DNA of 64,000 nt from Undibacterium pigrum. Its GTDB lineage: Bacteria; Pseudomonadota; Gammaproteobacteria; Burkholderiales; Burkholderiaceae_D. The stretch lies in assembly GCF_003201815.1 (NCBI RefSeq), contig NZ_QJKB01000001.1, positions 1,240,001-1,304,000 on the forward strand, written 5' to 3'. A program made the position numbers and the translations under genes. The notes below the pieces were generated by a model. It saw only the letters and a program-made list of their open reading frames with translations. It was not told where the DNA came from and did not search any database. Shown piece after piece: positions 1 through 64,000 of this stretch (position 1 is the first letter of the stretch; each line of letters starts with the position of its first letter).

Positions 1-993
1 CAGTACGGTCGTCGCGACAATATCTACAAAGCCCGTATCAAGATCTTGGTGAAAGCCATAGGTGCAGAAGATTTCGCGCGTCAGGTAGAAGAAGAGTGGC
101 AAGATATAAAAGACGGCCCAGCCACTTTGACTGAAGCAGAATTGAAACGCGTGGCCAGCTATTTCACAACGCCAGACTATGAAAGCCTGCCAGCGCAAGA
201 TGCCGCTTATGAGCAGCATCTGCAAGACAATAAGTCTTTCGCCAACTGGGTCAAGCGCAATGTCAAACCACATAAAGTGGCTGGATATTCAGCTGTGGTA
301 CTTTCGCTGAAAAAACCTGGTGTACCGCCTGGCGATGCCAGTTCTGAGCAGCTGGATTTTATTGCCAATCTGGCTGATCAATACAGCTTTGGCGAACTGC
401 GTGTCACACATGAGCAAAACCTGGTGCTGGCGGACGTTAAAGTCGCTGACTTGTTCAACGTATGGCAAGAAGCCAAGGCGCATGGCCTGGCAACACCAAA
501 TATCGGTTTGCTGACCGACATGATCTGCTGCCCAGGTGGTGACTTCTGCGCGCTGGCGAATGCCAAATCCATCCCCATCGCGCTGGATATCACGGACCGC
601 TTCAACGACCTTGATTACCTGCATGATATTGGCGACATAGAATTGAATATGTCTGGCTGTATCAACGCCTGCGGCCATCACCATGTCGGCAATATCGGCA
701 TTTTGGGTGTGGATAAAGACGGTAGCGAGTTTTACCAGGTGTCCATTGGTGGAGCTCAGGGTAATAGCTCAGCCATAGGCAAGATCATAGGCCCGTCTTT
801 CGCTGCTGGACAAATGCCTGAAGTAATAGACCGCATCATTCAGGTATATGTGCGCGACCGTCTCGAAAACGAACGTTTCATCGATACAGCGCAACGCCTG
901 GGTATCGCGCCATTCAAGGAATTTGTGTATGCAACGCCGATACGTACCAATGAGCATCATGGCGAAGACGCCGGTACTGCTGTCAGCTACTGA
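1..993 (+). CDS. cysI: Nitrite/sulfite reductase, hemoprotein subunit (C-terminal part, cut by window start)
   Basis: The frame is open from base 1, so this is the C-terminal 330 residues of a longer gene. The protein is the siroheme/[4Fe-4S] enzyme that reduces sulfite to sulfide in the cytoplasm (nitrite reductase is the close relative). The cluster-binding signature is complete: Cys codons at 529 and 547 (C-X5-C) and at 658 and 670 (C-X3-C), the second set in the context MSGCINACGHHH. The sulfate-assimilation genes that follow decide for sulfite over nitrite reduction. The first ATG-like codon in view (GTG at 46) is internal and not a start. It leads a tightly packed operon with DUF934, cysH, cysD, cysN and cobA, the last supplying siroheme precursor for this enzyme. 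Confidence 0.93.
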   Translation, partial: QYGRRDNIYKARIKILVKAIGAEDFARQVEEEWQDIKDGPATLTEAELKRVASYFTTPDYESLPAQDAAYEQHLQDNKSFANWVKRNVKPHKVAGYSAVVLSLKKPGVPPGDASSEQLDFIANLADQYSFGELRVTHEQNLVLADVKVADLFNVWQEAKAHGLATPNIGLLTDMICCPGGDFCALANAKSIPIALDITDRFNDLDYLHDIGDIELNMSGCINACGHHHVGNIGILGVDKDGSEFYQVSIGGAQGNSSAIGKIIGPSFAAGQMPEVIDRIIQVYVRDRLENERFIDTAQRLGIAPFKEFVYATPIRTNEHHGEDAGTAVSY

Positions 994-1010
994 AATTAAG
1001 AAAGTGCATC

Positions 1011-1532
1011 ATGCGAGAAATTATTAAAGATAAAGCCATCGTCAGCGACGACTGGACAGTGCTGCGTCTGACCGAGAATGAAACACCGGATGCCGTCAGC
1101 GTACCCGCAGGCAAAGTCATCATCCCTCTGAAGGTATGGTTGCTGCAACGCGAAAGCCTGTTGAACCGTACGGATATCGCCGTCTGGTTCAGCAGTGATG
1201 AACAGGCGAAAGAATTAAAAGAAGATATCAGTCGCTTTAGTTTGCTGGCAGTGGACTTTCCTAAATTTGCTGATGGCCGCGGTTACTCCATCGCCTATAA
1301 CCTGCGCTCACGTTTCAACTTTACTGGTGAATTGCGCGCTATCGGCGATGTCTTGCGCGACCAGTTGTTTTACATGCAGCGCGTCGGCTTCAATGCCTTT
1401 GCCACTCGTGAAGACAAGAATATCCACGATGCAATCAAGGGTCTGACTGATTTTTCTGAAAAATACCAGACCTCCTGGGATGAAAAAAATCCCCTGTTCC
1501 GCCGTGCGGAGCGCACTGGAGCAGAGGCATGA
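1011..1532 (+). CDS. DUF934 family protein (sulfur-assimilation operon accessory)
   Basis: A 173-residue cytoplasmic protein with no signal peptide or membrane segment. It matches the DUF934 family (COG3749), almost always found between a sulfite reductase gene and cysH in proteobacteria. No biochemical function is established; a role in sulfite reduction, perhaps as an electron-transfer or assembly partner of CysI, is inferred from context only. The conserved core lies at about residues 80-140 (around FPKFADGRGYSIA and LRAIGDVLRDQL). An AAGAAAG ribosome-binding site precedes the ATG, and its TGA overlaps the cysH ATG (ATGA at 1529-1532), so the two are translationally coupled. Confidence 0.88.
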   Translation: MREIIKDKAIVSDDWTVLRLTENETPDAVSVPAGKVIIPLKVWLLQRESLLNRTDIAVWFSSDEQAKELKEDISRFSLLAVDFPKFADGRGYSIAYNLRSRFNFTGELRAIGDVLRDQLFYMQRVGFNAFATREDKNIHDAIKGLTDFSEKYQTSWDEKNPLFRRAERTGAEA

Positions 1533-2242
1533 GTGATTTTCAGGAGCGCCTTGCAGCAACACAGGCTATATTGGAGAGAATCGCTGATGATTTTGAACCA
1601 GCCGTATTTGCTTCCAGTCTGGCGGCAGAAGATATGGTATTGACTGACCTGATCTTGCGCAAGAAATTGAATATCACGATCTTCTCGCTGGAAACCGGAC
1701 GCCTGCATGCAGAAACCCTGGGCATGCTCGATAAAGTCAAAGAGACCTATGGCACAGAAATCAAGTTGTTCAAGCCTGATGCAACCGCAGTAGAAAATTA
1801 TGTCAGCCAGCATGGCAAAAATGCGTTTTACGACAGCGTGGAAATGCGCAAGGAATGCTGCCGCATACGCAAGGTAGAGCCGCTGAAACGTGCCCTGGCA
1901 GGCAACAAGGCCTGGGTCACAGGCCAGCGCCGTGCGCAGTCTGCAACACGTACTGAACTGGCGATACAGGAAGATGATGCAACACATGGCCTGCAAAAGT
2001 TTAATCCTTTGGCAGATTGGTCAGAAGATGATGTCTGGCACTATCTCAGAAGCAACAATGTGCCTTACAATCCTTTGCACGACAAAGGTTATCCATCGAT
2101 AGGCTGTGAACCCTGCACCCGCGCGATACAGCCAGGTGAAGATGTCAGGGCTGGGCGATGGTGGTGGGAAAATCCCGATTCCAAGGAATGTGGCCTGCAT
2201 GTAGTGGATGGCAAGCTGATCCGAATTAAACAAGCTGTCTGA
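1529..2242 (+). CDS. cysH: Adenylyl-sulfate (APS) reductase, CysH family
   Basis: A 237-residue enzyme that reduces activated sulfate to sulfite with thioredoxin. The cysteine pattern marks the APS-reducing, [4Fe-4S]-containing type: paired Cys110-Cys111 (KECCRIRK) and Cys193/Cys196 (GCEPC) would bind the cluster, and the C-terminal catalytic Cys221 is in KECGLH. Classical PAPS reductases of the E. coli type lack the two cysteine pairs. This agrees with the absence of an APS kinase gene (cysC) in the operon. The ATG overlaps the stop of the DUF934 gene, and cysD follows after 12 bases. Confidence 0.93.
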   Translation: MSDFQERLAATQAILERIADDFEPAVFASSLAAEDMVLTDLILRKKLNITIFSLETGRLHAETLGMLDKVKETYGTEIKLFKPDATAVENYVSQHGKNAFYDSVEMRKECCRIRKVEPLKRALAGNKAWVTGQRRAQSATRTELAIQEDDATHGLQKFNPLADWSEDDVWHYLRSNNVPYNPLHDKGYPSIGCEPCTRAIQPGEDVRAGRWWWENPDSKECGLHVVDGKLIRIKQAV

Positions 2243-2254
2243 AGAAGAAAAATC

Positions 2255-3190
2255 ATGAATACTGTCGTGGAAAACCATTTTATTGATGCTGCGAGCAATC
2301 GCCACCTGGATTGGCTGGAATCCGAAGCCATCCATATCATGCGCGAAGTCGCGGCTGAATGCAGCAACCCTGCCCTGCTGTTTTCTGGCGGCAAAGACTC
2401 CATCGTCTTGCTGCGCCTGGCAGAAAAGGCTTTCCGCCCGGGTAAATTTCCTTTCCCGCTGGTGCATATCGATACTGGTCATAACTTCCCTGAAGTCATC
2501 GCCTTCCGTGACAAGCGAGTGGCCCAACTGGGTGAGCGCCTGATCGTCGGTTCGGTAGAAGAATCGATACGCCGTGGCACAGTACGCCTGCGCAACCCGA
2601 CAACCGACTCACGTAATGCTGCACAAGCCGTCACCTTGCTGGAAACCATTGCCGAGCATAAGTTTGATGCCTGCATAGGCGGCGCCCGTCGCGACGAAGA
2701 AAAAGCGCGTGCCAAGGAAAGGATATTTTCTTTCCGTGACGAATTTGGTCAATGGAACCCAAAAGCACAACGCCCAGAATTGTGGGACCTGTATAACACC
2801 CGCGTGCACGCCGGTGAAAACATGCGCGTCTTCCCTATCTCGAACTGGACCGAGCTTGACGTATGGCAATACATCGCCCGTGAAAAACTGGAATTGCCAC
2901 AGATTTATTTTGCCCATGAACGCCAGGTCATACCACGCAATGGCTTGCTGGTCCCGCTGACGGATCTGACACCTCCACGCGATGGTGAAACGGTAGAAAC
3001 GCAAATAGTGCGCTTCCGTACTGTTGGCGATATCTCCTGCACCTGCCCGGTGTCTTCAGATGCTACTACAGTAGAAGCCATCATCGCTGAAACCGCAATT
3101 ACCCAAATTACAGAACGTGGCGCCACACGCATGGATGACCAGACATCAGAAGCATCGATGGAAAAACGTAAAAAAGAAGGATATTTCTAA
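2255..3190 (+). CDS. cysD: Sulfate adenylyltransferase small subunit
   Basis: A 311-residue PP-loop ATP pyrophosphatase, the catalytic subunit of the CysDN ATP sulfurylase that makes adenylyl sulfate from ATP and sulfate. The PP-motif SGGKDSIVLL is at about residues 46-55. Length is normal for the family (about 300). A GAAGAAG ribosome-binding site precedes the ATG. Its TAA shares one base with the ATG of cysN (TAATG), the usual coupling for two subunits made in equal amounts. Confidence 0.96.
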   Translation: MNTVVENHFIDAASNRHLDWLESEAIHIMREVAAECSNPALLFSGGKDSIVLLRLAEKAFRPGKFPFPLVHIDTGHNFPEVIAFRDKRVAQLGERLIVGSVEESIRRGTVRLRNPTTDSRNAAQAVTLLETIAEHKFDACIGGARRDEEKARAKERIFSFRDEFGQWNPKAQRPELWDLYNTRVHAGENMRVFPISNWTELDVWQYIAREKLELPQIYFAHERQVIPRNGLLVPLTDLTPPRDGETVETQIVRFRTVGDISCTCPVSSDATTVEAIIAETAITQITERGATRMDDQTSEASMEKRKKEGYF

Positions 3191-4506
3191 TGAACGCCGT
3201 AGAACAATTGACTGCCGCCGTTGGTAGAGAACGTGGCCTGTTGCGCTTCATCACGGCGGGTTCTGTCGATGATGGTAAGAGCACTTTGATTGGTCGCCTG
3301 CTGTTTGACAGCAAGGGCATTTTTGCTGACCAGCTTGATGCCATCTCACGCGCCAAGCACAAGCGCACCGTTGGCGACACCATAGACTTGTCCCTGCTGA
3401 CTGATGGCCTGGAAGCAGAACGCGAACAAGGCATCACCATCGACGTGGCCTATCGCTACTTCGCTACACCAAAACGCAAATTCATCATTGCCGATACACC
3501 TGGCCATGAACAGTACACACGCAATATGGTGACTGGTGCATCGACTGCCGATGCAGTGATCATTTTGATCGACGTCTCAAAGGTTAAATTGAATGACGAC
3601 GGCAGTGTCGATTTGCTGACACAAACCAAACGCCATTCCACCATTGCTCACCTGCTGCAGATTGAACACGTCATCGTTGCTGTCAACAAGATGGATCTGG
3701 TGAACTATGACCAGACTGTGTATGAGCGCATCATTGGTGCTTACCAGGCATTTGCCGATCAACTGGGCCTGAAAGACATACGCCCTATCCCGCTGTCTGC
3801 CCTGGCGGGTGACAATGTGGTCACAGCCAGTGACAAGCTGGCCTGGTATAAAGGCCCGACGCTGATAGAGTTACTGGAATCATTAAACGTCTATGATGCC
3901 TGCCATGACGAGCCTTTCCGTTTCCCGGTACAGCTGGTAGCGCGCCACAATGGTCATGAAGCGAATGACTTCCGTGGTTATATGGGCCGTATCGAAGCAG
4001 GCAAGATCAGCAAGGGTGATAAACTGCTGGTGCAACCTGGTGGTCAGACAGCGACAGTCAAAGATATTTTGACGCTGGATACTTCGCTTGACACCGCCGT
4101 TGTTGGGCAATCAGTGACGATCTTGCTGGACGAATATGTAGATATTTCACGCGGCGACATGCTGGTGGGTGCAGACCGTCCTGCGACCCTGTTGAAAACC
4201 GTCAAGGCTGATTTGTGCTGGTTGTCGGAAGATGCGCTGGATATCCGTCGCAAATACTGGCTCAAGCACACTACCAGACAAGTCGCTGCCAGGGTCACAG
4301 GCATAGATACTTTGCTTGACATCAATACTCAAGAGCGTCGTCCCGCCGACATCCTGAAACTGAATGACATCGCCACAGTGACGCTGAATGTGGCTCAGGC
4401 GCTGGCAGTCGATGATTATCAAGACTTGCGCTCTACCGGTGCCTTCATCCTCATTGATGAAGTCACGCACCAGACCGTAGCTGCTGGCATGATACATCTG
4501 GCCTGA
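3190..4506 (+). CDS. cysN: Sulfate adenylyltransferase large subunit (GTPase)
   Basis: A 438-residue elongation-factor-like GTPase that drives sulfate adenylation by CysD. G-domain motifs are clear: G1 GSVDDGKST near residue 28, the G2 region EQGITIDVAYR, G3 DTPGHEQ and G4 NKMD. EF-Tu-like beta-barrel domains fill the C-terminal half. The protein ends shortly after these domains, so there is no fused CysC APS kinase. This agrees with the APS-reductase type of the cysH product upstream. Confidence 0.96.
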   Translation: MNAVEQLTAAVGRERGLLRFITAGSVDDGKSTLIGRLLFDSKGIFADQLDAISRAKHKRTVGDTIDLSLLTDGLEAEREQGITIDVAYRYFATPKRKFIIADTPGHEQYTRNMVTGASTADAVIILIDVSKVKLNDDGSVDLLTQTKRHSTIAHLLQIEHVIVAVNKMDLVNYDQTVYERIIGAYQAFADQLGLKDIRPIPLSALAGDNVVTASDKLAWYKGPTLIELLESLNVYDACHDEPFRFPVQLVARHNGHEANDFRGYMGRIEAGKISKGDKLLVQPGGQTATVKDILTLDTSLDTAVVGQSVTILLDEYVDISRGDMLVGADRPATLLKTVKADLCWLSEDALDIRRKYWLKHTTRQVAARVTGIDTLLDINTQERRPADILKLNDIATVTLNVAQALAVDDYQDLRSTGAFILIDEVTHQTVAAGMIHLA

Positions 4507-4509
4507 GTT

Positions 4510-5232
4510 ATGTCGCAAACTCAGGGCAAGGTTTATCTGATAGGAGCGGGCCCAGGTGCTGCCGACCTGATTACGGTACGTGGTGCCCGTTTACTGGCGC
4601 AGGCAGACGTGGTCTTGTATGACGCACTGGTCACGGCCGAGATGCTGGACCTGTGTCCGCAAGCAGTCAAAATCTCGGTAGGCAAACGCAGTGGACAACG
4701 CTCTGCAGCGCAGGAGCATATCAATCAGCAGATGCTGGAATGTGCAGCACAATATACATTGGTGGTTCGCCTCAAGGGAGGTGACCCCATGCTGTTTGGC
4801 CGTGCTGACGAAGAACTGACCGCATTGGAAACCGCCGGCATTGCATACGAAATCGTCCCTGGCATCACTACGGCACTGGCAGCGGCTGCCAGTGTGAGAC
4901 AACCCCTGACCAAGCGCGGGGTAGCGCGCAGTGTCGCCTTGTTCACATCCAGCACGGCTCCCGGTGAAACTACCGACACCCGCATCCCTGAATGCGACAC
5001 CCTGGTGCAGTATATGGGGGGCAAGGAAGCCACATTGACGGCGCAACGCATGCTAGCCGCTAACTTCCCCGGCAATCTGCCTGTGGTCATCATAGAAAAT
5101 TGCAGCCGCCCCAACGAATGCAGCCAGGCATTGAGTCTGGATGAATTATCCAAAGGTTTGCCACTCAGTACAGGGCCAGTACTGGTCATGATGGGTGAGG
5201 CTATGCGTGCACGCGCTAGCAAATCATCCTGA
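4510..5232 (+). CDS. cobA: Uroporphyrinogen-III C-methyltransferase
   Basis: A 240-residue SAM-dependent methyltransferase that converts uroporphyrinogen III to precorrin-2, the first step toward siroheme. The SUMT signature VYLIGAGPGAADLITVRG is at the N-terminus (about residues 8-25), with the SAM-binding region RLKGGDPMLFGR near residue 90. It is the stand-alone enzyme, without the CysG oxidase/ferrochelatase domain. A CbiX-type chelatase lies nearby at 6869-7240. The gene starts three bases after the cysN stop with only a weak ribosome-binding site, so coupling to cysN is likely. Its job here is to supply siroheme to the sulfite reductase. Confidence 0.94.
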   Translation: MSQTQGKVYLIGAGPGAADLITVRGARLLAQADVVLYDALVTAEMLDLCPQAVKISVGKRSGQRSAAQEHINQQMLECAAQYTLVVRLKGGDPMLFGRADEELTALETAGIAYEIVPGITTALAAAASVRQPLTKRGVARSVALFTSSTAPGETTDTRIPECDTLVQYMGGKEATLTAQRMLAANFPGNLPVVIIENCSRPNECSQALSLDELSKGLPLSTGPVLVMMGEAMRARASKSS

Positions 5233-5250
5233 AAAAATTCGATTAAGGCA

Positions 5251-6048
5251 CTATGGCGGCAACCTGACGCCCAGTCTGCGTGCCATTAATTGCAAGACTC
5301 CGCCATCCCTTAATTGTTCATACAACTCGTCATAACGTAAACGTAGCTGTTCACAGGCAATACTCTTGCAGTAAGCCAGGTAACCATCCTGCATGTCCAT
5401 GAAGGGTTCTATCATCTGCATCTCATCGCTGATACCCATGGTTTTCATGGTTGCTTCTGTATTGCGCATATTGGTTGCCAGGAAATCTACCCGCTTTGCC
5501 ATCAGCATATTCAATCCGTTGGTCAGGGTATTTGCAATCACTGGTTTGATGCCAGACCGCAGGCTCTCAAATTGTTGCCCGTATACCCAGCCATTAATCA
5601 CTCCCAGGCGCTGGCCTGGCAAACTGGCATAATTACCATCCCAGCTTACATCCGAACCCTTGCGTATATACAAGGCCATAACGTCGCGATAGAAAGCTCG
5701 CTTGGCAAAACCGTACTTGGCTTCTCTTTCCACTGTCTTGTAAGGGCCTATGAGTATTTGCGCCTGCTCGTGCTCCACCATCCATTGTGCCCTGGCCCAC
5801 GGATAGATTTCGAACTTAACCTCATCGCCATTTTGCCTGGCCAACATACGAATGATGTCAGCTCCAAGGCCAGTGAACTCGCCATTGGGGCTGCGTTCGA
5901 ATACGTTGGCGAACTCAGTACCAACTGCCAATACCTGGCCAGCGTGCGCAGAACCAGCCAACAAAGCAAACAGTGCAAATGTTGCAAAAGTAAATGCGCA
6001 TTTTGTTTTTTGTCGAAACATAGTTTTTGTCTGGCGATTCAAAAACAC
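5251..6048 (-). CDS. Periplasmic amino-acid-type solute-binding protein (SBP_bac_3-like), orphan
   Basis: A 265-residue exported protein with a signal peptide (hydrophobic stretch FATFALFALLAGSAHA) and a type II periplasmic-binding fold, the SBP_bac_3 family of ABC amino-acid receptors. Recognisable parts are an early LGADIIRMLARQ helix, EIYPWARAQWMVE and a PYKTVERE segment. No transporter permease or ATPase gene is adjacent, so it may serve a distant transporter or act as a sensor-type binding protein; the ligand cannot be told. A second ATG at 6021 gives a more typical signal peptide, and neither start has a strong ribosome-binding site. It converges on cobA with an 18-base gap. Confidence 0.8.
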   Translation of the reverse strand: MFLNRQTKTMFRQKTKCAFTFATFALFALLAGSAHAGQVLAVGTEFANVFERSPNGEFTGLGADIIRMLARQNGDEVKFEIYPWARAQWMVEHEQAQILIGPYKTVEREAKYGFAKRAFYRDVMALYIRKGSDVSWDGNYASLPGQRLGVINGWVYGQQFESLRSGIKPVIANTLTNGLNMLMAKRVDFLATNMRNTEATMKTMGISDEMQMIEPFMDMQDGYLAYCKSIACEQLRLRYDELYEQLRDGGVLQLMARRLGVRLPP

Positions 6049-6186
6049 ATTAACATCGAAAAGGTTTGTTCACGTTTGCTCATGCTTGTTCACGTTTATT
6101 TAATTTGCTGATGGCTTATATCTCGTAATGGCAGGCCCAAAACAGCACGGCAAGCAATTACGAGCCAGCGCACATCATCGCAACGT

Positions 6187-6633
6187 TTAAAGCGCCTCTA
6201 CCATCGACAGCAATTTTTTCCTGGCATCTATAAATTTATCAGGACCGGCACCTGCCTGATAAGAAGTGCTGGCAAATCTCTTTGTCAACGTTGGATCAGT
6301 AATCCAGATATTGGCAAACCTCATATACATGGCCAAGTCCCAATGCCAGTTCGCAACATAAAAAACGACAGCCTCGCAATTTGCTACTTCTGATGAATTG
6401 GGTGTGGGATGCCATACGTTATTTTTTTGAACATAGCTTGCACTGATCACTTTTGTTTCTATACCACGTGCGCGAAAGCCCTCTTGCAGAACATCCACTA
6501 CCGTGTCACGCACAGCTTCATGTTTCGCAATACAAACACTTTTAGGAATAGCCCCTGAAAATTTTGTGAGTGTTTGCTGAGAAGCGCAGCCACTAAGGAC
6601 CGCGATAGAAAGTACCAAGCCTATTTTTTTCAT
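6187..6633 (-). CDS. Small lipoprotein, Sbal_3080-like
   Basis: A 148-residue putative lipoprotein. The N-terminus has a lysine pair, a hydrophobic stretch and the lipobox LSGC, so Cys16 should be lipidated. The residue after it is Ala, which predicts outer-membrane sorting by the +2 rule. The mature part resembles a family often named Sbal_3080 lipoprotein, of unknown role; this match is from memory of the family and is moderate. Asp/Trp-rich features (VANWHWDLAMYMRF) suggest a compact globular domain. It stands alone, with a weak ribosome-binding site and 235 bases without a recognisable gene behind it. Confidence 0.6.
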   Translation of the reverse strand: MKKIGLVLSIAVLSGCASQQTLTKFSGAIPKSVCIAKHEAVRDTVVDVLQEGFRARGIETKVISASYVQKNNVWHPTPNSSEVANCEAVVFYVANWHWDLAMYMRFANIWITDPTLTKRFASTSYQAGAGPDKFIDARKKLLSMVEAL

Positions 6634-6868
6634 TATGTTGTGATTAAGGAGACAAAGAGAATTATGGTCGAAGTTGTACGCAGTTCTGCATCCCGGTATT
6701 CAACAGAAGTTCCTGCAGTAACAAATGAATCCATAGCCATTAAAAACTACATCATCATTGTTCTGTGAATTACTCATATTTGCAAGGGCAATTAGTTCCC
6801 ATTGCGTGAATGGGATTTAGCTCCAGTTAGTCTGGGAAGTGCTTAAAACTTCAGAGCGAATCAGAACT

Positions 6869-7240
6869 TCACAAAGACTTCAGGCAATAATCACGCATCG
6901 CTTGCAAGACTGTTTCATCTTCACCCACTGCATTGACGATCCTGAATTGCAAGCCTGGATGATTTCCACGGATGGCTTCTATCAGTGAGGGCAAGTCCCG
7001 CAAGACATGTCCACCCTGCCCCAAAAACACGGGGACCAGGGTAATATTGTCGCAACCATTGGCAACCAGTTGTGCCGCCAGTTCTGGCAAGGACGGAGTC
7101 ATGAATTCAAGAAAAGCCAGCTCCACTGTAAGTTCAGGCGAACTGGCTTGCGTCATCGCCTGCAGACGCTGAAAAGGAGCTGCCCAGCGTGGGTCGCGGG
7201 CACCATGAGCGAACAGGATAAGTGCAGATTTATTCGCCAT
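6869..7240 (-). CDS. CbiX/SirB-type sirohydrochlorin chelatase
   Basis: A 123-residue short-form chelatase (CbiX-S/SirB family) that inserts Fe2+ or Co2+ into sirohydrochlorin. The two metal-binding histidines are visible: His12 in LFAHGARD and His78 in GQGGHVL. Glu45 in LAFLEFM is a further probable ligand. With cobA upstream it could complete siroheme synthesis for the sulfite reductase. The ATG overlaps the lptG stop by one base (TGATG), so it is coupled to the lptF-lptG operon, an unusual partnership. Confidence 0.88.
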   Translation of the reverse strand: MANKSALILFAHGARDPRWAAPFQRLQAMTQASSPELTVELAFLEFMTPSLPELAAQLVANGCDNITLVPVFLGQGGHVLRDLPSLIEAIRGNHPGLQFRIVNAVGEDETVLQAMRDYCLKSL

Positions 7241-8373
7241 CAGTTTCTTTCCACATATCTCAGACCAAGCGCAGCAATGATCAGGAACAGGATACTTGGC
7301 ACCAATGCCGTCACCAGCGCTGGCCAGGTATTGAGCAAACCCACATGCGAAAACAAGGCATTAATAAGATAGAACACCATACCTATCATGATGCCACTGA
7401 AAATCTTCAAACTGACACCACCGCTACGCACATGCAGATAAGCAAAAGGCAAGGCCAGGGCCATCATCACTAACACTGCAAACGGGTAAGTAATTTTTTT
7501 CCAGAAAGCGATTTCATAGCGTTCGCCGTCCTGCTTATTGTCAGCAAGATGTTTGGTAAATGCAGCCAGATCAGTCGCCGACATACGGTCAGGGTCTGCG
7601 AACAGAACGGACAGAATATCTGGCGTCACTTCTGACACCACGTCACGACTTGCCAGTTTCTGGCTTTTAACCGCAGCAATATCTTCACTGGTTAATGTCT
7701 TGGGAAAAGATGTTTCTATAACATCAGACAGACGCCAGGTATTCTTGCCCATGTACTCGGCGTTTTCCGCTGTCATTTCACGTGACAGATGAAAGTTCTT
7801 ATCAAATTCAAATATCTTGACGCCTTTAAGATGGCGATTTGGCAAAATTTCTTTGACATTCAAAAACCGGGAGCCTATGACTTCACCGGTCAAGCCATTT
7901 TCACGCACCAGATCCTTGGTCCACAAACCAGTACGAAATTCTTGCGCCAATGACTCACCGATAGCATTGAGTTTAATTTTCTCTGCCAGTTTGCTGGAAA
8001 CTGGAGAAATAACTTCTCCAAACAGAAAAGTCATCACCACGAATACCATGCCTATCTTTAATAAAATCGTACCTGCCATCATGGTAGACATGCTGGAAGC
8101 GCGCATGATGGTGAATTCAGAATTGGAAGCGAATTGCGCCAATACATAAATTGTCCCTATCAGGACCGCAATAGGCATGAACTCATAGATGTAACCAGGC
8201 CAACCCAGAAAAACATAGAGCACGGCATGCTTGAGCTGATACCCACCTTTATTGACGGAAGATTGCAACTCGTTGACCAAATCAAAGAACGAAAACAGGG
8301 CAAGCAGAGCCAGCATGACGAACAGGACGGCGCGCAAGATTTCAACGCCAAAATATCTTTGTAAAATTTTCAT
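7240..8373 (-). CDS. lptG: LPS export ABC transporter permease LptG
   Basis: A 377-residue inner-membrane permease of the YjgP/YjgQ family that, with LptF and LptB, extracts lipopolysaccharide from the inner membrane toward the Lpt bridge. It has N-terminal transmembrane helices, a large periplasmic beta-jellyroll domain (about residues 110-270) and C-terminal helices. I place the start at the ATG at 8373 (MKILQRYF, the typical LptG start) rather than three codons earlier: AAGGAAAA lies upstream and the ATG overlaps the lptF stop (ATGA). Confidence 0.94.
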   Translation of the reverse strand: MKILQRYFGVEILRAVLFVMLALLALFSFFDLVNELQSSVNKGGYQLKHAVLYVFLGWPGYIYEFMPIAVLIGTIYVLAQFASNSEFTIMRASSMSTMMAGTILLKIGMVFVVMTFLFGEVISPVSSKLAEKIKLNAIGESLAQEFRTGLWTKDLVRENGLTGEVIGSRFLNVKEILPNRHLKGVKIFEFDKNFHLSREMTAENAEYMGKNTWRLSDVIETSFPKTLTSEDIAAVKSQKLASRDVVSEVTPDILSVLFADPDRMSATDLAAFTKHLADNKQDGERYEIAFWKKITYPFAVLVMMALALPFAYLHVRSGGVSLKIFSGIMIGMVFYLINALFSHVGLLNTWPALVTALVPSILFLIIAALGLRYVERN

Positions 8374-9503
8374 GCTGAACACTTTTCCTTAGCGCGGAAA
8401 CTCGATTTGCAGCGTGACCACAATATCAAAGGATGCCAGCGGCTATTTACTTTCAAACGCCATAAAAACATGCTGAGAGTCATTAAAGCCACGAACAAAT
8501 GATGTGGCCACCATGCCATGGCAAAACTGCTGCGCTCCTGTACGACCAGTGCCTGCAATATATTCGTCACAGACAGATAAATCACAACCAGCAACAAGGC
8601 CACGATGAGATTGGCTGAACGCCCTACCCGCGGATTAACATAGCCCAAAGGAATTGCCAGCAACAATAACACCGCACACATGACTGGCAGGGATATGCGC
8701 CACAACAATTCACCGAGTTTGGTGCTATCAAGATTTTCTACCAAGGCCGTCAATGGCATGGACTTGGCCGACTTGTCACCAGTAACGCTGGCATTCTGAC
8801 TGGATACCAGCACCCCGTATTTTTCAAACTGCATCATCTGAAAGTCAGGCGCAGTCGGCAAACCGTCATACCGCCGTCCTTTGCTCATGACCAGAAATTT
8901 GTCACCGGCTTTGTCAATTTCGACCATACCCTCCCTGGCAACGACAATGCTGGAGCGGCCATCCTTATAGGTATTAATGAAAATATTTTGTACTTTACTG
9001 AGATCACCAGCCACTTCCTCAACAAAGAAGATGCGATCAGATGATGCCGATTCCTGAAACTTGCCCGGCGCAACCTTGGCAATATCCGAGCGTTTTTCAA
9101 AACGCTCACGAAATTCCACATTTTGCTGATTAGCCCAGGGGGTAACGATGAAGCTCAACAAGCCAGTAAGAATGATAAGGGGACCACCGAAGCGTAATAC
9201 TGGCTTGATCCATTGCGTCAGGCTCAGGCCAGAAGCAAACCAGACCACCATTTCAGAATCCTGGTAACTACGCGTAACTACCAGCAAAACCGAGATAAAA
9301 CCGGTCAGCAGCAGCAAAATGTGCATATTCATCAATGCAGTGAAGCCTATCAGGGCCACCACATCGGCAGACGCAACCTTGCCTCCCGCGGCATTGCCAA
9401 GGATCTTGATAAGCATCACCGAGATCGTGATGGTGAACAGAGTTGTGAAGACTGCGCCTGCGGCACTGTTTAATTCACGTCGAAGCGCGCGCTGAAAAAT
9501 CAT
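8370..9503 (-). CDS. lptF: LPS export ABC transporter permease LptF
   Basis: A 377-residue partner of LptG in the LptB2FG lipopolysaccharide exporter of the inner membrane. The N-terminus MIFQRALRREL is the canonical LptF start, so the ATG at 9503 is firm. The layout is helices, periplasmic domain (about 130-265), then helices. There is no Shine-Dalgarno sequence before the ATG. A good promoter ends only seven bases upstream, so the transcript may begin at the start codon. It is divergent from pepA, as in many proteobacteria. Confidence 0.95.
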   Translation of the reverse strand: MIFQRALRRELNSAAGAVFTTLFTITISVMLIKILGNAAGGKVASADVVALIGFTALMNMHILLLLTGFISVLLVVTRSYQDSEMVVWFASGLSLTQWIKPVLRFGGPLIILTGLLSFIVTPWANQQNVEFRERFEKRSDIAKVAPGKFQESASSDRIFFVEEVAGDLSKVQNIFINTYKDGRSSIVVAREGMVEIDKAGDKFLVMSKGRRYDGLPTAPDFQMMQFEKYGVLVSSQNASVTGDKSAKSMPLTALVENLDSTKLGELLWRISLPVMCAVLLLLAIPLGYVNPRVGRSANLIVALLLVVIYLSVTNILQALVVQERSSFAMAWWPHHLFVALMTLSMFLWRLKVNSRWHPLILWSRCKSSFRAKEKCSA

Positions 9504-9510
9504 GAGTAGG

Positions 9511-9539
9511 ATTATAATGTCTGTTTTACGAGACTTACA
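9511..9539 (-). promoter_or_regulatory. Sigma-70-like promoter of lptF, predicted to give a leaderless mRNA
   Basis: On the minus strand, TTGTAA (9539-9534) and a perfect TATAAT (9516-9511) are 18 bases apart. Only CCTACTC separates the -10 from the lptF ATG, so transcription should begin at or next to the A of the start codon. The same ATTATAAT also gives a plus-strand TATAAT (9513-9518) that could serve pepA, though with no clear -35. Confidence 0.6.
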
Positions 9540-9553
9540 AAGAGGAGTAATAC

Positions 9554-11062
9554 GTGGACTTTAGCATAAAAACAATCGACGCAAAAAGTGCCTCGACTGC
9601 CCATAAAGCAATTAAGACAGGCTGTATCGTAGTTGGCGTCTATGAAAACAAGAAACTTTCTGCTGCCGCAGCAGGTCTGGACAAGTCTGGCGACATCGCC
9701 GCTGCCCTGAAATCTGGCGATATTACTGGCAAAGCGGGTACATCCCTGCTGTTGCGCAAACTGGCTGATGTCGCTGCAGAGCGCGTATTGCTGGTGGGTT
9801 TGGGTGAAGAAGCCGCTGCCGTCAGCGAAAAAGCCTACAACCTGGCTGTACAGGCTGCTGCCCGTACACTGGCTGGCCTGGGTGCAAACGATGCCGTTAT
9901 CGCCCTGCCAGAAGTCAAAGACCGCGATCTGGGTTGGTCCATACGTAGTACAGTCGTGGCTTTCCGTGAAAGCATCTTCCGTGCTGATGGCCTGAAAAGC
10001 AAAAAAGACACATCCACTTCTGGCGTCAAGAAAGTGGCAATTGCCGTTGCCGCTACTGACGCAACTGCTGCTAAAAATGCATTGGCACAAAGCGTTGCCC
10101 TTGCCAATGGCATGGACCTGACCAAAGAATTGGGTAACCTGCCACCTAATTTCTGCACACCTACCCATCTGGCCAATACTGCCAAGAAAATCGCTACCGA
10201 CTATAAAATGGTCGCTGAAGTGCTGGACCGCAAACAGATACAAGCCCTCAAAATGGGTAGTTTCCTGTCTGTCACCAATGGCACGGTAGAACCACCGAAA
10301 TTCATCGTGCTCAAGCACAATGGCGGTAAAGTCAAGGATGCGCCAGTTGTTCTGGTAGGCAAAGGCATTACTTTTGACTCCGGCGGTATCTCGCTGAAAG
10401 CCGGCGCTGGCATGGATGAAATGAAATACGACATGGGCGGTGCAGCTTCTGTACTGGGCACCATGCGCGCTATCGGTGAAATGAAACTGAAACTGAACGT
10501 CATCGCCGTCATCCCTACTTGCGAAAACATGCCTTCCGGCAGTGCTACCCGTCCTGGCGACATCGTCACGTCCATGTCTGGCCAGACTATCGAAATCCTG
10601 AATACGGATGCCGAAGGCCGCCTGATCCTGTGTGATGCACTGACTTATGCAGAACGCTTCAAACCAGCAGCCGTGGTTGACGTGGCTACACTGACCGGTG
10701 CTTGCGTGACTTCCCTGGGTCACCATAACTCTGGCCTGTTCACCCGTCATGATGAAGCGCATGACCAACTGGCAGCAGAATTGCTGGCAGCGGGCAAGCA
10801 AACTGGCGATACAGCATGGCGCATGCCTATCGAAGAAGCCTATAACGAGCAACTGAAATCCAATTTTGCCGACATGGCAAACATTGGCGGCCCAGCCGGT
10901 GGCAGTATCACGGCAGCCTGCTTCCTTGAGCGTTATACCAAGAAATATACCTGGGCCCATCTGGATATCGCTGGTACAGCCTGGAAATCCGGTGCAGCCA
11001 AAGGCTCCACTGGCCGTCCAGTACCTTTGCTGACAACTTTCCTGATCAACCGCGCAGGCTAA
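9554..11062 (+). CDS. pepA: Leucyl aminopeptidase (M17)
   Basis: A 502-residue cytoplasmic metallo-aminopeptidase that removes N-terminal residues, preferring leucine; PepA homologues also bind DNA in some bacteria. The M17 signature NTDAEGRL (near residue 352) and the metal-binding segment [12 protein letters not shown] (near 272) are present. The start is a GTG, supported by a strong AGAGGAG site at 9541-9547. A perfect-stem terminator follows the stop. It is divergent from lptF with only 50 bases between the two genes. Confidence 0.96.
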
Positions 11063-11080
11063 GCAGCAGTTTCAAGATCA

Positions 11081-11114
11081 AAGCGTGCACCGCAATGTGG
11101 TGCACGCTTTTTTT
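11081..11114 (+). terminator. Rho-independent terminator of pepA
   Basis: An 11-bp perfect stem (AAGCGTGCACC / GGTGCACGCTT) with a 7-base loop is followed by a run of T. It begins 19 bases after the pepA stop. The first ATG of the next reading frame (11095) is inside this hairpin, which argues for the later start at 11149. Confidence 0.9.
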
Positions 11115-11148
11115 ATTTCAGTTAAGCCATTTGCAAGCGAAGAGGATC

Positions 11149-12258
11149 ATGCAAGTACCAGATAACAATGACAAAGAGTCGCATGAAGTTGCAGGCGCAT
11201 CGACTACATCGTCGCCAGAAAAAAACTATTACTTTGCTTTTGTCAGATGGTGCGGCAAATTAATTGCTTATATTTTACTGATGGCAGTTGGCGGTTTGTA
11301 TGGCGTAGGTGCATACAAAATTTTTTCCTCTCTGTTTTCCAGCCCGCAAAATGGCGCCAGCGGATTGATGCTGACCTCTTTCCTGGCCGGCATACCTTTG
11401 TGTATTGGTTTGTTGACGGGACATATTGCAAAGAAAAAGGCGTTGGGAGGCTGGATAACAGCAAGTGGATTATCTGCATTATCCATCGCCTTATTTGTTT
11501 TTGCGGCTGGTGCATTGCTACGTGAAGGTATGATTTGCATCGTTATGGCGATTCCCCTGTTTATCATCATGGGGGTTTTAGGAGCAATTTGCGGCCTGAT
11601 ATTCTCGGCAACCAATAAAAACGCTGGAAAATGGTGTAGTGCGTTCCTGCTATTACCACTCCTGCTTGGCACGGCAGAACAGCAAATCACTCCGGCAGCC
11701 ACTACACAAATCATACAGAAAGACATTCTCATTAATGCCAGCCCTGAAACGATCTGGCAATTAATCAACCACCCTCAAGATATACATCCTGAAGAATTGA
11801 AATCCGGCTTTGCCTACCGCATAGGCGTGCCTTTTCCCATACAGGCGACAACGCTGGAAGGAAAAGTGGGTGGAAAGCGTGAACTCGTTTGGCAACGAGG
11901 TATAACATTTGAAGAAGAAATCACGGCATGGGAACTCAACCGCCATATTGCATGGACATATAAGTTTAATGCAGATTCTTTCCCATCAGGTTCGCTGGAT
12001 GATCACATCGTCATAGGCGGGAAGTATTTTAATCTTGAAGACACTTCTTACACCTTGACGCCAGAAGCGCATGGCACACGCCTGCAAATCAAGGTCAAAA
12101 CACGTGTATCGACCAATTTCAACTGGTATGCCGAAGGCTGGGCAAATTTCCTGGTAGGTGACACTGCCCGTACCATACTTGGGTTTTACAAAAATCGCGC
12201 TGAAAACATCAATACTTCGACATCAGGCAAAAGCAAAATACTTGAACCTAAGGCTTGA
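11149..12258 (+). CDS. Membrane protein with C-terminal SRPBCC (polyketide-cyclase-like) domain
   Basis: A 369-residue protein. Residues about 25-190 hold five or so hydrophobic segments, and from about residue 200 a soluble SRPBCC/START-like domain begins (INASPETIWQLI, then LQIKVKTRVS). SRPBCC folds bind hydrophobic ligands, but no ligand can be named here. The start at 11149 is chosen because AGAGG lies just upstream and the earlier ATG at 11095 is inside the pepA terminator. It overlaps the convergent gene at 12248 by 11 bases. The membrane-plus-SRPBCC arrangement is uncommon. Confidence 0.75.
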   Translation: MQVPDNNDKESHEVAGASTTSSPEKNYYFAFVRWCGKLIAYILLMAVGGLYGVGAYKIFSSLFSSPQNGASGLMLTSFLAGIPLCIGLLTGHIAKKKALGGWITASGLSALSIALFVFAAGALLREGMICIVMAIPLFIIMGVLGAICGLIFSATNKNAGKWCSAFLLLPLLLGTAEQQITPAATTQIIQKDILINASPETIWQLINHPQDIHPEELKSGFAYRIGVPFPIQATTLEGKVGGKRELVWQRGITFEEEITAWELNRHIAWTYKFNADSFPSGSLDDHIVIGGKYFNLEDTSYTLTPEAHGTRLQIKVKTRVSTNFNWYAEGWANFLVGDTARTILGFYKNRAENINTSTSGKSKILEPKA

Positions 12259-13108
12259 ACCAAAGCTCAGTACGGTGCAGTGGCATGTTTGCAGGATTCA
12301 AAAAAGGATTTTGCAGCTCCAGCACCGTTCTTTGTTTCAGGCCTGCTTTTTGTATGGCACTCTGATGATATTTGAGGAAAATTTTCTCAAATTGCCCATT
12401 ACGCACCATGTTTTCCAGGCCATTGGTCAAGTCTTCGGCAAACTGACGCTTGACGGGGGAAACAAAAAAATAATAAGCAGCAGGATAATGCAGGGCGATA
12501 TCCGGACTGATCAACAGGTTTTTGCTGGCGTGCAGCTCCTGCTCACGCCAGATTTCCATGACAGACCTGGGAAAATAATCAAAGCGCCCTGCTTCCAGCA
12601 TACTGAACAAGGCTTCGTAAGAATTAGCCGTACTTACCTTGAGCCCGTTATGCTCAAGAATTTTGACATCTGGCCAATCTTGCTCTTGTCCTGCTGAATA
12701 GTTGTCCATATCCCGCAATGTACGGATGGTTTTGAACATTTGCCGGTTTTCAGTGAGGACAAAAGGGATGCGCCATCCCAGCAAACCTTTGTCGATAGGA
12801 ATTTTAATAGCGATCAGCGACTTCTCTCTTTCGTCGGTAGACATACTCCACAAAAGATCAACCTCGCCCGTGCCGTTTTTCATTTCATGCACTGCCCGCC
12901 CCTGTTGCATGGTCGCTTTACTGGGCAAAAGCTGGTATTTGTTGGGAGATTGAGACAGTGCTTCCGCGAGCAGCTCGTGCACATAATCAAAATGGCTGTC
13001 TGTTCTGGCTGCAGGCTTGGGATAACGAATTACAGTGGTCGCAGCAAGCGCAACTTGCGTGCCAAAGATCAGCATGGCGATGAAACAGGAGATAAAACAC
13101 TTGAGCAT
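12248..13108 (-). CDS. Periplasmic substrate-binding-like protein, orphan
   Basis: A 286-residue exported protein with a signal peptide ending near ALAATT. The mature part looks like a divergent type II solute-binding fold: VIRYPKPAARTDSHFDYVHELL at the N-terminal lobe, a hinge-like TANSYEALFSMLEAGRFDYFP segment, and a C-terminal helix with MVRNGQFEKIFLKY, typical of SBP_bac_3 relatives. No transport genes are adjacent. It could be a sensor or scavenging receptor of unknown ligand. Its end overlaps the convergent SRPBCC gene by 11 bases. Confidence 0.7.
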   Translation of the reverse strand: MLKCFISCFIAMLIFGTQVALAATTVIRYPKPAARTDSHFDYVHELLAEALSQSPNKYQLLPSKATMQQGRAVHEMKNGTGEVDLLWSMSTDEREKSLIAIKIPIDKGLLGWRIPFVLTENRQMFKTIRTLRDMDNYSAGQEQDWPDVKILEHNGLKVSTANSYEALFSMLEAGRFDYFPRSVMEIWREQELHASKNLLISPDIALHYPAAYYFFVSPVKRQFAEDLTNGLENMVRNGQFEKIFLKYHQSAIQKAGLKQRTVLELQNPFLNPANMPLHRTELWFKP

Positions 13109-13372
13109 GGCAAATCAAAAAAAGAAGCTGCGTTGATCCATTTTAGTATCTTTCCAAAACGAAAAAACATTAAGCGGGTTGCTAAAAGTCAACAATTGAA
13201 AAGTCATGCTCTGTTGCAAATAGGAGCGACACTTCCATTTCGCAGCGTATCCGGGCACAAGCATTCTCAATTCACTACATCGTATAATAGACGTCACCAT
13301 CAAAGCCTTTGCAGGCATGTTCATTGATGCACATTTTCCTGCAAGCACCCACATTCATACAAAATTACCTAC

Positions 13373-14137
13373 ATGAAACTAGTCACCTGGAACGTTAATT
13401 CCCTTAAAGTCAGATTGCCACAAGTCTTGCAATGGCTGGAAACCAATCCTGTAGACGTGCTATGCATACAGGAAACCAAACTTACTGATGATAAATTTCC
13501 TCAGGCAGAGATAGAAGCCGCAGGTTATCAGGTTGCGTTTACCGGCCAGAAAACCTATAACGGCGTGGCAATTTTGTCGAAGCATAACATGACGGACATT
13601 CAAAAGAATAATCCACAGTTCGAGGATGAACAGCAACGCATTATCGCCGCCACTATAGAAGGCATACGCGTTATCTGCGCTTATGTACCAAATGGCCAGG
13701 CACCGGACTCAGACAAGTTCCAATACAAGTTGAAATGGTTTGCCGCGCTGGAAAACTGGGTCAGGGAAGAAATGACACGCCACACCAAGCTGGCGATATT
13801 GGGCGACTACAACATCGCTCCGGAAGACAGGGATGTCCATGATCCCGCAGCATGGGTGGGTATGAACCTGGTATCACCGGAAGAAAGAGCTGCCCTGAAA
13901 AGCCTCATAGACCTGGGCTTGAGTGATAGCTTCCGTCAGTTTGAGCAGGCAGAAAAATCCTTTAGCTGGTGGGATTACCGTGCTCTTGGCTTCCGCCTGA
14001 ACAAAGGTGTACGAATCGACCACATCTTGCTATCAGCAGAACTGGCGAAACAATGCACTTCTTGTGTAATTGACCGCGTACCACGCAAGTGGGAGCAACC
14101 ATCGGATCATGCGCCGGTGATTGCAACCCTTGCTTGA
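13373..14137 (+). CDS. xth: Exodeoxyribonuclease III
   Basis: A 254-residue endonuclease/exonuclease/phosphatase-fold enzyme for base-excision repair (AP endonuclease and 3'-5' exonuclease). The metal-binding Glu34 is in CIQETKL, the catalytic region is GDYNIAPEDRDVHDP, and the C-terminal Asp245-His246 pair is in PSDHAPV. The start MKLVTWNVNSLKVR is canonical. The 264 bases before it hold the promoter region and no gene I can support. Confidence 0.95.
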   Translation: MKLVTWNVNSLKVRLPQVLQWLETNPVDVLCIQETKLTDDKFPQAEIEAAGYQVAFTGQKTYNGVAILSKHNMTDIQKNNPQFEDEQQRIIAATIEGIRVICAYVPNGQAPDSDKFQYKLKWFAALENWVREEMTRHTKLAILGDYNIAPEDRDVHDPAAWVGMNLVSPEERAALKSLIDLGLSDSFRQFEQAEKSFSWWDYRALGFRLNKGVRIDHILLSAELAKQCTSCVIDRVPRKWEQPSDHAPVIATLA

Positions 14138-14150
14138 TTAGTCAAAAAGT

Positions 14151-16031
14151 TTAATCGTCATATCCCAGGCTGGGTGCAGAAGCCTTATTCTTCGCCCAGC
14201 TGGACTTGGCCGGTGCTATGCGCGGGCCAGAGCCTGACTCTTCCATACGGAAGGCTGACATGGCTGTTTTCAACAAATTGGCTTGCTCTTCAAGTGAGCC
14301 CGCGGCGGCTGCGGCTTCTTCTACCAAAGCTGCATTTTGTTGTGTCGCTTCATCCATGTGCGCCAAAGCCACATTGACTTGCTGAATACCATCGCTTTGC
14401 TCTACCGATGCAGTAGTGATTTCATTGATGATCGCTGCCACCTGATCTACTGCCGAGACAATACGGGTCATGGCAGCACCAGCTTTATCAACCAGTTCAG
14501 AACCTTCACTGACCTTGTTGACGGAGTCTTCAATCAGGTTTTTGATCTCTTGCGCAGCAGCAGCACTACGCTGCGCCAGGGTACGCACTTCGCTGGCAAC
14601 CACGGCAAAGCCACGGCCTTGCTCACCTGCCCTGGCAGCTTCTACTGCCGCATTCAAGGCCAGGATATTGGTCTGAAAAGCAATGCCTTCGATGACGCTG
14701 ATGATGTCGACAATCTTGCGTGAGCTGTCACTGATACCTTGCATGGTAGTGACCACCTTGCCAACCACTTCACCACCCTGGGTTGCCACATCAGATGCAT
14801 TGACGGCCATCTTGTTGGCTTCGCGGGCATTATCGGCATTGTTGCGCACGGCTTCGGTCAATTCTTCCATACTTGCCGCAGTTTCTTCCAGTGAAGATGC
14901 CTGTTGCTCGGTACGACCAGACAAATCCATATTGCCGGTGGCGATTTCGGTCGCTCCCACAGTAATGGAATCTGTCGCCTTGCGCACATCCACTACCATG
15001 ACACGCAATTGTTCGAGGAAACGGTTAAATGCAGAAGCGGTCTGCGCAACTTCATCATCCCCTTCGACATCGATTTTACGACTCAGGTCACCTCCACCAG
15101 CTGCGATATCTGACATGGCGTCACGCACGCGCTGCAAACCAGCCAGCATGCGGCCGACCAGCAAAGTCGTCAAAGGCATGATCACACCCAGCAAGATAAG
15201 CAGGACAACCGCCGAAATAATCAAGAGCTGATCCAGCGCTTCCAGGGCTTTTTTCTTGTCGATGACAAGAGCCAGATAAATGTCAGAGCCGGTAATTTGC
15301 TGCAAGAGCATGAAATGTGGCTTGCCACCAATTTCTGTCAGTATCGGGTCTTTTTGTTTGGACAGGCTAGCCAGATTGTCCAGCGCCAGATCAGGAGTGA
15401 TTTCCTTGGCCATTTTCATGACCTTGGTCTGGTCAGCATGGGCCAGGACCTGACCGCTTTTGTCCAGCAAGAAGGCATAACCGCCCCCTGCCAGTTTGAT
15501 GGTCAGGATTTGATCAACAATCTTGGTCAGGAAAACGTCTGCACCCACCACCCCGCCCTCACCACCTTTAACAGGTGCGGCAAAGGTAATCATCAATCCT
15601 GGAGGAGCTACACCCATGTAGGGAGAAGTCACGATGGGTTTCTTGGCATCCATCGCCGCTTTATACCAGGGACGCACTGTAGGATCGAACCCGGCAGGAG
15701 GAGGATCAGCGGGGATGTTGGTAAACTGTTTGTCTGGCTGGCCCTGATAAACACTCAGGAAGTTGCCACCAGCACGCATCATGGTCAGGCTTGTCTGCAA
15801 ATCTGCCCCATTACCCAAGCCTTGCGCCAGACTCTCCATCAAAGACAGATTGGTCTGTATCCAGTTACTCAAAACGGCGTTATAGCCTGCGGCGACGCCA
15901 CGAATTTCATTGTTGAGGTCAGTTTCTATCTGGGATTTCATCCTTAGGTAGCTACCTATAGTCAACACTATGGTACAAACAGCAACCAATAATCCGATAA
16001 CAATGATGAGTCTGGCTTTGAGAGATTTCAT
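14151..16031 (-). CDS. Methyl-accepting chemotaxis protein with dCache-type sensor
   Basis: A 626-residue transmembrane chemoreceptor. Layout: N-terminal helix (about 7-27); periplasmic sensor of about 240 residues with dCache features ([19 protein letters not shown] and [16 protein letters not shown]); a second helix near 272-297; a HAMP domain (about 300-350); and a long cytoplasmic coiled coil with the conserved signalling tip [20 protein letters not shown]. dCache sensors commonly bind amino acids or carboxylates; the ligand is unknown here. A GGGGAAG ribosome-binding site precedes the ATG. No che genes are nearby. Confidence 0.93.
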
Positions 16032-16383
16032 AGCTTCCCCTGAGTACGAATATGGATAGGTAATAAGTTTTACACCAGCCTCTCAAGGCTAAAGCCATGC
16101 CGATATCCGCGAGAACACCTCACATCAAACGCTATCGCCATGCCCAAAAGCTAAGAAAAGCTTAATGCCATATAACAATATTACGCCGCAGACTATGGAA
16201 TGTGAAAAAAAGTTTATCCAATTCATCGCTTTGTATAACAAGTTAACAAGTCTGTAGGTTGGCAACATCAGTTTAGTCTGAAAAACAGACCTTGTTGTGC
16301 TGATAAGTATGCACAGCATCAATAAATAGCTATAGCCTTTTGAAAGAGGGCAATTTAGACTGGATATTTCTCTGGAGACAAGA
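16032..16383 (+). other. 352-base intergenic region between divergent MCP and GNAT genes
   Basis: AT-rich, with only short spurious frames. It should hold the promoters of the two divergent genes, but I see no convincing -35/-10 pair. A TAAAGCC...GCCGATAT stretch near 16089-16106 recalls flagellar sigma-28 half-sites, but the spacing and orientation are wrong for the chemoreceptor. Confidence 0.4.
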
Positions 16384-16896
16384 ATGACCATCATCATCAC
16401 GACAGAAAGACTGCAACTGCGCACCCTCACCACAGACGATGCGGCTTTTTACCTGGCGCTGGTGAATGATCCATCATTCATAGAAAACATCCGTGACAAG
16501 GGTATACGTACACTGGATGAGGCACGTACCGACATCATCAATGGTCCCATGACCAGCCAGGAAAAAATCGGTTTCAGCCTGTACATGGTGGAACGCAAGG
16601 AAGATGCGCAGCCCATAGGCCTGTGCGGCCTGATCAAGCGTGAAACCCTGAAGAATGTGGATATAGGCTATGCCTTGCTACCGCAATTTACAGGACAGGG
16701 CTACGCAAAAGAAGCAGCCTCAGCGACGCTGGAATATGCCAATAAACATTTGCGCATCACCAAACTGGCAGGAATTACCTCACCTGAAAATAGCGCGTCG
16801 AATAAATTACTGCAAAGTCTGGGATTTCAGCTCGAAGCTGTCGTAGTGCTGGAGGGTGAAAGCAGAGATACCAATTTATATGGGTATAAGTTTTAA
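16384..16896 (+). CDS. GNAT family N-acetyltransferase (RimJ/RimL-like)
   Basis: A 170-residue acetyl-CoA-dependent acetyltransferase. The N-terminal ITTERLQLRTLTTDDA pattern is typical of the RimJ/RimL branch. The acetyl-CoA-binding motif A region is at about 98-115 (IGYALLPQFTGQGYAKEAA), followed by a SANKLLQSLGFQ-like motif B (here ASNKLLQSLGFQ). The substrate is unknown: ribosomal protein N-termini, small molecules or antibiotics are all possible. It stands alone. Confidence 0.88.
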   Translation: MTIIITTERLQLRTLTTDDAAFYLALVNDPSFIENIRDKGIRTLDEARTDIINGPMTSQEKIGFSLYMVERKEDAQPIGLCGLIKRETLKNVDIGYALLPQFTGQGYAKEAASATLEYANKHLRITKLAGITSPENSASNKLLQSLGFQLEAVVVLEGESRDTNLYGYKF

Positions 16897-16924
16897 ACTG
16901 GTATCCATGCCATCACAAGAAAAA

Positions 16925-17395
16925 TTATAAAAAGCGATCAAGTATCTTACGGCTGTGTTTGTTTATCTCATACATATCACGTATCAAAAATTGTATACCG
17001 TGATTATCGGTAATCAATAAAGAGGTCTTGCCTATGCGGCGTATGTCTTCGTCACCCTTGAGGACAAAATCAGTCTCGCCGCGATCAGTGCTTACTGTCC
17101 ACGTGCATGGCAAGGCAAAGCTGGTGACTCTGAGAATGCTGCTGATCTCAGGCATGAACTCGCGCCCTTCCAGCTCCTCCATGACCAGTTCACGCGCATC
17201 TGCGGCCAGATCATCGAGTTGATCTATCCATGCGACTTCACGACCATCTGTCATGACGAGCGAGATACCCACCAATGGTGACTGGATAGGAAATGCCCGC
17301 ACCGGGCTAACGCCTTCAAATATTTCACCGGCCTCGTTGTTGAGTATCAGTTTGCCGAAAGAATTGCGGGTCAGGGTAAATTTTGTTGTTGTCAT
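16925..17395 (-). CDS. DUF1854 family protein, cyanophycin-locus associated
   Basis: A 156-residue soluble protein of the DUF1854 family, commonly named as cyanophycin-metabolism-associated because it sits beside cphA genes in betaproteobacteria. No biochemical function is known to me. There is no signal peptide or catalytic motif. A segment FPIQSPLVGISLVMTDGRE near residue 35 and an acidic helix DDLAADARELVMEELEGR near 80 are typical. It begins six bases after the ABC transporter stop with a GAGGAG site formed by that gene's last codons, so the two are coupled. It probably works with the transporter. Confidence 0.85.
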   Translation of the reverse strand: MTTTKFTLTRNSFGKLILNNEAGEIFEGVSPVRAFPIQSPLVGISLVMTDGREVAWIDQLDDLAADARELVMEELEGREFMPEISSILRVTSFALPCTWTVSTDRGETDFVLKGDEDIRRIGKTSLLITDNHGIQFLIRDMYEINKHSRKILDRFL

Positions 17396-17401
17396 CTTCT
17401 T

Positions 17402-19657
17402 TTACTCCTCGACCAGTTCTGCGTTACGGGCTTGCGCCTGGTACAGGTTATAGTAAGCACCTTCTTTGGCCATCAATTCATCATGGCTGCCTACTTCCAC
17501 TACCTGGCCTCTGTCCAGTACCACCAGACGGTCGGCTTTGTGCAATGTAGACAACCTATGCGCAATCGCTATTGTGGTACGGCCTTGCACCAGATTATCG
17601 AGCGCTTTCTGGATTTCTTTTTCAGTTTGTGAATCAACGGAAGAAGTCGCTTCATCCATGATCAAAATACGTGGATCAATCAACAAGGCACGGGCAATCG
17701 AGATACGCTGGCGCTCACCGCCAGACAAGCCCTGGCCGCGTTCGCCGACCATGGAGTCATAGCCCTGCGGCAGGCGCAAGATGAATTCATGGGCATGGGC
17801 AGCGCGCGCCGCCGCAATGATTTCATCACGAGTCGCGCCTGGCTTGCCGTAGGCTATATTTTCAGCAATGGTGCCAAAGAACAGGAAAGGCTCCTGCAAG
17901 ACCAGGCCGATATTTTGGCGGTAATCCGACACAGCAAATGAGCGTATATCAACACCATCCAGCAAGATCGCACCCTCCGAGACATCATAGAAGCGGCATA
18001 TCAGGTTCACCAGCGTACTCTTACCTGAGCCGCTATGACCAACCAGACCTATCATTTCACCTGGTTTGATGTTCAGGTTGATACCACGGTTGACGGCACG
18101 GTTACCGTAGCGAAAGCCCACTTCACGCAACTCTATCTGGCCTTTGACTTCTTTTACTTTCACAGGGTTTTGCGGATCAGGCACGCTTGATACATGGTCA
18201 AGAATATCGAAAATACGCTTGGCAGCCGAAGCAGATTTCTGCGTCACGGACACGATACGACTCATGGAATCAATACGGCCATAAAAGTTACTGATGAAAG
18301 CCACTGCAGCCACCAGCGAACCAACGGTAATATCACCCTTGGAAATCTGCCAGATACCAAAGCCCCAGACCACCAGAATACCGAGATCCGTCAGGAATGA
18401 TACCGTCGGTGAAAACAGCGACCAGACCTTGTTGAGCTTGTCGTTGACCGCCAGATTATGCTTGTTGGCTTCGCGGAAGCGTCCTGCTTCGCGCTTTTCC
18501 TGGGCAAAAGCCTTGACCACACGTATGCCAGGGATGGTATCGGCCAGGACATTGGTGACCTCACCCCATACCCTGTCTATCTTTTCAAAACCAGTACGCA
18601 ACTTGTCACGCACCAAATGGATCATCCAGGCAATGAATGGCAGTGGCAGCAAAGTCACCAGGGCCAGCTTGGTATTGATCTGTAACAGGAAACCGGCGGT
18701 CATAATGAACATCAATACGTCAGTTGCAAAGTCCAGCAGATGCAGGGATAAGTAAACGCAAATGCGGTCACTTTCACTGCCTATACGCGACATCAGGTCA
18801 CCGGTGCGTTTGCCACCAAAATATTCGAGAGACAATTTCAGCAAATGCTCATAGGTAGCAGTACGCAAATCGGCGCCTATGCGCTCTGACACCAGCGCCA
18901 GGATATACGTCTTGCCCCAGCTCAGCAGCCATGCAACAACCGCAGAACCGAGCAGGCCGCCAATGTAAAACACCACCAGCTTGGGGTCGACATAGGTACC
19001 GTTTTGATAAGGAATCAGCACCTCATCCGTCAGCGGTTTGGTCAGATAACGCGGGATCATATGCGCAGCAGTGCCCAGCAACATCAGCGAGAAGCCGATG
19101 AACAATTGCAAGCGGTAAGGATGAGCAAAACGCCACAGGCGCAACAAAGTCCAAGTCGATGGCGGCGTGTAAGTGACCTTGGTGCACACCGGGCATTCTT
19201 CCTGGTCCGGCTCCAGTACGGCTTTACAGCTAGGACAGATATTTTGTTCAGCACGAACTACCGGCATGCCCGTCACATGGCTGAGTAACTGTTCCTTGAA
19301 GTGGTCCAGCAGGCGTATGGCATGCAAATTCTGGCCCAGGGTAAAGCGCCAGCTAGCCTGCAAGCCCTGCTCATCCACCAGCTCCAGATGGCCAACACCT
19401 GCATGGTCATGATGACTTAATTGCAAACCCTGGCGGAAACGCCATTCTTTCCAGTCAGATTCGCCTGGTGACTTGGTCAGCAGGCGCTGCTCTGTCACAA
19501 CCAGCAAGCCCTTGCGGAAGCGAAGTTTGTTGTCGAGGTCAACCTCCAGGGCAGCTAAAACGTTCTCGCCCTTGGCGATCTGACTATTGAGGTCAGACTG
19601 CCAGGATACTGGAAGTGATGTAACAGGCTGTTCGGGGCTGAATTGTGTTGTGGTCAT
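17402..19657 (-). CDS. ABC exporter with N-terminal PH-like domain and zinc ribbon, cyanophycin-locus associated
   Basis: A 751-residue half-transporter of the exporter type. Layout: residues 1-135 a soluble domain resembling bacterial PH folds (GENVLAALEVDLD, LLVVTEQRLL); 141-158 a zinc ribbon with Cys141, Cys144, Cys155 and Cys158; about 170-460 six membrane helices; then the ATPase with Walker A GHSGSGKST, signature LSGGERQR, Walker B ILIMDEATSS and the H-loop AIAHRLS. It is divergent from two cphA genes and coupled to a DUF1854 gene. The transported substrate is not known. Arginine, aspartate or beta-Asp-Arg dipeptide are guesses from context. It presumably acts as a homodimer in the inner membrane. 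Confidence 0.88.
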   Translation of the reverse strand: MTTTQFSPEQPVTSLPVSWQSDLNSQIAKGENVLAALEVDLDNKLRFRKGLLVVTEQRLLTKSPGESDWKEWRFRQGLQLSHHDHAGVGHLELVDEQGLQASWRFTLGQNLHAIRLLDHFKEQLLSHVTGMPVVRAEQNICPSCKAVLEPDQEECPVCTKVTYTPPSTWTLLRLWRFAHPYRLQLFIGFSLMLLGTAAHMIPRYLTKPLTDEVLIPYQNGTYVDPKLVVFYIGGLLGSAVVAWLLSWGKTYILALVSERIGADLRTATYEHLLKLSLEYFGGKRTGDLMSRIGSESDRICVYLSLHLLDFATDVLMFIMTAGFLLQINTKLALVTLLPLPFIAWMIHLVRDKLRTGFEKIDRVWGEVTNVLADTIPGIRVVKAFAQEKREAGRFREANKHNLAVNDKLNKVWSLFSPTVSFLTDLGILVVWGFGIWQISKGDITVGSLVAAVAFISNFYGRIDSMSRIVSVTQKSASAAKRIFDILDHVSSVPDPQNPVKVKEVKGQIELREVGFRYGNRAVNRGINLNIKPGEMIGLVGHSGSGKSTLVNLICRFYDVSEGAILLDGVDIRSFAVSDYRQNIGLVLQEPFLFFGTIAENIAYGKPGATRDEIIAAARAAHAHEFILRLPQGYDSMVGERGQGLSGGERQRISIARALLIDPRILIMDEATSSVDSQTEKEIQKALDNLVQGRTTIAIAHRLSTLHKADRLVVLDRGQVVEVGSHDELMAKEGAYYNLYQAQARNAELVEE

Positions 19658-20052
19658 CGTAAAATGAACTCCGGCTCAAGAGCTGGTCCCGAATCAAATC
19701 AGGACATAAATTTTAGTAAAAGAGATCACTTGGTTTCCGTTTCCGGCATAAGCCATGTCACGGAAGCAGCAATTTACGGTATTCTATCGGAAGAAAAATA
19801 TTCAGATAACTCTGATCAAGAGGATGAACTGCTTTTGCGCTGGCGCGCAAGTATATCAGCAGGCGTGCCTTTCACAGCCGCTTTCAATATGATATGCCAG
19901 TAACATTGTGGCGATGACAAGATTTTCAAGGCACCAGAAAATCTTGTCCAGCCCAGCCAGCTCGAAATGTTGCGCATTCAGGTAAAACGAAGAAACGCTC
20001 TAAAATGACAAGACCTGGTCTGCATAAACCCGGCTTATAAAAGTTTACATAC
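19658..20052 (+). other. 395-base divergent intergenic region of the cyanophycin locus
   Basis: Lies between the ABC exporter (-) and the first cphA gene (+), so it must carry both promoters. I cannot pick a convincing -35/-10 pair. An 86-codon open frame (19643-19903, +) starts inside the exporter gene, resembles nothing I know and is probably not a gene. Confidence 0.4.
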
Positions 20053-22230
20053 ATGACAACAAACAAGAAAGACATCCGCATTCTCAGCGCAACGCACTTG
20101 CGTGGCCCGAATATCTGGACTTACCGCCCTGTCATTGAAGCAGTGCTGGATATTGGTGCGCTGGAAGAGTTTCCATCCAATAAAATTCCTGGCCTGTATG
20201 AAAGACTGACAACCTGGTTGCCGGGCATCATAGAGCATCGCTGTGGTGTCGGAGAGCGTGGCGGATTTCTGGAACGCCTGCGCGAAGGCACCTGGTCTGG
20301 TCATATCCTTGAACATGTTGTACTTGAATTGCAAAACCTGGCGGGCATGCGCACCGGTTTTGGCCAGACACGCTCTACCAATGTGACCGGCGTGTATAAA
20401 ATGGCTTTCCGTACCCGTGAAGAACAGGTAGGACGTGCTGCCCTGCAAATTGGACGCGACTTGCTGATGGCCGCAATTGAAGACCAGCCGTTTGACCTGC
20501 AAGCCAGAGTGACGGAATTGCGTGAACTGGTGGATGACCGCTGCCTGGGCCCAAGTACGGCCAGCATTGTTGATGCCGCCACTGACCGCCGCATCCCGTC
20601 CATACGCCTGACAGATGGCAATCTGGTGCAACTGGGCCATGGAGCAGCGCAGCGCCGTATCTGGACAGCAGAAACTGACCGCACCAGTGCCATTGCTGAA
20701 AGCATTGCCAGCGACAAAGACCTGACCAAGACCTTGCTGCAATCTTGCGGCGTGCCTGTACCAGAAGGCTCATTGGTGCGCAGTGCTGAAGAAGCCTGGG
20801 AAGAAGCACAGGATATCGGCCTACCCGTCGTCATCAAACCTTATGATGGCAACCATGGCCGTGGTGTTTCACTGAACCTGATGAGCAAAGAAGATGTCAT
20901 TGCCGCCTATGAACTGGCGTCCCGCAAGGGCGATAGTAAAAGCGTCATCGTTGAGCGTTTCATCACTGGTGACGAACACCGTGTGCTGGTCGTCGGCAAC
21001 CAGGTCGTTGCAGTTGGCAAAGGTGAATCACTGTGGGTGACTGGCAATGGCAAATCGAATATTACTGAACTGGTCGATGACCAGATCAATACTGACCCAC
21101 GACGTGGTACGACAGAAGACTGCCCTCTGAATGCGCTGGACCCGGCAGCAGGTGCAGAAATCATCCTCGAATTGAAGCGTCAGGGCATGGATGCCAATTC
21201 CATCCCGCTGGCAGGTCAAAAAGTATTGATACAACCGAACGGCAATGTTGCTGTTGATGTGACCGACAAAATCCACCCTGATATTGCCTATGCTGCGACG
21301 CTCGCTGCACGTATCGTTGGCCTGGATATCGCCGGTGTTGATCTGGTGGCAGAAGACATTTCCCGTCCTATGGCAGAACAAGCTGCGGCGATTATTGAAG
21401 TCAATGCCAGTCCGGGCTTGCTGGCCCATATCAAGCCAGCCAATGGCGAAGGCCGCCCGGTTGGCAAGGCCATCATCAATCATTTGTTTGCGCCTGAGGA
21501 AAGTGGCCGCATCAGTATCGTTGGCGTCGCTGGCACCAAAGGTTGCAGCCTGATTGCACGCCTGATCGGTGCCCTGATTAATATCAGCGGCAAAGAAACC
21601 GGCGTCGCTTGCGCCCAGGGCCTGTTCCTGAACAAACGCCTGGTCACCGATGGCGATTGCGCCAACTGGGAAGCAGGCCAAAGACTGCTGATTAACCGTT
21701 CTGTAGAAGCTGCCGTATTTGAAACCAATGCCAGGGCCATGCTCAGCGATGGTCTGGCCTATGACAAATGCGCGGTGGGTGTTGTCACCGATCTGGATGG
21801 TCATGCCGACCTGGGCGCTTATTACATAGACAGTCCGGACCAGATGCGCAAAGTCTTGCGTACCCAGGTTGATGTAATTTTGCCTGACGGCGTCGCGGTA
21901 TTGAATGCTGCAGACCCTGCCGTGGCAGACCTGGCAGAACTCTGCGATGGCAAAGTGATTTTTTATGGCAAGGACCCGTTGCTCGAAGCCATAGTCAATC
22001 ACCGCGCCTTGGGTGAACGTGTGGTGTTTTTGCGTGACGATAATATCGTGCTGGCAGATGGCGAGACTGAAACCGCCCTGCTGCCCCTGAGCGCCTTGAA
22101 ACCTGCAAAAGTCGCCCAGGCAGAAAGTGTACTGGCAGCAGTTGCAGCAGCATGGGCCCTGAACATTACGCCAGAACTGATCGGCGCTGGCCTCAGGACT
22201 TTTGACTCAAGCAAGAAAGCTCCCTACTGA
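20053..22230 (+). CDS. Cyanophycin synthetase-like protein, C-terminally short (CphA2/CphA-prime type)
   Basis: A 725-residue relative of cyanophycin synthetase. Residues 1-160 are a well-conserved N-domain with His84, Glu87, His88 and Glu92 in SGHILEHVVLELQ. About 215-480 is an ATP-grasp domain ending with EVNASPGLLAHIKPANGEG. The Mur-ligase-like domain follows but is degenerate: the expected GTNGKTT P-loop reads GTKGCS (residues 494-499), and the protein stops where the Mur ligase C-terminal domain should start. Arginine addition is therefore unlikely. Cyanobacterial CphA2, which joins ready-made beta-Asp-Arg units with its ATP-grasp site, is the nearest described logic. A full synthetase follows 173 bases downstream. 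Confidence 0.85.
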   Translation: MTTNKKDIRILSATHLRGPNIWTYRPVIEAVLDIGALEEFPSNKIPGLYERLTTWLPGIIEHRCGVGERGGFLERLREGTWSGHILEHVVLELQNLAGMRTGFGQTRSTNVTGVYKMAFRTREEQVGRAALQIGRDLLMAAIEDQPFDLQARVTELRELVDDRCLGPSTASIVDAATDRRIPSIRLTDGNLVQLGHGAAQRRIWTAETDRTSAIAESIASDKDLTKTLLQSCGVPVPEGSLVRSAEEAWEEAQDIGLPVVIKPYDGNHGRGVSLNLMSKEDVIAAYELASRKGDSKSVIVERFITGDEHRVLVVGNQVVAVGKGESLWVTGNGKSNITELVDDQINTDPRRGTTEDCPLNALDPAAGAEIILELKRQGMDANSIPLAGQKVLIQPNGNVAVDVTDKIHPDIAYAATLAARIVGLDIAGVDLVAEDISRPMAEQAAAIIEVNASPGLLAHIKPANGEGRPVGKAIINHLFAPEESGRISIVGVAGTKGCSLIARLIGALINISGKETGVACAQGLFLNKRLVTDGDCANWEAGQRLLINRSVEAAVFETNARAMLSDGLAYDKCAVGVVTDLDGHADLGAYYIDSPDQMRKVLRTQVDVILPDGVAVLNAADPAVADLAELCDGKVIFYGKDPLLEAIVNHRALGERVVFLRDDNIVLADGETETALLPLSALKPAKVAQAESVLAAVAAAWALNITPELIGAGLRTFDSSKKAPY

Positions 22231-22403
22231 TTGCTTTAAGCATAGTGCGGATGTCAAATCTGGCCTCCGCACAAATACAAGATATATTGTTTACTCTTAG
22301 AATTTGCTATTTATCTGATGGTGTGATTTCTGGTGCTTGCATGCTCAGGCTGTAAAAATCAGTACACCCTCGTTTGACGCCCTTTTCAACAGGATTAAGT
22401 TTT

Positions 22404-24974
22404 ATGGAAGTATCACGCATCCGTGCCCTGCGCGGTCCCAATCTCTGGAGCCACCATACGGCCGTAGAAGCGATTGTTGCCTGCACAAATGAAGAGATGT
22501 CAATTGCTGGCCTGAACGGCTTTGAAGACCGTTTGCGCGCCCTGTTCCCGCAACTCAGTATTTTGCAACCGACGGGCCATGATGATGCCATCCCCATGGC
22601 TCACGTATTTGAATTGCTGACTCTGGGCCTGCAGGCAGAAGCCGGTTGCCCGGTCACCTTCAGCCGCACTACGCAAACCCTGGAAGCAGGTATTTTCCAG
22701 GTCGTGGTTGAATACTCGGAAGAAGCTGTAGGTCGTCTGGCAGTAGAACTGGCTGAAAAAATCATCAATGCTGCACTGAAAGACCAGGCTTTTGACCTGG
22801 CTGCTGCACTTGAACAATTGCGTGATCTGGATGAAGACGTGCGCCTGGGGCCATCTACCGGTTCCATCGTGAATGCCGCTGTCGCACGCAATATCCCTTA
22901 CCGCCGCCTGACCGATGGCAGCCTTGTTGCCTTTGGCTGGGGTAGCCGCCAGCGCAAAATACAGGCAGCAGAAATGGATGGCACCAGCGCCATTGCTGAA
23001 GCCATTGCACAAGATAAAGAACTGACCAAGAAGCTCTTGCATGCTGCTGGTGTGCCTGTGCCTTTGGGCCGCTCAGTCTCCGACCCGGATGATGCCTGGG
23101 CAGCCGCTCTTGAAATCGGCCTGCCTGTTGTGGTCAAACCCAAGGATGGCAATCAGGGCAAAGGCGTGACAGTCAATGTCACAACACGTGAGCAACTGGA
23201 TGCAGGCTTCCATGCCGCCAGCGAATTCCGCGACGACATTCTGGTTGAGCGCTTCTTGCCAGGCAATGATTTCCGCCTGCTGGTAGTCGGTAACAAGCTG
23301 GTTGCCGCTGCCCGCCGTGACCCGCCGCAAGTGGTGGGCGATGGCAAGCAAAGCGTGCGTGAACTGGTTGAGCAAGTCAATAAAGACCCGCGTCGCGGCA
23401 GTGGCCACTCCACTTCCCTGACCAAGATACGGTTTGACGATATCGCTCTGGCCAGCCTGGCAAAACAAGGCTTTGTGGCTGACTCCATCCCGCCAAAAGG
23501 CCAGCGCGTGGTATTGCGCAATAATGCCAATCTCTCTACTGGTGGCGCAGCAACCGATGTGACAGATGATGTGCATCCTGAAGTTGCTGCCCGCGCAGTG
23601 GCAGCAGCGCAAATGGTGGGCCTGGACATCTGTGGTGTTGATCTGGTCTGCGACAGTGTCTTGAAACCGATAGAACAGCAAAATGGCGGCATCGTTGAAG
23701 TCAATGCTGCGCCAGGTTTGCGTATGCATCTCTCCCCTTCCTTTGGCAAAGGTCGCCAGGTTGGTGAAGCGATTATCGCTTCAATGTTTGATGATAATGA
23801 CGATGGCCGCATCCCTATCATCGCAGTCACCGGCACGAATGGCAAAACCACGACAGTACGTCTGATTGCCCATCTGCTGACAGCCAGCGGCTTGCGTACA
23901 GGCATGACCAATACGGATGGCGTCTATGTTGCAGGCCGCCAGATTGATAGCGGTGATTGCAGCGGCCCGCGCAGCGCCCGCAATGTCTTGTCCCACCCAG
24001 ATGTCGATGCAGCCGTATTTGAAACTGCACGCGGTGGTGTCTTGCGTGAGGGCTTGGCCTATGACCGTTGCCAGGTGGCTGTCGTCACAAATATCGGTTC
24101 CGGTGATCACCTTGGCCTGAACTACATCACCACGGTAGAAGACCTGGCTGTATTGAAACGCGTCATCGTACAAAACGTTGCTGATAACGGCTATGCCGTG
24201 CTGAATGCGGCTGACCCTATCGTCGCAGCCATGGCCAGCAATTGCCCATCTGCCGTGATCTTCTTTGCTGCGGACCATCAGCACCCTGTCATGGCCACCC
24301 ACAGGGCCCAGGGCAAGCGTGTAGTGTATATAGAAAACGGCCATCTGATTGCCGCAGAAGGCAAGACACGTCATAGCGTGCCGCTGGCGGATATCCCTAT
24401 CACCCGCAATGGCAGCATAGGCTTCCAGGTCGAGAACGTCATGGCATCCGTAGCCGCAGCCTGGGCAATCAATATTGACTGGGACAGCATACGCGCAGGC
24501 TTATTGTCCTTTGCCAATGAGGCCGACAATGCGCCTGGCCGCTTCAATGTCTTCAACTTCCGTGGTGCAACCCTGATTGCTGACTATGGCCACAACCCGG
24601 ATGCGATACTGGCATTGGTGCGCGCAGTAGAAACCATGCCTGCCAAACGCCGCTCTGTCGTCATCAGCGGTGCAGGTGACCGCCGTGACCAGGACATACG
24701 CCAGCAGACTGAAATCCTCGGTGAGTCCTTTGATGACGTGGTGCTGTATCAGGATCAATGCCAGCGTGGCCGTGCCGATGGTGAAGTTGTCGCCCTCTTG
24801 CGTGAAGGCCTGAAGCAGGCAAGCAAAACTTCGCGCATCGATGAAATCAATGGTGAATTCATTGCGATTGATCTGGCCATGGACAGGCTCGAAGCAGGCG
24901 ACCTGTGCCTGATCCTGATTGATCAGGTTGAAGAAGCACTGGCGCATATCGCAAAACGAGTAGCAGCAGGTTAA
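22404..24974 (+). CDS. cphA: Cyanophycin synthetase
   Basis: An 856-residue enzyme that builds the storage polymer multi-L-arginyl-poly-L-aspartate. The ATP-grasp domain (aspartate addition) ends with EVNAAPGLRMHLSPSFGKG. The Mur-ligase domain (arginine addition) has an intact P-loop GTNGKTTTV at about residue 477, DHLGLN near 570 and a full C-terminal domain with ADYGHNPDA. The N-domain is divergent: the HxxEH-x3-E pattern kept in the upstream paralogue is reduced to His67 and Glu70, with Leu71 and Gly75. Start at 22404 (MEVSRIRALRG) is chosen for its AGGA site at 22391 over a start ten codons earlier. No cyanophycinase gene is in view. Confidence 0.93.
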   Translation: MEVSRIRALRGPNLWSHHTAVEAIVACTNEEMSIAGLNGFEDRLRALFPQLSILQPTGHDDAIPMAHVFELLTLGLQAEAGCPVTFSRTTQTLEAGIFQVVVEYSEEAVGRLAVELAEKIINAALKDQAFDLAAALEQLRDLDEDVRLGPSTGSIVNAAVARNIPYRRLTDGSLVAFGWGSRQRKIQAAEMDGTSAIAEAIAQDKELTKKLLHAAGVPVPLGRSVSDPDDAWAAALEIGLPVVVKPKDGNQGKGVTVNVTTREQLDAGFHAASEFRDDILVERFLPGNDFRLLVVGNKLVAAARRDPPQVVGDGKQSVRELVEQVNKDPRRGSGHSTSLTKIRFDDIALASLAKQGFVADSIPPKGQRVVLRNNANLSTGGAATDVTDDVHPEVAARAVAAAQMVGLDICGVDLVCDSVLKPIEQQNGGIVEVNAAPGLRMHLSPSFGKGRQVGEAIIASMFDDNDDGRIPIIAVTGTNGKTTTVRLIAHLLTASGLRTGMTNTDGVYVAGRQIDSGDCSGPRSARNVLSHPDVDAAVFETARGGVLREGLAYDRCQVAVVTNIGSGDHLGLNYITTVEDLAVLKRVIVQNVADNGYAVLNAADPIVAAMASNCPSAVIFFAADHQHPVMATHRAQGKRVVYIENGHLIAAEGKTRHSVPLADIPITRNGSIGFQVENVMASVAAAWAINIDWDSIRAGLLSFANEADNAPGRFNVFNFRGATLIADYGHNPDAILALVRAVETMPAKRRSVVISGAGDRRDQDIRQQTEILGESFDDVVLYQDQCQRGRADGEVVALLREGLKQASKTSRIDEINGEFIAIDLAMDRLEAGDLCLILIDQVEEALAHIAKRVAAG

Positions 24975-25006
24975 ATTCGCTTAGTTAGTTTGGTTTTGCA
25001 AAAAAA

Positions 25007-25041
25007 ATGCCGGGTCAGTTCAAACTGATCCGGCATTTTTT
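25007..25041. terminator. Bidirectional terminator between cphA and the SDR gene
   Basis: A 14-bp stem with one G-T mismatch (ATGCCGGGTCAGTT / AACTGATCCGGCAT) is flanked by an A run on the left and a T run on the right, so it can stop transcription from both converging genes. Confidence 0.88.
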
Positions 25042-25054
25042 ATTCCTGATTTCT

Positions 25055-25834
25055 TCAGGTATTGCGGCCTGCCATCACACCGCCGTCCACATCCCAGATT
25101 GCCCCGGTTACCCAGGAAGCCTTATCTGACAGCAGGAAGGCAATCGCTTCTGCCACATCCTTTGGTGTGCCGATGCGACCTATGGGATGGAAGCCGTTGA
25201 AACCCTGCAAAGCAGCAGGAATATCTGCCTTGGGTATGAAGCTTTCATAGACAGGTGTTTCCACCACTGCTGGCGATACGGCATTCACGCGGATATGATG
25301 CGATGCAAATTCCATCGCCAGATGCTGGGTCAAAGAATGTATGCCGGCTTTTGCCATGGAATAAGCAGACGATGGGGTTGCCGCAATCGCCTGTCTGGCC
25401 CACATTGATCCAATATTCACGATAGACCCGGGCTTACCACTGGCAATCATATTGGTCGCGATTTTTTGTGTGATGAAGAATATTGCCTTGTTCAAAGCCT
25501 GATACTGGTCATAGTCATCTTCGCTATGTTCAAGAAATGCCTTGGGGGCAAATATGCCTGCGGCATTCACTAAAAGATTGATGTCCTTATGCGCTTCATC
25601 AATTTTTTTTAGCAACTGCTGTACTTCTTCTGCTCTGGATAAATTCGCGGTAAATGCAGCGACTTCGCCCAGGGCTGACAATTGCCCTTGAGCCGCCTCA
25701 GCTTTATCCTTGCGATTACCGACAATCACTACCTTCCCGCCCTGGGATAAAACTATCCGTGCCGTTTCCAGCCCCATACCGCTGGTGCCGCCGATTACCA
25801 GTAATTTCTTACCTTCAAAATTCATGTTCATCAT
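25055..25834 (-). CDS. SDR family NAD(P)-dependent oxidoreductase
   Basis: A 259-residue classical short-chain dehydrogenase. The cofactor motif GGTSGMGLE is at about residues 15-23, NAAG near 90 and the catalytic Ser-Tyr-Lys set in NIGSMWAR... and SAYSMAKAG near 155-163. The C-terminus ends with [15 protein letters not shown]. The substrate is unknown. A TetR-type operator is 21-36 bases before its ATG and recurs before the TetR gene, so it is the likely target of that repressor. AGAGGCG precedes paired ATG codons, either of which may be used. Confidence 0.9.
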
Positions 25835-25853
25835 ACGCCTCTTTTGTTTATCT

Positions 25854-25874
25854 ACCTACTAATTGGTAGGCATT
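25854..25874. promoter_or_regulatory. TetR-type operator before the SDR gene
   Basis: The core CCTACTAATTGGTAGG (25855-25870) is a near-perfect 16-bp palindrome. The same sequence with one changed base lies before the tetR gene at 26526-26541, and the match extends outside the palindrome to TACCTACTA(A/G)TTGGTAGGCAT. It sits between the SDR start and the tetR stop. Confidence 0.8.
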
Positions 25875-25895
25875 GGTTTAAAAAAAATGCCAACC

Positions 25896-26480
25896 TCAGG
25901 CCGACACAGTGGAAAGAAAAGTTTGCGCGATATCAGCTGGCCCTTGCACGGTGCGCATGCCACGCCCCAGCACCATCGCCCCCTCCAGCGCACTCAAATA
26001 AGCTTGCGCCAGAGACTCAGCAGCACAGTTGCTTTTGATCAGACCCGCAGTTTGCGCGTCACCTATCATACGGCTCAGCCAATCGAGATTGAGTTTGAAA
26101 AAAAGAGCCACTTCATCCGCGGCAGATTCTGGCAAGGAATCAGATTCTGCTCCGAGCATGCCGCAAACACAGAGACGCTTGTCGCGATTAAAGGTTTGTT
26201 CAAACACGGCCGCATAGGCAGCCAGCCTGTCCATGGGGCTGGCATGCTGTCCTTCTATACTCAGCAATTCACCTCGAAACTGATGGGTATAGCGTTGCAC
26301 CAGCACACACACCAGATCCTCTTTTTTGGCGAAATGGTGATGGATACTGGGTTTTTTGATACCCACTATCTTTGCCACATCATCATAGGAAAACCCGTTG
26401 TAACCCTGTTGCTGTATCAAACCCTGAGCAGCATCAATGATGCGCTCTGCCATAGGTGAGATTTCCGAGAAATGCTTCAT
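25896..26480 (-). CDS. TetR/AcrR family transcriptional repressor
   Basis: A 194-residue regulator. The N-terminal helix-turn-helix covers about residues 25-50 (FSYDDVAKIVGIKKPSIHHHF). The C-terminal region (about 80-185) is the ligand-binding/dimer domain with Cys residues in LCVCGMLGAE. Similar regulators with this operator type respond to reactive electrophiles, but that is an analogy. An AGGCAAGG site precedes the ATG, with a palindromic operator about 46-61 bases upstream, so it probably represses itself and the SDR gene downstream. Confidence 0.9.
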   Translation of the reverse strand: MKHFSEISPMAERIIDAAQGLIQQQGYNGFSYDDVAKIVGIKKPSIHHHFAKKEDLVCVLVQRYTHQFRGELLSIEGQHASPMDRLAAYAAVFEQTFNRDKRLCVCGMLGAESDSLPESAADEVALFFKLNLDWLSRMIGDAQTAGLIKSNCAAESLAQAYLSALEGAMVLGRGMRTVQGPADIAQTFLSTVSA

Positions 26481-26523
26481 GCCTTGCCTGTTGAAAGTGA
26501 GCCGCTTCTTTACTTAATTAATT

Positions 26524-26544
26524 TACCTACTAGTTGGTAGGCAT
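26524..26544. promoter_or_regulatory. TetR-type operator before the tetR gene
   Basis: The core CCTACTAGTTGGTAGG (26526-26541) differs by one base from the copy before the SDR gene. Two copies placed before the two genes of this cluster are strong internal evidence for an autoregulated TetR regulon. Confidence 0.8.
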
Positions 26545-26727
26545 ATTAAAACTGAACCTTTCATGTGTCAAGCGGCTTTTTGAATCCCCCTCGATTTTGA
26601 TGGAGAGAAAATTCTGCACGCAAGCTCTACATCGAGGAAAGGAAGCGACAAGATGGGAGATAAAAATACGCAAACAATGCTTGATCAGGTCTGCATAAAT
26701 GCAGCCATGCAGACCTGGCATACATTC

Positions 26728-27072
26728 TCAAATCAAGAAACCTTTGGTTTCAGCTTTGGCATTATGCAGGCCCGCCAATGGCAGATGCTTGTCAGTAGTA
26801 ATCTCACCATCCAGCATCAGCGAGGTATAGCGCAAACAGCAAACCCGCAAGAACGATGAGAAATTGTCGATATGACCGCGATAGGCAATCAACTCATCAT
26901 AAAGCTTGGTGATGAGTTGATTGGTATTCATGCCGTCACGTACAGCTATTTCTTCCAGCACATTCCAGAATATCTTTTCCAGCCGGATGGAAGTCACCAC
27001 ACCATGCAGGCGCAATGACCGCGCCCGGGATTCATACAAGCCTGGATCGGCTTTCACAAAAATCTCGCACAT
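26728..27072 (-). CDS. Ribbon-helix-helix domain protein
   Basis: A 114-residue small protein. Residues about 25-70 fit the ribbon-helix-helix DNA-binding fold (VTSIRLEKIFWNVLEEIA, then a second helix MNTNQLITKLYDEL), matching the stand-alone RHH_4 type found in many alpha- and betaproteobacteria. The C-terminal tail (about 75-114) is unassigned. No antitoxin/toxin partner gene is adjacent, so this is more likely a chromosomal regulator than half of a toxin-antitoxin pair. Target unknown. Confidence 0.75.
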   Translation of the reverse strand: MCEIFVKADPGLYESRARSLRLHGVVTSIRLEKIFWNVLEEIAVRDGMNTNQLITKLYDELIAYRGHIDNFSSFLRVCCLRYTSLMLDGEITTDKHLPLAGLHNAKAETKGFLI

Positions 27073-27154
27073 ATTTCCTCCCGCATATCGTCAAGAAGTC
27101 ATTTCCTGACGATTATACGGCACTTGCCTGATTTGCAAGCCAAGTCACAATTAG

Positions 27155-27736
27155 CTATAACTTTATTTCCGTACCCAGCAATTGCAGGAACTGCCCTATC
27201 CATGCAGGATGTGCAGGCCATGCGGGTGCGGTGACAAAATTCTTGTCAGTGACGGCATCAGTCACTGCGATATTGGCATACTGGCCGCCTGCGGCTTCCA
27301 CTTCTGGCTGGCAAGCCGGATAAGCTGAGCACTTGATGCCTTCCAGCACTTTGGCTGCAGCCAAAATCTGCGCACCATGGCAAACGGCCGCTATCGGTTT
27401 CTTTGTCTGCGCGAAATGCTGCACGATAGCAATCACTTGTGGGTTCAGGCGCAGGTATTCAGGTGCCCTGCCACCGGGTATGAGCAAGGCATCGTAGTCC
27501 TGTGCCTTAATGATGGCAAAGTCATGAGTAATGCTGAAACGGTGACCAGGTTTTTCTGTATATGTCTGCTGGCCTTCAAAGTCATGAATGGCAGTAGCGA
27601 CATAATCACCTGGCTTTTTGTCAGGACAAACTGCATGCACTGCATGCCCAACGGCCAGCAGGCTTTGAAAAGGCACCATGGCCTCATAGTCTTCTACAAA
27701 ATCACCGACCAGCATAAGAATTTTTTTGGCTGCCAT
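27155..27736 (-). CDS. DJ-1/PfpI family protein
   Basis: A 193-residue single-domain protein of the DJ-1/ThiJ/PfpI superfamily. The nucleophile is Cys119 in AVCHGAQ, with the elbow and following His of this family, and Glu16 in VEDYE is in place to assist it. Members act as glyoxalase/deglycase-like enzymes, proteases or stress proteins; which applies cannot be told. There is no signal peptide. It stands alone on the minus strand, divergent from a diguanylate cyclase gene. Confidence 0.88.
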
Positions 27737-27989
27737 GATGTCTCCTGAGTCTGGGTTGAATCTGGGTTGAAAGGAGACTCATTGTTAAGCAAATTTAACA
27801 ATGGCAGGTAATGACAGGTTACTACATCTGCATAAGCTCAACGGGCATGGCAATTCGCCACATTTTTTTGAATTATGACCAATATTTTGCTTCCTATTAA
27901 CCAAGCGGTAACAGGAAGTCGTATAAAATCAAAACATGCACAGCAATTTGATAACATAGTGCAAAAACCGCCGGGTTTCTGGAGACAAA

Positions 27990-29303
27990 ATGGCAGATGC
28001 AGGACAGTTGTACAAAAATCGGGTCTTATTGCTTACCCAAACCTTCTTCATCATCGATAACAAAAAAGAGTTATTGATAGGTGCGCATAAGTATGACTTT
28101 GACATTCTGTTTTTTGATCAGATGAGTGGTTTTGTGAAGGCAGTACAGTCTTCCGAAGGCAATGATTTATTCGTCATCGATCTTGATGTTTTGTATAACA
28201 TGCAAGATGACATGCAGCACACGCGTCGTCAAACCATGTTTCTCAGTGACTTGCTGCAACGTCTGCCAGACGACCAGAGCTACATCTACCTGCAAACCGT
28301 ACGTCAGGGTGAACGCTTTTTATTGCAGCAAAAGTTGGTGGACAGCAATTGCATGGCTTATGCTGAAAAACCCATCACCAATGAAGTGCTGGTCGACAAG
28401 CTGTTTAATATCTTTGCCCGCCAAAAACGCGGCGAAACGAATACCATCGTCCATTGTGGCGAGCTTTCTTCCCTGGACACAGCCTTGCTGGCAGAAAACC
28501 ACATAGAGCTGCTGCACAATCCAGATGCCCGTTCCCTGCACGTACGCGTCAAGGAAGCGCAGCCAGATATCGTCCTCATTGATGAAGCACAGTACCTGCA
28601 AACCGAAGCCCTGGTGCGCGTACTCAAAAAGAATATAGAGTTTGATCCCAGCCGCGAAATCATCCTGCTGCAAAGCCGCCCTGACCCAGACATGGCCAGA
28701 CGCGCACTGGATAGCGGTTTCGATGAGATACTCACGCCCAGCGATGCCGATGTGCTGACACGTCAATTGCTGAACCGCATCAATAAAATCCGCACCAGCA
28801 AAGACCTTATCAGCCGCGACCGTGCCACTGGTTTGCTCAATAAAGTGGGTCTGCAAAAGAAAGCCCAGGAATGGATACGCCGCGCCAACACTGAAGACAA
28901 GCCCCTGGCTTACGGCATCATTGATATCGACAAATTCAAAAACATCAACGATACCTGGGGCCATTATTTTGGTGACATCGTTATCAAGCGCTTGTCCCTG
29001 ATCCTGTCAGCGCAACTCGGTGAGCGTGACTTGTTAAGCCGCTTCGGCGGTGAAGAATTCGTCGTCGTGTTCTGGGATTGCACGCCTGAACAAGGCAAGC
29101 AAAAACTCGATGCCATGCGCGAAGCCTTTGGCAAGATCGTATTTGAAGTCAAGCCAGGTGAAAATAAAAACTTCAGCTTCAGCGGTGGCATAGCCGACTT
29201 CCCCACCTGGAACACCGAAAACGCGATGTTCCTGCAGGCAGATGCGATGTTGTACCAGGCAAAGCAAGGTGGGCGGAATCAGGTTTGTGTTGGTGGAAAA
29301 TAA
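27990..29303 (+). CDS. Diguanylate cyclase with two receiver-like N-terminal domains
   Basis: A 437-residue soluble protein. The C-terminal GGDEF domain (about 275-435) has an intact active site GGEEF (353-357) and DIDKFKNINDTWGH, so it should make cyclic di-GMP. The RxxD inhibitory site is absent. The N-terminal 260 residues look like two receiver-type alpha/beta domains; the first is poorly conserved (VIDLDVL as a possible phospho-acceptor strand, PITNEVLVDKL near its end), and the second ends with DEILTPSDADVL. Phosphorylation is uncertain. No histidine kinase is adjacent. A GGAGACAAA site supports the start. Confidence 0.9.
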   Translation: MADAGQLYKNRVLLLTQTFFIIDNKKELLIGAHKYDFDILFFDQMSGFVKAVQSSEGNDLFVIDLDVLYNMQDDMQHTRRQTMFLSDLLQRLPDDQSYIYLQTVRQGERFLLQQKLVDSNCMAYAEKPITNEVLVDKLFNIFARQKRGETNTIVHCGELSSLDTALLAENHIELLHNPDARSLHVRVKEAQPDIVLIDEAQYLQTEALVRVLKKNIEFDPSREIILLQSRPDPDMARRALDSGFDEILTPSDADVLTRQLLNRINKIRTSKDLISRDRATGLLNKVGLQKKAQEWIRRANTEDKPLAYGIIDIDKFKNINDTWGHYFGDIVIKRLSLILSAQLGERDLLSRFGGEEFVVVFWDCTPEQGKQKLDAMREAFGKIVFEVKPGENKNFSFSGGIADFPTWNTENAMFLQADAMLYQAKQGGRNQVCVGGK

Positions 29304-29311
29304 TACAACTT

Positions 29312-29413
29312 GTAGGTTGGGCTACGCTTCATCAGCCCAACACTGAGCCTCAAATAGACGCTTACCTTATTTAACCGCAGAGTGTTGGGCTGATAAGACG
29401 TAGCCCAACCTAC
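29312..29413. repeat. Imperfect inverted repeat, 33-bp arms, dispersed-repeat type
   Basis: The arms 29312-29344 and 29381-29413 are inverted copies matching at 30 of 33 positions and begin and end with GTAGGTTGGGCTACG and its complement. They are separated by 36 bases. Such GTAGGTTGGG elements recur in many proteobacterial genomes and may be REP- or MITE-like, but no second copy is in this window. It starts nine bases after the diguanylate cyclase stop and could also form a long hairpin in its mRNA. Confidence 0.75.
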
Positions 29414-29462
29414 GGACTGATTCCCCAACTTGTATCATTGGCAAATAAGCTACCCAGACTTC

Positions 29463-29855
29463 TTAAATTTGTTGAGTGTTGATATGCTCCAACGGAAGGC
29501 TGCAGGCTCGTTGAGCCCACATACCATCCTCCCAGGAAAAGATAGGTGATGAAAGTAATTTTCCTGTACCTGGCCATTCCCTACCGCGCGGAAGGCTTCT
29601 TTTAAAAACCAGTGCGCTTACAGGTTCATATAGCAAAACATATTGCCTCGCGAGACGCAATCGCCTCCTGCGCAGTTGGTGCATTGATACAGGCTTCTCC
29701 CATCCCCACTGAGGAAATGGTTTACTCCTCCCATTGCGGTGCTCAAGCACCAGTGCCCTAAGCAGCTGCCGTTTCAACTCAGACCGACTCATCCGCAAGA
29801 CAGGTTTTCTCCAAGGGCGAACAGGACGGAATTCACGCTGTTTCAGCATAAGCAA
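29463..29855 (-). CDS. Doubtful 130-codon open frame after uvrB
   Basis: An open frame beginning seven bases after the uvrB stop in the same direction. The translation is rich in Arg, Leu and Trp, has no motif or fold I recognise, and reads more like a chance frame or eroded remnant than a working protein. Apart from the inverted repeat at 29312-29413, I see nothing else in the 558 bases between the diguanylate cyclase and uvrB. Confidence 0.2.
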   Translation of the reverse strand: MLMLKQREFRPVRPWRKPVLRMSRSELKRQLLRALVLEHRNGRSKPFPQWGWEKPVSMHQLRRRRLRLARQYVLLYEPVSALVFKRSLPRGREWPGTGKLLSSPIFSWEDGMWAQRACSLPLEHINTQQI

Positions 29856-29861
29856 ACAGCA

Positions 29862-31952
29862 TCAAAGCACAGAATCATGCCCACCCGCCCCAAACAATTG
29901 TTCCTTGACATGCGCTAACTGATCCCTGACCTGGGCGGCTTTTTCAAACTCCAGATTCTTGGCATGATCCAGCATGAGTTTTTCCAGACGCTTGATTTCG
30001 CGGCTGATCTGCTTCTCGCTCATGACTTCATAACGTGCCTGCTCTTGCGCTACTGCCAGTTCTTCCTTCGCTTCTTGCGGATTGTAGACTCCATCAATGA
30101 TGTCCTTGATCTGCTTGCGTATGCCTACCGGGGTAATATTATTGGCCAGATTGAAAGCTAGTTGTTTATTACGGCGACGCTCGGTTTCTCCCATGGCGCG
30201 GCGCATGGAGTCTGTCACTTTGTCCGCATACAAGATGGCCTTGCCGTGCAGGTTACGCGCAGCACGGCCTATGGTCTGGATCAGGCTGCGCTCAGAACGC
30301 AGGAAACCTTCTTTATCTGCATCGAGAATAGCAACCAGTGACACTTCAGGGATATCAAGACCTTCGCGCAGCAAGTTAATGCCGACCAGCACATCAAAAG
30401 TTCCCAGGCGCAGGTCACGTATAATTTCCACGCGCTCTACCGTATCGATATCGCTATGCAGGTAGCGCACCTTAATACCGTTTTCGTTGAGGAATTCTGT
30501 CAACTGTTCTGACATGCGCTTGGTCAGTGTCGTGACCAGTACCCGCTCGTGCTTTTTCACGCGCTCGATAATCTGGTTCATCAAATCATCAACCTGCGTC
30601 AGCGCCGGACGCACTTCAATTTCTGGATCGACCAGTCCGGTAGGCCTGACCAGTTGCTCTACTGTCTGGTCAGAATGCTGATCTTCATAATCACCTGGCG
30701 TGGCTGATACAAATACAGTCTGGCGCAGCTTGCTTTCGAATTCAGCAAACTTCAGCGGGCGGTTATCCAGTGCAGATGGCAGGCGAAAGCCATAGTCTAC
30801 AAGGTTAGTTTTGCGTGCCCTGTCGCCGTTATACATGCCATTCAACTGCCCTGTCAGCACATGCGATTCATCGAGGAACATCAGGGCATCTGGCGGCAGG
30901 TAATCAACCAGGGTTGGGGGAGGTTCACCGGCTTGAGCACCACTCAGGTGGCGCGAGTAGTTTTCAATCCCTTTGGTAAAACCTATCTCGGCCATCATTT
31001 CCAGATCGAAACGGGTGCGCTGTTCTATGCGCTGCTCTTCTATGAGTTTGTTTTCACGACGGAAAAAATCCAGGCGCTCGCGCAACTCTTCCTTGATGGT
31101 CTCAATGGCACGCAAAACTGTTTCACGCGGTGTCACATAGTGCGAGCTAGGATAAACCGTGAAGCGCGGTATCTTTTGTTTGATGCGTCCGGTCAGTGGA
31201 TCAAACAATTGCAGGTTTTCGATTTCGTCATCGAACATTTCCACACGCACAGCCATCTCTGCATGTTCTGCCGGAAATATATCAATGGTGTCGCCACGCA
31301 CGCGGAAAGTACCGCGTCCAAAATCAACTTCATTGCGTTTGTACTGCATCTGTATCAGGCGGGCAATGACATCGCGCTGGCTGACCTTGTCTTTCGCGCG
31401 CAAGGTCAGGATCATCTTGTGGTATTCATTCGGGTTACCGATACCATAGATGGCGGAGACTGTTGCCACGATGATGACATCCCGTCTTTCCATCAGCGAT
31501 TTGGTACAGGACAGACGCATCTGCTCTATATGTTCATTAATGGCAGAATCTTTCTCAATGAACAAGTCGCGCTGCGGTACATACGCTTCTGGTTGATAGT
31601 AATCGTAATAACTGACAAAATACTCTACCGCATTGCGTGGAAAGAATTCCCTGAACTCACTGTACAACTGTGCTGCCAGGGTTTTATTAGGTGCAAAGAT
31701 GATGGCCGGCCTACCTGTCCTGGCGATCACGTTTGCCATCGTGTAAGTCTTACCCGACCCCGTCACTCCCAGCAGTGTCTGAAAAAACAAACCGTCACTG
31801 ATACCCTCGACCAATTGTGCAATTGCCGCCGGCTGATCACCCGCTGGCTGGAACATTTGATACAACTGATAAGGTGAATCAGGGAAACTGATAAATTTTG
31901 ATTCGTCCAGCTGTTCTGACAAAGCTGTTGAATTAACTGGTGCTACGGCCAT
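29862..31952 (-). CDS. uvrB: UvrABC system protein B
   Basis: A 696-residue helicase-like damage-verification subunit of nucleotide excision repair. Walker A GVTGSGKT is near residue 55, the beta-hairpin region [12 protein letters not shown] near 105, DESHV as the DEAD-like box, helicase motifs through QTIGRAARN, and the C-terminal UVR domain (about 655-690) for UvrC contact. I start it at the ATG at 31952 (MAVAPVNS), preceded by AAAGGT, rather than at a TTG 14 codons earlier. This gives the usual family length. Confidence 0.95.
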
Positions 31953-32050
31953 GATGCGATTACCTTTGCTAAAATAGGTGGCTGTACTATGCAATCTGCC
32001 TCATTCCAACCTTTACTGTCGGCAACGACAAATATTTCCATATTATCACG

Positions 32051-33265
32051 ATGACTGCTTCCACATCTTCACCCCTGTTTTCTGCCATAGAAATGGCCCC
32101 CCGCGACCCTATCCTGGGTATCACTGAAGCCTTTAATGCTGACCAGAATCCTGCCAAGGTTAATCTGGGCGTAGGCGTTTATTATGATGACAATGGCAAG
32201 GTGCCATTGCTGGAATGCGTCAAAAAAGCAGAAGCTATTTTGATGGAAAAATTCTCCCCACGCACTTACCTGCCTATCGAAGGTCTGGCTGCCTATGATA
32301 AAGCAGTGCAGGAACTGGTGTTTGGTGCTGACAGCGATGTCGTCAAGGAAAAACGTGCGATTACTGCCCAGGCTATCGGCGGTACTGGCGCGCTGAAGCT
32401 GGGCGCAGACTTCCTGCAACGCTTCAGTCCAAATTCTGAAGTATGGATCAGTGACCCAAGCTGGGAAAACCATCGCGCCCTGTTTGAATCGGCTGGCTTT
32501 AAAGTCAACTCTTATCCTTACTATGATGCAGCGACACGCGGCGTTAATTTCGCTGGCATGCTGGATGCATTGAAATCCATGCCTGAAGGCTCTATCGTAT
32601 TGCTGCACGCTTGCTGCCACAATCCGACTGGTGCTGACCTGACTGATGAACAATGGACAGACGTGATTGCCGTAGTTGCACAACGCAACCTCATCCCTTT
32701 CCTCGACATGGCCTACCAGGGCTTTGGCGATGGTATCGAGGCAGACGGCAAGGTGGTACGTCGCTTTGCTGAAGCTGGCGGTGCCCTGTTTGTCTCCAAT
32801 TCCTTCTCCAAATCCTTCTCCCTGTATGGCGAACGTGTCGGCGCACTGAGCATTGCCGCATCCAGCGCGGAAGAAGCAGCGCGCATCATGTCGCAGCTGA
32901 AACGCGTGATCCGCACAAACTACTCCAACCCACCTACCCACGGTGGCCAGGTAGTAGCGACTGTGCTGGCAACTCCAGAACTGCGCCAGTTGTGGGAAGA
33001 AGAACTGGCAGGCATGCGCGTACGCATACGCGAAATGCGCACTGCCTTCGTCACCAAGCTCAAGGACAAGGCTCCAGGCCACAACTTTGATTTCGTGACT
33101 CAGCAACGCGGCATGTTCTCGTATTCTGGCCTGACCAAAGAGCAGGTTGGTCAGTTGCGAGACAAGAATTCCATTTATGCCGTTGATACTGGCCGTATCT
33201 GTGTTGCTGCTTTAAACAACAAGAATATCGATAACGTCATCGATGCGATAGCCAGGGTTCTGTAA
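32051..33265 (+). CDS. Aspartate/aromatic amino-acid aminotransferase
   Basis: A 404-residue class I PLP-dependent transaminase of the AspC/TyrB group. The PLP lysine is Lys254 in NSFSKSFSLYGERVGAL. ACCHNPTGADLT and the substrate-binding Arg near RTNYSNPP also match. Whether it prefers aspartate or aromatic amino acids cannot be decided by reading. It follows uvrB divergently, with 98 bases between, and is followed by a consensus promoter and tRNA genes. Confidence 0.93.
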   Translation: MTASTSSPLFSAIEMAPRDPILGITEAFNADQNPAKVNLGVGVYYDDNGKVPLLECVKKAEAILMEKFSPRTYLPIEGLAAYDKAVQELVFGADSDVVKEKRAITAQAIGGTGALKLGADFLQRFSPNSEVWISDPSWENHRALFESAGFKVNSYPYYDAATRGVNFAGMLDALKSMPEGSIVLLHACCHNPTGADLTDEQWTDVIAVVAQRNLIPFLDMAYQGFGDGIEADGKVVRRFAEAGGALFVSNSFSKSFSLYGERVGALSIAASSAEEAARIMSQLKRVIRTNYSNPPTHGGQVVATVLATPELRQLWEEELAGMRVRIREMRTAFVTKLKDKAPGHNFDFVTQQRGMFSYSGLTKEQVGQLRDKNSIYAVDTGRICVAALNNKNIDNVIDAIARVL

Positions 33266-33281
33266 GCGGATTCAAAGCGTA

Positions 33282-33310
33282 TTGACAAATCAGGGTTGAG
33301 CGAATATAAT
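33282..33310 (+). promoter_or_regulatory. Consensus sigma-70 promoter of the tRNA-Asn cluster
   Basis: A perfect TTGACA (33282-33287), 17-base spacer and perfect TATAAT (33305-33310). The first tRNA begins 13 bases later. No comparable promoter precedes the second and third tRNA genes, so one transcript probably carries all three, at least in part. Confidence 0.9.
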
Positions 33311-33322
33311 TTTTGTCTCTGT

Positions 33323-33398
33323 TCCCTGATAGCTCAGTCGGTAGAGCGACGGACTGTTAATCCGCAGGTCCCTGGTTCGAGTCCAGGTCGGGGAGCCA
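33323..33398 (+). tRNA. tRNA-Asn (GTT), copy 1
   Basis: 76 bases with complete cloverleaf pairing: acceptor TCCCTGA/TCGGGGA, D-arm AGCTCAGTCGGTAGAGC, anticodon loop CTGTTAA with anticodon GTT, T-arm with GGTTCGAGTCC, and an encoded CCA. Copies 2 and 3 are identical. Confidence 0.97.
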
Positions 33399-33503
33399 CA
33401 GAATTCGAAGTAAGCAGTGAACTTGTCAAAAAATCACTGCGAACGAGTAGATAAGTATAAGTAGTAGATTAAAAAGTTTAACGAAGATCACCATGTCTTC
33501 TAT

Positions 33504-33579
33504 TCCCTGATAGCTCAGTCGGTAGAGCGACGGACTGTTAATCCGCAGGTCCCTGGTTCGAGTCCAGGTCGGGGAGCCA
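33504..33579 (+). tRNA. tRNA-Asn (GTT), copy 2
   Basis: Identical to copy 1 over all 76 bases, including the encoded CCA. Followed 15 bases later by a Rho-independent terminator. Confidence 0.97.
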
Positions 33580-33593
33580 AAATTTGAAAAAGC

Positions 33594-33628
33594 AGAGTTA
33601 CCTGCTAAAGCTGGTAACTCTTTTTTTT
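33594..33628 (+). terminator. Terminator after tRNA-Asn copy 2
   Basis: Stem AGAGTTACC...GGTAACTC with a short GC-extended loop region (TGCTAAAGCT), followed by eight T. A closely similar hairpin follows copy 3, consistent with duplication of a tRNA-plus-terminator unit. Confidence 0.85.
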
Positions 33629-33762
33629 CCGCCAGATTTGACTGGCACAGTAGTGAATATAGCAGTTTTGCAATAAAGATTCGAAGTGAGTGGTGAACTT
33701 GACAAAAATCACTGCCAAAAAGATAGATTTAAAAGTTTAATGAAGATCATCATATCTTCTAT

Positions 33763-33838
33763 TCCCTGATAGCTCAGTCGGTAGAGCGACGGACTGTTAA
33801 TCCGCAGGTCCCTGGTTCGAGTCCAGGTCGGGGAGCCA
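33763..33838 (+). tRNA. tRNA-Asn (GTT), copy 3
   Basis: Identical to copies 1 and 2 over 76 bases. The roughly 100 bases before it are a diverged copy of the spacer before copy 2 (shared GTGAACTTG, AATCACTG and AAGTTTAA-GAAGATCA blocks). Confidence 0.97.
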
Positions 33839-33847
33839 AATTTAGAA

Positions 33848-33883
33848 AAGAGTTACTTGCCAAGGCCAGTAACTCTTTTTTTT
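33848..33883 (+). terminator. Terminator after tRNA-Asn copy 3
   Basis: Stem GAGTTACT...AGTAACTC followed by a long T run, a diverged copy of the terminator after copy 2. The 235 bases beyond it, up to 34118, hold only a chance open frame. Confidence 0.87.
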
Positions 33884-34118
33884 CCGCCCTGCCCTTATAA
33901 GGCAAGGCAAACAAGTAATACAGAGTTTCAACGGCCAGGCTTTTATGTACGCGGCGTAAATAGTGGCTCGCTTAACTCAGAAGAACAAATACCGGTTGAC
34001 GTACTATCCCGGGCAAAGAAAATCGTACAAGTATTTCCCTCCCCCGCTTTATTCTACCTGCAGCAAATCCCCGTACTACTACCTCAAAAATACCCAGGCT
34101 GCTTTCAAGCTATGCCCG

Positions 34119-34700
34119 CTAATCGATATCACCCACCTCAGGCGCAGCTTTCTTACCTGAGATCATCGCCCTGGCAAGGTTTTCGCGATGCTGCCAACTG
34201 GTGAATACGACTCCCAACACATGGAAGAAGATCAAGCCCACCATGGCCCATGCAATGGCGACATGCACGCGCACTGGCCATGCATAGCCCCATAGCATAT
34301 CTGTCCCCATGGCCCAGCCTGTCAGCACCAGCAAACCCACACAAAATAACAAGGCGACAGCCATCCAGCCGCCCAGAGGGTTGTGTCCTATATACCTTGG
34401 CGCTTTAGATTTGATGACCAGATGCAAATAAGCCAGCGTGGCCGATGGTGATTTAAGGAATTGCGTAAAGCTTGCATAGCGGTTGCCAATACCACTCCAG
34501 ATCAGGCGCAGAAGTACCAGCACTCCCGCGCCATAGCCTATGTATTCATGGGCCACACCTGTCATGCCGCTGGTGATCCAGGCGGCGGCGATGGCACAAA
34601 CCTGCGCCCAATGAATCAGGCGCACAGGCACGTCCCAGACGGGCACGTCCCGGACGGGCACGTCCCGGACTGAGGTTTGATTATTCTTCAACGCGCTCAA
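34119..34700 (-). CDS. Cytochrome b/b6 domain protein (cytochrome b561-type), repeat-expanded N-terminus
   Basis: A 193-residue integral membrane protein with four helices and histidines placed for two b-hemes (RLIHW, AHEYIGY, RVHVAIAW, FFHVLG). It matches the bacterial di-heme cytochrome b561/b6 family that moves electrons across the inner membrane. The start is uncertain: TTG at 34700 overlaps the PepSY gene by 20 bases, and GTG codons recur inside three tandem VRDVP-type repeats just before the first conserved motif. It is last in the iron operon and could feed electrons to a periplasmic reductase or quinone. Confidence 0.85.
   Translation of the reverse strand: MSALKNNQTSVRDVPVRDVPVWDVPVRLIHWAQVCAIAAAWITSGMTGVAHEYIGYGAGVLVLLRLIWSGIGNRYASFTQFLKSPSATLAYLHLVIKSKAPRYIGHNPLGGWMAVALLFCVGLLVLTGWAMGTDMLWGYAWPVRVHVAIAWAMVGLIFFHVLGVVFTSWQHRENLARAMISGKKAAPEVGDID
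34626..34670. repeat. Three tandem 15-bp repeats in the cytochrome b gene
   Basis: Units 34626-34640, 34641-34655 and 34656-34670; the last two are identical and the first differs at two bases. They are in frame and encode repeated VRDVP/VWDVP pentapeptides. The third (VWDVPVRLIHW) is the normal family start, so the other two look like a replication-slippage expansion. Confidence 0.9.
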
Positions 34701-34962
34701 ACGTCACTGGATTGAAGAATGCCTCTACGCGCTTGCCCTTTGGGTCTTTGGCGTACACTTCATAGCAACTGGTAGTTTTTTCCATACGACGAATTTGCCA
34801 GCCTTCTTTAGTCAACTTCGCTTCCAGTTCAGTATGTGGACGCCATTTTTCTTTTGGCTCGGTCGTGCATTTAACGTCACCATGGGCCAAGGCACTGCCA
34901 GATGACATGGCAAATACCAGCGGGACCAATGCCGCAAAAATAGATCGCTTGATGAGTTTCAT
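34681..34962 (-). CDS. Periplasmic PepSY domain protein
   Basis: A 93-residue exported protein: signal peptide to about residue 26 (ending SGSALAHG), then a single PepSY-like domain (about 40-93, EAKLTKEGWQIRRMEKTTSCYEVYAKDPKG), with two cysteines that may form a disulfide. PepSY domains bind or modulate partners in the periplasm and are often paired with cytochrome b or iron-reductase membrane proteins. Here the cytochrome b gene overlaps its end. A redox or heme-partner role is inferred from that pairing. Confidence 0.82.
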   Translation of the reverse strand: MKLIKRSIFAALVPLVFAMSSGSALAHGDVKCTTEPKEKWRPHTELEAKLTKEGWQIRRMEKTTSCYEVYAKDPKGKRVEAFFNPVTFERVEE

Positions 34963-35011
34963 GGATGTCTCCTGATAAGTAAGTTAAAGCAAATTCAGTA
35001 AATTCAACAAA

Positions 35012-35695
35012 TTAGGTAATAGCCCAGCGACGCAATAAATTATGATAAATACCCGTCAGTCTGAGTAGGGCCGGATTTTGCGCTTCGACCACGGGGGTAA
35101 GTTTCTGTATGGCCTGATCAAGATCGTAAAGCATGGTGCGCTCAGCGTCGTCACTGACCATGCTTTCTATCCAAAAAAACGAGGCAACCCTTGCGCCTGC
35201 AGTTACTGGCGTCACCCTGTGCAGGCTTGAAGAAGGATAGAGCACCATGTCACCTGCTTCAAGCTTGACCGTTTGCGCGCCAAAATCAGTTTCAATTTCC
35301 AGCTCGCCCCCATCATACTCCCCGGGTTCGGCCAGGAACAAGGTGGCAGACATATCACTACGCAAATTCTGGCGCGTCCCTGGCATCATCATTACGGCAC
35401 TATCCACATGCAGGCCATATCCACCACCATCCTGATAGCGATTGAATTTTGGTGGATAAATCTTCTGTGGCAAAGCCGCAGAGATAAACACAGGATGCTC
35501 GCCAAGCTTGCGCAGGATGTGATTGCCCAGTTGAATGGCCAGATCGGAATTATCATCTATCTGCAGGTTATTCTTGACCTGCAAAGCAAGCGTGCCCGCC
35601 GTGTTTGCACCATCCTGCCATTCTGCCTGGTCAAGATAAACACGAAATTGCCTGACTTCGCCCTTGCTCAAGACCCCTTCAATTACATTTAACAT
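35012..35695 (-). CDS. piuC: Fe2+-dependent dioxygenase, PiuC/YbiX family (PKHD-type hydroxylase)
   Basis: A 227-residue 2-oxoglutarate/Fe(II) dioxygenase. The iron triad is His96 and Asp98 (GLHVDSAVM) and His159 (SSSLHRV), and Arg169 is placed for 2-oxoglutarate. In E. coli and Pseudomonas the homologues YbiX/PiuC lie next to the Fiu/PiuA catecholate siderophore receptor gene, and the same neighbour is present here at 36908-39277. The substrate is not known; processing of an imported siderophore or its breakdown product is the usual guess. It begins 18 bases after the oxidase gene. Confidence 0.92.
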
Positions 35696-35713
35696 ATACC
35701 CATCCCTTTTATT

Positions 35714-36817
35714 TCACAGACTGCGCAGCAAAGCATTGCTATTGATCTCGGCAAGAGTCGCGCATCCTGCCTGGGCCATACAGATCTCCAGTTCTTCGCG
35801 CAACAGCTTGATCATATGAGCTACGCCCAGAGCACCAGCAACGCTAAGCGCATACATTTGCAGGCGCCCTACCAGCACGGCATTGGCACCCAGCGCCAGC
35901 ACCTTGAAAATATCTGCTCCTGAACGTATGCCACCATCGAGCAATAAGGGATACTCATCACCAACCACAGCGCGAATCGCAGGTAGCACGGTCAGGCTAG
36001 CAGGCGCCCCATCAAGGCTGCGCCCACCATGGTTAGAGACGACAATACCAGCAACACCAGCAGCTTTCAGTGCCAGAGCATCATCTGGATGCAGAACGCC
36101 TTTCACCCAGACAGGCAAAGAAGTCTCCGCCATCAACCAGGTCAGATCAGACCATGTTGGTGCTGCACGCATCGCCCCCTGGAAGATACGACTATCATCA
36201 GGTGCAAGCTCAATAGTTTCACCAGCATTGGTCGCTTGCAGGTTAACTGCCACGCAATCCGGCGGCATGCGAAATCCGGCCTGCAAGGCGCGGGCACTGG
36301 GCACCTGTATCGATGCATCCAGTGTCACGACGATAGCACCGAAGCCTGCAGCCTCTGCCCTCGCCAGCAAATTACGGGTATCGTCGCGATTGGCTTGAAA
36401 ATACAACTGAAACCATTTGTGCGGACCTGCGGCATGCGCTACATCCTCCAGAAGACAGGAAGACAAAGTACTGCATACCATGCAGGCATCCATGGCGCAC
36501 GCAGCCCTGGCCGTATCAATTTCACCGGCAGGATGTGCCAGCTTTTGAAAAGCGACGGGAGCTAACAGAATGGGATGAAGAAAAGTTTGCTGACCTAGCT
36601 TAAGGCGCGTATGGCCGTCACTGACATCGCGCAACACACGAGGATAAACTGACCACTGCGCAAAGGCAGCAAGGTTGGCTGCCACCGTGAGATCACGTCC
36701 GCTTCCACCTGCTACATAGGCGTAGCTTGGTTCTGCCATGATACGCTGCGCCGCAAATTCATAATCCTGGGCACAGCGTATATCTGGTGGAATAACAGGA
36801 TTAGCTGGATTGTTCAT
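35714..36817 (-). CDS. FMN-dependent alpha-hydroxy-acid oxidase/dehydrogenase
   Basis: A 367-residue TIM-barrel flavoenzyme of the LldD/glycolate-oxidase/lactate-oxidase family. The catalytic His263 is in VVSNHGGRSLDGAPAS, Lys239 in VWVKGVLHPDDA contacts FMN, and DGGIRSGADIFKVLALGA binds the phosphate. No membrane-binding insertion is obvious, so it is probably soluble like lactate oxidase. The substrate is unknown. Its place between a siderophore receptor and PiuC suggests a hydroxy acid tied to iron uptake. ATG at 36817 is preferred to the TTG one codon earlier. Confidence 0.88.
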   Translation of the reverse strand: MNNPANPVIPPDIRCAQDYEFAAQRIMAEPSYAYVAGGSGRDLTVAANLAAFAQWSVYPRVLRDVSDGHTRLKLGQQTFLHPILLAPVAFQKLAHPAGEIDTARAACAMDACMVCSTLSSCLLEDVAHAAGPHKWFQLYFQANRDDTRNLLARAEAAGFGAIVVTLDASIQVPSARALQAGFRMPPDCVAVNLQATNAGETIELAPDDSRIFQGAMRAAPTWSDLTWLMAETSLPVWVKGVLHPDDALALKAAGVAGIVVSNHGGRSLDGAPASLTVLPAIRAVVGDEYPLLLDGGIRSGADIFKVLALGANAVLVGRLQMYALSVAGALGVAHMIKLLREELEICMAQAGCATLAEINSNALLRSL

Positions 36818-36907
36818 CAATGAGAATGATCAATAAATAACCCATATTCTAGCTGAATCAAGAACCCACTCCCATGAATGAAATAAGTTCTTGATCGCTG
36901 TCAAAGA

Positions 36908-39277
36908 TTACATTTCGTAGTTCAGTGTGAAGCGTACTGCGCGTGCATCGCCTTTGTACAGGAATGAACCTGAACGATAGACTGCTGTGTAGTAGTCTTT
37001 GTTCGTCGCATTCAGTACGTTGACACGGATGTCAAAGCGACGTGAGAAACGATAAGCAGCAAACACGTCATACACGGTGAAACCAGGTACTGGTTGTGAG
37101 CACAGGCCAGTTGTCGTGAAACCTGCTGCAGTATCAGGCTGACCACCACAACGATCACTTTCGTGACGAGCAGAACCACCGAAGGAGAAGGCATTAGTCA
37201 ACTGGTACTTGGCCTGCAAGGAGAAAGTCTTCTTGGCAAAGTTACTTAAAGGATTGCCAACGTTTGCAGGTGTCGCAGATGCCAGTACTTTGGAATCCAG
37301 GAAAGCTGCGCCAAACTGTACGGACAAATCTTCAGTCAGGTTACCACTCAGGCCAAATTCCACACCTTGCACACGATTTTTACCAGTGTTGAATGTACCG
37401 ATAGTGTCGTAGTTGGCACCTTCCATGACGTCAGATTTTTTGGTCTGGAACAAGGCTGCAGTTGCCAGCAGTTTGTCATCCAGCAAATTCCATTTCAAGC
37501 CCAGTTCATAATTCACAGAAGTTTCTGGTTTTGCACCAGCGATCTGGTTTTGATACAACACTGCGCCACCGTAACCACTGCTGGTACCGGAGTCAGCTTC
37601 ACCACCGTTGATGTCTTGCGCACTGGCGACAGAACCATACACGATGAGTTTAGGAGTAATCTTGTAGCTCAGACCCAGATGACCATTCACCAGCGTGTCT
37701 TTATAGCCGTAGTCACCAGTGATGACACCAGTGGTGTTATTACGACGAGTCAGGCCCAGATCAAAGTAATCTGCACGTATACCGCCGAAAGCAGTAAATT
37801 TGTCTGTCAGATCCACAGTATCCATTGCCGTCAAAGCCAGTGCTTTGACATGCCAGTCCTGGTTCCAGCCCAGGCGAGAATAGTTACGGCCAGACAGATT
37901 ACCGAGGTTGGCAACAGGTGTGCCATTGCTGTCAGTGAAGCAGAAGCCATTGTTGGCACCAACGCCAGCAGTAGTCTTACAGTTGAATGTGCCAGTGGTC
38001 GAAATGCCATAAGTACCGGAAACAACTTTATGGTCAGCATACTCAGCACCGAAAATGAATTCATGCTTCATGCCACCGATCACCTTATCCCAGCGCAGAT
38101 TACTCTGGTGCGCAAAGTAGTCGATATCTTGCCAGCCAGTATGGCCACCATCAAGGACGCCAGTTGTGTAAGCCACACCTGTTGCGCCGTTATAACGTGT
38201 TGCAGAGGATGCGCCCGTTGTGACATAGCCGTTATTGGATTTGCCGTAACGTGTCAGGCTGGTGAGCTTGAGGTCAGGAGCAAACGCCAGATTGATACGC
38301 GCCGTCAATGTATCAACGTCAGATTTCAGGAAGTCATTTGCTTGCGCATAAACAGGCACATTGAGTGCTGGCACACGGTTAGGTGCAGTACCAGTCAGGT
38401 AGAAACCCAGATCTGGCGATGTATCTTTAGTGCGCAGACCGTAGTAGTCCAGCGTTACAGAGAAATCCTTGCTGGCTTCATACAAACCGGACAAAGCGAT
38501 ACCTTTGCGTGAACGGTTGGATGGTGAGCGACCTGGTACATCTTCATCGCCGTACAGCAAGTTGGTACGCAGTGCGAAATTGTCGCCGAAACCTTTGTTG
38601 ATATCAGCAGTAACACGTTTTTGTGAATCACTACCAACGCCGACTGAGATACGTTCAAAGTCGTGATCCAGAGTTGCTTGTTTGGTGATGGCATTAATCG
38701 CACCACCGGCAGTACCACGGCCAGCAAAGCTGGAATTTGGGCCTTTGGAAATTTCCAGTTGTTCGATAGCGAAACTTTCGCGTGTAGACATACCAGGATC
38801 GCGCAAGCCGTCAACGAAAACGTCACTACGTGCTTCCTGGCCGCGGATGATGTAACGGTCGCCGAAGGCATTACCGTTTTCACCAGTACCCAGGGTAATG
38901 CCAGGCTGTGCGCCCAATACATGTTTCAGATCAGTCAGGCCAGAATCATCCAGTGCAGAACGTGTCAGAACAGAGATAGTCTGTGGTGTTTCTGCCAGTG
39001 GACGTGTGTGACGGGAATCAGCAGAGGATTTTGCTTTATAAGGTGCGCCAACTTCTGCATTAGGATTGGATTCACGTCTTTTACCCAGAATCTCTACCTC
39101 TGCCAGCTTCTCTTTTTGTGTCTTGACTGGAGGAGTTGTATCTTGTGCCGCCGCAACCATAGGCATCAGCATTGCGCTGGAAATACCCAGTGCCAATGTG
39201 GTTTTTTTCATGGAAGCAAATACCTGGTCTTCAGTGTTGCGCAGGTTTTTTGGCTGTTTGATTAACGGGTGTTTCAT
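36908..39277 (-). CDS. TonB-dependent siderophore receptor (Fiu/PiuA-like)
   Basis: A 789-residue outer-membrane receptor. A long N-terminal leader precedes a normal signal peptide (MKKTTLALGISSAMLMP to AAAQD, about 23-45). The plug domain (about 75-200) has GDRYIIRGQEARSDVFVDGLRD and LEISKGPNSSFAGRGTAGG, followed by the 22-strand barrel ending with VRFTLNYEM. The sequence and PiuC nearby suggest catecholate-type siderophores. ATG at 39277 has AGGGATCTCT before it, while the ATG at 39211 has none, so the longer form is kept. A Fur box is about 100 bases upstream. Confidence 0.93.
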   Translation of the reverse strand: MKHPLIKQPKNLRNTEDQVFASMKKTTLALGISSAMLMPMVAAAQDTTPPVKTQKEKLAEVEILGKRRESNPNAEVGAPYKAKSSADSRHTRPLAETPQTISVLTRSALDDSGLTDLKHVLGAQPGITLGTGENGNAFGDRYIIRGQEARSDVFVDGLRDPGMSTRESFAIEQLEISKGPNSSFAGRGTAGGAINAITKQATLDHDFERISVGVGSDSQKRVTADINKGFGDNFALRTNLLYGDEDVPGRSPSNRSRKGIALSGLYEASKDFSVTLDYYGLRTKDTSPDLGFYLTGTAPNRVPALNVPVYAQANDFLKSDVDTLTARINLAFAPDLKLTSLTRYGKSNNGYVTTGASSATRYNGATGVAYTTGVLDGGHTGWQDIDYFAHQSNLRWDKVIGGMKHEFIFGAEYADHKVVSGTYGISTTGTFNCKTTAGVGANNGFCFTDSNGTPVANLGNLSGRNYSRLGWNQDWHVKALALTAMDTVDLTDKFTAFGGIRADYFDLGLTRRNNTTGVITGDYGYKDTLVNGHLGLSYKITPKLIVYGSVASAQDINGGEADSGTSSGYGGAVLYQNQIAGAKPETSVNYELGLKWNLLDDKLLATAALFQTKKSDVMEGANYDTIGTFNTGKNRVQGVEFGLSGNLTEDLSVQFGAAFLDSKVLASATPANVGNPLSNFAKKTFSLQAKYQLTNAFSFGGSARHESDRCGGQPDTAAGFTTTGLCSQPVPGFTVYDVFAAYRFSRRFDIRVNVLNATNKDYYTAVYRSGSFLYKGDARAVRFTLNYEM

Positions 39278-39375
39278 AGAGATCCCTGATTACGTGCAGT
39301 AAATATTATAAAAAAGATATTAATTGTGAAATTCTGTACAGCAAATTGCAAAATAATACGAATGATATCTATATT

Positions 39376-39394
39376 GACAATGAGAATCAATATC
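39376..39394. promoter_or_regulatory. Fur box before the siderophore receptor
   Basis: GACAATGAGAATCAATATC matches the classical Fur consensus GATAATGATAATCATTATC at 16 of 19 positions. It lies in the 320-base gap (39278-39597) between the receptor and the deacetylase, about 100 bases before the receptor ATG, and probably controls the operon down to the cytochrome b gene. The rest of the gap is AT-rich with no gene I can support. Confidence 0.8.
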
Positions 39395-39597
39395 ATTCAC
39401 ATTTCAATTGTTAAATACTTATAATTTCTTGCAAATTCAGTAATTGAGCAGGTAAAGCTGCTGCTTACCAGGCATATGCCTACTCCAAGTCTGCGGCGAT
39501 AAATACAGTTGAAATCATTCAAATCCCGATTAAATCCAGAAAAAATATTTGTAGACGGATACAATAAGAACATCCCATCAAAAGCTGATTTCTGATT

Positions 39598-40485
39598 TTG
39601 TTCACCTTCTGCCATTGGCGTCATGCCATCTTCTGTTTTCTCATCTCCCTGTATTCTGGCTTTTGCAATGCAGCAATGGCAGACCACTGCACAAGCAACC
39701 CTGCACCAATACGGTTTTTATTGAGCTTTGATGATGGCCCCAGTGCGGTACAGCCAGATAATCCTACCGAGAAAGTACTGCGTACTTTACAAAGCAATCC
39801 TTACCAGAACGGCATCAAGGCGGTATTTTTTGCGCAACCCAGAGCAGTCAATGGTGGCGGCACAGAATTTGGCAGGGCTTTACTGAAGCGGGAAGTGGAA
39901 GCTGGCCATTTACTGGCTTTTCATACCGGGACACCGCGACATTCCAACCATCGCTATTTGAGCGAAGATGAGCTGAAAAACTCACTTGAGTTAGGCATTG
40001 CCGACCTGAGTGCCATTATGGGTGCAGCGCCAAAGCTGGTGCGCCCTCCATTCTGGAATTATGATGCACGCACCCTTGATACCTACCACAGGCATGGTTT
40101 GCAAATGCTGCTGACGGATCTGAGTGCAAATGACGGTATCATCTATGGCATCAACTTCAGCCTGACCAAGCGCCGCAATATGCGCAAGCTGTTATTGGCT
40201 ACCCGTCCCAAATGGTGCCAGAACGAAATGCCTGCAGTAGATGGTGTAACTCCCATCGTCGTCACTTTTCACGACATCAATCCCTATACCGCCAATCATA
40301 TGGAAGAGTATCTGGAAATACTGCTGGATGTCGCCAAAGAACTGGAAATACCCGTCAGTGAAAAACCCTTCTATGACGATCGCGATGTACTCGAGCGTGC
40401 AGCCCTGGCAAGGGTCGTGAAAGATGCCAGCAACGCACCGGAGTTGCCAGGTATCTGGAACTGGTTCTGGGGTTTATTTCGCTGA
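39598..40485 (+). CDS. Secreted polysaccharide deacetylase family protein (NodB fold)
   Basis: A 295-residue protein with a signal peptide (FCFLISLYSGFCNAAMA) and a NodB-type carbohydrate esterase 4 domain. The catalytic Asp45-Asp46 lie in LLSFDDGPS, metal-binding histidines in HTGTPRHSNHRYL, and RPPFWNYDARTLD follows. Members remove acetyl or acyl groups from peptidoglycan, chitin or exopolysaccharide; the substrate is not clear. The start is a TTG at 39598, since no ATG precedes the signal peptide. Its end overlaps the convergent phosphopantetheinyl transferase gene by 12 bases. Confidence 0.83.
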   Translation: MFTFCHWRHAIFCFLISLYSGFCNAAMADHCTSNPAPIRFLLSFDDGPSAVQPDNPTEKVLRTLQSNPYQNGIKAVFFAQPRAVNGGGTEFGRALLKREVEAGHLLAFHTGTPRHSNHRYLSEDELKNSLELGIADLSAIMGAAPKLVRPPFWNYDARTLDTYHRHGLQMLLTDLSANDGIIYGINFSLTKRRNMRKLLLATRPKWCQNEMPAVDGVTPIVVTFHDINPYTANHMEEYLEILLDVAKELEIPVSEKPFYDDRDVLERAALARVVKDASNAPELPGIWNWFWGLFR

Positions 40486-41094
40486 CAGACTGATCTGCAA
40501 CAGTTGCGGTGCGGAAGTAAGCCGTCTGGAACTACACAAAGTGATGGACAGTTCTGGGTGTGGCAAGTGCACGCATTGCATACTTTTCTGATTGAGTTTG
40601 ATCTGCGCTTCTTTGGTCGTCCACAACTGATAAAAATCATGCAGGCGATTACCGGCATCCTGTTGCGCTAACCAGGCATTTTCATCTGCATTAAATGCCT
40701 GCAAGGCCAGGGCAGAAAAATCACGTTCAGGGTTCAGCATTTCAATGTCCAGACCCAGTTTGGTACTGGCGCTGACAGCACAGGCAACCCAGGGACCGCT
40801 ATGCGAGAGACTGAATCCGGCATCACTTAATTCTGGCCGAACGAGTCGGGGTGCATTACCGGCTTGCTCAATCAATTCCAGTTCTGTGGCTGACATGTCC
40901 AGTAACCGGGCCAGTGCCTGCCTTAAAAGAATACGACCAGCCAGAAATTGCCGCTGGCGCTCAGGTCGAATAAAGCGCTGATAACGCTGCACTTCACTCT
41001 CTGAAAGCCAGGGTAAAAAATTCACCAGGACGGAATCTGTCAAGGTATGCAGACTGAGCAGGTAGATACTTGCTTCATCAGTCTGAGTTTTCAT
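40474..41094 (-). CDS. 4'-phosphopantetheinyl transferase, Sfp type
   Basis: A 206-residue enzyme that loads the phosphopantetheine arm onto carrier proteins. The magnesium and CoA motifs are present: LGLDIEML near residue 115 and FYQLWTTKEAQIKLN near 160. It is the last gene of the aryl polyene cluster, 33 bases after the DUF4410 gene, and most likely activates the two carrier proteins at 56561-57098. This pairing is an inference from position. Overlaps the convergent deacetylase by 12 bases. Confidence 0.9.
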   Translation of the reverse strand: MKTQTDEASIYLLSLHTLTDSVLVNFLPWLSESEVQRYQRFIRPERQRQFLAGRILLRQALARLLDMSATELELIEQAGNAPRLVRPELSDAGFSLSHSGPWVACAVSASTKLGLDIEMLNPERDFSALALQAFNADENAWLAQQDAGNRLHDFYQLWTTKEAQIKLNQKSMQCVHLPHPELSITLCSSRRLTSAPQLLQISLSAK

Positions 41095-41127
41095 ACCTTG
41101 CAGCGACCTGGTTATTTGAAGAATGGT

Positions 41128-41709
41128 TTAACGCAAAGCCTTGTCATCAGCGCCGGTCGGACCGCCAACAGCTGCGCTGTAATTGCTGATCACATACCCA
41201 CTGGCGAGATTGGCGACTCGCGTCAACATCAGATTATCATGCACGCCAAAAACAAAACCCGCTGCCATGGCACCTGCACGCTGGAAAAATTCTGGCCTTG
41301 CCACTGAATTGCCTTCAGCATCAGTCACATTCAAACGCAGCAACACGCCTGAGCTGCCTGCCAATGGTCCCAGCAAAACACGCTTGGCGCCATGCTGAAA
41401 CTGTATTTCCTCTACTACTGGCTGGATGACCAAAGTGCGACCATTGGCTGGACGCTTATTCCAATTCTCCAGAGGGCCTGCCAGATCTTTCTGAATATTG
41501 TCATTGATTTTAAGCAGCCCGGAAATATCACCGCTATAACCATCTCTGAATATCGCTGGTTTCACTATGATACGGCCAAAGGAAGCAAATGCCTCTTTAG
41601 GCGCGGGGTTCTGAGTGGCATTTGCTTTAACGGAAGTAGCACACCCTTGCAATAAAGCCAGGGCAAATATTGCAGATAACAGCAAGCCACGTTTTAATAC
41701 GACATTCAT
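41128..41709 (-). CDS. DUF4410 lipoprotein
   Basis: A 193-residue putative lipoprotein. I choose the ATG at 41709 (MNVVLKRG), which has AAGGATG before it, rather than one 20 codons upstream. The signal has the lipobox LLQGCAT, and the mature part matches the DUF4410 family of unknown function. A glycine-rich hydrophobic stretch (AGAMAAGFVFGVHD) is near residue 150. It lies at the end of the aryl polyene cluster, between two genes in the same direction; a role in cell-surface placement of the pigment is possible but unproven. Confidence 0.75.
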   Translation of the reverse strand: MNVVLKRGLLLSAIFALALLQGCATSVKANATQNPAPKEAFASFGRIIVKPAIFRDGYSGDISGLLKINDNIQKDLAGPLENWNKRPANGRTLVIQPVVEEIQFQHGAKRVLLGPLAGSSGVLLRLNVTDAEGNSVARPEFFQRAGAMAAGFVFGVHDNLMLTRVANLASGYVISNYSAAVGGPTGADDKALR

Positions 41710-41814
41710 AATGCATCCTTGAGATATAAAATAAAGGGATATGACAGGCATATCCCTCTCTTCATTCATGCTCCAAATTGGCCAGACAAACAGGCAATTT
41801 AAAACATTGTTTTT

Positions 41815-42264
41815 TTACTTGCTACCTATCCTGACAAAATCACCTTTGAGTGCGACTCCAGCCATGATGGCACCTACGTGACATTCAAACTCGGCTTCAC
41901 TTGCATATTCAACGTTATCATAATTGCTGACGATATTAACGACTGCATTTGCGCCCAATTCTTTTGCGCGCTTTTGCAATTGCAGCATGGCAGACAAGAA
42001 TACCCAATTGCAGGCCTTTGCATCAGACTTACCAAAAGCATTGGTTTTCAGGCTGGTTTTATCACTAGCAAGCGTCTCCAGAATTGCTGGTCCTGGCTGT
42101 TTGCCAAAATAAAATTTGACTGAATCACCCAGGCGACTTTGTGCATCATTGGCATTCATGCCACCAGAGATAGGCAACAAAACTTTTCTGTCTGCTGCCT
42201 GAGCGCTGCTCACACTTGCCATCATCGTAGCCAGGACAATGGCTGCTGAAATTACTTTTTTCAT
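41815..42264 (-). CDS. Periplasmic protein with YbjQ-like (excinuclease-misnamed) domain
   Basis: A 149-residue exported protein: signal peptide to about residue 23 (SVSSAQAADR), then one domain with a KRAKELGANAVVNIVSNYDN segment that resembles the YbjQ-like heavy-metal-binding fold. Relatives are often misnamed excinuclease subunits. Two cysteines (ACNWVFL, FECHVG) may form a disulfide. Function unknown. It is 32 bases downstream of the ketosynthase at 42297 and likely part of the same transcript. Confidence 0.7.
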   Translation of the reverse strand: MKKVISAAIVLATMMASVSSAQAADRKVLLPISGGMNANDAQSRLGDSVKFYFGKQPGPAILETLASDKTSLKTNAFGKSDAKACNWVFLSAMLQLQKRAKELGANAVVNIVSNYDNVEYASEAEFECHVGAIMAGVALKGDFVRIGSK

Positions 42265-42296
42265 GTTGGTTTTCCTTATCTAATTACAGGCCGCAT

Positions 42297-43547
42297 TTAT
42301 GATGAGCGGTATTTTTTAAAAATCAGCGAAGTGTTTATTCCACCAAATGCGAAATTATTCGACATCACATATTCACAATCTATCGCCCTGCCCTCATCCC
42401 TGATGTAATCCAGGTCTGCGCATTGCGGGTCCAGCTCTTGCAAATTGATCGTGGGAGCAAACCATCCCTCGTTCATCATTTCTATGCTGATCCAGGCTTC
42501 CAGCGCACCGCAGGCACCCAGGGTATGTCCCATATAACTTTTCAGTGAGCTGATGGGCATGGTATTGCCAAACACTTGCGCTGTTGCCTGGCTTTCGGCG
42601 ATATCGCCTTGCTGCGTACCGGTGCCGTGGGCGTTTACGTAGCCAATATCAGATGCCTGCAGCTCTGCATCTTCCAGCGCCAGTTGCATGGCGATCTTCA
42701 TGGTCTCGGCATTTGGTTGCGTGACGTGGCAACCATCGCTATTAGTGCCAAAGCCGACCAACTCGGCATGTATGGTGGCACCGCGTGCCAGTGCATGTTC
42801 AAGGTCTTCAAGTATCAGGCAACCCGCACCTTCGCCTATGACCAGGCCATCACGTCCTGCATCAAAAGGACGTGGCGTAATATCTGGCGTATCGTTGCGT
42901 ACGCTGGTGGCGAACAGGGTGTCGAAGACTGCCGCTTCTGTCGCACATAATTCTTCAGCGCCACCGGCAATCATGGCCACTTGCTTGCCACCACGTATGG
43001 CTTCATAGGCATAACCTATGCCCTGACTACCGGATGTACACGCTGACGATGTCGTGATGACGCGCCCGGTCAGGCCAAAGAACACGCCTATATTGACAGG
43101 CGCTGTATGCGCCATCATCTTGATATAGGTAGTGGCGTTAATGCCCTTGGTGGTGCGCTCTTCCATCATGCGGCCAAAGTCACCAATCGCACTCGGTGTA
43201 CCTGCAGAAGAGCCAAAGGAGATACCCATTTTGCCACTGGTGACAACAGGATCATTGAGCAAACCTGCGTGCTCCAGCGCCATTTCACTGGCCCGTGTCG
43301 CCATTAATGCCACCCTGCCCATGCTGCGGGTAGCCTTGCGGTGATAACGCTCATTCAATTCAAAAGCGGCAGCAGGAGCGCCCAGTTGCGTGTTCAGGCC
43401 TTCGTAATCGCTCCATTCATCCATGCGTTTGATGGCATTTCTGTATTCGCCCAATTGCTTGCGTATGCTGGCCCAGTCATTGCCCAAAGGGCTGATGCCA
43501 GCCATGCCAGTGACGACGACACGAGGTTTTATATTGTTCATACTCAT
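42297..43547 (-). CDS. apeR: Aryl polyene ketosynthase ApeR-like (beta-ketoacyl-ACP synthase)
   Basis: A 416-residue FabF-type condensing enzyme with the full Cys-His-His triad: Cys in SSACTSGSQG, His in NAHGTGTQQGD and His in YMGHTLGACG. In the described E. coli and Xenorhabdus aryl polyene pathways two complete ketosynthases are present, ApeO and ApeR; this one is in the ApeR position next to the ketoreductase. It probably starts or elongates the polyene chain on the carrier protein. The ATG overlaps the ketoreductase stop by four bases. Confidence 0.9.
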   Translation of the reverse strand: MSMNNIKPRVVVTGMAGISPLGNDWASIRKQLGEYRNAIKRMDEWSDYEGLNTQLGAPAAAFELNERYHRKATRSMGRVALMATRASEMALEHAGLLNDPVVTSGKMGISFGSSAGTPSAIGDFGRMMEERTTKGINATTYIKMMAHTAPVNIGVFFGLTGRVITTSSACTSGSQGIGYAYEAIRGGKQVAMIAGGAEELCATEAAVFDTLFATSVRNDTPDITPRPFDAGRDGLVIGEGAGCLILEDLEHALARGATIHAELVGFGTNSDGCHVTQPNAETMKIAMQLALEDAELQASDIGYVNAHGTGTQQGDIAESQATAQVFGNTMPISSLKSYMGHTLGACGALEAWISIEMMNEGWFAPTINLQELDPQCADLDYIRDEGRAIDCEYVMSNNFAFGGINTSLIFKKYRSS

Positions 43548-44269
43548 ACCATCCCCCCATTCACTGAAATGACCTGACGCGTGACATAAGCCGCATCGGG
43601 CTGCATGAGAAAGCTGACGACGGCAGCCACTTCTTCTGGCTTACCAACGCGCTTGGCAGGTATCATTTTCAAGGCTTCTTCCATAGGCACATCTTCTATC
43701 ATGTCTGTTTCTATTAAACCTGGGGCCACGCAATTAACAGTGATTGCCCGTTTTGCCAATTCAATTGCCAATGCCTTGGTGGCACCAACGATGCCTGCCT
43801 TGGCAGCACTGTAATTGACCTGACCACGGTTACCAATCAGGCCGGATACAGATGCCATGGTAACGATACGGCCAGGCTTGCGGCGTTGTACCAGTGGCAT
43901 CACCAGGGGATTGAGCACATTATAAAAACCATCGAGATTGGTGCTCAGCACGATATCCCAGTCCTCGCCTGACATTGCAGGAAAAGCATTGTCACGTGCC
44001 ACACCAGCATTACAGACTACGCCGTAATAACAGCCATGCTGCTCAATATCGGCAGTCAGTATGGCTGCTGCCTGCTCGCGTTCGCTAATATCAAATTGCA
44101 AAACACGCGCCTGGCGGCCCATGGCAGCAATTTCTGTTGCAACAGATTCTGCTTCTTCACGCTGGCTGCGGCAATGCAAGACAATATCGTAGCCATCACT
44201 GGCCAGGCGCAAGGCAATGGCCTTGCCTATGCCACGCGAAGATCCAGTCACCAACACACTCATACTCAT
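43544..44269 (-). CDS. apeQ: Aryl polyene 3-ketoacyl-ACP reductase (FabG-like, ApeQ)
   Basis: A 241-residue NADPH-dependent short-chain dehydrogenase. The cofactor motif is TGSSRGIGKA (about 7-16), with NAGVARD near 88 and catalytic Ser-Tyr-Lys in ASVSGLIGNRGQVNYSAAKAG near 135-155. It reduces the beta-keto group in each elongation round; the dehydratase genes beside it then make the double bond. Coupled by overlap to the ketosynthase downstream and two bases after the ApeP dehydratase. Confidence 0.92.
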   Translation of the reverse strand: MSMSVLVTGSSRGIGKAIALRLASDGYDIVLHCRSQREEAESVATEIAAMGRQARVLQFDISEREQAAAILTADIEQHGCYYGVVCNAGVARDNAFPAMSGEDWDIVLSTNLDGFYNVLNPLVMPLVQRRKPGRIVTMASVSGLIGNRGQVNYSAAKAGIVGATKALAIELAKRAITVNCVAPGLIETDMIEDVPMEEALKMIPAKRVGKPEEVAAVVSFLMQPDAAYVTRQVISVNGGMV

Positions 44270-44271
44270 TA

Positions 44272-44742
44272 CTAACTCCGTTGCAGAAAATCTTTGACGT
44301 TATTTGGCTGAAACACGGTAATAGTCGCATTTGCCAGCGACACACCACTCGCGCTATCACTAATCTGACATTCAAAAGCCCCCAGGCCGTTATCTCCCTG
44401 CAATGCCTTGTGTACATGGATATGCAATACACTGCCAGACGCAAATACTGGCTGGCTGCATTCATAGCGCCGTGAGCCCAGTAAGAAGCCCACTTTAACA
44501 GGCTCACCGCGCAATTGCGCCAGGTAACCGGCATGGGCAGCAATGGCTTGTGCCATATATTCGATACCAACCCAGGCACCTACGCCTGATGCTTCACAGA
44601 ACAGGGTTTCTGGCCTGATGCTGACTTCGGCACACAAATTCTCGTCGTCTGCACTCAGCACCCTGTCCAGCAAGACCATCTCGCCATCATGCGGCACCAG
44701 CTCGCGAACTGGAGGTAATTCCTTTTCATTCAGCATGCTCAT
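44272..44742 (-). CDS. apeP: Aryl polyene hotdog-fold dehydratase ApeP-like
   Basis: A 156-residue protein of the FabZ/FabA-like hotdog fold, matching the ApeP dehydratases. The core helix region is EASGVGAWVGIEYMAQAIAAHA, with the catalytic acid and a preceding LVPHDGEMVLLDRV strand region. Start at 44742 (MSMLNEKEL) is firm: GGGAGAGC lies before it and it overlaps the ketosynthase stop (ATGA); a frame upstream of it is only read-through of another frame. It would dehydrate the 3-hydroxyacyl-ACP, alongside the ApeI-type domain at 54284-56017. Confidence 0.88.
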   Translation of the reverse strand: MSMLNEKELPPVRELVPHDGEMVLLDRVLSADDENLCAEVSIRPETLFCEASGVGAWVGIEYMAQAIAAHAGYLAQLRGEPVKVGFLLGSRRYECSQPVFASGSVLHIHVHKALQGDNGLGAFECQISDSASGVSLANATITVFQPNNVKDFLQRS

Positions 44743-45935
44743 GCTCTCCCTAGTATCAAGGCTGCGTTGGAGCCGCCAAAGGCAAAGGAATTGCTCAGTA
44801 CATAACGCACTGGCCGTCCAAGTTGTTGACCACGCGAAACCACATTCAGCACGGGCAATTGTGGGTCGGCGACAGCATCCCACAGATGGGGGGGCAATCT
44901 GCCTTGCGCATTATCTTTATCCTGCATAGCCAGCCAGCACAATGCTGCCTCTACGGCGGCGGCGGCACCCAGTGTATGGCCGGTAAAAGGCTTGGTGGAA
45001 CTGACTGGCACAGCATCGCCAAACAGATCATGAATCACGCGTGATTCCATTGCATCATTTTGCGGGGTGGCCGTGCCATGCAGGTTGATGTAATCGATAT
45101 CTTCTGCTGAAATGCCAGCACGCTGCAGAGCCTGATTGATGGCAAGGCGGGCACCACCACCGGCGGGATCAGGGGCAGACATGTGATGTCCATCAGATGA
45201 CTCTCCCCAGCCACACAAAGTGACGCCAGAACCTGTGCCATCAGCTTCAGCACTCATCAGGAACAGGGCTGCCCCCTCGCCTATATTGATACCGTGACGA
45301 TTGGCACTCAGGGGATTGCACAAGCTGCCACTGACCGATTCCAGTGCTGAAAATCCAGCCACGGTAAAAGCACATAGCGTATCCACACCGCCTGTCAGGA
45401 CAGCATCGCAAAGCCCCATCTTGATCAGTCGTGCTGCGCTGGCCATGGCCTTGGCGCTGGAAGAACAGGCACTGGAATGTACGTAAGCCGGTCCAGTGAT
45501 ACCCGCAACACGGGCCAGGAAGTCAGCAGGCGAAGCCATCTCTTGCTGCCCATAATGAAACTCTGCAGGTAGTGAAGCATCCGTGTTGAACTGGCGCAAG
45601 GCGGTTTCAGTACTGGCGACGCCAGAAGTACTGGTGCCTATCACCACAGCGACGCGATCAGCACCAAAGCGTGCTATAGCAGCATCCAGTGCTGGCCGTA
45701 TCTGTGTCAGTGCGGCCAGTGCCAGCTGGTTATTACGGCTACGCATGCTCAGCGGCATGTCGCTGATATCCGGCAATGCGCTTGTCACCTGTCCTAGCGG
45801 CAATGTCCTACCGTTTGACCATGCATCGGTAGGCAAGACGCCAGTCTCAGCCTTATCCAACAAACGATGCAGGATATCCTGATGATTGTCGCCCAGTGCG
45901 CAGACGATGCCGCAGTGATGTAAATACAGCTTCAT
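44739..45935 (-). CDS. apeO: Aryl polyene ketosynthase ApeO-like
   Basis: A 398-residue condensing enzyme with complete triad: Cys in HSSACSSSAKAM, His in NLHGTATPQND and His in FTGHTLGAAA. In the Xenorhabdus system ApeO pairs with the chain-length factor ApeC to lengthen the polyene; a ApeC-like gene is at 57857-58594. The first 40 residues are typical of the short leader of this clade. It follows the DUF3261 gene after 16 bases. Confidence 0.91.
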   Translation of the reverse strand: MKLYLHHCGIVCALGDNHQDILHRLLDKAETGVLPTDAWSNGRTLPLGQVTSALPDISDMPLSMRSRNNQLALAALTQIRPALDAAIARFGADRVAVVIGTSTSGVASTETALRQFNTDASLPAEFHYGQQEMASPADFLARVAGITGPAYVHSSACSSSAKAMASAARLIKMGLCDAVLTGGVDTLCAFTVAGFSALESVSGSLCNPLSANRHGINIGEGAALFLMSAEADGTGSGVTLCGWGESSDGHHMSAPDPAGGGARLAINQALQRAGISAEDIDYINLHGTATPQNDAMESRVIHDLFGDAVPVSSTKPFTGHTLGAAAAVEAALCWLAMQDKDNAQGRLPPHLWDAVADPQLPVLNVVSRGQQLGRPVRYVLSNSFAFGGSNAALILGRA

Positions 45936-45951
45936 AATGATATTCAGGTAC

Positions 45952-46503
45952 TCAAGGTGCTGACTGTATGGTCAGGCGATAGTGGTAACGCAAATTATTC
46001 AGGACGACCGTGCCGCTCCAGCGCGGCATGCCGCTGTAGTCGACGGTGACGACCAGCTTGTCATCAAGATACAGCAAACGGTGCAAACCCTGCTCTTCTA
46101 TGCGCCAGCCAGCAGGCAAAGCCTGGGCAATCGCACTCACTGGCCACAGGCTGAGTTGCATGTCTTCCAGCACATCTTCAGCCCTGACCTGCGCGGGCAG
46201 CATGACATGCCGCCAGGATTTCAACTGCTTGCCGTCATAACTGAGACTCAGGACGCGCTGCCCAAATGCCAGGCCGACGAGCTCCAGATGGCCAGGTTCA
46301 ACCTCCAGCGCTGCATCCAGTTCGTCTATGCGGCCATTTCTTTCTACGATCAAATGTTGCTGCACGCTGAAAGAAGCACCCAGTACAGCAGGAGCAAGCA
46401 TCAGACCCAGGCGGGCTTCTGGTTGCACCGGCTTACTGGCGCAAGCACTCAGCAGAGCAACTGTAGTGATCAATATGACCCATGATTTAAGTTTGAGCGA
46501 CAT
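45952..46503 (-). CDS. apeN: DUF3261 lipoprotein ApeN-like
   Basis: A 183-residue lipoprotein with lipobox LLSACAS near residue 20 and the DUF3261 family fold, a set of beta-strands ending near YHYRLTIQSAP. The homologue is always present in aryl polyene clusters; it is thought to help export or anchor the product at the outer membrane, as in the LolB/LolA-like logic. Start at 46503 (MSLKLKSW) is chosen over an in-frame codon 12 upstream because it matches a normal signal sequence. It overlaps the MMPL exporter gene by 17 bases. Confidence 0.85.
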   Translation of the reverse strand: MSLKLKSWVILITTVALLSACASKPVQPEARLGLMLAPAVLGASFSVQQHLIVERNGRIDELDAALEVEPGHLELVGLAFGQRVLSLSYDGKQLKSWRHVMLPAQVRAEDVLEDMQLSLWPVSAIAQALPAGWRIEEQGLHRLLYLDDKLVVTVDYSGMPRWSGTVVLNNLRYHYRLTIQSAP

Positions 46504-48877
46504 GCGCACTTTCTGTAGTAGAAGTAAAACAGGGAACAATCAGCCACACCAGCGCCGTTCCTATCAGCATCGTCAAACCAAAGGCTTGTAATGCCGGTGT
46601 GCGGCTCAATCCCAATAAGCCGAAAGACAGCAAGGTATTGGCAGCCGACAAACCCACCGCCAGCCAGGGAGTGGCATTACGCCTGTCAGGATGTTCCTGC
46701 ATGAAGATACCGTAATCGACGCCAACTCCCAGTAATAGCATCAGCGCCAGTACATGGAATAACTGCAGGCTTTGCCCTGCCAGCCCCAGCAAACCCAGCG
46801 TCACCAGACTGGCACACATGGTGGGTGCGAGCACGCGCCAGGCATTGCGGCGATAACGCGGGAACAACAAGGCAAATACCACCAGATAAGCGGCTGACAC
46901 TACCCAGCCCATATAGGCACGATAGCGCCCCAGCACCGAGGATATCTCATTGACTTTATCCACCCATTGCACACCTTCCAGCCCCTGCCCTGCCTGCTGC
47001 AAAGTCGCCAGGCCATTATTGGCATAACTGAGACCGCGCAAGGCGACGATGCTGGCGTATTCATTGCCGATTTTACCCAGCCATAAATGCCGCCATGGTT
47101 CGCCGGCAGAAGTCTTGAGAAACTCATCAATAGAAGTGCTGACTGTCAGTGTCAGCAAATGCTTGCGTATGGCTGCAGCCCAGGCAGTATCTTCTTCCAC
47201 CTTGCTGGCCAACAAACTCAAAGCCCCACCTTCTGCCAGCAGCTTTTCATCTATCAGTTGATGGCGCTGCCTTTGTAATTGCGCAGAAGGTATCCAGTTC
47301 GACAAAGCCTGATAACCAGAAATGGTATGACGCTCGATCAGAGGATCAAGTTTGCGCTTCAGTGCTTCTTCACGCTGCAAAACAATTTCAGCACTGCCAC
47401 CGCGCACCAGGAAATACTGGACTGGCGTTGGCGCATCCAGCAATTTGCCCAGCTTGATCTGATCCGCTACCAGATGCTTGGGAGAGTTTTGCAAAAGACG
47501 AATATCATCGTTGGCACCCAGGCGAGAACAGCCTATCACCGTAGCTATCGCACAAATAGTAAGGACTACAAGGCTGCGCAGATTCAAGCCCAGGCGCGGC
47601 CAGTGCATAAGTGCTGCTGAATAACGCGCCACCAGCCTGCCACTTTTCAGGCTACCAGCGCTGATCAACTGTGGGAACCAGCAAATCACCGTCAGCCATG
47701 CAAATACCAGCCCCAGTGCAGAAAATACCGCCATATGGCGCAAGCCGGGGAAAGGCGTCAGCCCCAGGCCCAGATAACCAATGACGGCCGCCAGCAAAGT
47801 CAGGCTCAGACCTGGCAGCAAACGTTTCAATAAAGCAGGCGAATCAACACTGGCATCCGCACTAAGGCGATTGCACAAAAAGTAAATGCCATAATCCTGC
47901 GCCACACCGATCAGGCTGGCACCAAATACCAGGGTCAGCAAATGTATGCCGCCAAACAGCATCCAGCAGACCGACAAGGCACCGAGAAAACCTACGCCTA
48001 TGGAAAGCAAAATCAGGGTGATGGGTTTCAGGGAACGGAAGCTCAGCCACATCAACAAGATGATGCCTGTCAGTGAGCCCAGGCCTATCGTCGATACTTC
48101 ACCACCAGCCTGTTGCCCGGCGGCGGCGGCATGCAGGACAACACCTGCGCTGATGATTTCTACCGAAGGTGTCGCCAGCAAAGCGGCTTCTGCAGCCTTG
48201 CCCAGCAAAGGTACAACTGCCTCTTGCGCTGTCAGGGAAAATGCCGATGGTTTCAGGGTCAGCGGCAATAGTACATATTGTTTTTCCTTGTCTGCCACGA
48301 ACAGATAACCATCACGCGGGCGTACCGGTGTTTCTTGCGCCCTTTCCTGTACCCAGCCAGAAAAAAGATTAAAAGGATCATCCTGAAAACTTCCCAGCTT
48401 GGGGCCTGAGAAGGCGCTATACATCTTTGCCAGCGCCAGGTCAGTCCAGTATTGCACTGGTTCTGTACGCAATTGCTGCTCTTGTTGCGCTGTCAGCAAA
48501 CCCAGGCTTTGTTTTTGGAATACAGCCAGCCAGTCATTCTGGGCCTGATCGCTGATATTGGTCGCAGTCAGTAAATCGGTACGACTTGCCAGCACTTTTT
48601 GATAAGCAGCGGCGGCATGCTTGGCCTGCTCCCAGTCGTTCGCACCTATCAGTACCACCACCCTTTGCTGGGCAGTGTCCACCATGTGGGCGAAGGATTG
48701 CTGCAAGACCGGATCGCGTTCTTGCACAGGCAGCAAGGCCAGGATGTCGGTATCAGGCGCAATACGCTTGCCCAGCCATAAATAGGCATTATGAGACAGC
48801 AACAGGCAAACCACGATTGCCCATGTGATTGCCAGCCCTTTAGTCCATCCATGCTGTTTTTTTATACCGTCGCCCAT
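46487..48877 (-). CDS. apeM: MMPL/RND-family exporter ApeM-like
   Basis: A 796-residue inner-membrane protein with the MMPL architecture: helix 1, a periplasmic domain (about 35-260), helices 2-6, a second periplasmic domain and helices 7-12. GVAQDYGIYFLC near 345 and GVGVDYGIFMQE near 715 are the paired Asp-Tyr motifs in helix 4 and 10 that power proton-driven lipid transport in this family. It is the probable exporter of the lipid-linked aryl polyene. It sits between the LolA-like and DUF3261 genes. Confidence 0.9.
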   Translation of the reverse strand: MGDGIKKQHGWTKGLAITWAIVVCLLLSHNAYLWLGKRIAPDTDILALLPVQERDPVLQQSFAHMVDTAQQRVVVLIGANDWEQAKHAAAAYQKVLASRTDLLTATNISDQAQNDWLAVFQKQSLGLLTAQQEQQLRTEPVQYWTDLALAKMYSAFSGPKLGSFQDDPFNLFSGWVQERAQETPVRPRDGYLFVADKEKQYVLLPLTLKPSAFSLTAQEAVVPLLGKAAEAALLATPSVEIISAGVVLHAAAAGQQAGGEVSTIGLGSLTGIILLMWLSFRSLKPITLILLSIGVGFLGALSVCWMLFGGIHLLTLVFGASLIGVAQDYGIYFLCNRLSADASVDSPALLKRLLPGLSLTLLAAVIGYLGLGLTPFPGLRHMAVFSALGLVFAWLTVICWFPQLISAGSLKSGRLVARYSAALMHWPRLGLNLRSLVVLTICAIATVIGCSRLGANDDIRLLQNSPKHLVADQIKLGKLLDAPTPVQYFLVRGGSAEIVLQREEALKRKLDPLIERHTISGYQALSNWIPSAQLQRQRHQLIDEKLLAEGGALSLLASKVEEDTAWAAAIRKHLLTLTVSTSIDEFLKTSAGEPWRHLWLGKIGNEYASIVALRGLSYANNGLATLQQAGQGLEGVQWVDKVNEISSVLGRYRAYMGWVVSAAYLVVFALLFPRYRRNAWRVLAPTMCASLVTLGLLGLAGQSLQLFHVLALMLLLGVGVDYGIFMQEHPDRRNATPWLAVGLSAANTLLSFGLLGLSRTPALQAFGLTMLIGTALVWLIVPCFTSTTESAHVAQT

Positions 48878-48892
48878 GAAGTTGCTTTTCCT

Positions 48893-49522
48893 TTATTGAG
48901 CAAACAAGGCCAGTTCTTCAGCCGTCATGGCTGTTTCACCAGTTTTGATATCTGAAAAAATGATGGTGGTACGGTCACCACTGGCTTCATCGATATGGAT
49001 ATTTTTTACGTAGGCACCACCATCCAGTGAGATCGCACCTATCGCTTTGGCCAGAGCTGCTTCACGGGCTTTGAGTGCCACCTTCCAGCTATTGGCATCT
49101 GCACTGCCATCAACTTCAAACAGGGTTTCCAGCTTGCCCAGATCACCAGACAGCAGAGAAAACAGCACGCTGTTGATCATGCGTACCGTAGGTTCTTTTT
49201 GCGCGTCCAGACGCATGGCTACCCGTTCGCCCTGCAGATGTACGATCTCGTCACGCGTCAGACGCAAGGTGTTGGGAAATGGTTGCAACGTGCGCCACAA
49301 GATGCCCTTGCCATTGACGACGCAAAAACGGCCATTGGATGCCAGTGGTTTTTTCATGCCCTGCAATTGCTTGGTCTGATCAAACCTGCCACACAGCACT
49401 GGCGGCTTGGCCAGCATATTCTGGATTTTGCTGATAGGTGCGGCGGCATTACTGCTGTCTGTCCAAAACAAGCTCAGCAATAAAATGCAGATAATAGATA
49501 ACAAACGCATCATGGACATCAT
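48893..49522 (-). CDS. apeL: LolA-like outer-membrane lipoprotein carrier ApeL-like
   Basis: A 209-residue exported protein: signal peptide ending near SSNAAAP, then a LolA-type fold (FDQTKQLQGMKKPLASNGRF and ILWRTLQPFPNTLRL are the usual LolA signature). It would pass a hydrophobic product across the periplasm between the MMPL pump and an outer-membrane lipoprotein. The ATG overlaps the thioesterase stop by four bases. Confidence 0.88.
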   Translation of the reverse strand: MMSMMRLLSIICILLLSLFWTDSSNAAAPISKIQNMLAKPPVLCGRFDQTKQLQGMKKPLASNGRFCVVNGKGILWRTLQPFPNTLRLTRDEIVHLQGERVAMRLDAQKEPTVRMINSVLFSLLSGDLGKLETLFEVDGSADANSWKVALKAREAALAKAIGAISLDGGAYVKNIHIDEASGDRTTIIFSDIKTGETAMTAEELALFAQ

Positions 49523-49953
49523 GGAACAGGTACTCCCAATTTTTCAAACAAGATGGCAGGAGAAACAAAGCACATTTCTCCATTGGCGATTTCGACGGCG
49601 ACCTGGGTCGTGCTGGCACGGTTCAGGCGTTTTCCCGTGGCTGTATCGGTGATCATGTAATCTATCTTCAAACGATTTTCCCATTCGACGATCTCGGCAC
49701 GCAGGGTCAGCTTCTGGCCAAAACTGGCGGGAGCGATATAGCGCAACTGCATGTCGATGACGGGCCAGGCATAGCCAGACTCTTTCATCTGCACATAGTT
49801 GTAGTTGATATGATCAAGCAAGGCACAGCGCGCCACTTCCAGATATTTGACATAGTTACCATGCCAGACGATTTCCATGGGGTCCAGGTCAAAGAACTGG
49901 ACCTGCATCTCGACTTCGGCAGCCCATGGGCTGGTGGCATTCTTTTTACGCAT
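49519..49953 (-). CDS. apeK: Thioesterase ApeK-like (4-hydroxybenzoyl-CoA thioesterase fold)
   Basis: A 144-residue hotdog thioesterase. The family core is FFDLDPMEIVWHGNYVKYLE (the Asp is the catalytic residue), with LDHINYNY following. It would release or edit acyl-ACP or acyl-CoA intermediates of the polyene pathway. It overlaps the ammonia-lyase stop by eight bases and the LolA-like start by four. Confidence 0.88.
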   Translation of the reverse strand: MRKKNATSPWAAEVEMQVQFFDLDPMEIVWHGNYVKYLEVARCALLDHINYNYVQMKESGYAWPVIDMQLRYIAPASFGQKLTLRAEIVEWENRLKIDYMITDTATGKRLNRASTTQVAVEIANGEMCFVSPAILFEKLGVPVP

Positions 49954-51502
49954 AGAGCTTCCATTCTTGCTGGCGGATACGTTCCAACATCAGACGCAGG
50001 TCAGGCTCCAGGCGACGGTCTTCCTGCACAGGCGCTACATCACCAGCCAGTGCCTCCATCATTTGTGTCAACGCTGGCGACAATTGCAAATCCTGATTCA
50101 CGCGGGTACGCAACCAGACACCCTGCCTTACTGTAATGAGCAAGGCAGCCACTACCTGTTCTGTCAATTCCAGCACGCGCAGGCAATCACGAGCAGCGAT
50201 AGTGCCCATGCTGACCTTGTCCTGGTTATGGCATTCGGTGGAACGTGAAAAGACAGAGGCAGGCATGGTCAGCTTCAATGCCTCTGCCGTCCAGGCTGAA
50301 GCACTGATTTGCAAGGCTTTCAAGCCGTGGTTGATTGCCGCACGCGGGCCTTCCATGCCAGACAAATTGGCGGGCAAACCGTGGTTATAGCGACTATCCA
50401 CCATCAAGGCCATTTGCCTGTCCAGCAAATCTGCCAGATTGGCGACGGCGTTCTTCATGCCATCCATGGCGAAGGCGATATGGCCACCATAGAAATGGCC
50501 GCCATGAAGTACACGTTCATTGTCGCCGTCGATAATCGGATTATCGTTGGCGCTGTTCAATTCATTTTCTATGGACTGACGGAAGAAAGGCATGGCATCA
50601 GCCAGCACACCAATGACGTGCGGTGCACAGCGTATGGAATAACGGTCTTGCAGGCGTTTGCCATTGCGTTCAGCTTGCCCGGCGGGTAAATCATGACGCA
50701 ACCATGCAGCCACACCCTGCATTCCGGGATGTGGCTTCACTGAAAACAATACTTCATCAAAATGGTGGGCATTGCCATCCAGGGTCACTGATGCCATCGC
50801 CGTGATGCGCGTAGTCAGCTTCACCAGATAATCAGCACGGTCATAGGCCATGCAGGCCAATGCTGTCATGACGGCTGTGCCATTCATGATGGCCAAACCT
50901 TCTTTAGGGCGCAAGCGCAATGGTGTGATCCCGGCTTCACGCAAAGCCTGGGCCGCAGGTACTTGCACGCCATCGCGCCAGACTTCGCGCTCGCCGCACA
51001 GGACTGCAGCAAGATAAGATAAGGGCGTCAGGTCACCACTGGCACCGACAGAGCCTTCACTGGGTATCAGCGGCAAAAGACCCGCCTCAAGCAAACGGCT
51101 AATCTGCTCCAGCAACTCTACGCTGACACCAGAAAAGCCCTTGGACAAAGATGCCAGACGTGCTGCCATGACGGCGCGGGTTTGTGCAGGTGACAGGTAT
51201 TCACCCAGGCCGCAGCCATGATAGGTATACAAATGGTGCGGCAACTCTGCCACCAAATCTGCTGGCACGGTAACGGTACAGGAATCACCATAACCAGTCG
51301 TGACGCCATAAATCGTGCCATCTTCTCGCAACAGACGGTCCAAGAAATCTGCGCCGCGCGCGATTGCTGCGCGAAACTCAGGGTCAGCAGATAGCGCCGC
51401 ATTGGCGCGCCCATGGGCGATATCGACGATATCTTCTATGCTCAATCTGTTACGGTCGAATTGTACGGTGCGCAGCTTGGTGCTCTGATCAGCGGATTGC
51501 AT
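49946..51502 (-). CDS. Aromatic amino-acid ammonia-lyase, probably tyrosine ammonia-lyase
   Basis: A 518-residue HAL/PAL/TAL enzyme with the cofactor-forming Ala154-Ser155-Gly156 (GSVGASGDLTPLSY) and catalytic Tyr65 (IYGVTTGYGD). The selectivity pair is His90-Leu91 (LPHHLYT), the His-Leu of tyrosine ammonia-lyases; histidine lyases have Ser-His there. It would make 4-coumarate, the starter unit attached by the acyl ligase downstream. The E. coli cluster lacks such a gene and uses 4-hydroxybenzoate. Start at 51502 (MQSADQST) has GGAAAAACAAG before it; a frame 31 codons longer runs into the acyltransferase gene. Confidence 0.92.
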   Translation of the reverse strand: MQSADQSTKLRTVQFDRNRLSIEDIVDIAHGRANAALSADPEFRAAIARGADFLDRLLREDGTIYGVTTGYGDSCTVTVPADLVAELPHHLYTYHGCGLGEYLSPAQTRAVMAARLASLSKGFSGVSVELLEQISRLLEAGLLPLIPSEGSVGASGDLTPLSYLAAVLCGEREVWRDGVQVPAAQALREAGITPLRLRPKEGLAIMNGTAVMTALACMAYDRADYLVKLTTRITAMASVTLDGNAHHFDEVLFSVKPHPGMQGVAAWLRHDLPAGQAERNGKRLQDRYSIRCAPHVIGVLADAMPFFRQSIENELNSANDNPIIDGDNERVLHGGHFYGGHIAFAMDGMKNAVANLADLLDRQMALMVDSRYNHGLPANLSGMEGPRAAINHGLKALQISASAWTAEALKLTMPASVFSRSTECHNQDKVSMGTIAARDCLRVLELTEQVVAALLITVRQGVWLRTRVNQDLQLSPALTQMMEALAGDVAPVQEDRRLEPDLRLMLERIRQQEWKLYA

Positions 51503-52454
51503 CTTGTTTTTCCAATTCGGGTAAATGCCAAAAATCATAAAAATTAAACCATTGCAGCGGTGCCCGCACTGCATAATATTCGAGGCGGGCGGCATACTCA
51601 GCGACTACGCTGCGCAAGGCCTCATCCCGTCCCTTGCGTGGCAGCCTGATAGCATCACGCAAGAGTTCAAAGCAGACTTGCGGCACGCCATCCATTTGCA
51701 GGGAAAACAGCAGATAGACCGGGCATTGCAAGACGCTGGCCAGCACATAAGGGCCGACCGGGAAAGCTGCATCCTGACCAAGAAAAGGGGCCACCGCCAC
51801 TCTGGGCTGTGGCGCTACCGGGATACGGTCACCAGCAATCACAACAAAACCACCTTCAGCAATTTTGTCCGCTAATAACATGGCGGTGGCAGGTGTCATT
51901 TCTGTCACCTGCAATAAATTCATCTGACTCTCAGGATCTAGTCTGGCCAGCATGCGGTTGAACGCCCGGGCATGTTTGGTATGCACCAGCACCGTCAATT
52001 TCACTTCTGGAAAACGGCGCGACAACACGCGACACATTTCCAGATTACCCAAATGTGAACATACGATCAGGCCACCACGTTTCTGGGTGACCTGGACATG
52101 CATTTCTTCTCGCCCTATATACTTGACTTTGCTCTCATCAAACAAGCCACCCCATAACAACATCTTGTCGAGGATGTTTTCTGCAAAGGCGGCAAAATGC
52201 TGTAATACACCAGCCCAACCCTGAGCGACTTTGGTATACCCGTTCATACGCTGCAGGTAAGCCATAGATGCGCGACGTTGCGCAGGTTTGGTGAGCACAT
52301 ACCAGGCCAGCACCGGATACAAAAATATGCGGAACGGCCAGCGTCCACAAACCTTGAATACCCAGAACAAAAAACGCATGCCAGCCACAAAACTGACTTC
52401 ATTGATGCTGGCCCAATGCCAGGATGAACCTGAGTGCTGTGTGTTCTGTTTCAT
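51489..52454 (-). CDS. LpxL/HtrB-like lipid acyltransferase
   Basis: A 321-residue membrane-bound acyltransferase with one N-terminal hydrophobic helix, resembling lipid A acyltransferases (HLGNLEMCRVLSRRFPE with the HX4-like motif; LVHTKHARAFNRML; GDRIPVAPQPRVAVAPFLG). Aryl polyene clusters have ApeJ, in which glycosyltransferase and acyltransferase parts are joined. Here the two parts are separate genes overlapping by four bases. It likely acylates the lipid anchor of the pigment. Confidence 0.86.
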   Translation of the reverse strand: MKQNTQHSGSSWHWASINEVSFVAGMRFLFWVFKVCGRWPFRIFLYPVLAWYVLTKPAQRRASMAYLQRMNGYTKVAQGWAGVLQHFAAFAENILDKMLLWGGLFDESKVKYIGREEMHVQVTQKRGGLIVCSHLGNLEMCRVLSRRFPEVKLTVLVHTKHARAFNRMLARLDPESQMNLLQVTEMTPATAMLLADKIAEGGFVVIAGDRIPVAPQPRVAVAPFLGQDAAFPVGPYVLASVLQCPVYLLFSLQMDGVPQVCFELLRDAIRLPRKGRDEALRSVVAEYAARLEYYAVRAPLQWFNFYDFWHLPELEKQDAIR

Positions 52455-53209
52455 TTGCCCACCTCAGGCTGGCTACGCCAGTGGCGTGCCAGCAGGGATG
52501 GAATGCGTAGCAACATGCCAAAGAATAACTTGGTATGCATGATGGTAATCAATACATTGTCACGCCAGACGCGAAAATGAGAAACACCATCGGTGGGATA
52601 AGCGACACGAGTTGGCAAGTTGATGACAGCCGCGCCATCCCAGTACAACCTGACCAGGATATCGGTATCAAAATTCATGCGCCTGCCTATGTTCTGCCTG
52701 GACATCAGTGCGATCACAGCATCCACAGGATAGACACGGAAACCACACATGGAGTCGCGTATGGCCAGCGACAAGGTATTGATCCATACCCAGACATGGG
52801 TCAGGTAACGCGCATACAAACGTAAGGCGGGGACGGATTCATCATAGACCGGGTAACCGGCAATCACTGCTTGCGGATGTGTTTTTGCCTGTGCTAAAAA
52901 TTGCGGCACATCAGCTACACAATGCTGGCCATCTGCATCAATCTGCAAGAGATGGGTGTAAGACGTTTGCGCTGCATAGCGAAAACCGGTCAGCACGGCA
53001 GCGCCCTTGCCCTGATTGATATCGTGACGCAATAAAGTCACGCGATCTGGTGTGGCGGCTTGCAAACCCTGTAGCACCTGCGCGCATTCAGCCGAGCTGC
53101 CATCATCCACCAGCACGCAATCCACCTCATGCGTCAGCACTGCCTGCACTACGGCAGCTATCGCATGTTCGTGGTTATAGACGGGGATGAGGATGCAGGG
53201 CTTAAACAC
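52451..53209 (-). CDS. Family 2 glycosyltransferase (ApeJ N-terminal half-like)
   Basis: A 252-residue glycosyltransferase of family 2 with N-terminal CILIPVYNHE, a nucleotide-sugar-binding LVDDGSS, the DXD motif in QIDADGQH and a hydrophobic loop near the C-terminus. The start is probably GTG at 53209 (VFKPCILIPVYN), preceded by GGAGAAGTAAA, rather than the TTG at 53230. It is the companion of the acyltransferase at 51489-52454 and may attach a sugar to the polyene lipid. Confidence 0.86.
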   Translation of the reverse strand: MFKPCILIPVYNHEHAIAAVVQAVLTHEVDCVLVDDGSSAECAQVLQGLQAATPDRVTLLRHDINQGKGAAVLTGFRYAAQTSYTHLLQIDADGQHCVADVPQFLAQAKTHPQAVIAGYPVYDESVPALRLYARYLTHVWVWINTLSLAIRDSMCGFRVYPVDAVIALMSRQNIGRRMNFDTDILVRLYWDGAAVINLPTRVAYPTDGVSHFRVWRDNVLITIMHTKLFFGMLLRIPSLLARHWRSQPEVGK

Positions 53210-53210
53210 T

Positions 53211-54290
53211 TTACTTCTCCACCTTCGCAAAGCGCAACAGGGAATGGCAATAGCCGATATCGTCGCGGGTAGTGATCAATTGCAGACCAGCGGCTTCTGC
53301 CAGGCGCACATAATCAGCGCTCTCATAAATCTTGCTGTTACCACTGGCCATGGCCGTGAAATAAGGTGAAGTATTGATGAGGCAAAATGCGGCGATATCA
53401 TAACGCTGCCTGTCCCAGAAAGTATCCATGATCAGCAATTGCCCATTAGGGGCCAGTGCTTTGGCAGCGCGTTGCAGGATACTGGCAATGGCAGGTTCTG
53501 AAAAACAACTGAGGAACTGGCTCATCCAGATCATGTCCATCCCCGCTGGCAAGGCTGCTTCATTATCCAGCAAATCGATGGAATGAAAATGGGCGCGCTC
53601 ATGCACGCCAGCGGTTTTCAGATTTTCTTCCGCCACCGACAATTGACGTGGCAAATCCACCAAATGCATTTCTACAGCAGGATTGTAGGCCAACGCAGCG
53701 CAACTGAATTTGCCAGTATTGGCACCAATGTCCATCAGCTTGCGTGGTGCTGTTGCAAATACGTCAGGCAAAATGCTGGGGAAAGAGGTATCAGAATAAT
53801 GATGGTCAAAAGCAAACCAGCTGGTTTTTGCCGGCTCTGGCAATTGCGACAAGCCCTGGTACAGCGTGGGCCAGTTACCCAGGGCGCTCAGGCCCAGGGG
53901 TTTTTCATTATCCAGTGACTCATCAAGCTTGAACAAACCTTCGTAGCAAACATCATGATTGAAATCGAGATTGACCTGGGTGATGGAGTCAGTAAGTACG
54001 CAATAGCCTGCTTTATCGAGCACATAAGAACCGGCACTCAAGTACACCACGCCAGATGAAAGGCAGGTTTCCAGCACGACTTTCAATGCATATTCAGTCC
54101 ACTTACCTGTGGCTGCCATGTCTGCAACCGTCAGACCTGCGCCCCCTGCATCGGCAAGTGCCTGCAACATGCCGCGCTTCCAGGCATAACGTACGCATTG
54201 AAAAACGACGGGACCAAAAGCGATCTTTTGCGCTTCAAAACGGGCAGCAAAAGCGGATTGACGTTCAGGGGAAAATTTCTTATCTAGCAT
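53211..54290 (-). CDS. apeB: SAM-dependent methyltransferase ApeB-like
   Basis: A 359-residue class I methyltransferase of the O-methyltransferase type: N-terminal winged-helix-like dimer domain (about 20-120), then the SAM motif MDIGANTGKFSC near 190 and LVDLPRQLSVAE, DMIWMSQFLSCFSE near 265-280. Aryl polyene head-group O-methylation is done by such enzymes in other clusters. It overlaps the acyl ligase gene by seven bases and the glycosyltransferase region follows it closely. Confidence 0.88.
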   Translation of the reverse strand: MLDKKFSPERQSAFAARFEAQKIAFGPVVFQCVRYAWKRGMLQALADAGGAGLTVADMAATGKWTEYALKVVLETCLSSGVVYLSAGSYVLDKAGYCVLTDSITQVNLDFNHDVCYEGLFKLDESLDNEKPLGLSALGNWPTLYQGLSQLPEPAKTSWFAFDHHYSDTSFPSILPDVFATAPRKLMDIGANTGKFSCAALAYNPAVEMHLVDLPRQLSVAEENLKTAGVHERAHFHSIDLLDNEAALPAGMDMIWMSQFLSCFSEPAIASILQRAAKALAPNGQLLIMDTFWDRQRYDIAAFCLINTSPYFTAMASGNSKIYESADYVRLAEAAGLQLITTRDDIGYCHSLLRFAKVEK

Positions 54291-56017
54291 GCGGGCTTTT
54301 CATTAGCGAAAATAATACGACCACCGGCATGTTGCCCGGCCTCAGAAAAATAACGGAATTGCAAACTGTCTTTTACTACATCATGTATGAGCTCAAGCAT
54401 GACGGGCACTTCAGGATGGATGACATGCTGGAACTTCAGCGCATGAACAGACTTGAATATGGGTGGCAGCGCAAAATACTCACGGGCATATTTGATGACC
54501 CAGTCGAGTTGCACTACCCCAGGCAGCACTGGTGCCACCGAGAAATGTCCATCAAAATAAAACAGTGTTGCCGGTACGATCAGCTCAAACAATACTTTTT
54601 CTGGTGCTTGTTCCAGCAAACGTATTTGTGGCAAACGTGGGCGCGGATCACCCGCTTCATCCAGCAAGGCATGCAGTTGTGCAAGCGTGGTCTTGCCCTG
54701 CGCATTGACAGGCATTTGATCCAGATAACGCCAGCGACGTGGCAAGGCAATCGCCTCTACCAGCTCACTCAATATTGCACGCATGCGCAGGTTGAATGCC
54801 CTCTTCCCTTCAAGTGCAAGTTGTTGACGGCCTTGTTCAGTCGCTACGATAAAAGCAGACAGTTTCTGCCTTTGCCCAGGCACTTCATGATCCGCGATGA
54901 CCCTGGCTTCACTGACCAGATCAGAAGCCAATAAAGCCTGTTCGATGGCATCGAGTGAAATACGTTTTTCTTCGATTTTGACGATGCGGTCACTACGTCC
55001 CTGCAATAGCAAGCGACCGTTATCTGTCAGTTGCGCCTTGTCCGCCAGACGCAACCAGTCGATTTGTCCCAGATGTGGCGAACGCACTTCCAGCAAATCT
55101 TCTTTCGCTATGCGCAAATAAACCCTGGGCAAAGCCTCCCAGCTTTCGATTGCACCAGGTTTGCGCTGACGCCAGGCGATGCCGCCGGTTTCAGAACTGC
55201 CATAGACTTCATACGGCACATGTCCCAACATATCGCCAACTGCGTATGCAGTCTCTGCTGCCAGTGGGCCACCTGATGAAAAGATGGCGCGCAATCTTTG
55301 CTTGCCGGCCTGCCAGTCCAGATGTTCTGGCAGTCGTTTCAGGTGAGCGGGACTGGCAATCAAGGCGCAATCACGCTGCGCCAATATTTGCGCAAGTTGC
55401 TCAGGAAAGTTGACGCTCAAGGCATGGATGACACGTCCGGCTGATAAAGGCCACAAGACCTTGAACAGCAAGCCATAAATATGTTGATGCGATACGGTAG
55501 AAACAATCTCGGCATTGCCAAGACGCTGGCCAAATACCTGCTCCAGGCTAGCAACTTCGCTCATCATTTGCGAGAGTTTTTTGGGTATGGCCTGCGGCTG
55601 TCCGGTACTACCTGAAGTATGCACGACCAGACCGGTAAAATCAGGGTCAAGTGCTTTCAATATCACAGGAGCAGCATTGATACCCGCCTTTACCGGCTGA
55701 TACTCTTCAGGGAACTCACCCAGAAATGCATCCACAGATTTGGACAATGCCAGACATGTGGCAGGCAAGGTATCAGCGGTCAGCCATACCGTTTTGTTTT
55801 CCAGCCAGGCCGCCAGCAAGGCGGCAGAAAATTCCAGGCTGTCTTCCAGGTACAGGGCGAACTGTGTTCCTGGCGCATTACGGATCGCAACGTTCCATGC
55901 GCCTATACGCTGCATGAAATCGCTATGCGATACAACGCCCGAGGCATTCCAGCCTGTAATGGCGTGGCCGGGACGAGCTACCAGCGCAAGGCAAGGATCG
56001 GGAGAAAAATCAGACAT
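54284..56017 (-). CDS. Fused acyl:ACP ligase (ApeH-like) and dehydratase domain (ApeI-like)
   Basis: A 577-residue bifunctional protein. Residues about 1-455 form an AMP-ligase of the acyl-activating superfamily (VVHTSGSTGQPQAIPKK, VYGSSETGGIAWR, motif GRSDRIVKI). Residues about 460-577 form a FabA/FabZ-like hotdog domain (FYFDGHFSVAPVLPGVVQLDW with the catalytic His). In E. coli and Xenorhabdus these are two separate genes, apeH and apeI. Start at 56017 (MSDFSPDP) is preferred; the frame 24 codons longer reads the neighbouring apeG. It probably loads 4-coumarate onto the carrier protein and dehydrates hydroxyacyl-ACP. Confidence 0.88.
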   Translation of the reverse strand: MSDFSPDPCLALVARPGHAITGWNASGVVSHSDFMQRIGAWNVAIRNAPGTQFALYLEDSLEFSAALLAAWLENKTVWLTADTLPATCLALSKSVDAFLGEFPEEYQPVKAGINAAPVILKALDPDFTGLVVHTSGSTGQPQAIPKKLSQMMSEVASLEQVFGQRLGNAEIVSTVSHQHIYGLLFKVLWPLSAGRVIHALSVNFPEQLAQILAQRDCALIASPAHLKRLPEHLDWQAGKQRLRAIFSSGGPLAAETAYAVGDMLGHVPYEVYGSSETGGIAWRQRKPGAIESWEALPRVYLRIAKEDLLEVRSPHLGQIDWLRLADKAQLTDNGRLLLQGRSDRIVKIEEKRISLDAIEQALLASDLVSEARVIADHEVPGQRQKLSAFIVATEQGRQQLALEGKRAFNLRMRAILSELVEAIALPRRWRYLDQMPVNAQGKTTLAQLHALLDEAGDPRPRLPQIRLLEQAPEKVLFELIVPATLFYFDGHFSVAPVLPGVVQLDWVIKYAREYFALPPIFKSVHALKFQHVIHPEVPVMLELIHDVVKDSLQFRYFSEAGQHAGGRIIFANEKPAC

Positions 56018-56522
56018 GATGAATTCGTTTAAAGCGCAGGCGCACCAGGTATTCGATGGCGAATAACAGCCCCATGAGGATATAGGCAATCACACCGGTA
56101 TACAGCGACCAGATAGCTGGCGAAGCCCACATGGCCGTAGCAAAAGCGATGCTCCCGTTGATGACGAAAAACACGCACCAGACTTGCGTCACACGGCGTG
56201 TATAGGCGATTGCCACGTCAGGCAATTCAGGTTCGCGCAGGCGCGCAAATCGCTCCACCATGGATGGTGGCACTGCCAGGCTATAAGAAAAAACAGCCAG
56301 CAATACGCAATTCACCAATACCGGATACAATTTAAGGGGAAGCAATGCATTGGCCCACACCGCACAGCCAGCCAGCAGCAAGGCGCAGAACATGGACCAG
56401 CGCGCTACCCGGCTGACCTTGAATGTGGGTAACCTGGTTGCCGCCGCCAATAACAGCAATGCAGCCAACCAGCGTGGCTCTACCTGCCCCTGGCCAAACC
56501 AGATGACCAGTGGATACAGCAC
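56010..56522 (-). CDS. apeG: COG4648-like membrane protein ApeG-like
   Basis: A 170-residue integral membrane protein with five or six helices and no enzyme motifs, matching the COG4648 family always found between the carrier-protein and ligase genes of aryl polyene clusters. Its role is not known. The listed start is GTG at 56522, but about 14 in-frame codons just before it encode a hydrophobic stretch (VRAILTVVAVILTV) that looks like the front of the first helix. No ATG, GTG or TTG exists in that extension, so a non-standard start is possible. Confidence 0.78.
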   Translation of the reverse strand: MLYPLVIWFGQGQVEPRWLAALLLLAAATRLPTFKVSRVARWSMFCALLLAGCAVWANALLPLKLYPVLVNCVLLAVFSYSLAVPPSMVERFARLREPELPDVAIAYTRRVTQVWCVFFVINGSIAFATAMWASPAIWSLYTGVIAYILMGLLFAIEYLVRLRFKRIHHV

Positions 56523-56560
56523 CGTAAGGATGACCGCAACAACGGTCAGGATAGCGCGAA

Positions 56561-56833
56561 CTATGTTGACTGCTCCGCCTGCAGATTGAGCAAGGCATCA
56601 ATCACGTCGCCAATAGTACGTATCTTTTTAAACACTTCAGGCTGCAGACGCATGCCTGTCATTTGCTTGAGTTTGACTGCCAGGTCGACTGCATCAATGC
56701 TGTCAATGTCCAGATCTGCATACAGATTGGATTCCAGCGTCAGACTGGCTTTATCCAGTTCAAACATCTCAGCCAGCAAATCGACTACCCAGACATAGAG
56801 CTCGTCTCTGCTCATTTCACTTACCACTACCAT
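56561..56833 (-). CDS. apeF: Acyl carrier protein ApeF-like
   Basis: A 90-residue carrier protein with the phosphopantetheine Ser in ADLDIDSIDAVDL. The start at 56833 (MVVVSEMSRDE) is decided by a strong AAGGAG site upstream; an 11-codon longer frame is not needed. It and the ApeE carrier next to it are the tethers on which the polyene is built and would be activated by the phosphopantetheinyl transferase at 40474. Confidence 0.9.
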   Translation of the reverse strand: MVVVSEMSRDELYVWVVDLLAEMFELDKASLTLESNLYADLDIDSIDAVDLAVKLKQMTGMRLQPEVFKKIRTIGDVIDALLNLQAEQST

Positions 56834-56843
56834 TACAGACTCC

Positions 56844-57098
56844 TTACTTCTTTCTATTTGCAGCAATTAATGCTGCCAGTGCGTTCACCGATGCAAAATG
56901 GCGGCGCGTATCTTCGGAATCAGCCGAGAGCGAGATACCGTAGCGCTTTTGCAGTGCCACACCCAGTTCAAGTGCATCGATAGAATCGAGACCCAGGCCT
57001 TCAACAAACAAAGGCGCGTTACTATCGATATCGTCAGCCGTGATATCTTCCAGTTGCAACACTTCAATGATCAGTTCTTTTACTTCTTGCTCAAGCAT
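56844..57098 (-). CDS. apeE: Acyl carrier protein ApeE-like
   Basis: An 84-residue carrier protein with the phosphopantetheine Ser in EGLGLDSIDALEL. It starts inside the last codons of the acyltransferase gene (overlap of eight bases). With the ApeF-like carrier 10 bases downstream it makes the two-carrier pair typical of aryl polyene systems. Confidence 0.92.
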   Translation of the reverse strand: MLEQEVKELIIEVLQLEDITADDIDSNAPLFVEGLGLDSIDALELGVALQKRYGISLSADSEDTRRHFASVNALAALIAANRKK

Positions 57099-57864
57099 GA
57101 CGTTGATTTTCCTCGGTAAAATAATGCTGCAGATGTTCCGTCAAATGACGGGCCGCCATGACATCCGACTGTCCAGCACCAATAAAATGCTGGATCGGAA
57201 TATCTTCTTTAACTTCTATCCTGAACTGCGCAAAACGTTCTGGCACGTGCCACCACTTCTCACCCTTGCCCAAAGTCGGCGGATCACAACGTATGACCAC
57301 TGGCGTTACTGCGCAAACTCCGCGCACCGCAATATTTGCGGCACCACGCTTTAAACTGATAACACCGTCAGCGGGAGTACGTGTTCCTTCAGGAAACACA
57401 ATCAGATTATTGCCTGCCTGCAAAGACGCGATACAGGCTTCCAATAATTCTGTACCCTGCTCATTACTGATATAAGCAGCCGCTCTTACGGGACCACGGG
57501 TAAACGGGTTATTCCACAGATGACTTTTGACGATGCAATCTGCATTTTTAACAAAAGCCATCAAAAAAACTGTATCGATCAGGGTAGGATGATTTGCCAG
57601 TATCAGCAAGCCACCTCGCTCCAGCCTGTTAAGACCAGTGATCTCATAACGCAAGACGCCAAGCAGCCGCATCAGGCCGACAAAGCCACGGAAGGTCAAC
57701 CGTATGATGTTACGCGCCACCCTGGTCCGTTTTTCTTGTTGCCATACCAGCACATACAAGGCCGGGAACACCAGTACCCGCAACAGTAAACCGCCTATGC
57801 CAAACGTCAAAAAGCTGATGCCTGTAGCCAAAACCCGCCAACCACGGTCAAGCCTGTCAAACAT
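57091..57864 (-). CDS. apeD: Lysophospholipid-type acyltransferase ApeD-like
   Basis: A 257-residue 1-acylglycerol-3-phosphate acyltransferase family member. Catalytic motif 1 is ILANHPTLIDTVF (the NHX4D-type box, here NHPTLID), motif 3 is FPEGTRTPADG, and an N-terminal helix anchors it in the inner membrane. It would transfer the finished aryl polyene chain to a lipid acceptor. Overlaps the genes on both sides by eight bases. Confidence 0.9.
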   Translation of the reverse strand: MFDRLDRGWRVLATGISFLTFGIGGLLLRVLVFPALYVLVWQQEKRTRVARNIIRLTFRGFVGLMRLLGVLRYEITGLNRLERGGLLILANHPTLIDTVFLMAFVKNADCIVKSHLWNNPFTRGPVRAAAYISNEQGTELLEACIASLQAGNNLIVFPEGTRTPADGVISLKRGAANIAVRGVCAVTPVVIRCDPPTLGKGEKWWHVPERFAQFRIEVKEDIPIQHFIGAGQSDVMAARHLTEHLQHYFTEENQRHA

Positions 57865-58594
57865 GGCGAGACCACAGCCAGCGCCGTTTACCCACTATAC
57901 GCTGCATCTGCGCTTGTTCTCCGATTTGGAAACGTAATACTTCCAATCCGCCTGACATGTCATTGGCGTTTATGTCCTGCTCATCAACTTCATCCCAATT
58001 CAGATGAATCACGTCTTGCTGCGCTGGCACCATCAGCCAGGCCCATGCAAAGGCTTGCTCATCACAGTCCTGAAATTCGGTAAACACGGATGGCAAAGTC
58101 TGATCATAAGCCACCAGCATCACCATGGGTGCGCCGTCTGCCAGCAAACCACAGGCCTCAATGACGGCATGCTCTATTGTACTTTTACCGCCAGCCAGGG
58201 CGATATGATTTGCCTGATCCTTGCGTGCAATCGAAAACAAACCAGCACTGGCGTTATGTACGGCCAGACCAAAACCTGTCGGCGACACTGAATTATCCTG
58301 TATCAGCTCTGTCAATAAATCGACAGCACGTGTCACCTCACCATGACGGGAACAAAATACCGTGGGAACATTAGTCTGCCCATTCAGGCACTGATATGCA
58401 ACTTCCAGCGCCATTTTCCCCAGAAAGCCGGCGCGTCTGCGCAACATCGCTGGCATTGCTGCAACACCAGGCTCAGCATCTTCTGCAAAGGGAAATGGCG
58501 AAGCCGCCCATGCCTTCCATGCGTCCGCAGTGGCAACACCGGGAGCCCAGGCAGCACAATTATCAATTGAGAAACAAACGCCATTAACACGCAT
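57857..58594 (-). CDS. apeC: Ketosynthase-like chain-length factor ApeC-like
   Basis: A 245-residue shortened beta-ketoacyl-synthase-like protein, the chain-length-factor type of aryl polyene clusters. The active-site Cys is absent: the nucleophile region reads VHNASAGLFSIA, and the downstream His boxes are not kept. It probably forms a heterodimer with the ApeO ketosynthase to set chain length. It is the first gene of the cluster; the ATG at 58594 has GGAAAAAT before it. Confidence 0.87.
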   Translation of the reverse strand: MRVNGVCFSIDNCAAWAPGVATADAWKAWAASPFPFAEDAEPGVAAMPAMLRRRAGFLGKMALEVAYQCLNGQTNVPTVFCSRHGEVTRAVDLLTELIQDNSVSPTGFGLAVHNASAGLFSIARKDQANHIALAGGKSTIEHAVIEACGLLADGAPMVMLVAYDQTLPSVFTEFQDCDEQAFAWAWLMVPAQQDVIHLNWDEVDEQDINANDMSGGLEVLRFQIGEQAQMQRIVGKRRWLWSRHV

Positions 58595-58675
58595 TATTAT
58601 ATTTTTCCATCAAGTTTTCGCATGTCACGGCTAGCGCAAGTGCTGCAGTAAACAATTTGTAACAAATCTGGCCGC

Positions 58676-58705
58676 ATTATAGCAAAGCATCATTAGAGTT
58701 CACAA
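58676..58705 (-). promoter_or_regulatory. Sigma-70-like promoter of the aryl polyene cluster
   Basis: On the minus strand, TTGTGA (58705-58700) and a perfect TATAAT (58681-58676) are 18 bases apart. TGC before the -10 makes an extended -10 (TGCTATAAT). The first gene starts about 80 bases downstream. Confidence 0.75.
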
Positions 58706-58830
58706 TCTGATATATCTTCAGTTATCTTAAGGTTACTTTTATTTACATCTTGTATTTCCAAATAGCAATTAATTTAAACACTCAATAGCAATTGCAAATA
58801 GCGCAGACGAAAATCCAAGGCACAAAAAGA

Positions 58831-58864
58831 CGAAGCCCCGCAACAATCATGTTGCGGGGCTTCG
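58831..58864 (-). terminator. Rho-independent terminator of the RND operon
   Basis: A 14-bp perfect GC-rich stem (CGAAGCCCCGCAAC / GTTGCGGGGCTTCG) with a six-base loop. Read on the minus strand it is followed by TCTTTTT, so it ends transcription from the efflux genes before the aryl polyene promoter. Confidence 0.93.
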
Positions 58865-58927
58865 TTACTTGCTCAGTTTTATACGCAGTTCATACTGCCT
58901 ACAACTCAGATTGCCATAATAATAAAC

Positions 58928-61900
58928 TTAAACAGGTTTGGTATCAGGTGTATTCTCATGCTTGCCCTTGAACATGCCACGGATTTTCCCAAGCAAATGT
59001 TCAAAATCATCAATGTAGGTGAACACGGCTGGCACCACCAGCAAGCTCAGCAAGGTTGAGGTAATCAAACCACCAATCACGGCAATCGCCATCGGTGAGC
59101 GGAAGCTGGGGTCAGCACCCCAACCCAGAGCCAGCGGCATCATGCCTGCACCCATGGCGATGGTAGTCATGATGATCGGGCGGCTGCGCTTATGGCAGGC
59201 ATCCACCAGAGCATCAAAACGGCTCATGCCTGCTTCTCTTGCCAATACTGCATAGTCAACCAGCAAGATAGAGTTCTTGGTCACGATACCCATGAGCATG
59301 ATCAAACCTATCATGGATGGCATGGACAAGGCGCGACCCGTCACCAGCAAAGCCACGAAAGCACCACCTATACTCAAAGGCAAAGCGGCCAGGATAGTCA
59401 CTGGTTGCAAGAAGTCCTTGAACAGCAGAACCAAAACGCCATAGATACACAGCACACCGATCAGCATGGCAATACCAAAACTGGCGAACAGAGCTTGCAT
59501 CTCCTGTGCATCGCCCAGCTCAGCAATACTGACTGATGGCGGCAGGTTTTTCATGCTTGGTAAGGCGCGCGCTTCTTCATTGACTTCACCCAGTTGACGG
59601 CTACCCAGCTCCACATCCAGGGTCACATTGCGTTTGCGGTTCAAACGGTCTATCTGTGCGGGGCCAGATTCCATCGTGACGCTGGCGACACTACCCAGCA
59701 TGACGGGACCATTTTTACCTGGCACGGTCAGACGTTCTATTTCAGACAAATCTGCCCTGAAGCTGTCAGGCAATTTGACACGGATAGGCACCTGGCGTTG
59801 CGACAGGTTCAACTTCGGCAAAGCCTGGTCGTAATCACCAGCAGTCGCCACGCGCACAGTTTCACCAATTGCAGCCGCGGTCACACCAAGATCGGCTGCC
59901 CTGGCCACATCTGGACGCACAATGATTTCAGGACGGACCAGCGAAGCACTGGAGCTGACATTGCCTACGCCTTTCAGCGTGCGCAATTCACGCTCAACTT
60001 TTTGCGCCGCTTCAACCAGGGCCAAAGGATCTTCACTTTGTAAGACCAGCTGCATTTTGACACCGGTATCTGGTGGGCCTACGGTAAATTTTGCACCAGA
60101 AATGTCAGCTATTTCTGTACGAATTTTCGCATCAATGTCAGCAATTGAATCCTTGCGCTTGTTCCTGTGCACTGCTGTTACTGTCAGAACTGCACGCCTG
60201 GCTTCTGCCGCTGCACCCGGAGCAAAAGCATCACCACTGGAACCACCACCGATAGAACTGAAGACATTGATAATTTCCTTGTTCTTCATGATGGCAAGCC
60301 TGGCCTGCTCAGCGACGGTACGGGTTTCTGCCAGCGTACTACCAGGTGGCAGTTCTATACTGACTTGCGTCTGCGCCCGGTCGGCTGAAGGAACAAACCC
60401 GGTTGGCAGCAAACCAACCAGTGCAATCGAAGCAATGAAAAATACCGTTGCTGCTATCATCGTGACCAGACGATGGCGCAAACACCATTGCATGGTTTTC
60501 ATATAACGGGTCATGAGCCAGCCATCTGCCTGACCATGCTCGCCAGCCTTACCTGGCTTGGGAGCTTTCATGATGTAAGCTGCCATCATAGGCGTCAACA
60601 GACGCGCCACCACCAGCGAAGCCAGAATCGCAATCACCGCTGTCCAGCCAAACTGCTTGAAGAACAGACCCGGCACACCACCCATGAAGGCAGTAGGCAA
60701 GAACACCGCAACCAGGGCAAAGGTCGTGGCGATAACGGCCATACCAATTTCATCCGCCGCTTCCATGGCTGCCTGCATAGGCGTTTTACCCATGTGCAAA
60801 TGGCGGGCGATGTTTTCGATTTCCACAATCGCATCATCGACCAGCACGCCCACCACCAGTGCCAGTGACAGCAAAGTCACAGTGTTAAGCGTATAACCAA
60901 AATACTTGAGACCGAGGAAGGTAGGTATCACGGACAAAGGCAAAGCAGCTGCCGCCACCAGCGTTGCGCGCCAGTCACGTAAAAACCAGAATACCACCAG
61001 GATGGCCAGCAAGGCACCTTCATACAACAAGTCCATCGAGCCATCGAAGTTTTCTTCTACCGGCTGGGCATTATCTATGGCCTGGTGAAACTTCATGTTT
61101 GGATGCGCAGCCTGCAATTCATCGACCGCTGCATGCGAACCTTTGGCCACATCAACTTCACTGGCGCCCTTGGTACGGAAGACTTCAAAACCAACCACAG
61201 GCTTGCCATCCAGGGTAGCGACAGAACGTGGCTCACTGACGGTATCAAGTACATTCGCCACCTGATCGAGACGTATATGCCTGCCATCTGGCAAAGGAAT
61301 ATCCAGAACAGCCAGTTCAGCAGCCGTCTTGACAGTAGCAATAGTGCGCACGGATTGTTCGGCACCACTGACATCACCACGGCCACCTGGCGCCTCTTGC
61401 TGTACCAGTTTCAAACGGCGTGATACATCAACGGCGGCAACATTCAATGCAGCCATCTTGGCAGTATCAAGCTCAACCCGCACTTCACGGCTGACGCCAC
61501 CCATACGCCTGACCGCGCCGACTCCAGGTACGGCACGCAAGCGTTTTGCGACTGTGTTATCAACAAACCAGCTAAGCTCTTGTGCATCTGGCTTACTGCT
61601 TTCACCAGCAATGACTTTACTGTCTTTGCCATCTTCTGCAGCTTCTACCGTATATGTCATGATGACACGGCCAGCAGTGGATGCTTTGGTCACGGTAGGG
61701 TCACGCATTTCGCTAGGCAAATCAGCACGCACGGTTGCTACTGCATCACGCACTTCATTGACTGCATCTGAAATTACTTTTTCCAGGATGAACTCAACCG
61801 TGACTTCAACATTGCCATCCAGCACCTTGGTGTAGACGTTTTTCACACCTTGCAAGGAAGCGACCGCATCTTCTATCTTGCGGGCGACTTCAGTTTCCAG

Positions 61901-62074
61901 CTGCGCTGGTGCTGCACCGGACAAGGGGGCACTGACGGTAACGATAGGCAATTCAATGTCAGGGAAATCCTGGACTATGGTGGAGCGGAACGACAATATC
62001 CCTGCCAGCGTCAGCAAGATAAACAGCATGATCGCCGGTATGGGATTTTTAATTGAGAGTGAAGAGAAATTCAC
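58928..62074 (-). CDS. RND efflux pump permease (HAE1/AcrB family)
   Basis: A 1048-residue inner-membrane pump of the hydrophobe/amphiphile efflux family: 12 helices, two large periplasmic domains, proton-relay Asp pair in LVDDAIVEIEN (helix 4) and the matching Lys in MGIVTKNSILLVDY (helix 10). Length is normal for the family. It begins nine bases after the adaptor stop. Substrates cannot be read from the sequence. It is the third gene of a tripartite operon. Confidence 0.95.
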   Translation of the reverse strand: MNFSSLSIKNPIPAIMLFILLTLAGILSFRSTIVQDFPDIELPIVTVSAPLSGAAPAQLETEVARKIEDAVASLQGVKNVYTKVLDGNVEVTVEFILEKVISDAVNEVRDAVATVRADLPSEMRDPTVTKASTAGRVIMTYTVEAAEDGKDSKVIAGESSKPDAQELSWFVDNTVAKRLRAVPGVGAVRRMGGVSREVRVELDTAKMAALNVAAVDVSRRLKLVQQEAPGGRGDVSGAEQSVRTIATVKTAAELAVLDIPLPDGRHIRLDQVANVLDTVSEPRSVATLDGKPVVGFEVFRTKGASEVDVAKGSHAAVDELQAAHPNMKFHQAIDNAQPVEENFDGSMDLLYEGALLAILVVFWFLRDWRATLVAAAALPLSVIPTFLGLKYFGYTLNTVTLLSLALVVGVLVDDAIVEIENIARHLHMGKTPMQAAMEAADEIGMAVIATTFALVAVFLPTAFMGGVPGLFFKQFGWTAVIAILASLVVARLLTPMMAAYIMKAPKPGKAGEHGQADGWLMTRYMKTMQWCLRHRLVTMIAATVFFIASIALVGLLPTGFVPSADRAQTQVSIELPPGSTLAETRTVAEQARLAIMKNKEIINVFSSIGGGSSGDAFAPGAAAEARRAVLTVTAVHRNKRKDSIADIDAKIRTEIADISGAKFTVGPPDTGVKMQLVLQSEDPLALVEAAQKVERELRTLKGVGNVSSSASLVRPEIIVRPDVARAADLGVTAAAIGETVRVATAGDYDQALPKLNLSQRQVPIRVKLPDSFRADLSEIERLTVPGKNGPVMLGSVASVTMESGPAQIDRLNRKRNVTLDVELGSRQLGEVNEEARALPSMKNLPPSVSIAELGDAQEMQALFASFGIAMLIGVLCIYGVLVLLFKDFLQPVTILAALPLSIGGAFVALLVTGRALSMPSMIGLIMLMGIVTKNSILLVDYAVLAREAGMSRFDALVDACHKRSRPIIMTTIAMGAGMMPLALGWGADPSFRSPMAIAVIGGLITSTLLSLLVVPAVFTYIDDFEHLLGKIRGMFKGKHENTPDTKPV

Positions 62075-62083
62075 ATGAACCCC

Positions 62084-63313
62084 TTAGTTTTTTACGGCAG
62101 CATTAGCTGGCTTGACTGCCGCCACCACTTTTACCGTATCGCCATCATTGAGGAAGCCAGCACCGCTGGAAACTATCGTGCTGTCGGCGTTCAGGCCTGA
62201 GACCACTTCAACCAGGTCACCTTGCGCATTGCTGATACGACGCCCGGTTTGCAACTTGATTTGCGTAACCCGGTTATCTGCATTCAAACGGAAGGCATAG
62301 CTGAAACCATCTCTGACCACCACGGCCTGCTGAGGTATGGTCAAGGCTTGTGAACTGCCCATGACGAATTCACCCTTGGCATACATGCCAGGCTTGAATG
62401 CCAGTGAGGCTGTAGCTGATTGTGGTTTGCCAGGCGTAGTTGCACTCGCAGTTGCAGCAGTCTCAGGCACCAGATCAACATACACCAGGCCCATCCTGGT
62501 TTGCGCATCAACCGTAGGCGACACTACCCTGACCTTGCCCCTCCATTGCGCACCGCCTGGTGCAGTGACGATGGCCTCAGTACCGGCTACTATTTTTGCC
62601 ATTTCACTGGCTGTTACTTCAGCACGCCATTCCAGACGACCCTGACGTATCATGCGGAACAATTCTGCGCCATTACCAACGACAGAACCCAGGGTAGCTG
62701 CACGTGCGGTAATGATGCCACTGTCAGGCGCAACAACGCGGGTATGGCGCATGCGCAATTGCTGGGCATCGACGCCAGCCTTGGCAGACTCTACCCTGGC
62801 CTTGGCAGTTTGTTCTGCAGTCAGGTACTGGCCTACTTGCTGGGCGCTGAGTGCACCACTGGTTTGCAGGGTGCGGGCACGTTCAGCATTGGCAGCAGCA
62901 TCAGCCAGATTGGCCTGCGCCTCAGCCAGACTGGCTTGTGCCAGTGCCAGATCAGCTTTCACGGTTTCGCTGGCAAAGCTGGCCAGCAATTGTCCACGCT
63001 GGACCACATCACCTATATTGGCATGCAATTCCTGTATGCGCAGTCCGGCGGCTTCTGATCCTATCAAGGCTTCCTGCCAGGCGGCGACACTACCATTGGC
63101 GCTCAGCTTAATGACCAGGTTACCGCTGGTGGCCTTGGTGGTGGTGACTGTCAACGCTGGCTTGACCTTTGCTGCCGGTGTTGAGGCAGAGGCTGTCTTG
63201 GAAGGCTCTTCTGCGGCGCTGGAACTGGCTGACAACCATAAGCCACCTGCTCCAAGGGCGATCATGCCAGCCAGACTCAGGGACAGTGGTTTGCGTGCAA
63301 TAAGTTTCTTCAT
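62084..63313 (-). CDS. RND efflux periplasmic adaptor (membrane fusion protein)
   Basis: A 409-residue periplasmic adaptor: N-terminal signal/anchor (LSLSLAGMIALGAGG), barrel-sandwich hybrid split by an alpha-hairpin coiled coil (LALAQASLAEAQANLADAAANAERARTL region, about 130-195), beta-barrel and C-terminal membrane-proximal domain. It links the pump to the outer-membrane factor. Starts 28 bases after the outer-membrane gene stop. Confidence 0.94.
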   Translation of the reverse strand: MKKLIARKPLSLSLAGMIALGAGGLWLSASSSAAEEPSKTASASTPAAKVKPALTVTTTKATSGNLVIKLSANGSVAAWQEALIGSEAAGLRIQELHANIGDVVQRGQLLASFASETVKADLALAQASLAEAQANLADAAANAERARTLQTSGALSAQQVGQYLTAEQTAKARVESAKAGVDAQQLRMRHTRVVAPDSGIITARAATLGSVVGNGAELFRMIRQGRLEWRAEVTASEMAKIVAGTEAIVTAPGGAQWRGKVRVVSPTVDAQTRMGLVYVDLVPETAATASATTPGKPQSATASLAFKPGMYAKGEFVMGSSQALTIPQQAVVVRDGFSYAFRLNADNRVTQIKLQTGRRISNAQGDLVEVVSGLNADSTIVSSGAGFLNDGDTVKVVAAVKPANAAVKN

Positions 63314-63341
63314 GTCGAATACGCTTTCTGTTATTTTAAAT

Positions 63342-64000
63342 TCAGGAATTTGTTTTGGACTGGCTGGCTGCTTGCGCGCTCAAGTCCCAGCCACCACCCA
63401 GCGCTCTGTACAAGGCAATCCAGGCACGATTTCTATCGAGTTGCAGCGTGATCAGGGCAGACTGGGAAGCAAAGGCGGTGCGCCTTGCATCCTCCAGTTC
63501 AAGCAAACTGGCCATGCCGCGGTTGTAGCGCAGTGCCGTCGCCTGCAAGGCCTGGTCATAGCCACGCGCTGAAATTTCAGAATCAAGGCGACGGGCGTCG
63601 GTGCTATTCAAATTCACCAGTGCTTCTTCAACTTCACGGACTGCCTGCCTGACTTTGCCGTGATAGTTGCTGCTGGCCGTCAGATATCTTGCCTTCGCGG
63701 CTTCAATATTGGCAGTGGTCTGGCCGCCATTAAAGATGGGCAAAGTCAATGCCAGCGGGCCGACTGACCAGGTATCCATACGGGTGTCACTGCCGCCGGC
63801 GCTATAACGCATGGTCCCTATCGAACCACTAAGGCTGAGACGTGGATAACGCTGCGCCTCGGCTGCACCAACCTGCGAACTGGCAGCAGCTACATCTTTT
63901 TCAGCAGCAAACACGTCTGGACGCTGCGTCAGTAACTGGGCCGGCAAAGTGCTCACAGCCAGCGGCAACAGATTTTTGAAACTGGCTTGCGCACTATTGA
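63342..64000 (-). CDS. RND efflux outer-membrane factor (NodT/OprM family), partial
   Basis: The frame stays open to the window edge, giving the C-terminal 218 residues of a longer gene. The family hallmark LPLAVSTLPAQLLTQRPDVFAAE is at its visible start, followed by LTLPIFNGGQTTANIEAAKA and a coiled segment ALRYNRGMASLLELEDARRT, all typical of TolC-like outer-membrane channels of RND pumps. The TTG at 63968 is an internal codon, not the start. Confidence 0.94.
   Translation of the reverse strand, partial: NSAQASFKNLLPLAVSTLPAQLLTQRPDVFAAEKDVAAASSQVGAAEAQRYPRLSLSGSIGTMRYSAGGSDTRMDTWSVGPLALTLPIFNGGQTTANIEAAKARYLTASSNYHGKVRQAVREVEEALVNLNSTDARRLDSEISARGYDQALQATALRYNRGMASLLELEDARRTAFASQSALITLQLDRNRAWIALYRALGGGWDLSAQAASQSKTNS

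Follow-up and report, generated by a model that had tools for sequence, protein, structure and literature searches.

A tandem pair of cyanophycin synthetase paralogues in Undibacterium and its relatives with reciprocally retained hydrolase and ligase residues

Cyanophycin is a nitrogen-storage polymer made by an enzyme that normally comes in one piece. Why, then, does an Undibacterium genome of about 6.4 Mb carry two adjacent genes for it, each of which seems to encode an incomplete enzyme? The pair lies in the window (G000:C1:1240001-1304000, the whole 64,000-nucleotide stretch analysed), whose closest named relatives are Undibacterium, the product of the first gene, CphA', being 95% identical to that of U. 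umbellatum. As the preliminary description had it, two tandem genes are present, and both open reading frames are intact, on the same strand and separated by 173 bp. A search of the genome returned CphA' and CphA as its only full-length cyanophycin-synthetase-like genes, together with three further matches that are partial and 26-30% identical. The genes and their neighbours are as follows.

16925..17395, - strand: neighbouring gene for a cyanophycin metabolism-associated DUF1854 protein (NF052234, 223.5 bits, cut-off 150)
17402..19657, - strand: divergent neighbouring gene for a cyanophycin metabolism-associated ABC transporter (NF052233, 1389 bits, cut-off 880)
20053..22230, + strand: cphA' (CphA-prime; P0001), 725 aa; endo-cyanophycinase site of the N domain intact, aspartate site missing from the G domain, M domain degenerate and lacking the C-terminal lobe
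22404..24974, + strand: cphA (P0002), 856 aa, full-length synthetase; aspartate and arginine sites intact, N-domain hydrolase dead

The ABC transporter and DUF1854 genes lie upstream of cphA' and divergent from it, both under the NCBIfam name "cyanophycin metabolism-associated". A promoter and terminator scan of the window gave signals no more frequent than chance, so spacing is the only guide to operon structure here.

The N-, G- and M-domain residues of the window proteins were located through alignments with solved CphA1 and scored in 184 non-identical pairs, i.e. the window and 183 loci with both genes complete, of which 68 are genome contigs of named relatives and 115 come from sampled genomes (113 belonging to the window's order and two, L262 and L263, to a family outside it). 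Pairs were merged only when their CphA' sequences were identical; one species may count twice, and relatives are not independent. Dropped before this count were L264 and 45 loci with CphA' but without a complete CphA, namely 29 short stretches (21 of whose genomes re-entered as whole loci and eight did not), 12 named contigs and three other stretches whose ends fall within or short of CphA, and L191; L295-L298 and G383 stand outside the scored set. In the sample of the window's order, 131 genomes have a listed CphA' row and 114 were scored, the window's included. The CphA frame of L191 (G011) and the CphA' frame of L264 (G489; 660 aa, N motif kept) are interrupted, by a sequencing fault or by real decay. 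The comparison set consists of 21 unpaired full-length CphA1, meaning that no CphA' stands beside the gene and none appears in that genome's list of matches. Their N-domain site was scored by aligned column because the Cx19 spacing is not universal: HxxEH occurs in 21/21, with a Cys-to-His spacing of 19 in five and of 21 in 16. Asn394 of CphA' was left unscored as kept or lost, the alignment being ambiguous at a shortened loop.

In SuCphA1 of Synechocystis UTEX2470, the N domain is a zinc endo-cyanophycinase with ligands C59, H79 and H83, the base E82, and H57, F67, R70 and E87 around them (PMC9262961). The site is described there as making primers: six single mutations in or near it all reduced primer-independent synthesis, R100A excepted, and had little effect on primer-dependent synthesis. 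CphA' has the same site.

20242..20316, + strand: Cx19HxxEH zinc-hydrolase site of CphA' (C64, H84, E87, H88; also H62, F72, R75, E92)

Residues C64, H84, E87 and H88 align to C59, H79, E82 and H83 of SuCphA1, giving P0001 the C-H-H zinc triad and general base that characterize an (inverzincin-like) N-domain endo-cyanophycinase. The equivalents of H57, C59, F67, R70, H79, E82, H83 and E87 are the SuCphA1 residue in 184/184 CphA', and a regular expression for Cx19HxxEH finds the motif in 184/184 CphA' and 0/184 CphA. A predicted model of CphA' (34 sequences; pLDDT 77, pTM 0.58), of moderate quality and too weak for zinc geometry, places H84, E87, H88 and E92 together in a single helix (82-96). 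By homology with the studied enzyme, CphA' probably hydrolyses cyanophycin.

The second protein has the converse set of residues.

22554..22628, + strand: residues 51-75 of CphA, its degenerate N-domain site, which retains H67 and E70 but has L71 instead of His, G75 instead of Glu and no Cys-bearing loop
23154..23156, + strand: Q251 of CphA, at catalytic His267 (Gln in 180/184 CphA)
23832..23855, + strand: intact Mur-ligase P-loop GTNGKTTT of CphA (477-484)

The positions of H57 and C59 are absent from CphA in 184/184, and that of H83 is not His in 178/184; HxxEH is still present in five of the 184, without the Cys. The ligase residues R323, S396, R458, the P-loop Lys, D585 and H586 (the last two being the M-domain residues inactivated in PMC9262961) are kept in 184/184 CphA. 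In the window, CphA carries both Mur ligase Pfam domains and the C-terminal lobe, and has, like the other CphA scored (184/184), all four residues of the aspartate pocket, R323, N394, S396 and R458, described for the G domain together with the catalytic H267 and R309 (PMC9427784). P0002 scores 991.3 bits against the TIGR02068 equivalog (cut-off 850 bits). With Gln at the His267 position, which is His in 21/21 unpaired CphA1, P0002 is called CphA1-like and not proven CphA1. This substitution may mean an altered G domain; GshF, a related ligase, has Tyr or Phe at the same position (PMC9427784). The unpaired CphA1 keep hydrolase, aspartate and arginine sites together in 21/21 (F67 in 20).

In CphA', it is the ligase sites that have changed.

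21022..21024, + strand: G324 of CphA', in place of aspartate-binding Arg323 (Arg lost in 184/184, Gly in 177)
21235..21246, + strand: shortened loop PNGN of CphA' (A-N-L/I-S-x-G-G in CphA1 and CphA2; Ser396 absent)
21421..21423, + strand: L457 of CphA', in place of aspartate-binding Arg458 (Arg lost in 184/184, Leu in 179)
21532..21549, + strand: ruined Mur-ligase P-loop GTKGCS of CphA' (494-499)

Each of the aspartate-adding residues R323, S396 and R458 is found in 0/184 CphA', and the Ser-Thr-Gly-Gly of the loop is absent in 184/184. The window CphA' has no Pfam Mur_ligase_M or Mur_ligase_C match at E 0.001 and no C-terminal lobe. With its aspartate site lost, GTKGCS for an arginine-ligase P-loop and the C-lobe missing, P0001 falls outside CphA1; it scores 707.7 bits, below the 850-bit cut-off of TIGR02068, and 1019.7 bits against the broader subfamily NF010623 (cut-off 877). 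The P-loop Lys is kept in 40/184 CphA', and P-loop Lys, Asp-His and C-lobe are all kept in 11/183 (L150, L159, L161, L167, L170, L171, L174, L176, L181, L197 and L202), in which the aspartate site is absent; these eleven, with what looks like an arginine-ligase site, may be intermediates or CphA' that still add Arg. The ATP core of the CphA' G domain is kept (K220 in 182/183; K261, R309 and N452 in 184/184), as is the equivalent of H267 (His in 179/184); K220 is likewise Lys in 183/183 CphA.

The preliminary description had recorded much of this pattern for the window: H84, E87, H88 and E92 kept in the first protein, its P-loop ruined and its Mur ligase C-terminal domain missing (which both sequence and Pfam bear out), an intact Mur ligase in the second, and an N-domain pattern there that retains H67 and E70 before L71 and G75. 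Its suspicion that the full-length partner is itself incomplete extends to 184/184 CphA, the scoring of N-domain residues across pairs that it had called for revealed a pattern too regular for chance or a one-off, and the residues concerned are catalytic in the studied SuCphA1 (PMC9262961), which speaks against one of the refutations it had named, a residue pattern without a catalytic role. To that account are added C64, H62, F72 and R75 in the first protein, i.e. the full Cx19HxxEH site, the missing Cys-bearing loop in the second, and the loss of the aspartate-binding ATP-grasp residues from the first. Its proposed division of labour finds good support in the sequences, in that the priming site is present in the first protein and lost from the second; however, because aspartate and arginine ligation both map to the second protein, the split is not one of priming versus arginine addition.

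The pattern of change in CphA' differs by domain, the aspartate-site changes being near-uniform and the M-domain site scattered into many letters. Mean identity among CphA' is 0.664 in the N domain, 0.667 in the G domain and 0.475 in the M core, and among CphA 0.615, 0.730 and 0.691, respectively (1500 random comparisons). Within 20 Undibacterium, median dN/dS of CphA' is 0.070 (N), 0.074 (G) and 0.157 (M core) over 42-64 saturation-filtered comparisons, and that of CphA is 0.046-0.077 by domain, which indicates that both genes are under purifying selection. Given the uniform aspartate-site changes, the scattered M site, and the conserved G domain and ATP core, we infer that the aspartate site of CphA' was lost once, early, with the G domain kept for another purpose, and that the M domain disappeared afterwards in many lineages.

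The two genes also travel together. CphA' lies upstream of CphA on the same strand in 183/183 pairs, with a median gap of 41 bp, and in a rapidly built tree of 73 G-domain rows, drawn from the window pair, 25 of the other 183 pairs and the 21 unpaired CphA1, CphA', CphA and unpaired CphA1 each occupy one side of a branch (SH-aLRT 100, 95 and 96). Four genomes of the order sample have CphA alone as best match: G172 and G337 contain broken CphA' pieces, in G287 CphA stands at a contig start, and in G358 (L294, G358:C131; a draft, 87% complete) CphA has no CphA' in the 2.4 kb upstream, by loss or assembly fault. At the unpaired loci L117-L119, L122, L124-L126, L267, L268, L275 and L276, a separate second Mur-ligase-like frame (about 560-720 aa where complete) adjoins CphA1, in genomes that also have cyanophycinase; none was seen in stretches L116, L120, L121 and L123. 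L277 (G136) encodes a CphA-like protein that is full-length but divergent (34% identity to CphA), on a contig with several further ATP-grasp-like frames, where a different polymer may be made.

We consider it probable that the two co-encoded paralogues share between them the work of a single cyanophycin synthetase, CphA' making primers and CphA building the polymer. CphA would add Asp through its G domain and Arg through its M domain, would be unable to cleave the polymer, and should for that reason be primer-dependent; CphA' would be unable to add Asp and usually unable to add Arg. CphA would make a little polymer, the zinc endo-cyanophycinase of the CphA' N domain would cut it into short pieces, and these would prime CphA in trans, the two proteins probably sharing a mixed oligomer. 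What the sequences themselves show is that sites are reciprocally kept and lost, that order and strand are fixed, that both genes are under purifying selection and that each forms one grouping on the tree; cleavage by CphA' is deduced from homology, and a primer need of CphA in the cell and CphA'-CphA contact in mixed oligomers are suppositions. Whereas SuCphA1 has its three sites in one chain, the pair, which shares its three domains, has the hydrolase residues in CphA' and the ligase residues, except H267, in CphA. The closest parallel is the N-G+M+/N+G-M- heterodimer of SuCphA1 engineered by Sharon et al. 2022, which synthesized polymer without primer (PMC9262961, Fig. 4). Its live and dead sites are distributed as in the natural pair, which makes a cut-then-prime mechanism the most likely one, although there the sites were removed by point mutations and the dimer was forced by W672A (PMC9262961). 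According to the same study, a ligase-dead SuCphA1 supplied in trans renders a primer-dependent CphA1 primer-independent, as does the isolated N domain with two solubilizing mutations. The primer-dependent CphA1 of Tatumella morbirosei (7lgn) resembles CphA in combining full ligases with an N domain that lacks the hydrolase site (PMC9262961), but it keeps H267 and CphA does not.

Several observations count against this reading. The CphA' G domain is as conserved as the N domain and its ATP core is intact, which is more than would be expected of an inert scaffold carrying a hydrolase. Also to be set against it are the eleven CphA' with an intact-looking arginine-ligase site, the Gln at H267, the five CphA with HxxEH, the CphA of G358 with no CphA' in its upstream 2.4 kb, the moderate quality of the CphA' model, and the engineered heterodimer itself, which was somewhat slower in primer-free synthesis than enzyme with its sites together (PMC9262961). 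In the open-access literature searched we found no report of the activity of either CphA' or CphA.

Tandem cphA genes as such are already known. Accumulibacter has two copies, both evenly expressed (PMC10687191), an adjacent pair in Sideroxydans is labelled CphA1 and CphA2 (PMC5178258), and Herminiimonas has two copies (PMC5670224); those of the first two papers are neighbours, as here. Where these papers treat the copies, they are counted, or labelled CphA1/CphA2, without comparison of active sites, and the CphA1/CphA2 label would not fit a pair of the CphA'/CphA type. A search of open-access papers, subscription literature excluded, gave no report of a reciprocal division of sites in tandem cphA, and within that scope the division appears to be the new part.

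The main alternative is that CphA' serves chiefly to break the polymer down. It would then be the cyanophycinase that these bacteria seem to lack, cutting the store into short pieces for other peptidases to finish, with priming secondary. According to PMC5178258, no cyanophycinase had been detected in Betaproteobacteria, which would point to another route, and Herminiimonas is described as having two synthetase genes and no apparent cyanophycinase (PMC5670224). Our order sample (399 genomes) has 133 genomes with CphA' (the 131 listed rows plus the pieces in G172 and G337) and 11 with unpaired CphA1. A TIGR02069 match over cut-off occurs in 28/399, i.e. in 11/133 with CphA' (G000, G021, G056, G068, G102, G213, G269, G298, G308, G354 and G380), 11/11 with unpaired CphA1 and six with neither; in the class sample, cyanophycinase occurs at 0/3 pairs (one being G489, with its interrupted CphA') and 11/11 unpaired. 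The contrast (Fisher p 7.5e-11 in the order sample, uncorrected for kinship or genome completeness) is suggestive and not independent evidence, because the unpaired genomes represent no more than eight families and completeness is uncorrected. With its hydrolase site kept and cyanophycinase so unevenly distributed, CphA' becomes a candidate for two roles, as primer-maker and as the depolymerase missing from Betaproteobacteria. The window genome has an isoaspartyl-dipeptidase-type gene (PF01112), but it also has its own TIGR02069 protein over cut-off (a 455-aa frame), which makes it a less than ideal strain for testing this question, and counting weaker TIGR02069 matches (E to 0.001) raises the CphA' genomes with both to 20/133. 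Moreover, the N domain of SuCphA1 works slowly and releases mostly tetramers, whereas a dipeptidase would require dipeptides (PMC9262961), and Tetrasphaera has two cphA copies in series with cphB beside them (PMC10687191), which would count against this reading if those copies are of the CphA'/CphA type. A primarily degradative role for CphA' is a tentative possibility, on balance somewhat unlikely.

The conservation of both G domains under strong selection invites the idea that they form an obligate mixed unit in which neither protein adds Asp alone: CphA' retains H267 and ATP binding, its aspartate pocket being lost, CphA has the pocket but Gln at H267, and the reciprocal differences are near-fixed (H268 vs Q251, G324 vs R305 and L457 vs R440, in CphA' and CphA, respectively). 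All of these residues belong, however, to one ATP-grasp site, and since GshF has Tyr or Phe at the H267 position (PMC9427784), Gln may simply work, making such a unit improbable. The ATP core, together with the dead M domain and the shortened C-terminus without its lobe, also recalls CphA2 (7ta5 of Gloeothece citriformis and 8fxh of Stanieria), and CphA' might, on that likeness, repolymerize beta-Asp-Arg dipeptides through its G domain; CphA2 structures do match the CphA' model, and the Sideroxydans pair was named CphA1 and CphA2 (PMC5178258). Yet both solved CphA2 keep R309, R323 and the A-N-x-S-x-G-G loop (the alignment ends before R458), the last two of which CphA' has lost, CphA2 is described as lacking the N-domain motif (PMC9262961) that is present in 184/184 CphA', and the model is closer to CphA1 structures than to those of CphA2 (best E 1.2e-60 vs 3.9e-34). 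On the loop and the motif we reject both the assignment of P0001 to CphA2 and a CphA2-like function, which we regard as very improbable; the pair indeed departs from the CphA2 logic, as had been suspected at the outset. The idea that CphA' is a duplicate in decay, adding nothing to the role of its partner, is hardly credible: the M domain is degenerating in many CphA' lineages and the L264 frame is interrupted, but a median dN/dS of 0.07 in its N and G domains, N-domain residues fixed in 184/184 and an upstream position in 183/183 led us to reject decay.

Priming and breakdown might also be joined in one protein. More speculatively, and with a rather low expectation of being right, we suggest that CphA' could be a dedicated hydrolase derived from a synthetase, which would have replaced the classical cyanophycinase across one large group, supplying primers when nitrogen is plentiful and initiating breakdown of the polymer in scarcity, with the re-tooled G domain, which has an ATP core and no amino-acid pocket, sensing ATP or polymer ends and so setting the balance.

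If the division of one synthetase between CphA' and CphA is real, the pair would be the natural counterpart of an engineered enzyme split and a clear example of gene duplication followed by the partition of a multifunctional polymerase; to our knowledge, a split of this kind was known before only as an engineered heterodimer. It predicts that polymer production from the second gene alone would be limited by primer, and that co-expression of the first gene should help. It would also offer testable answers to the questions of why many non-cyanobacterial genomes have two adjacent cphA genes, and of how Betaproteobacteria without a recognizable cyanophycinase could reopen their nitrogen store (PMC5178258).
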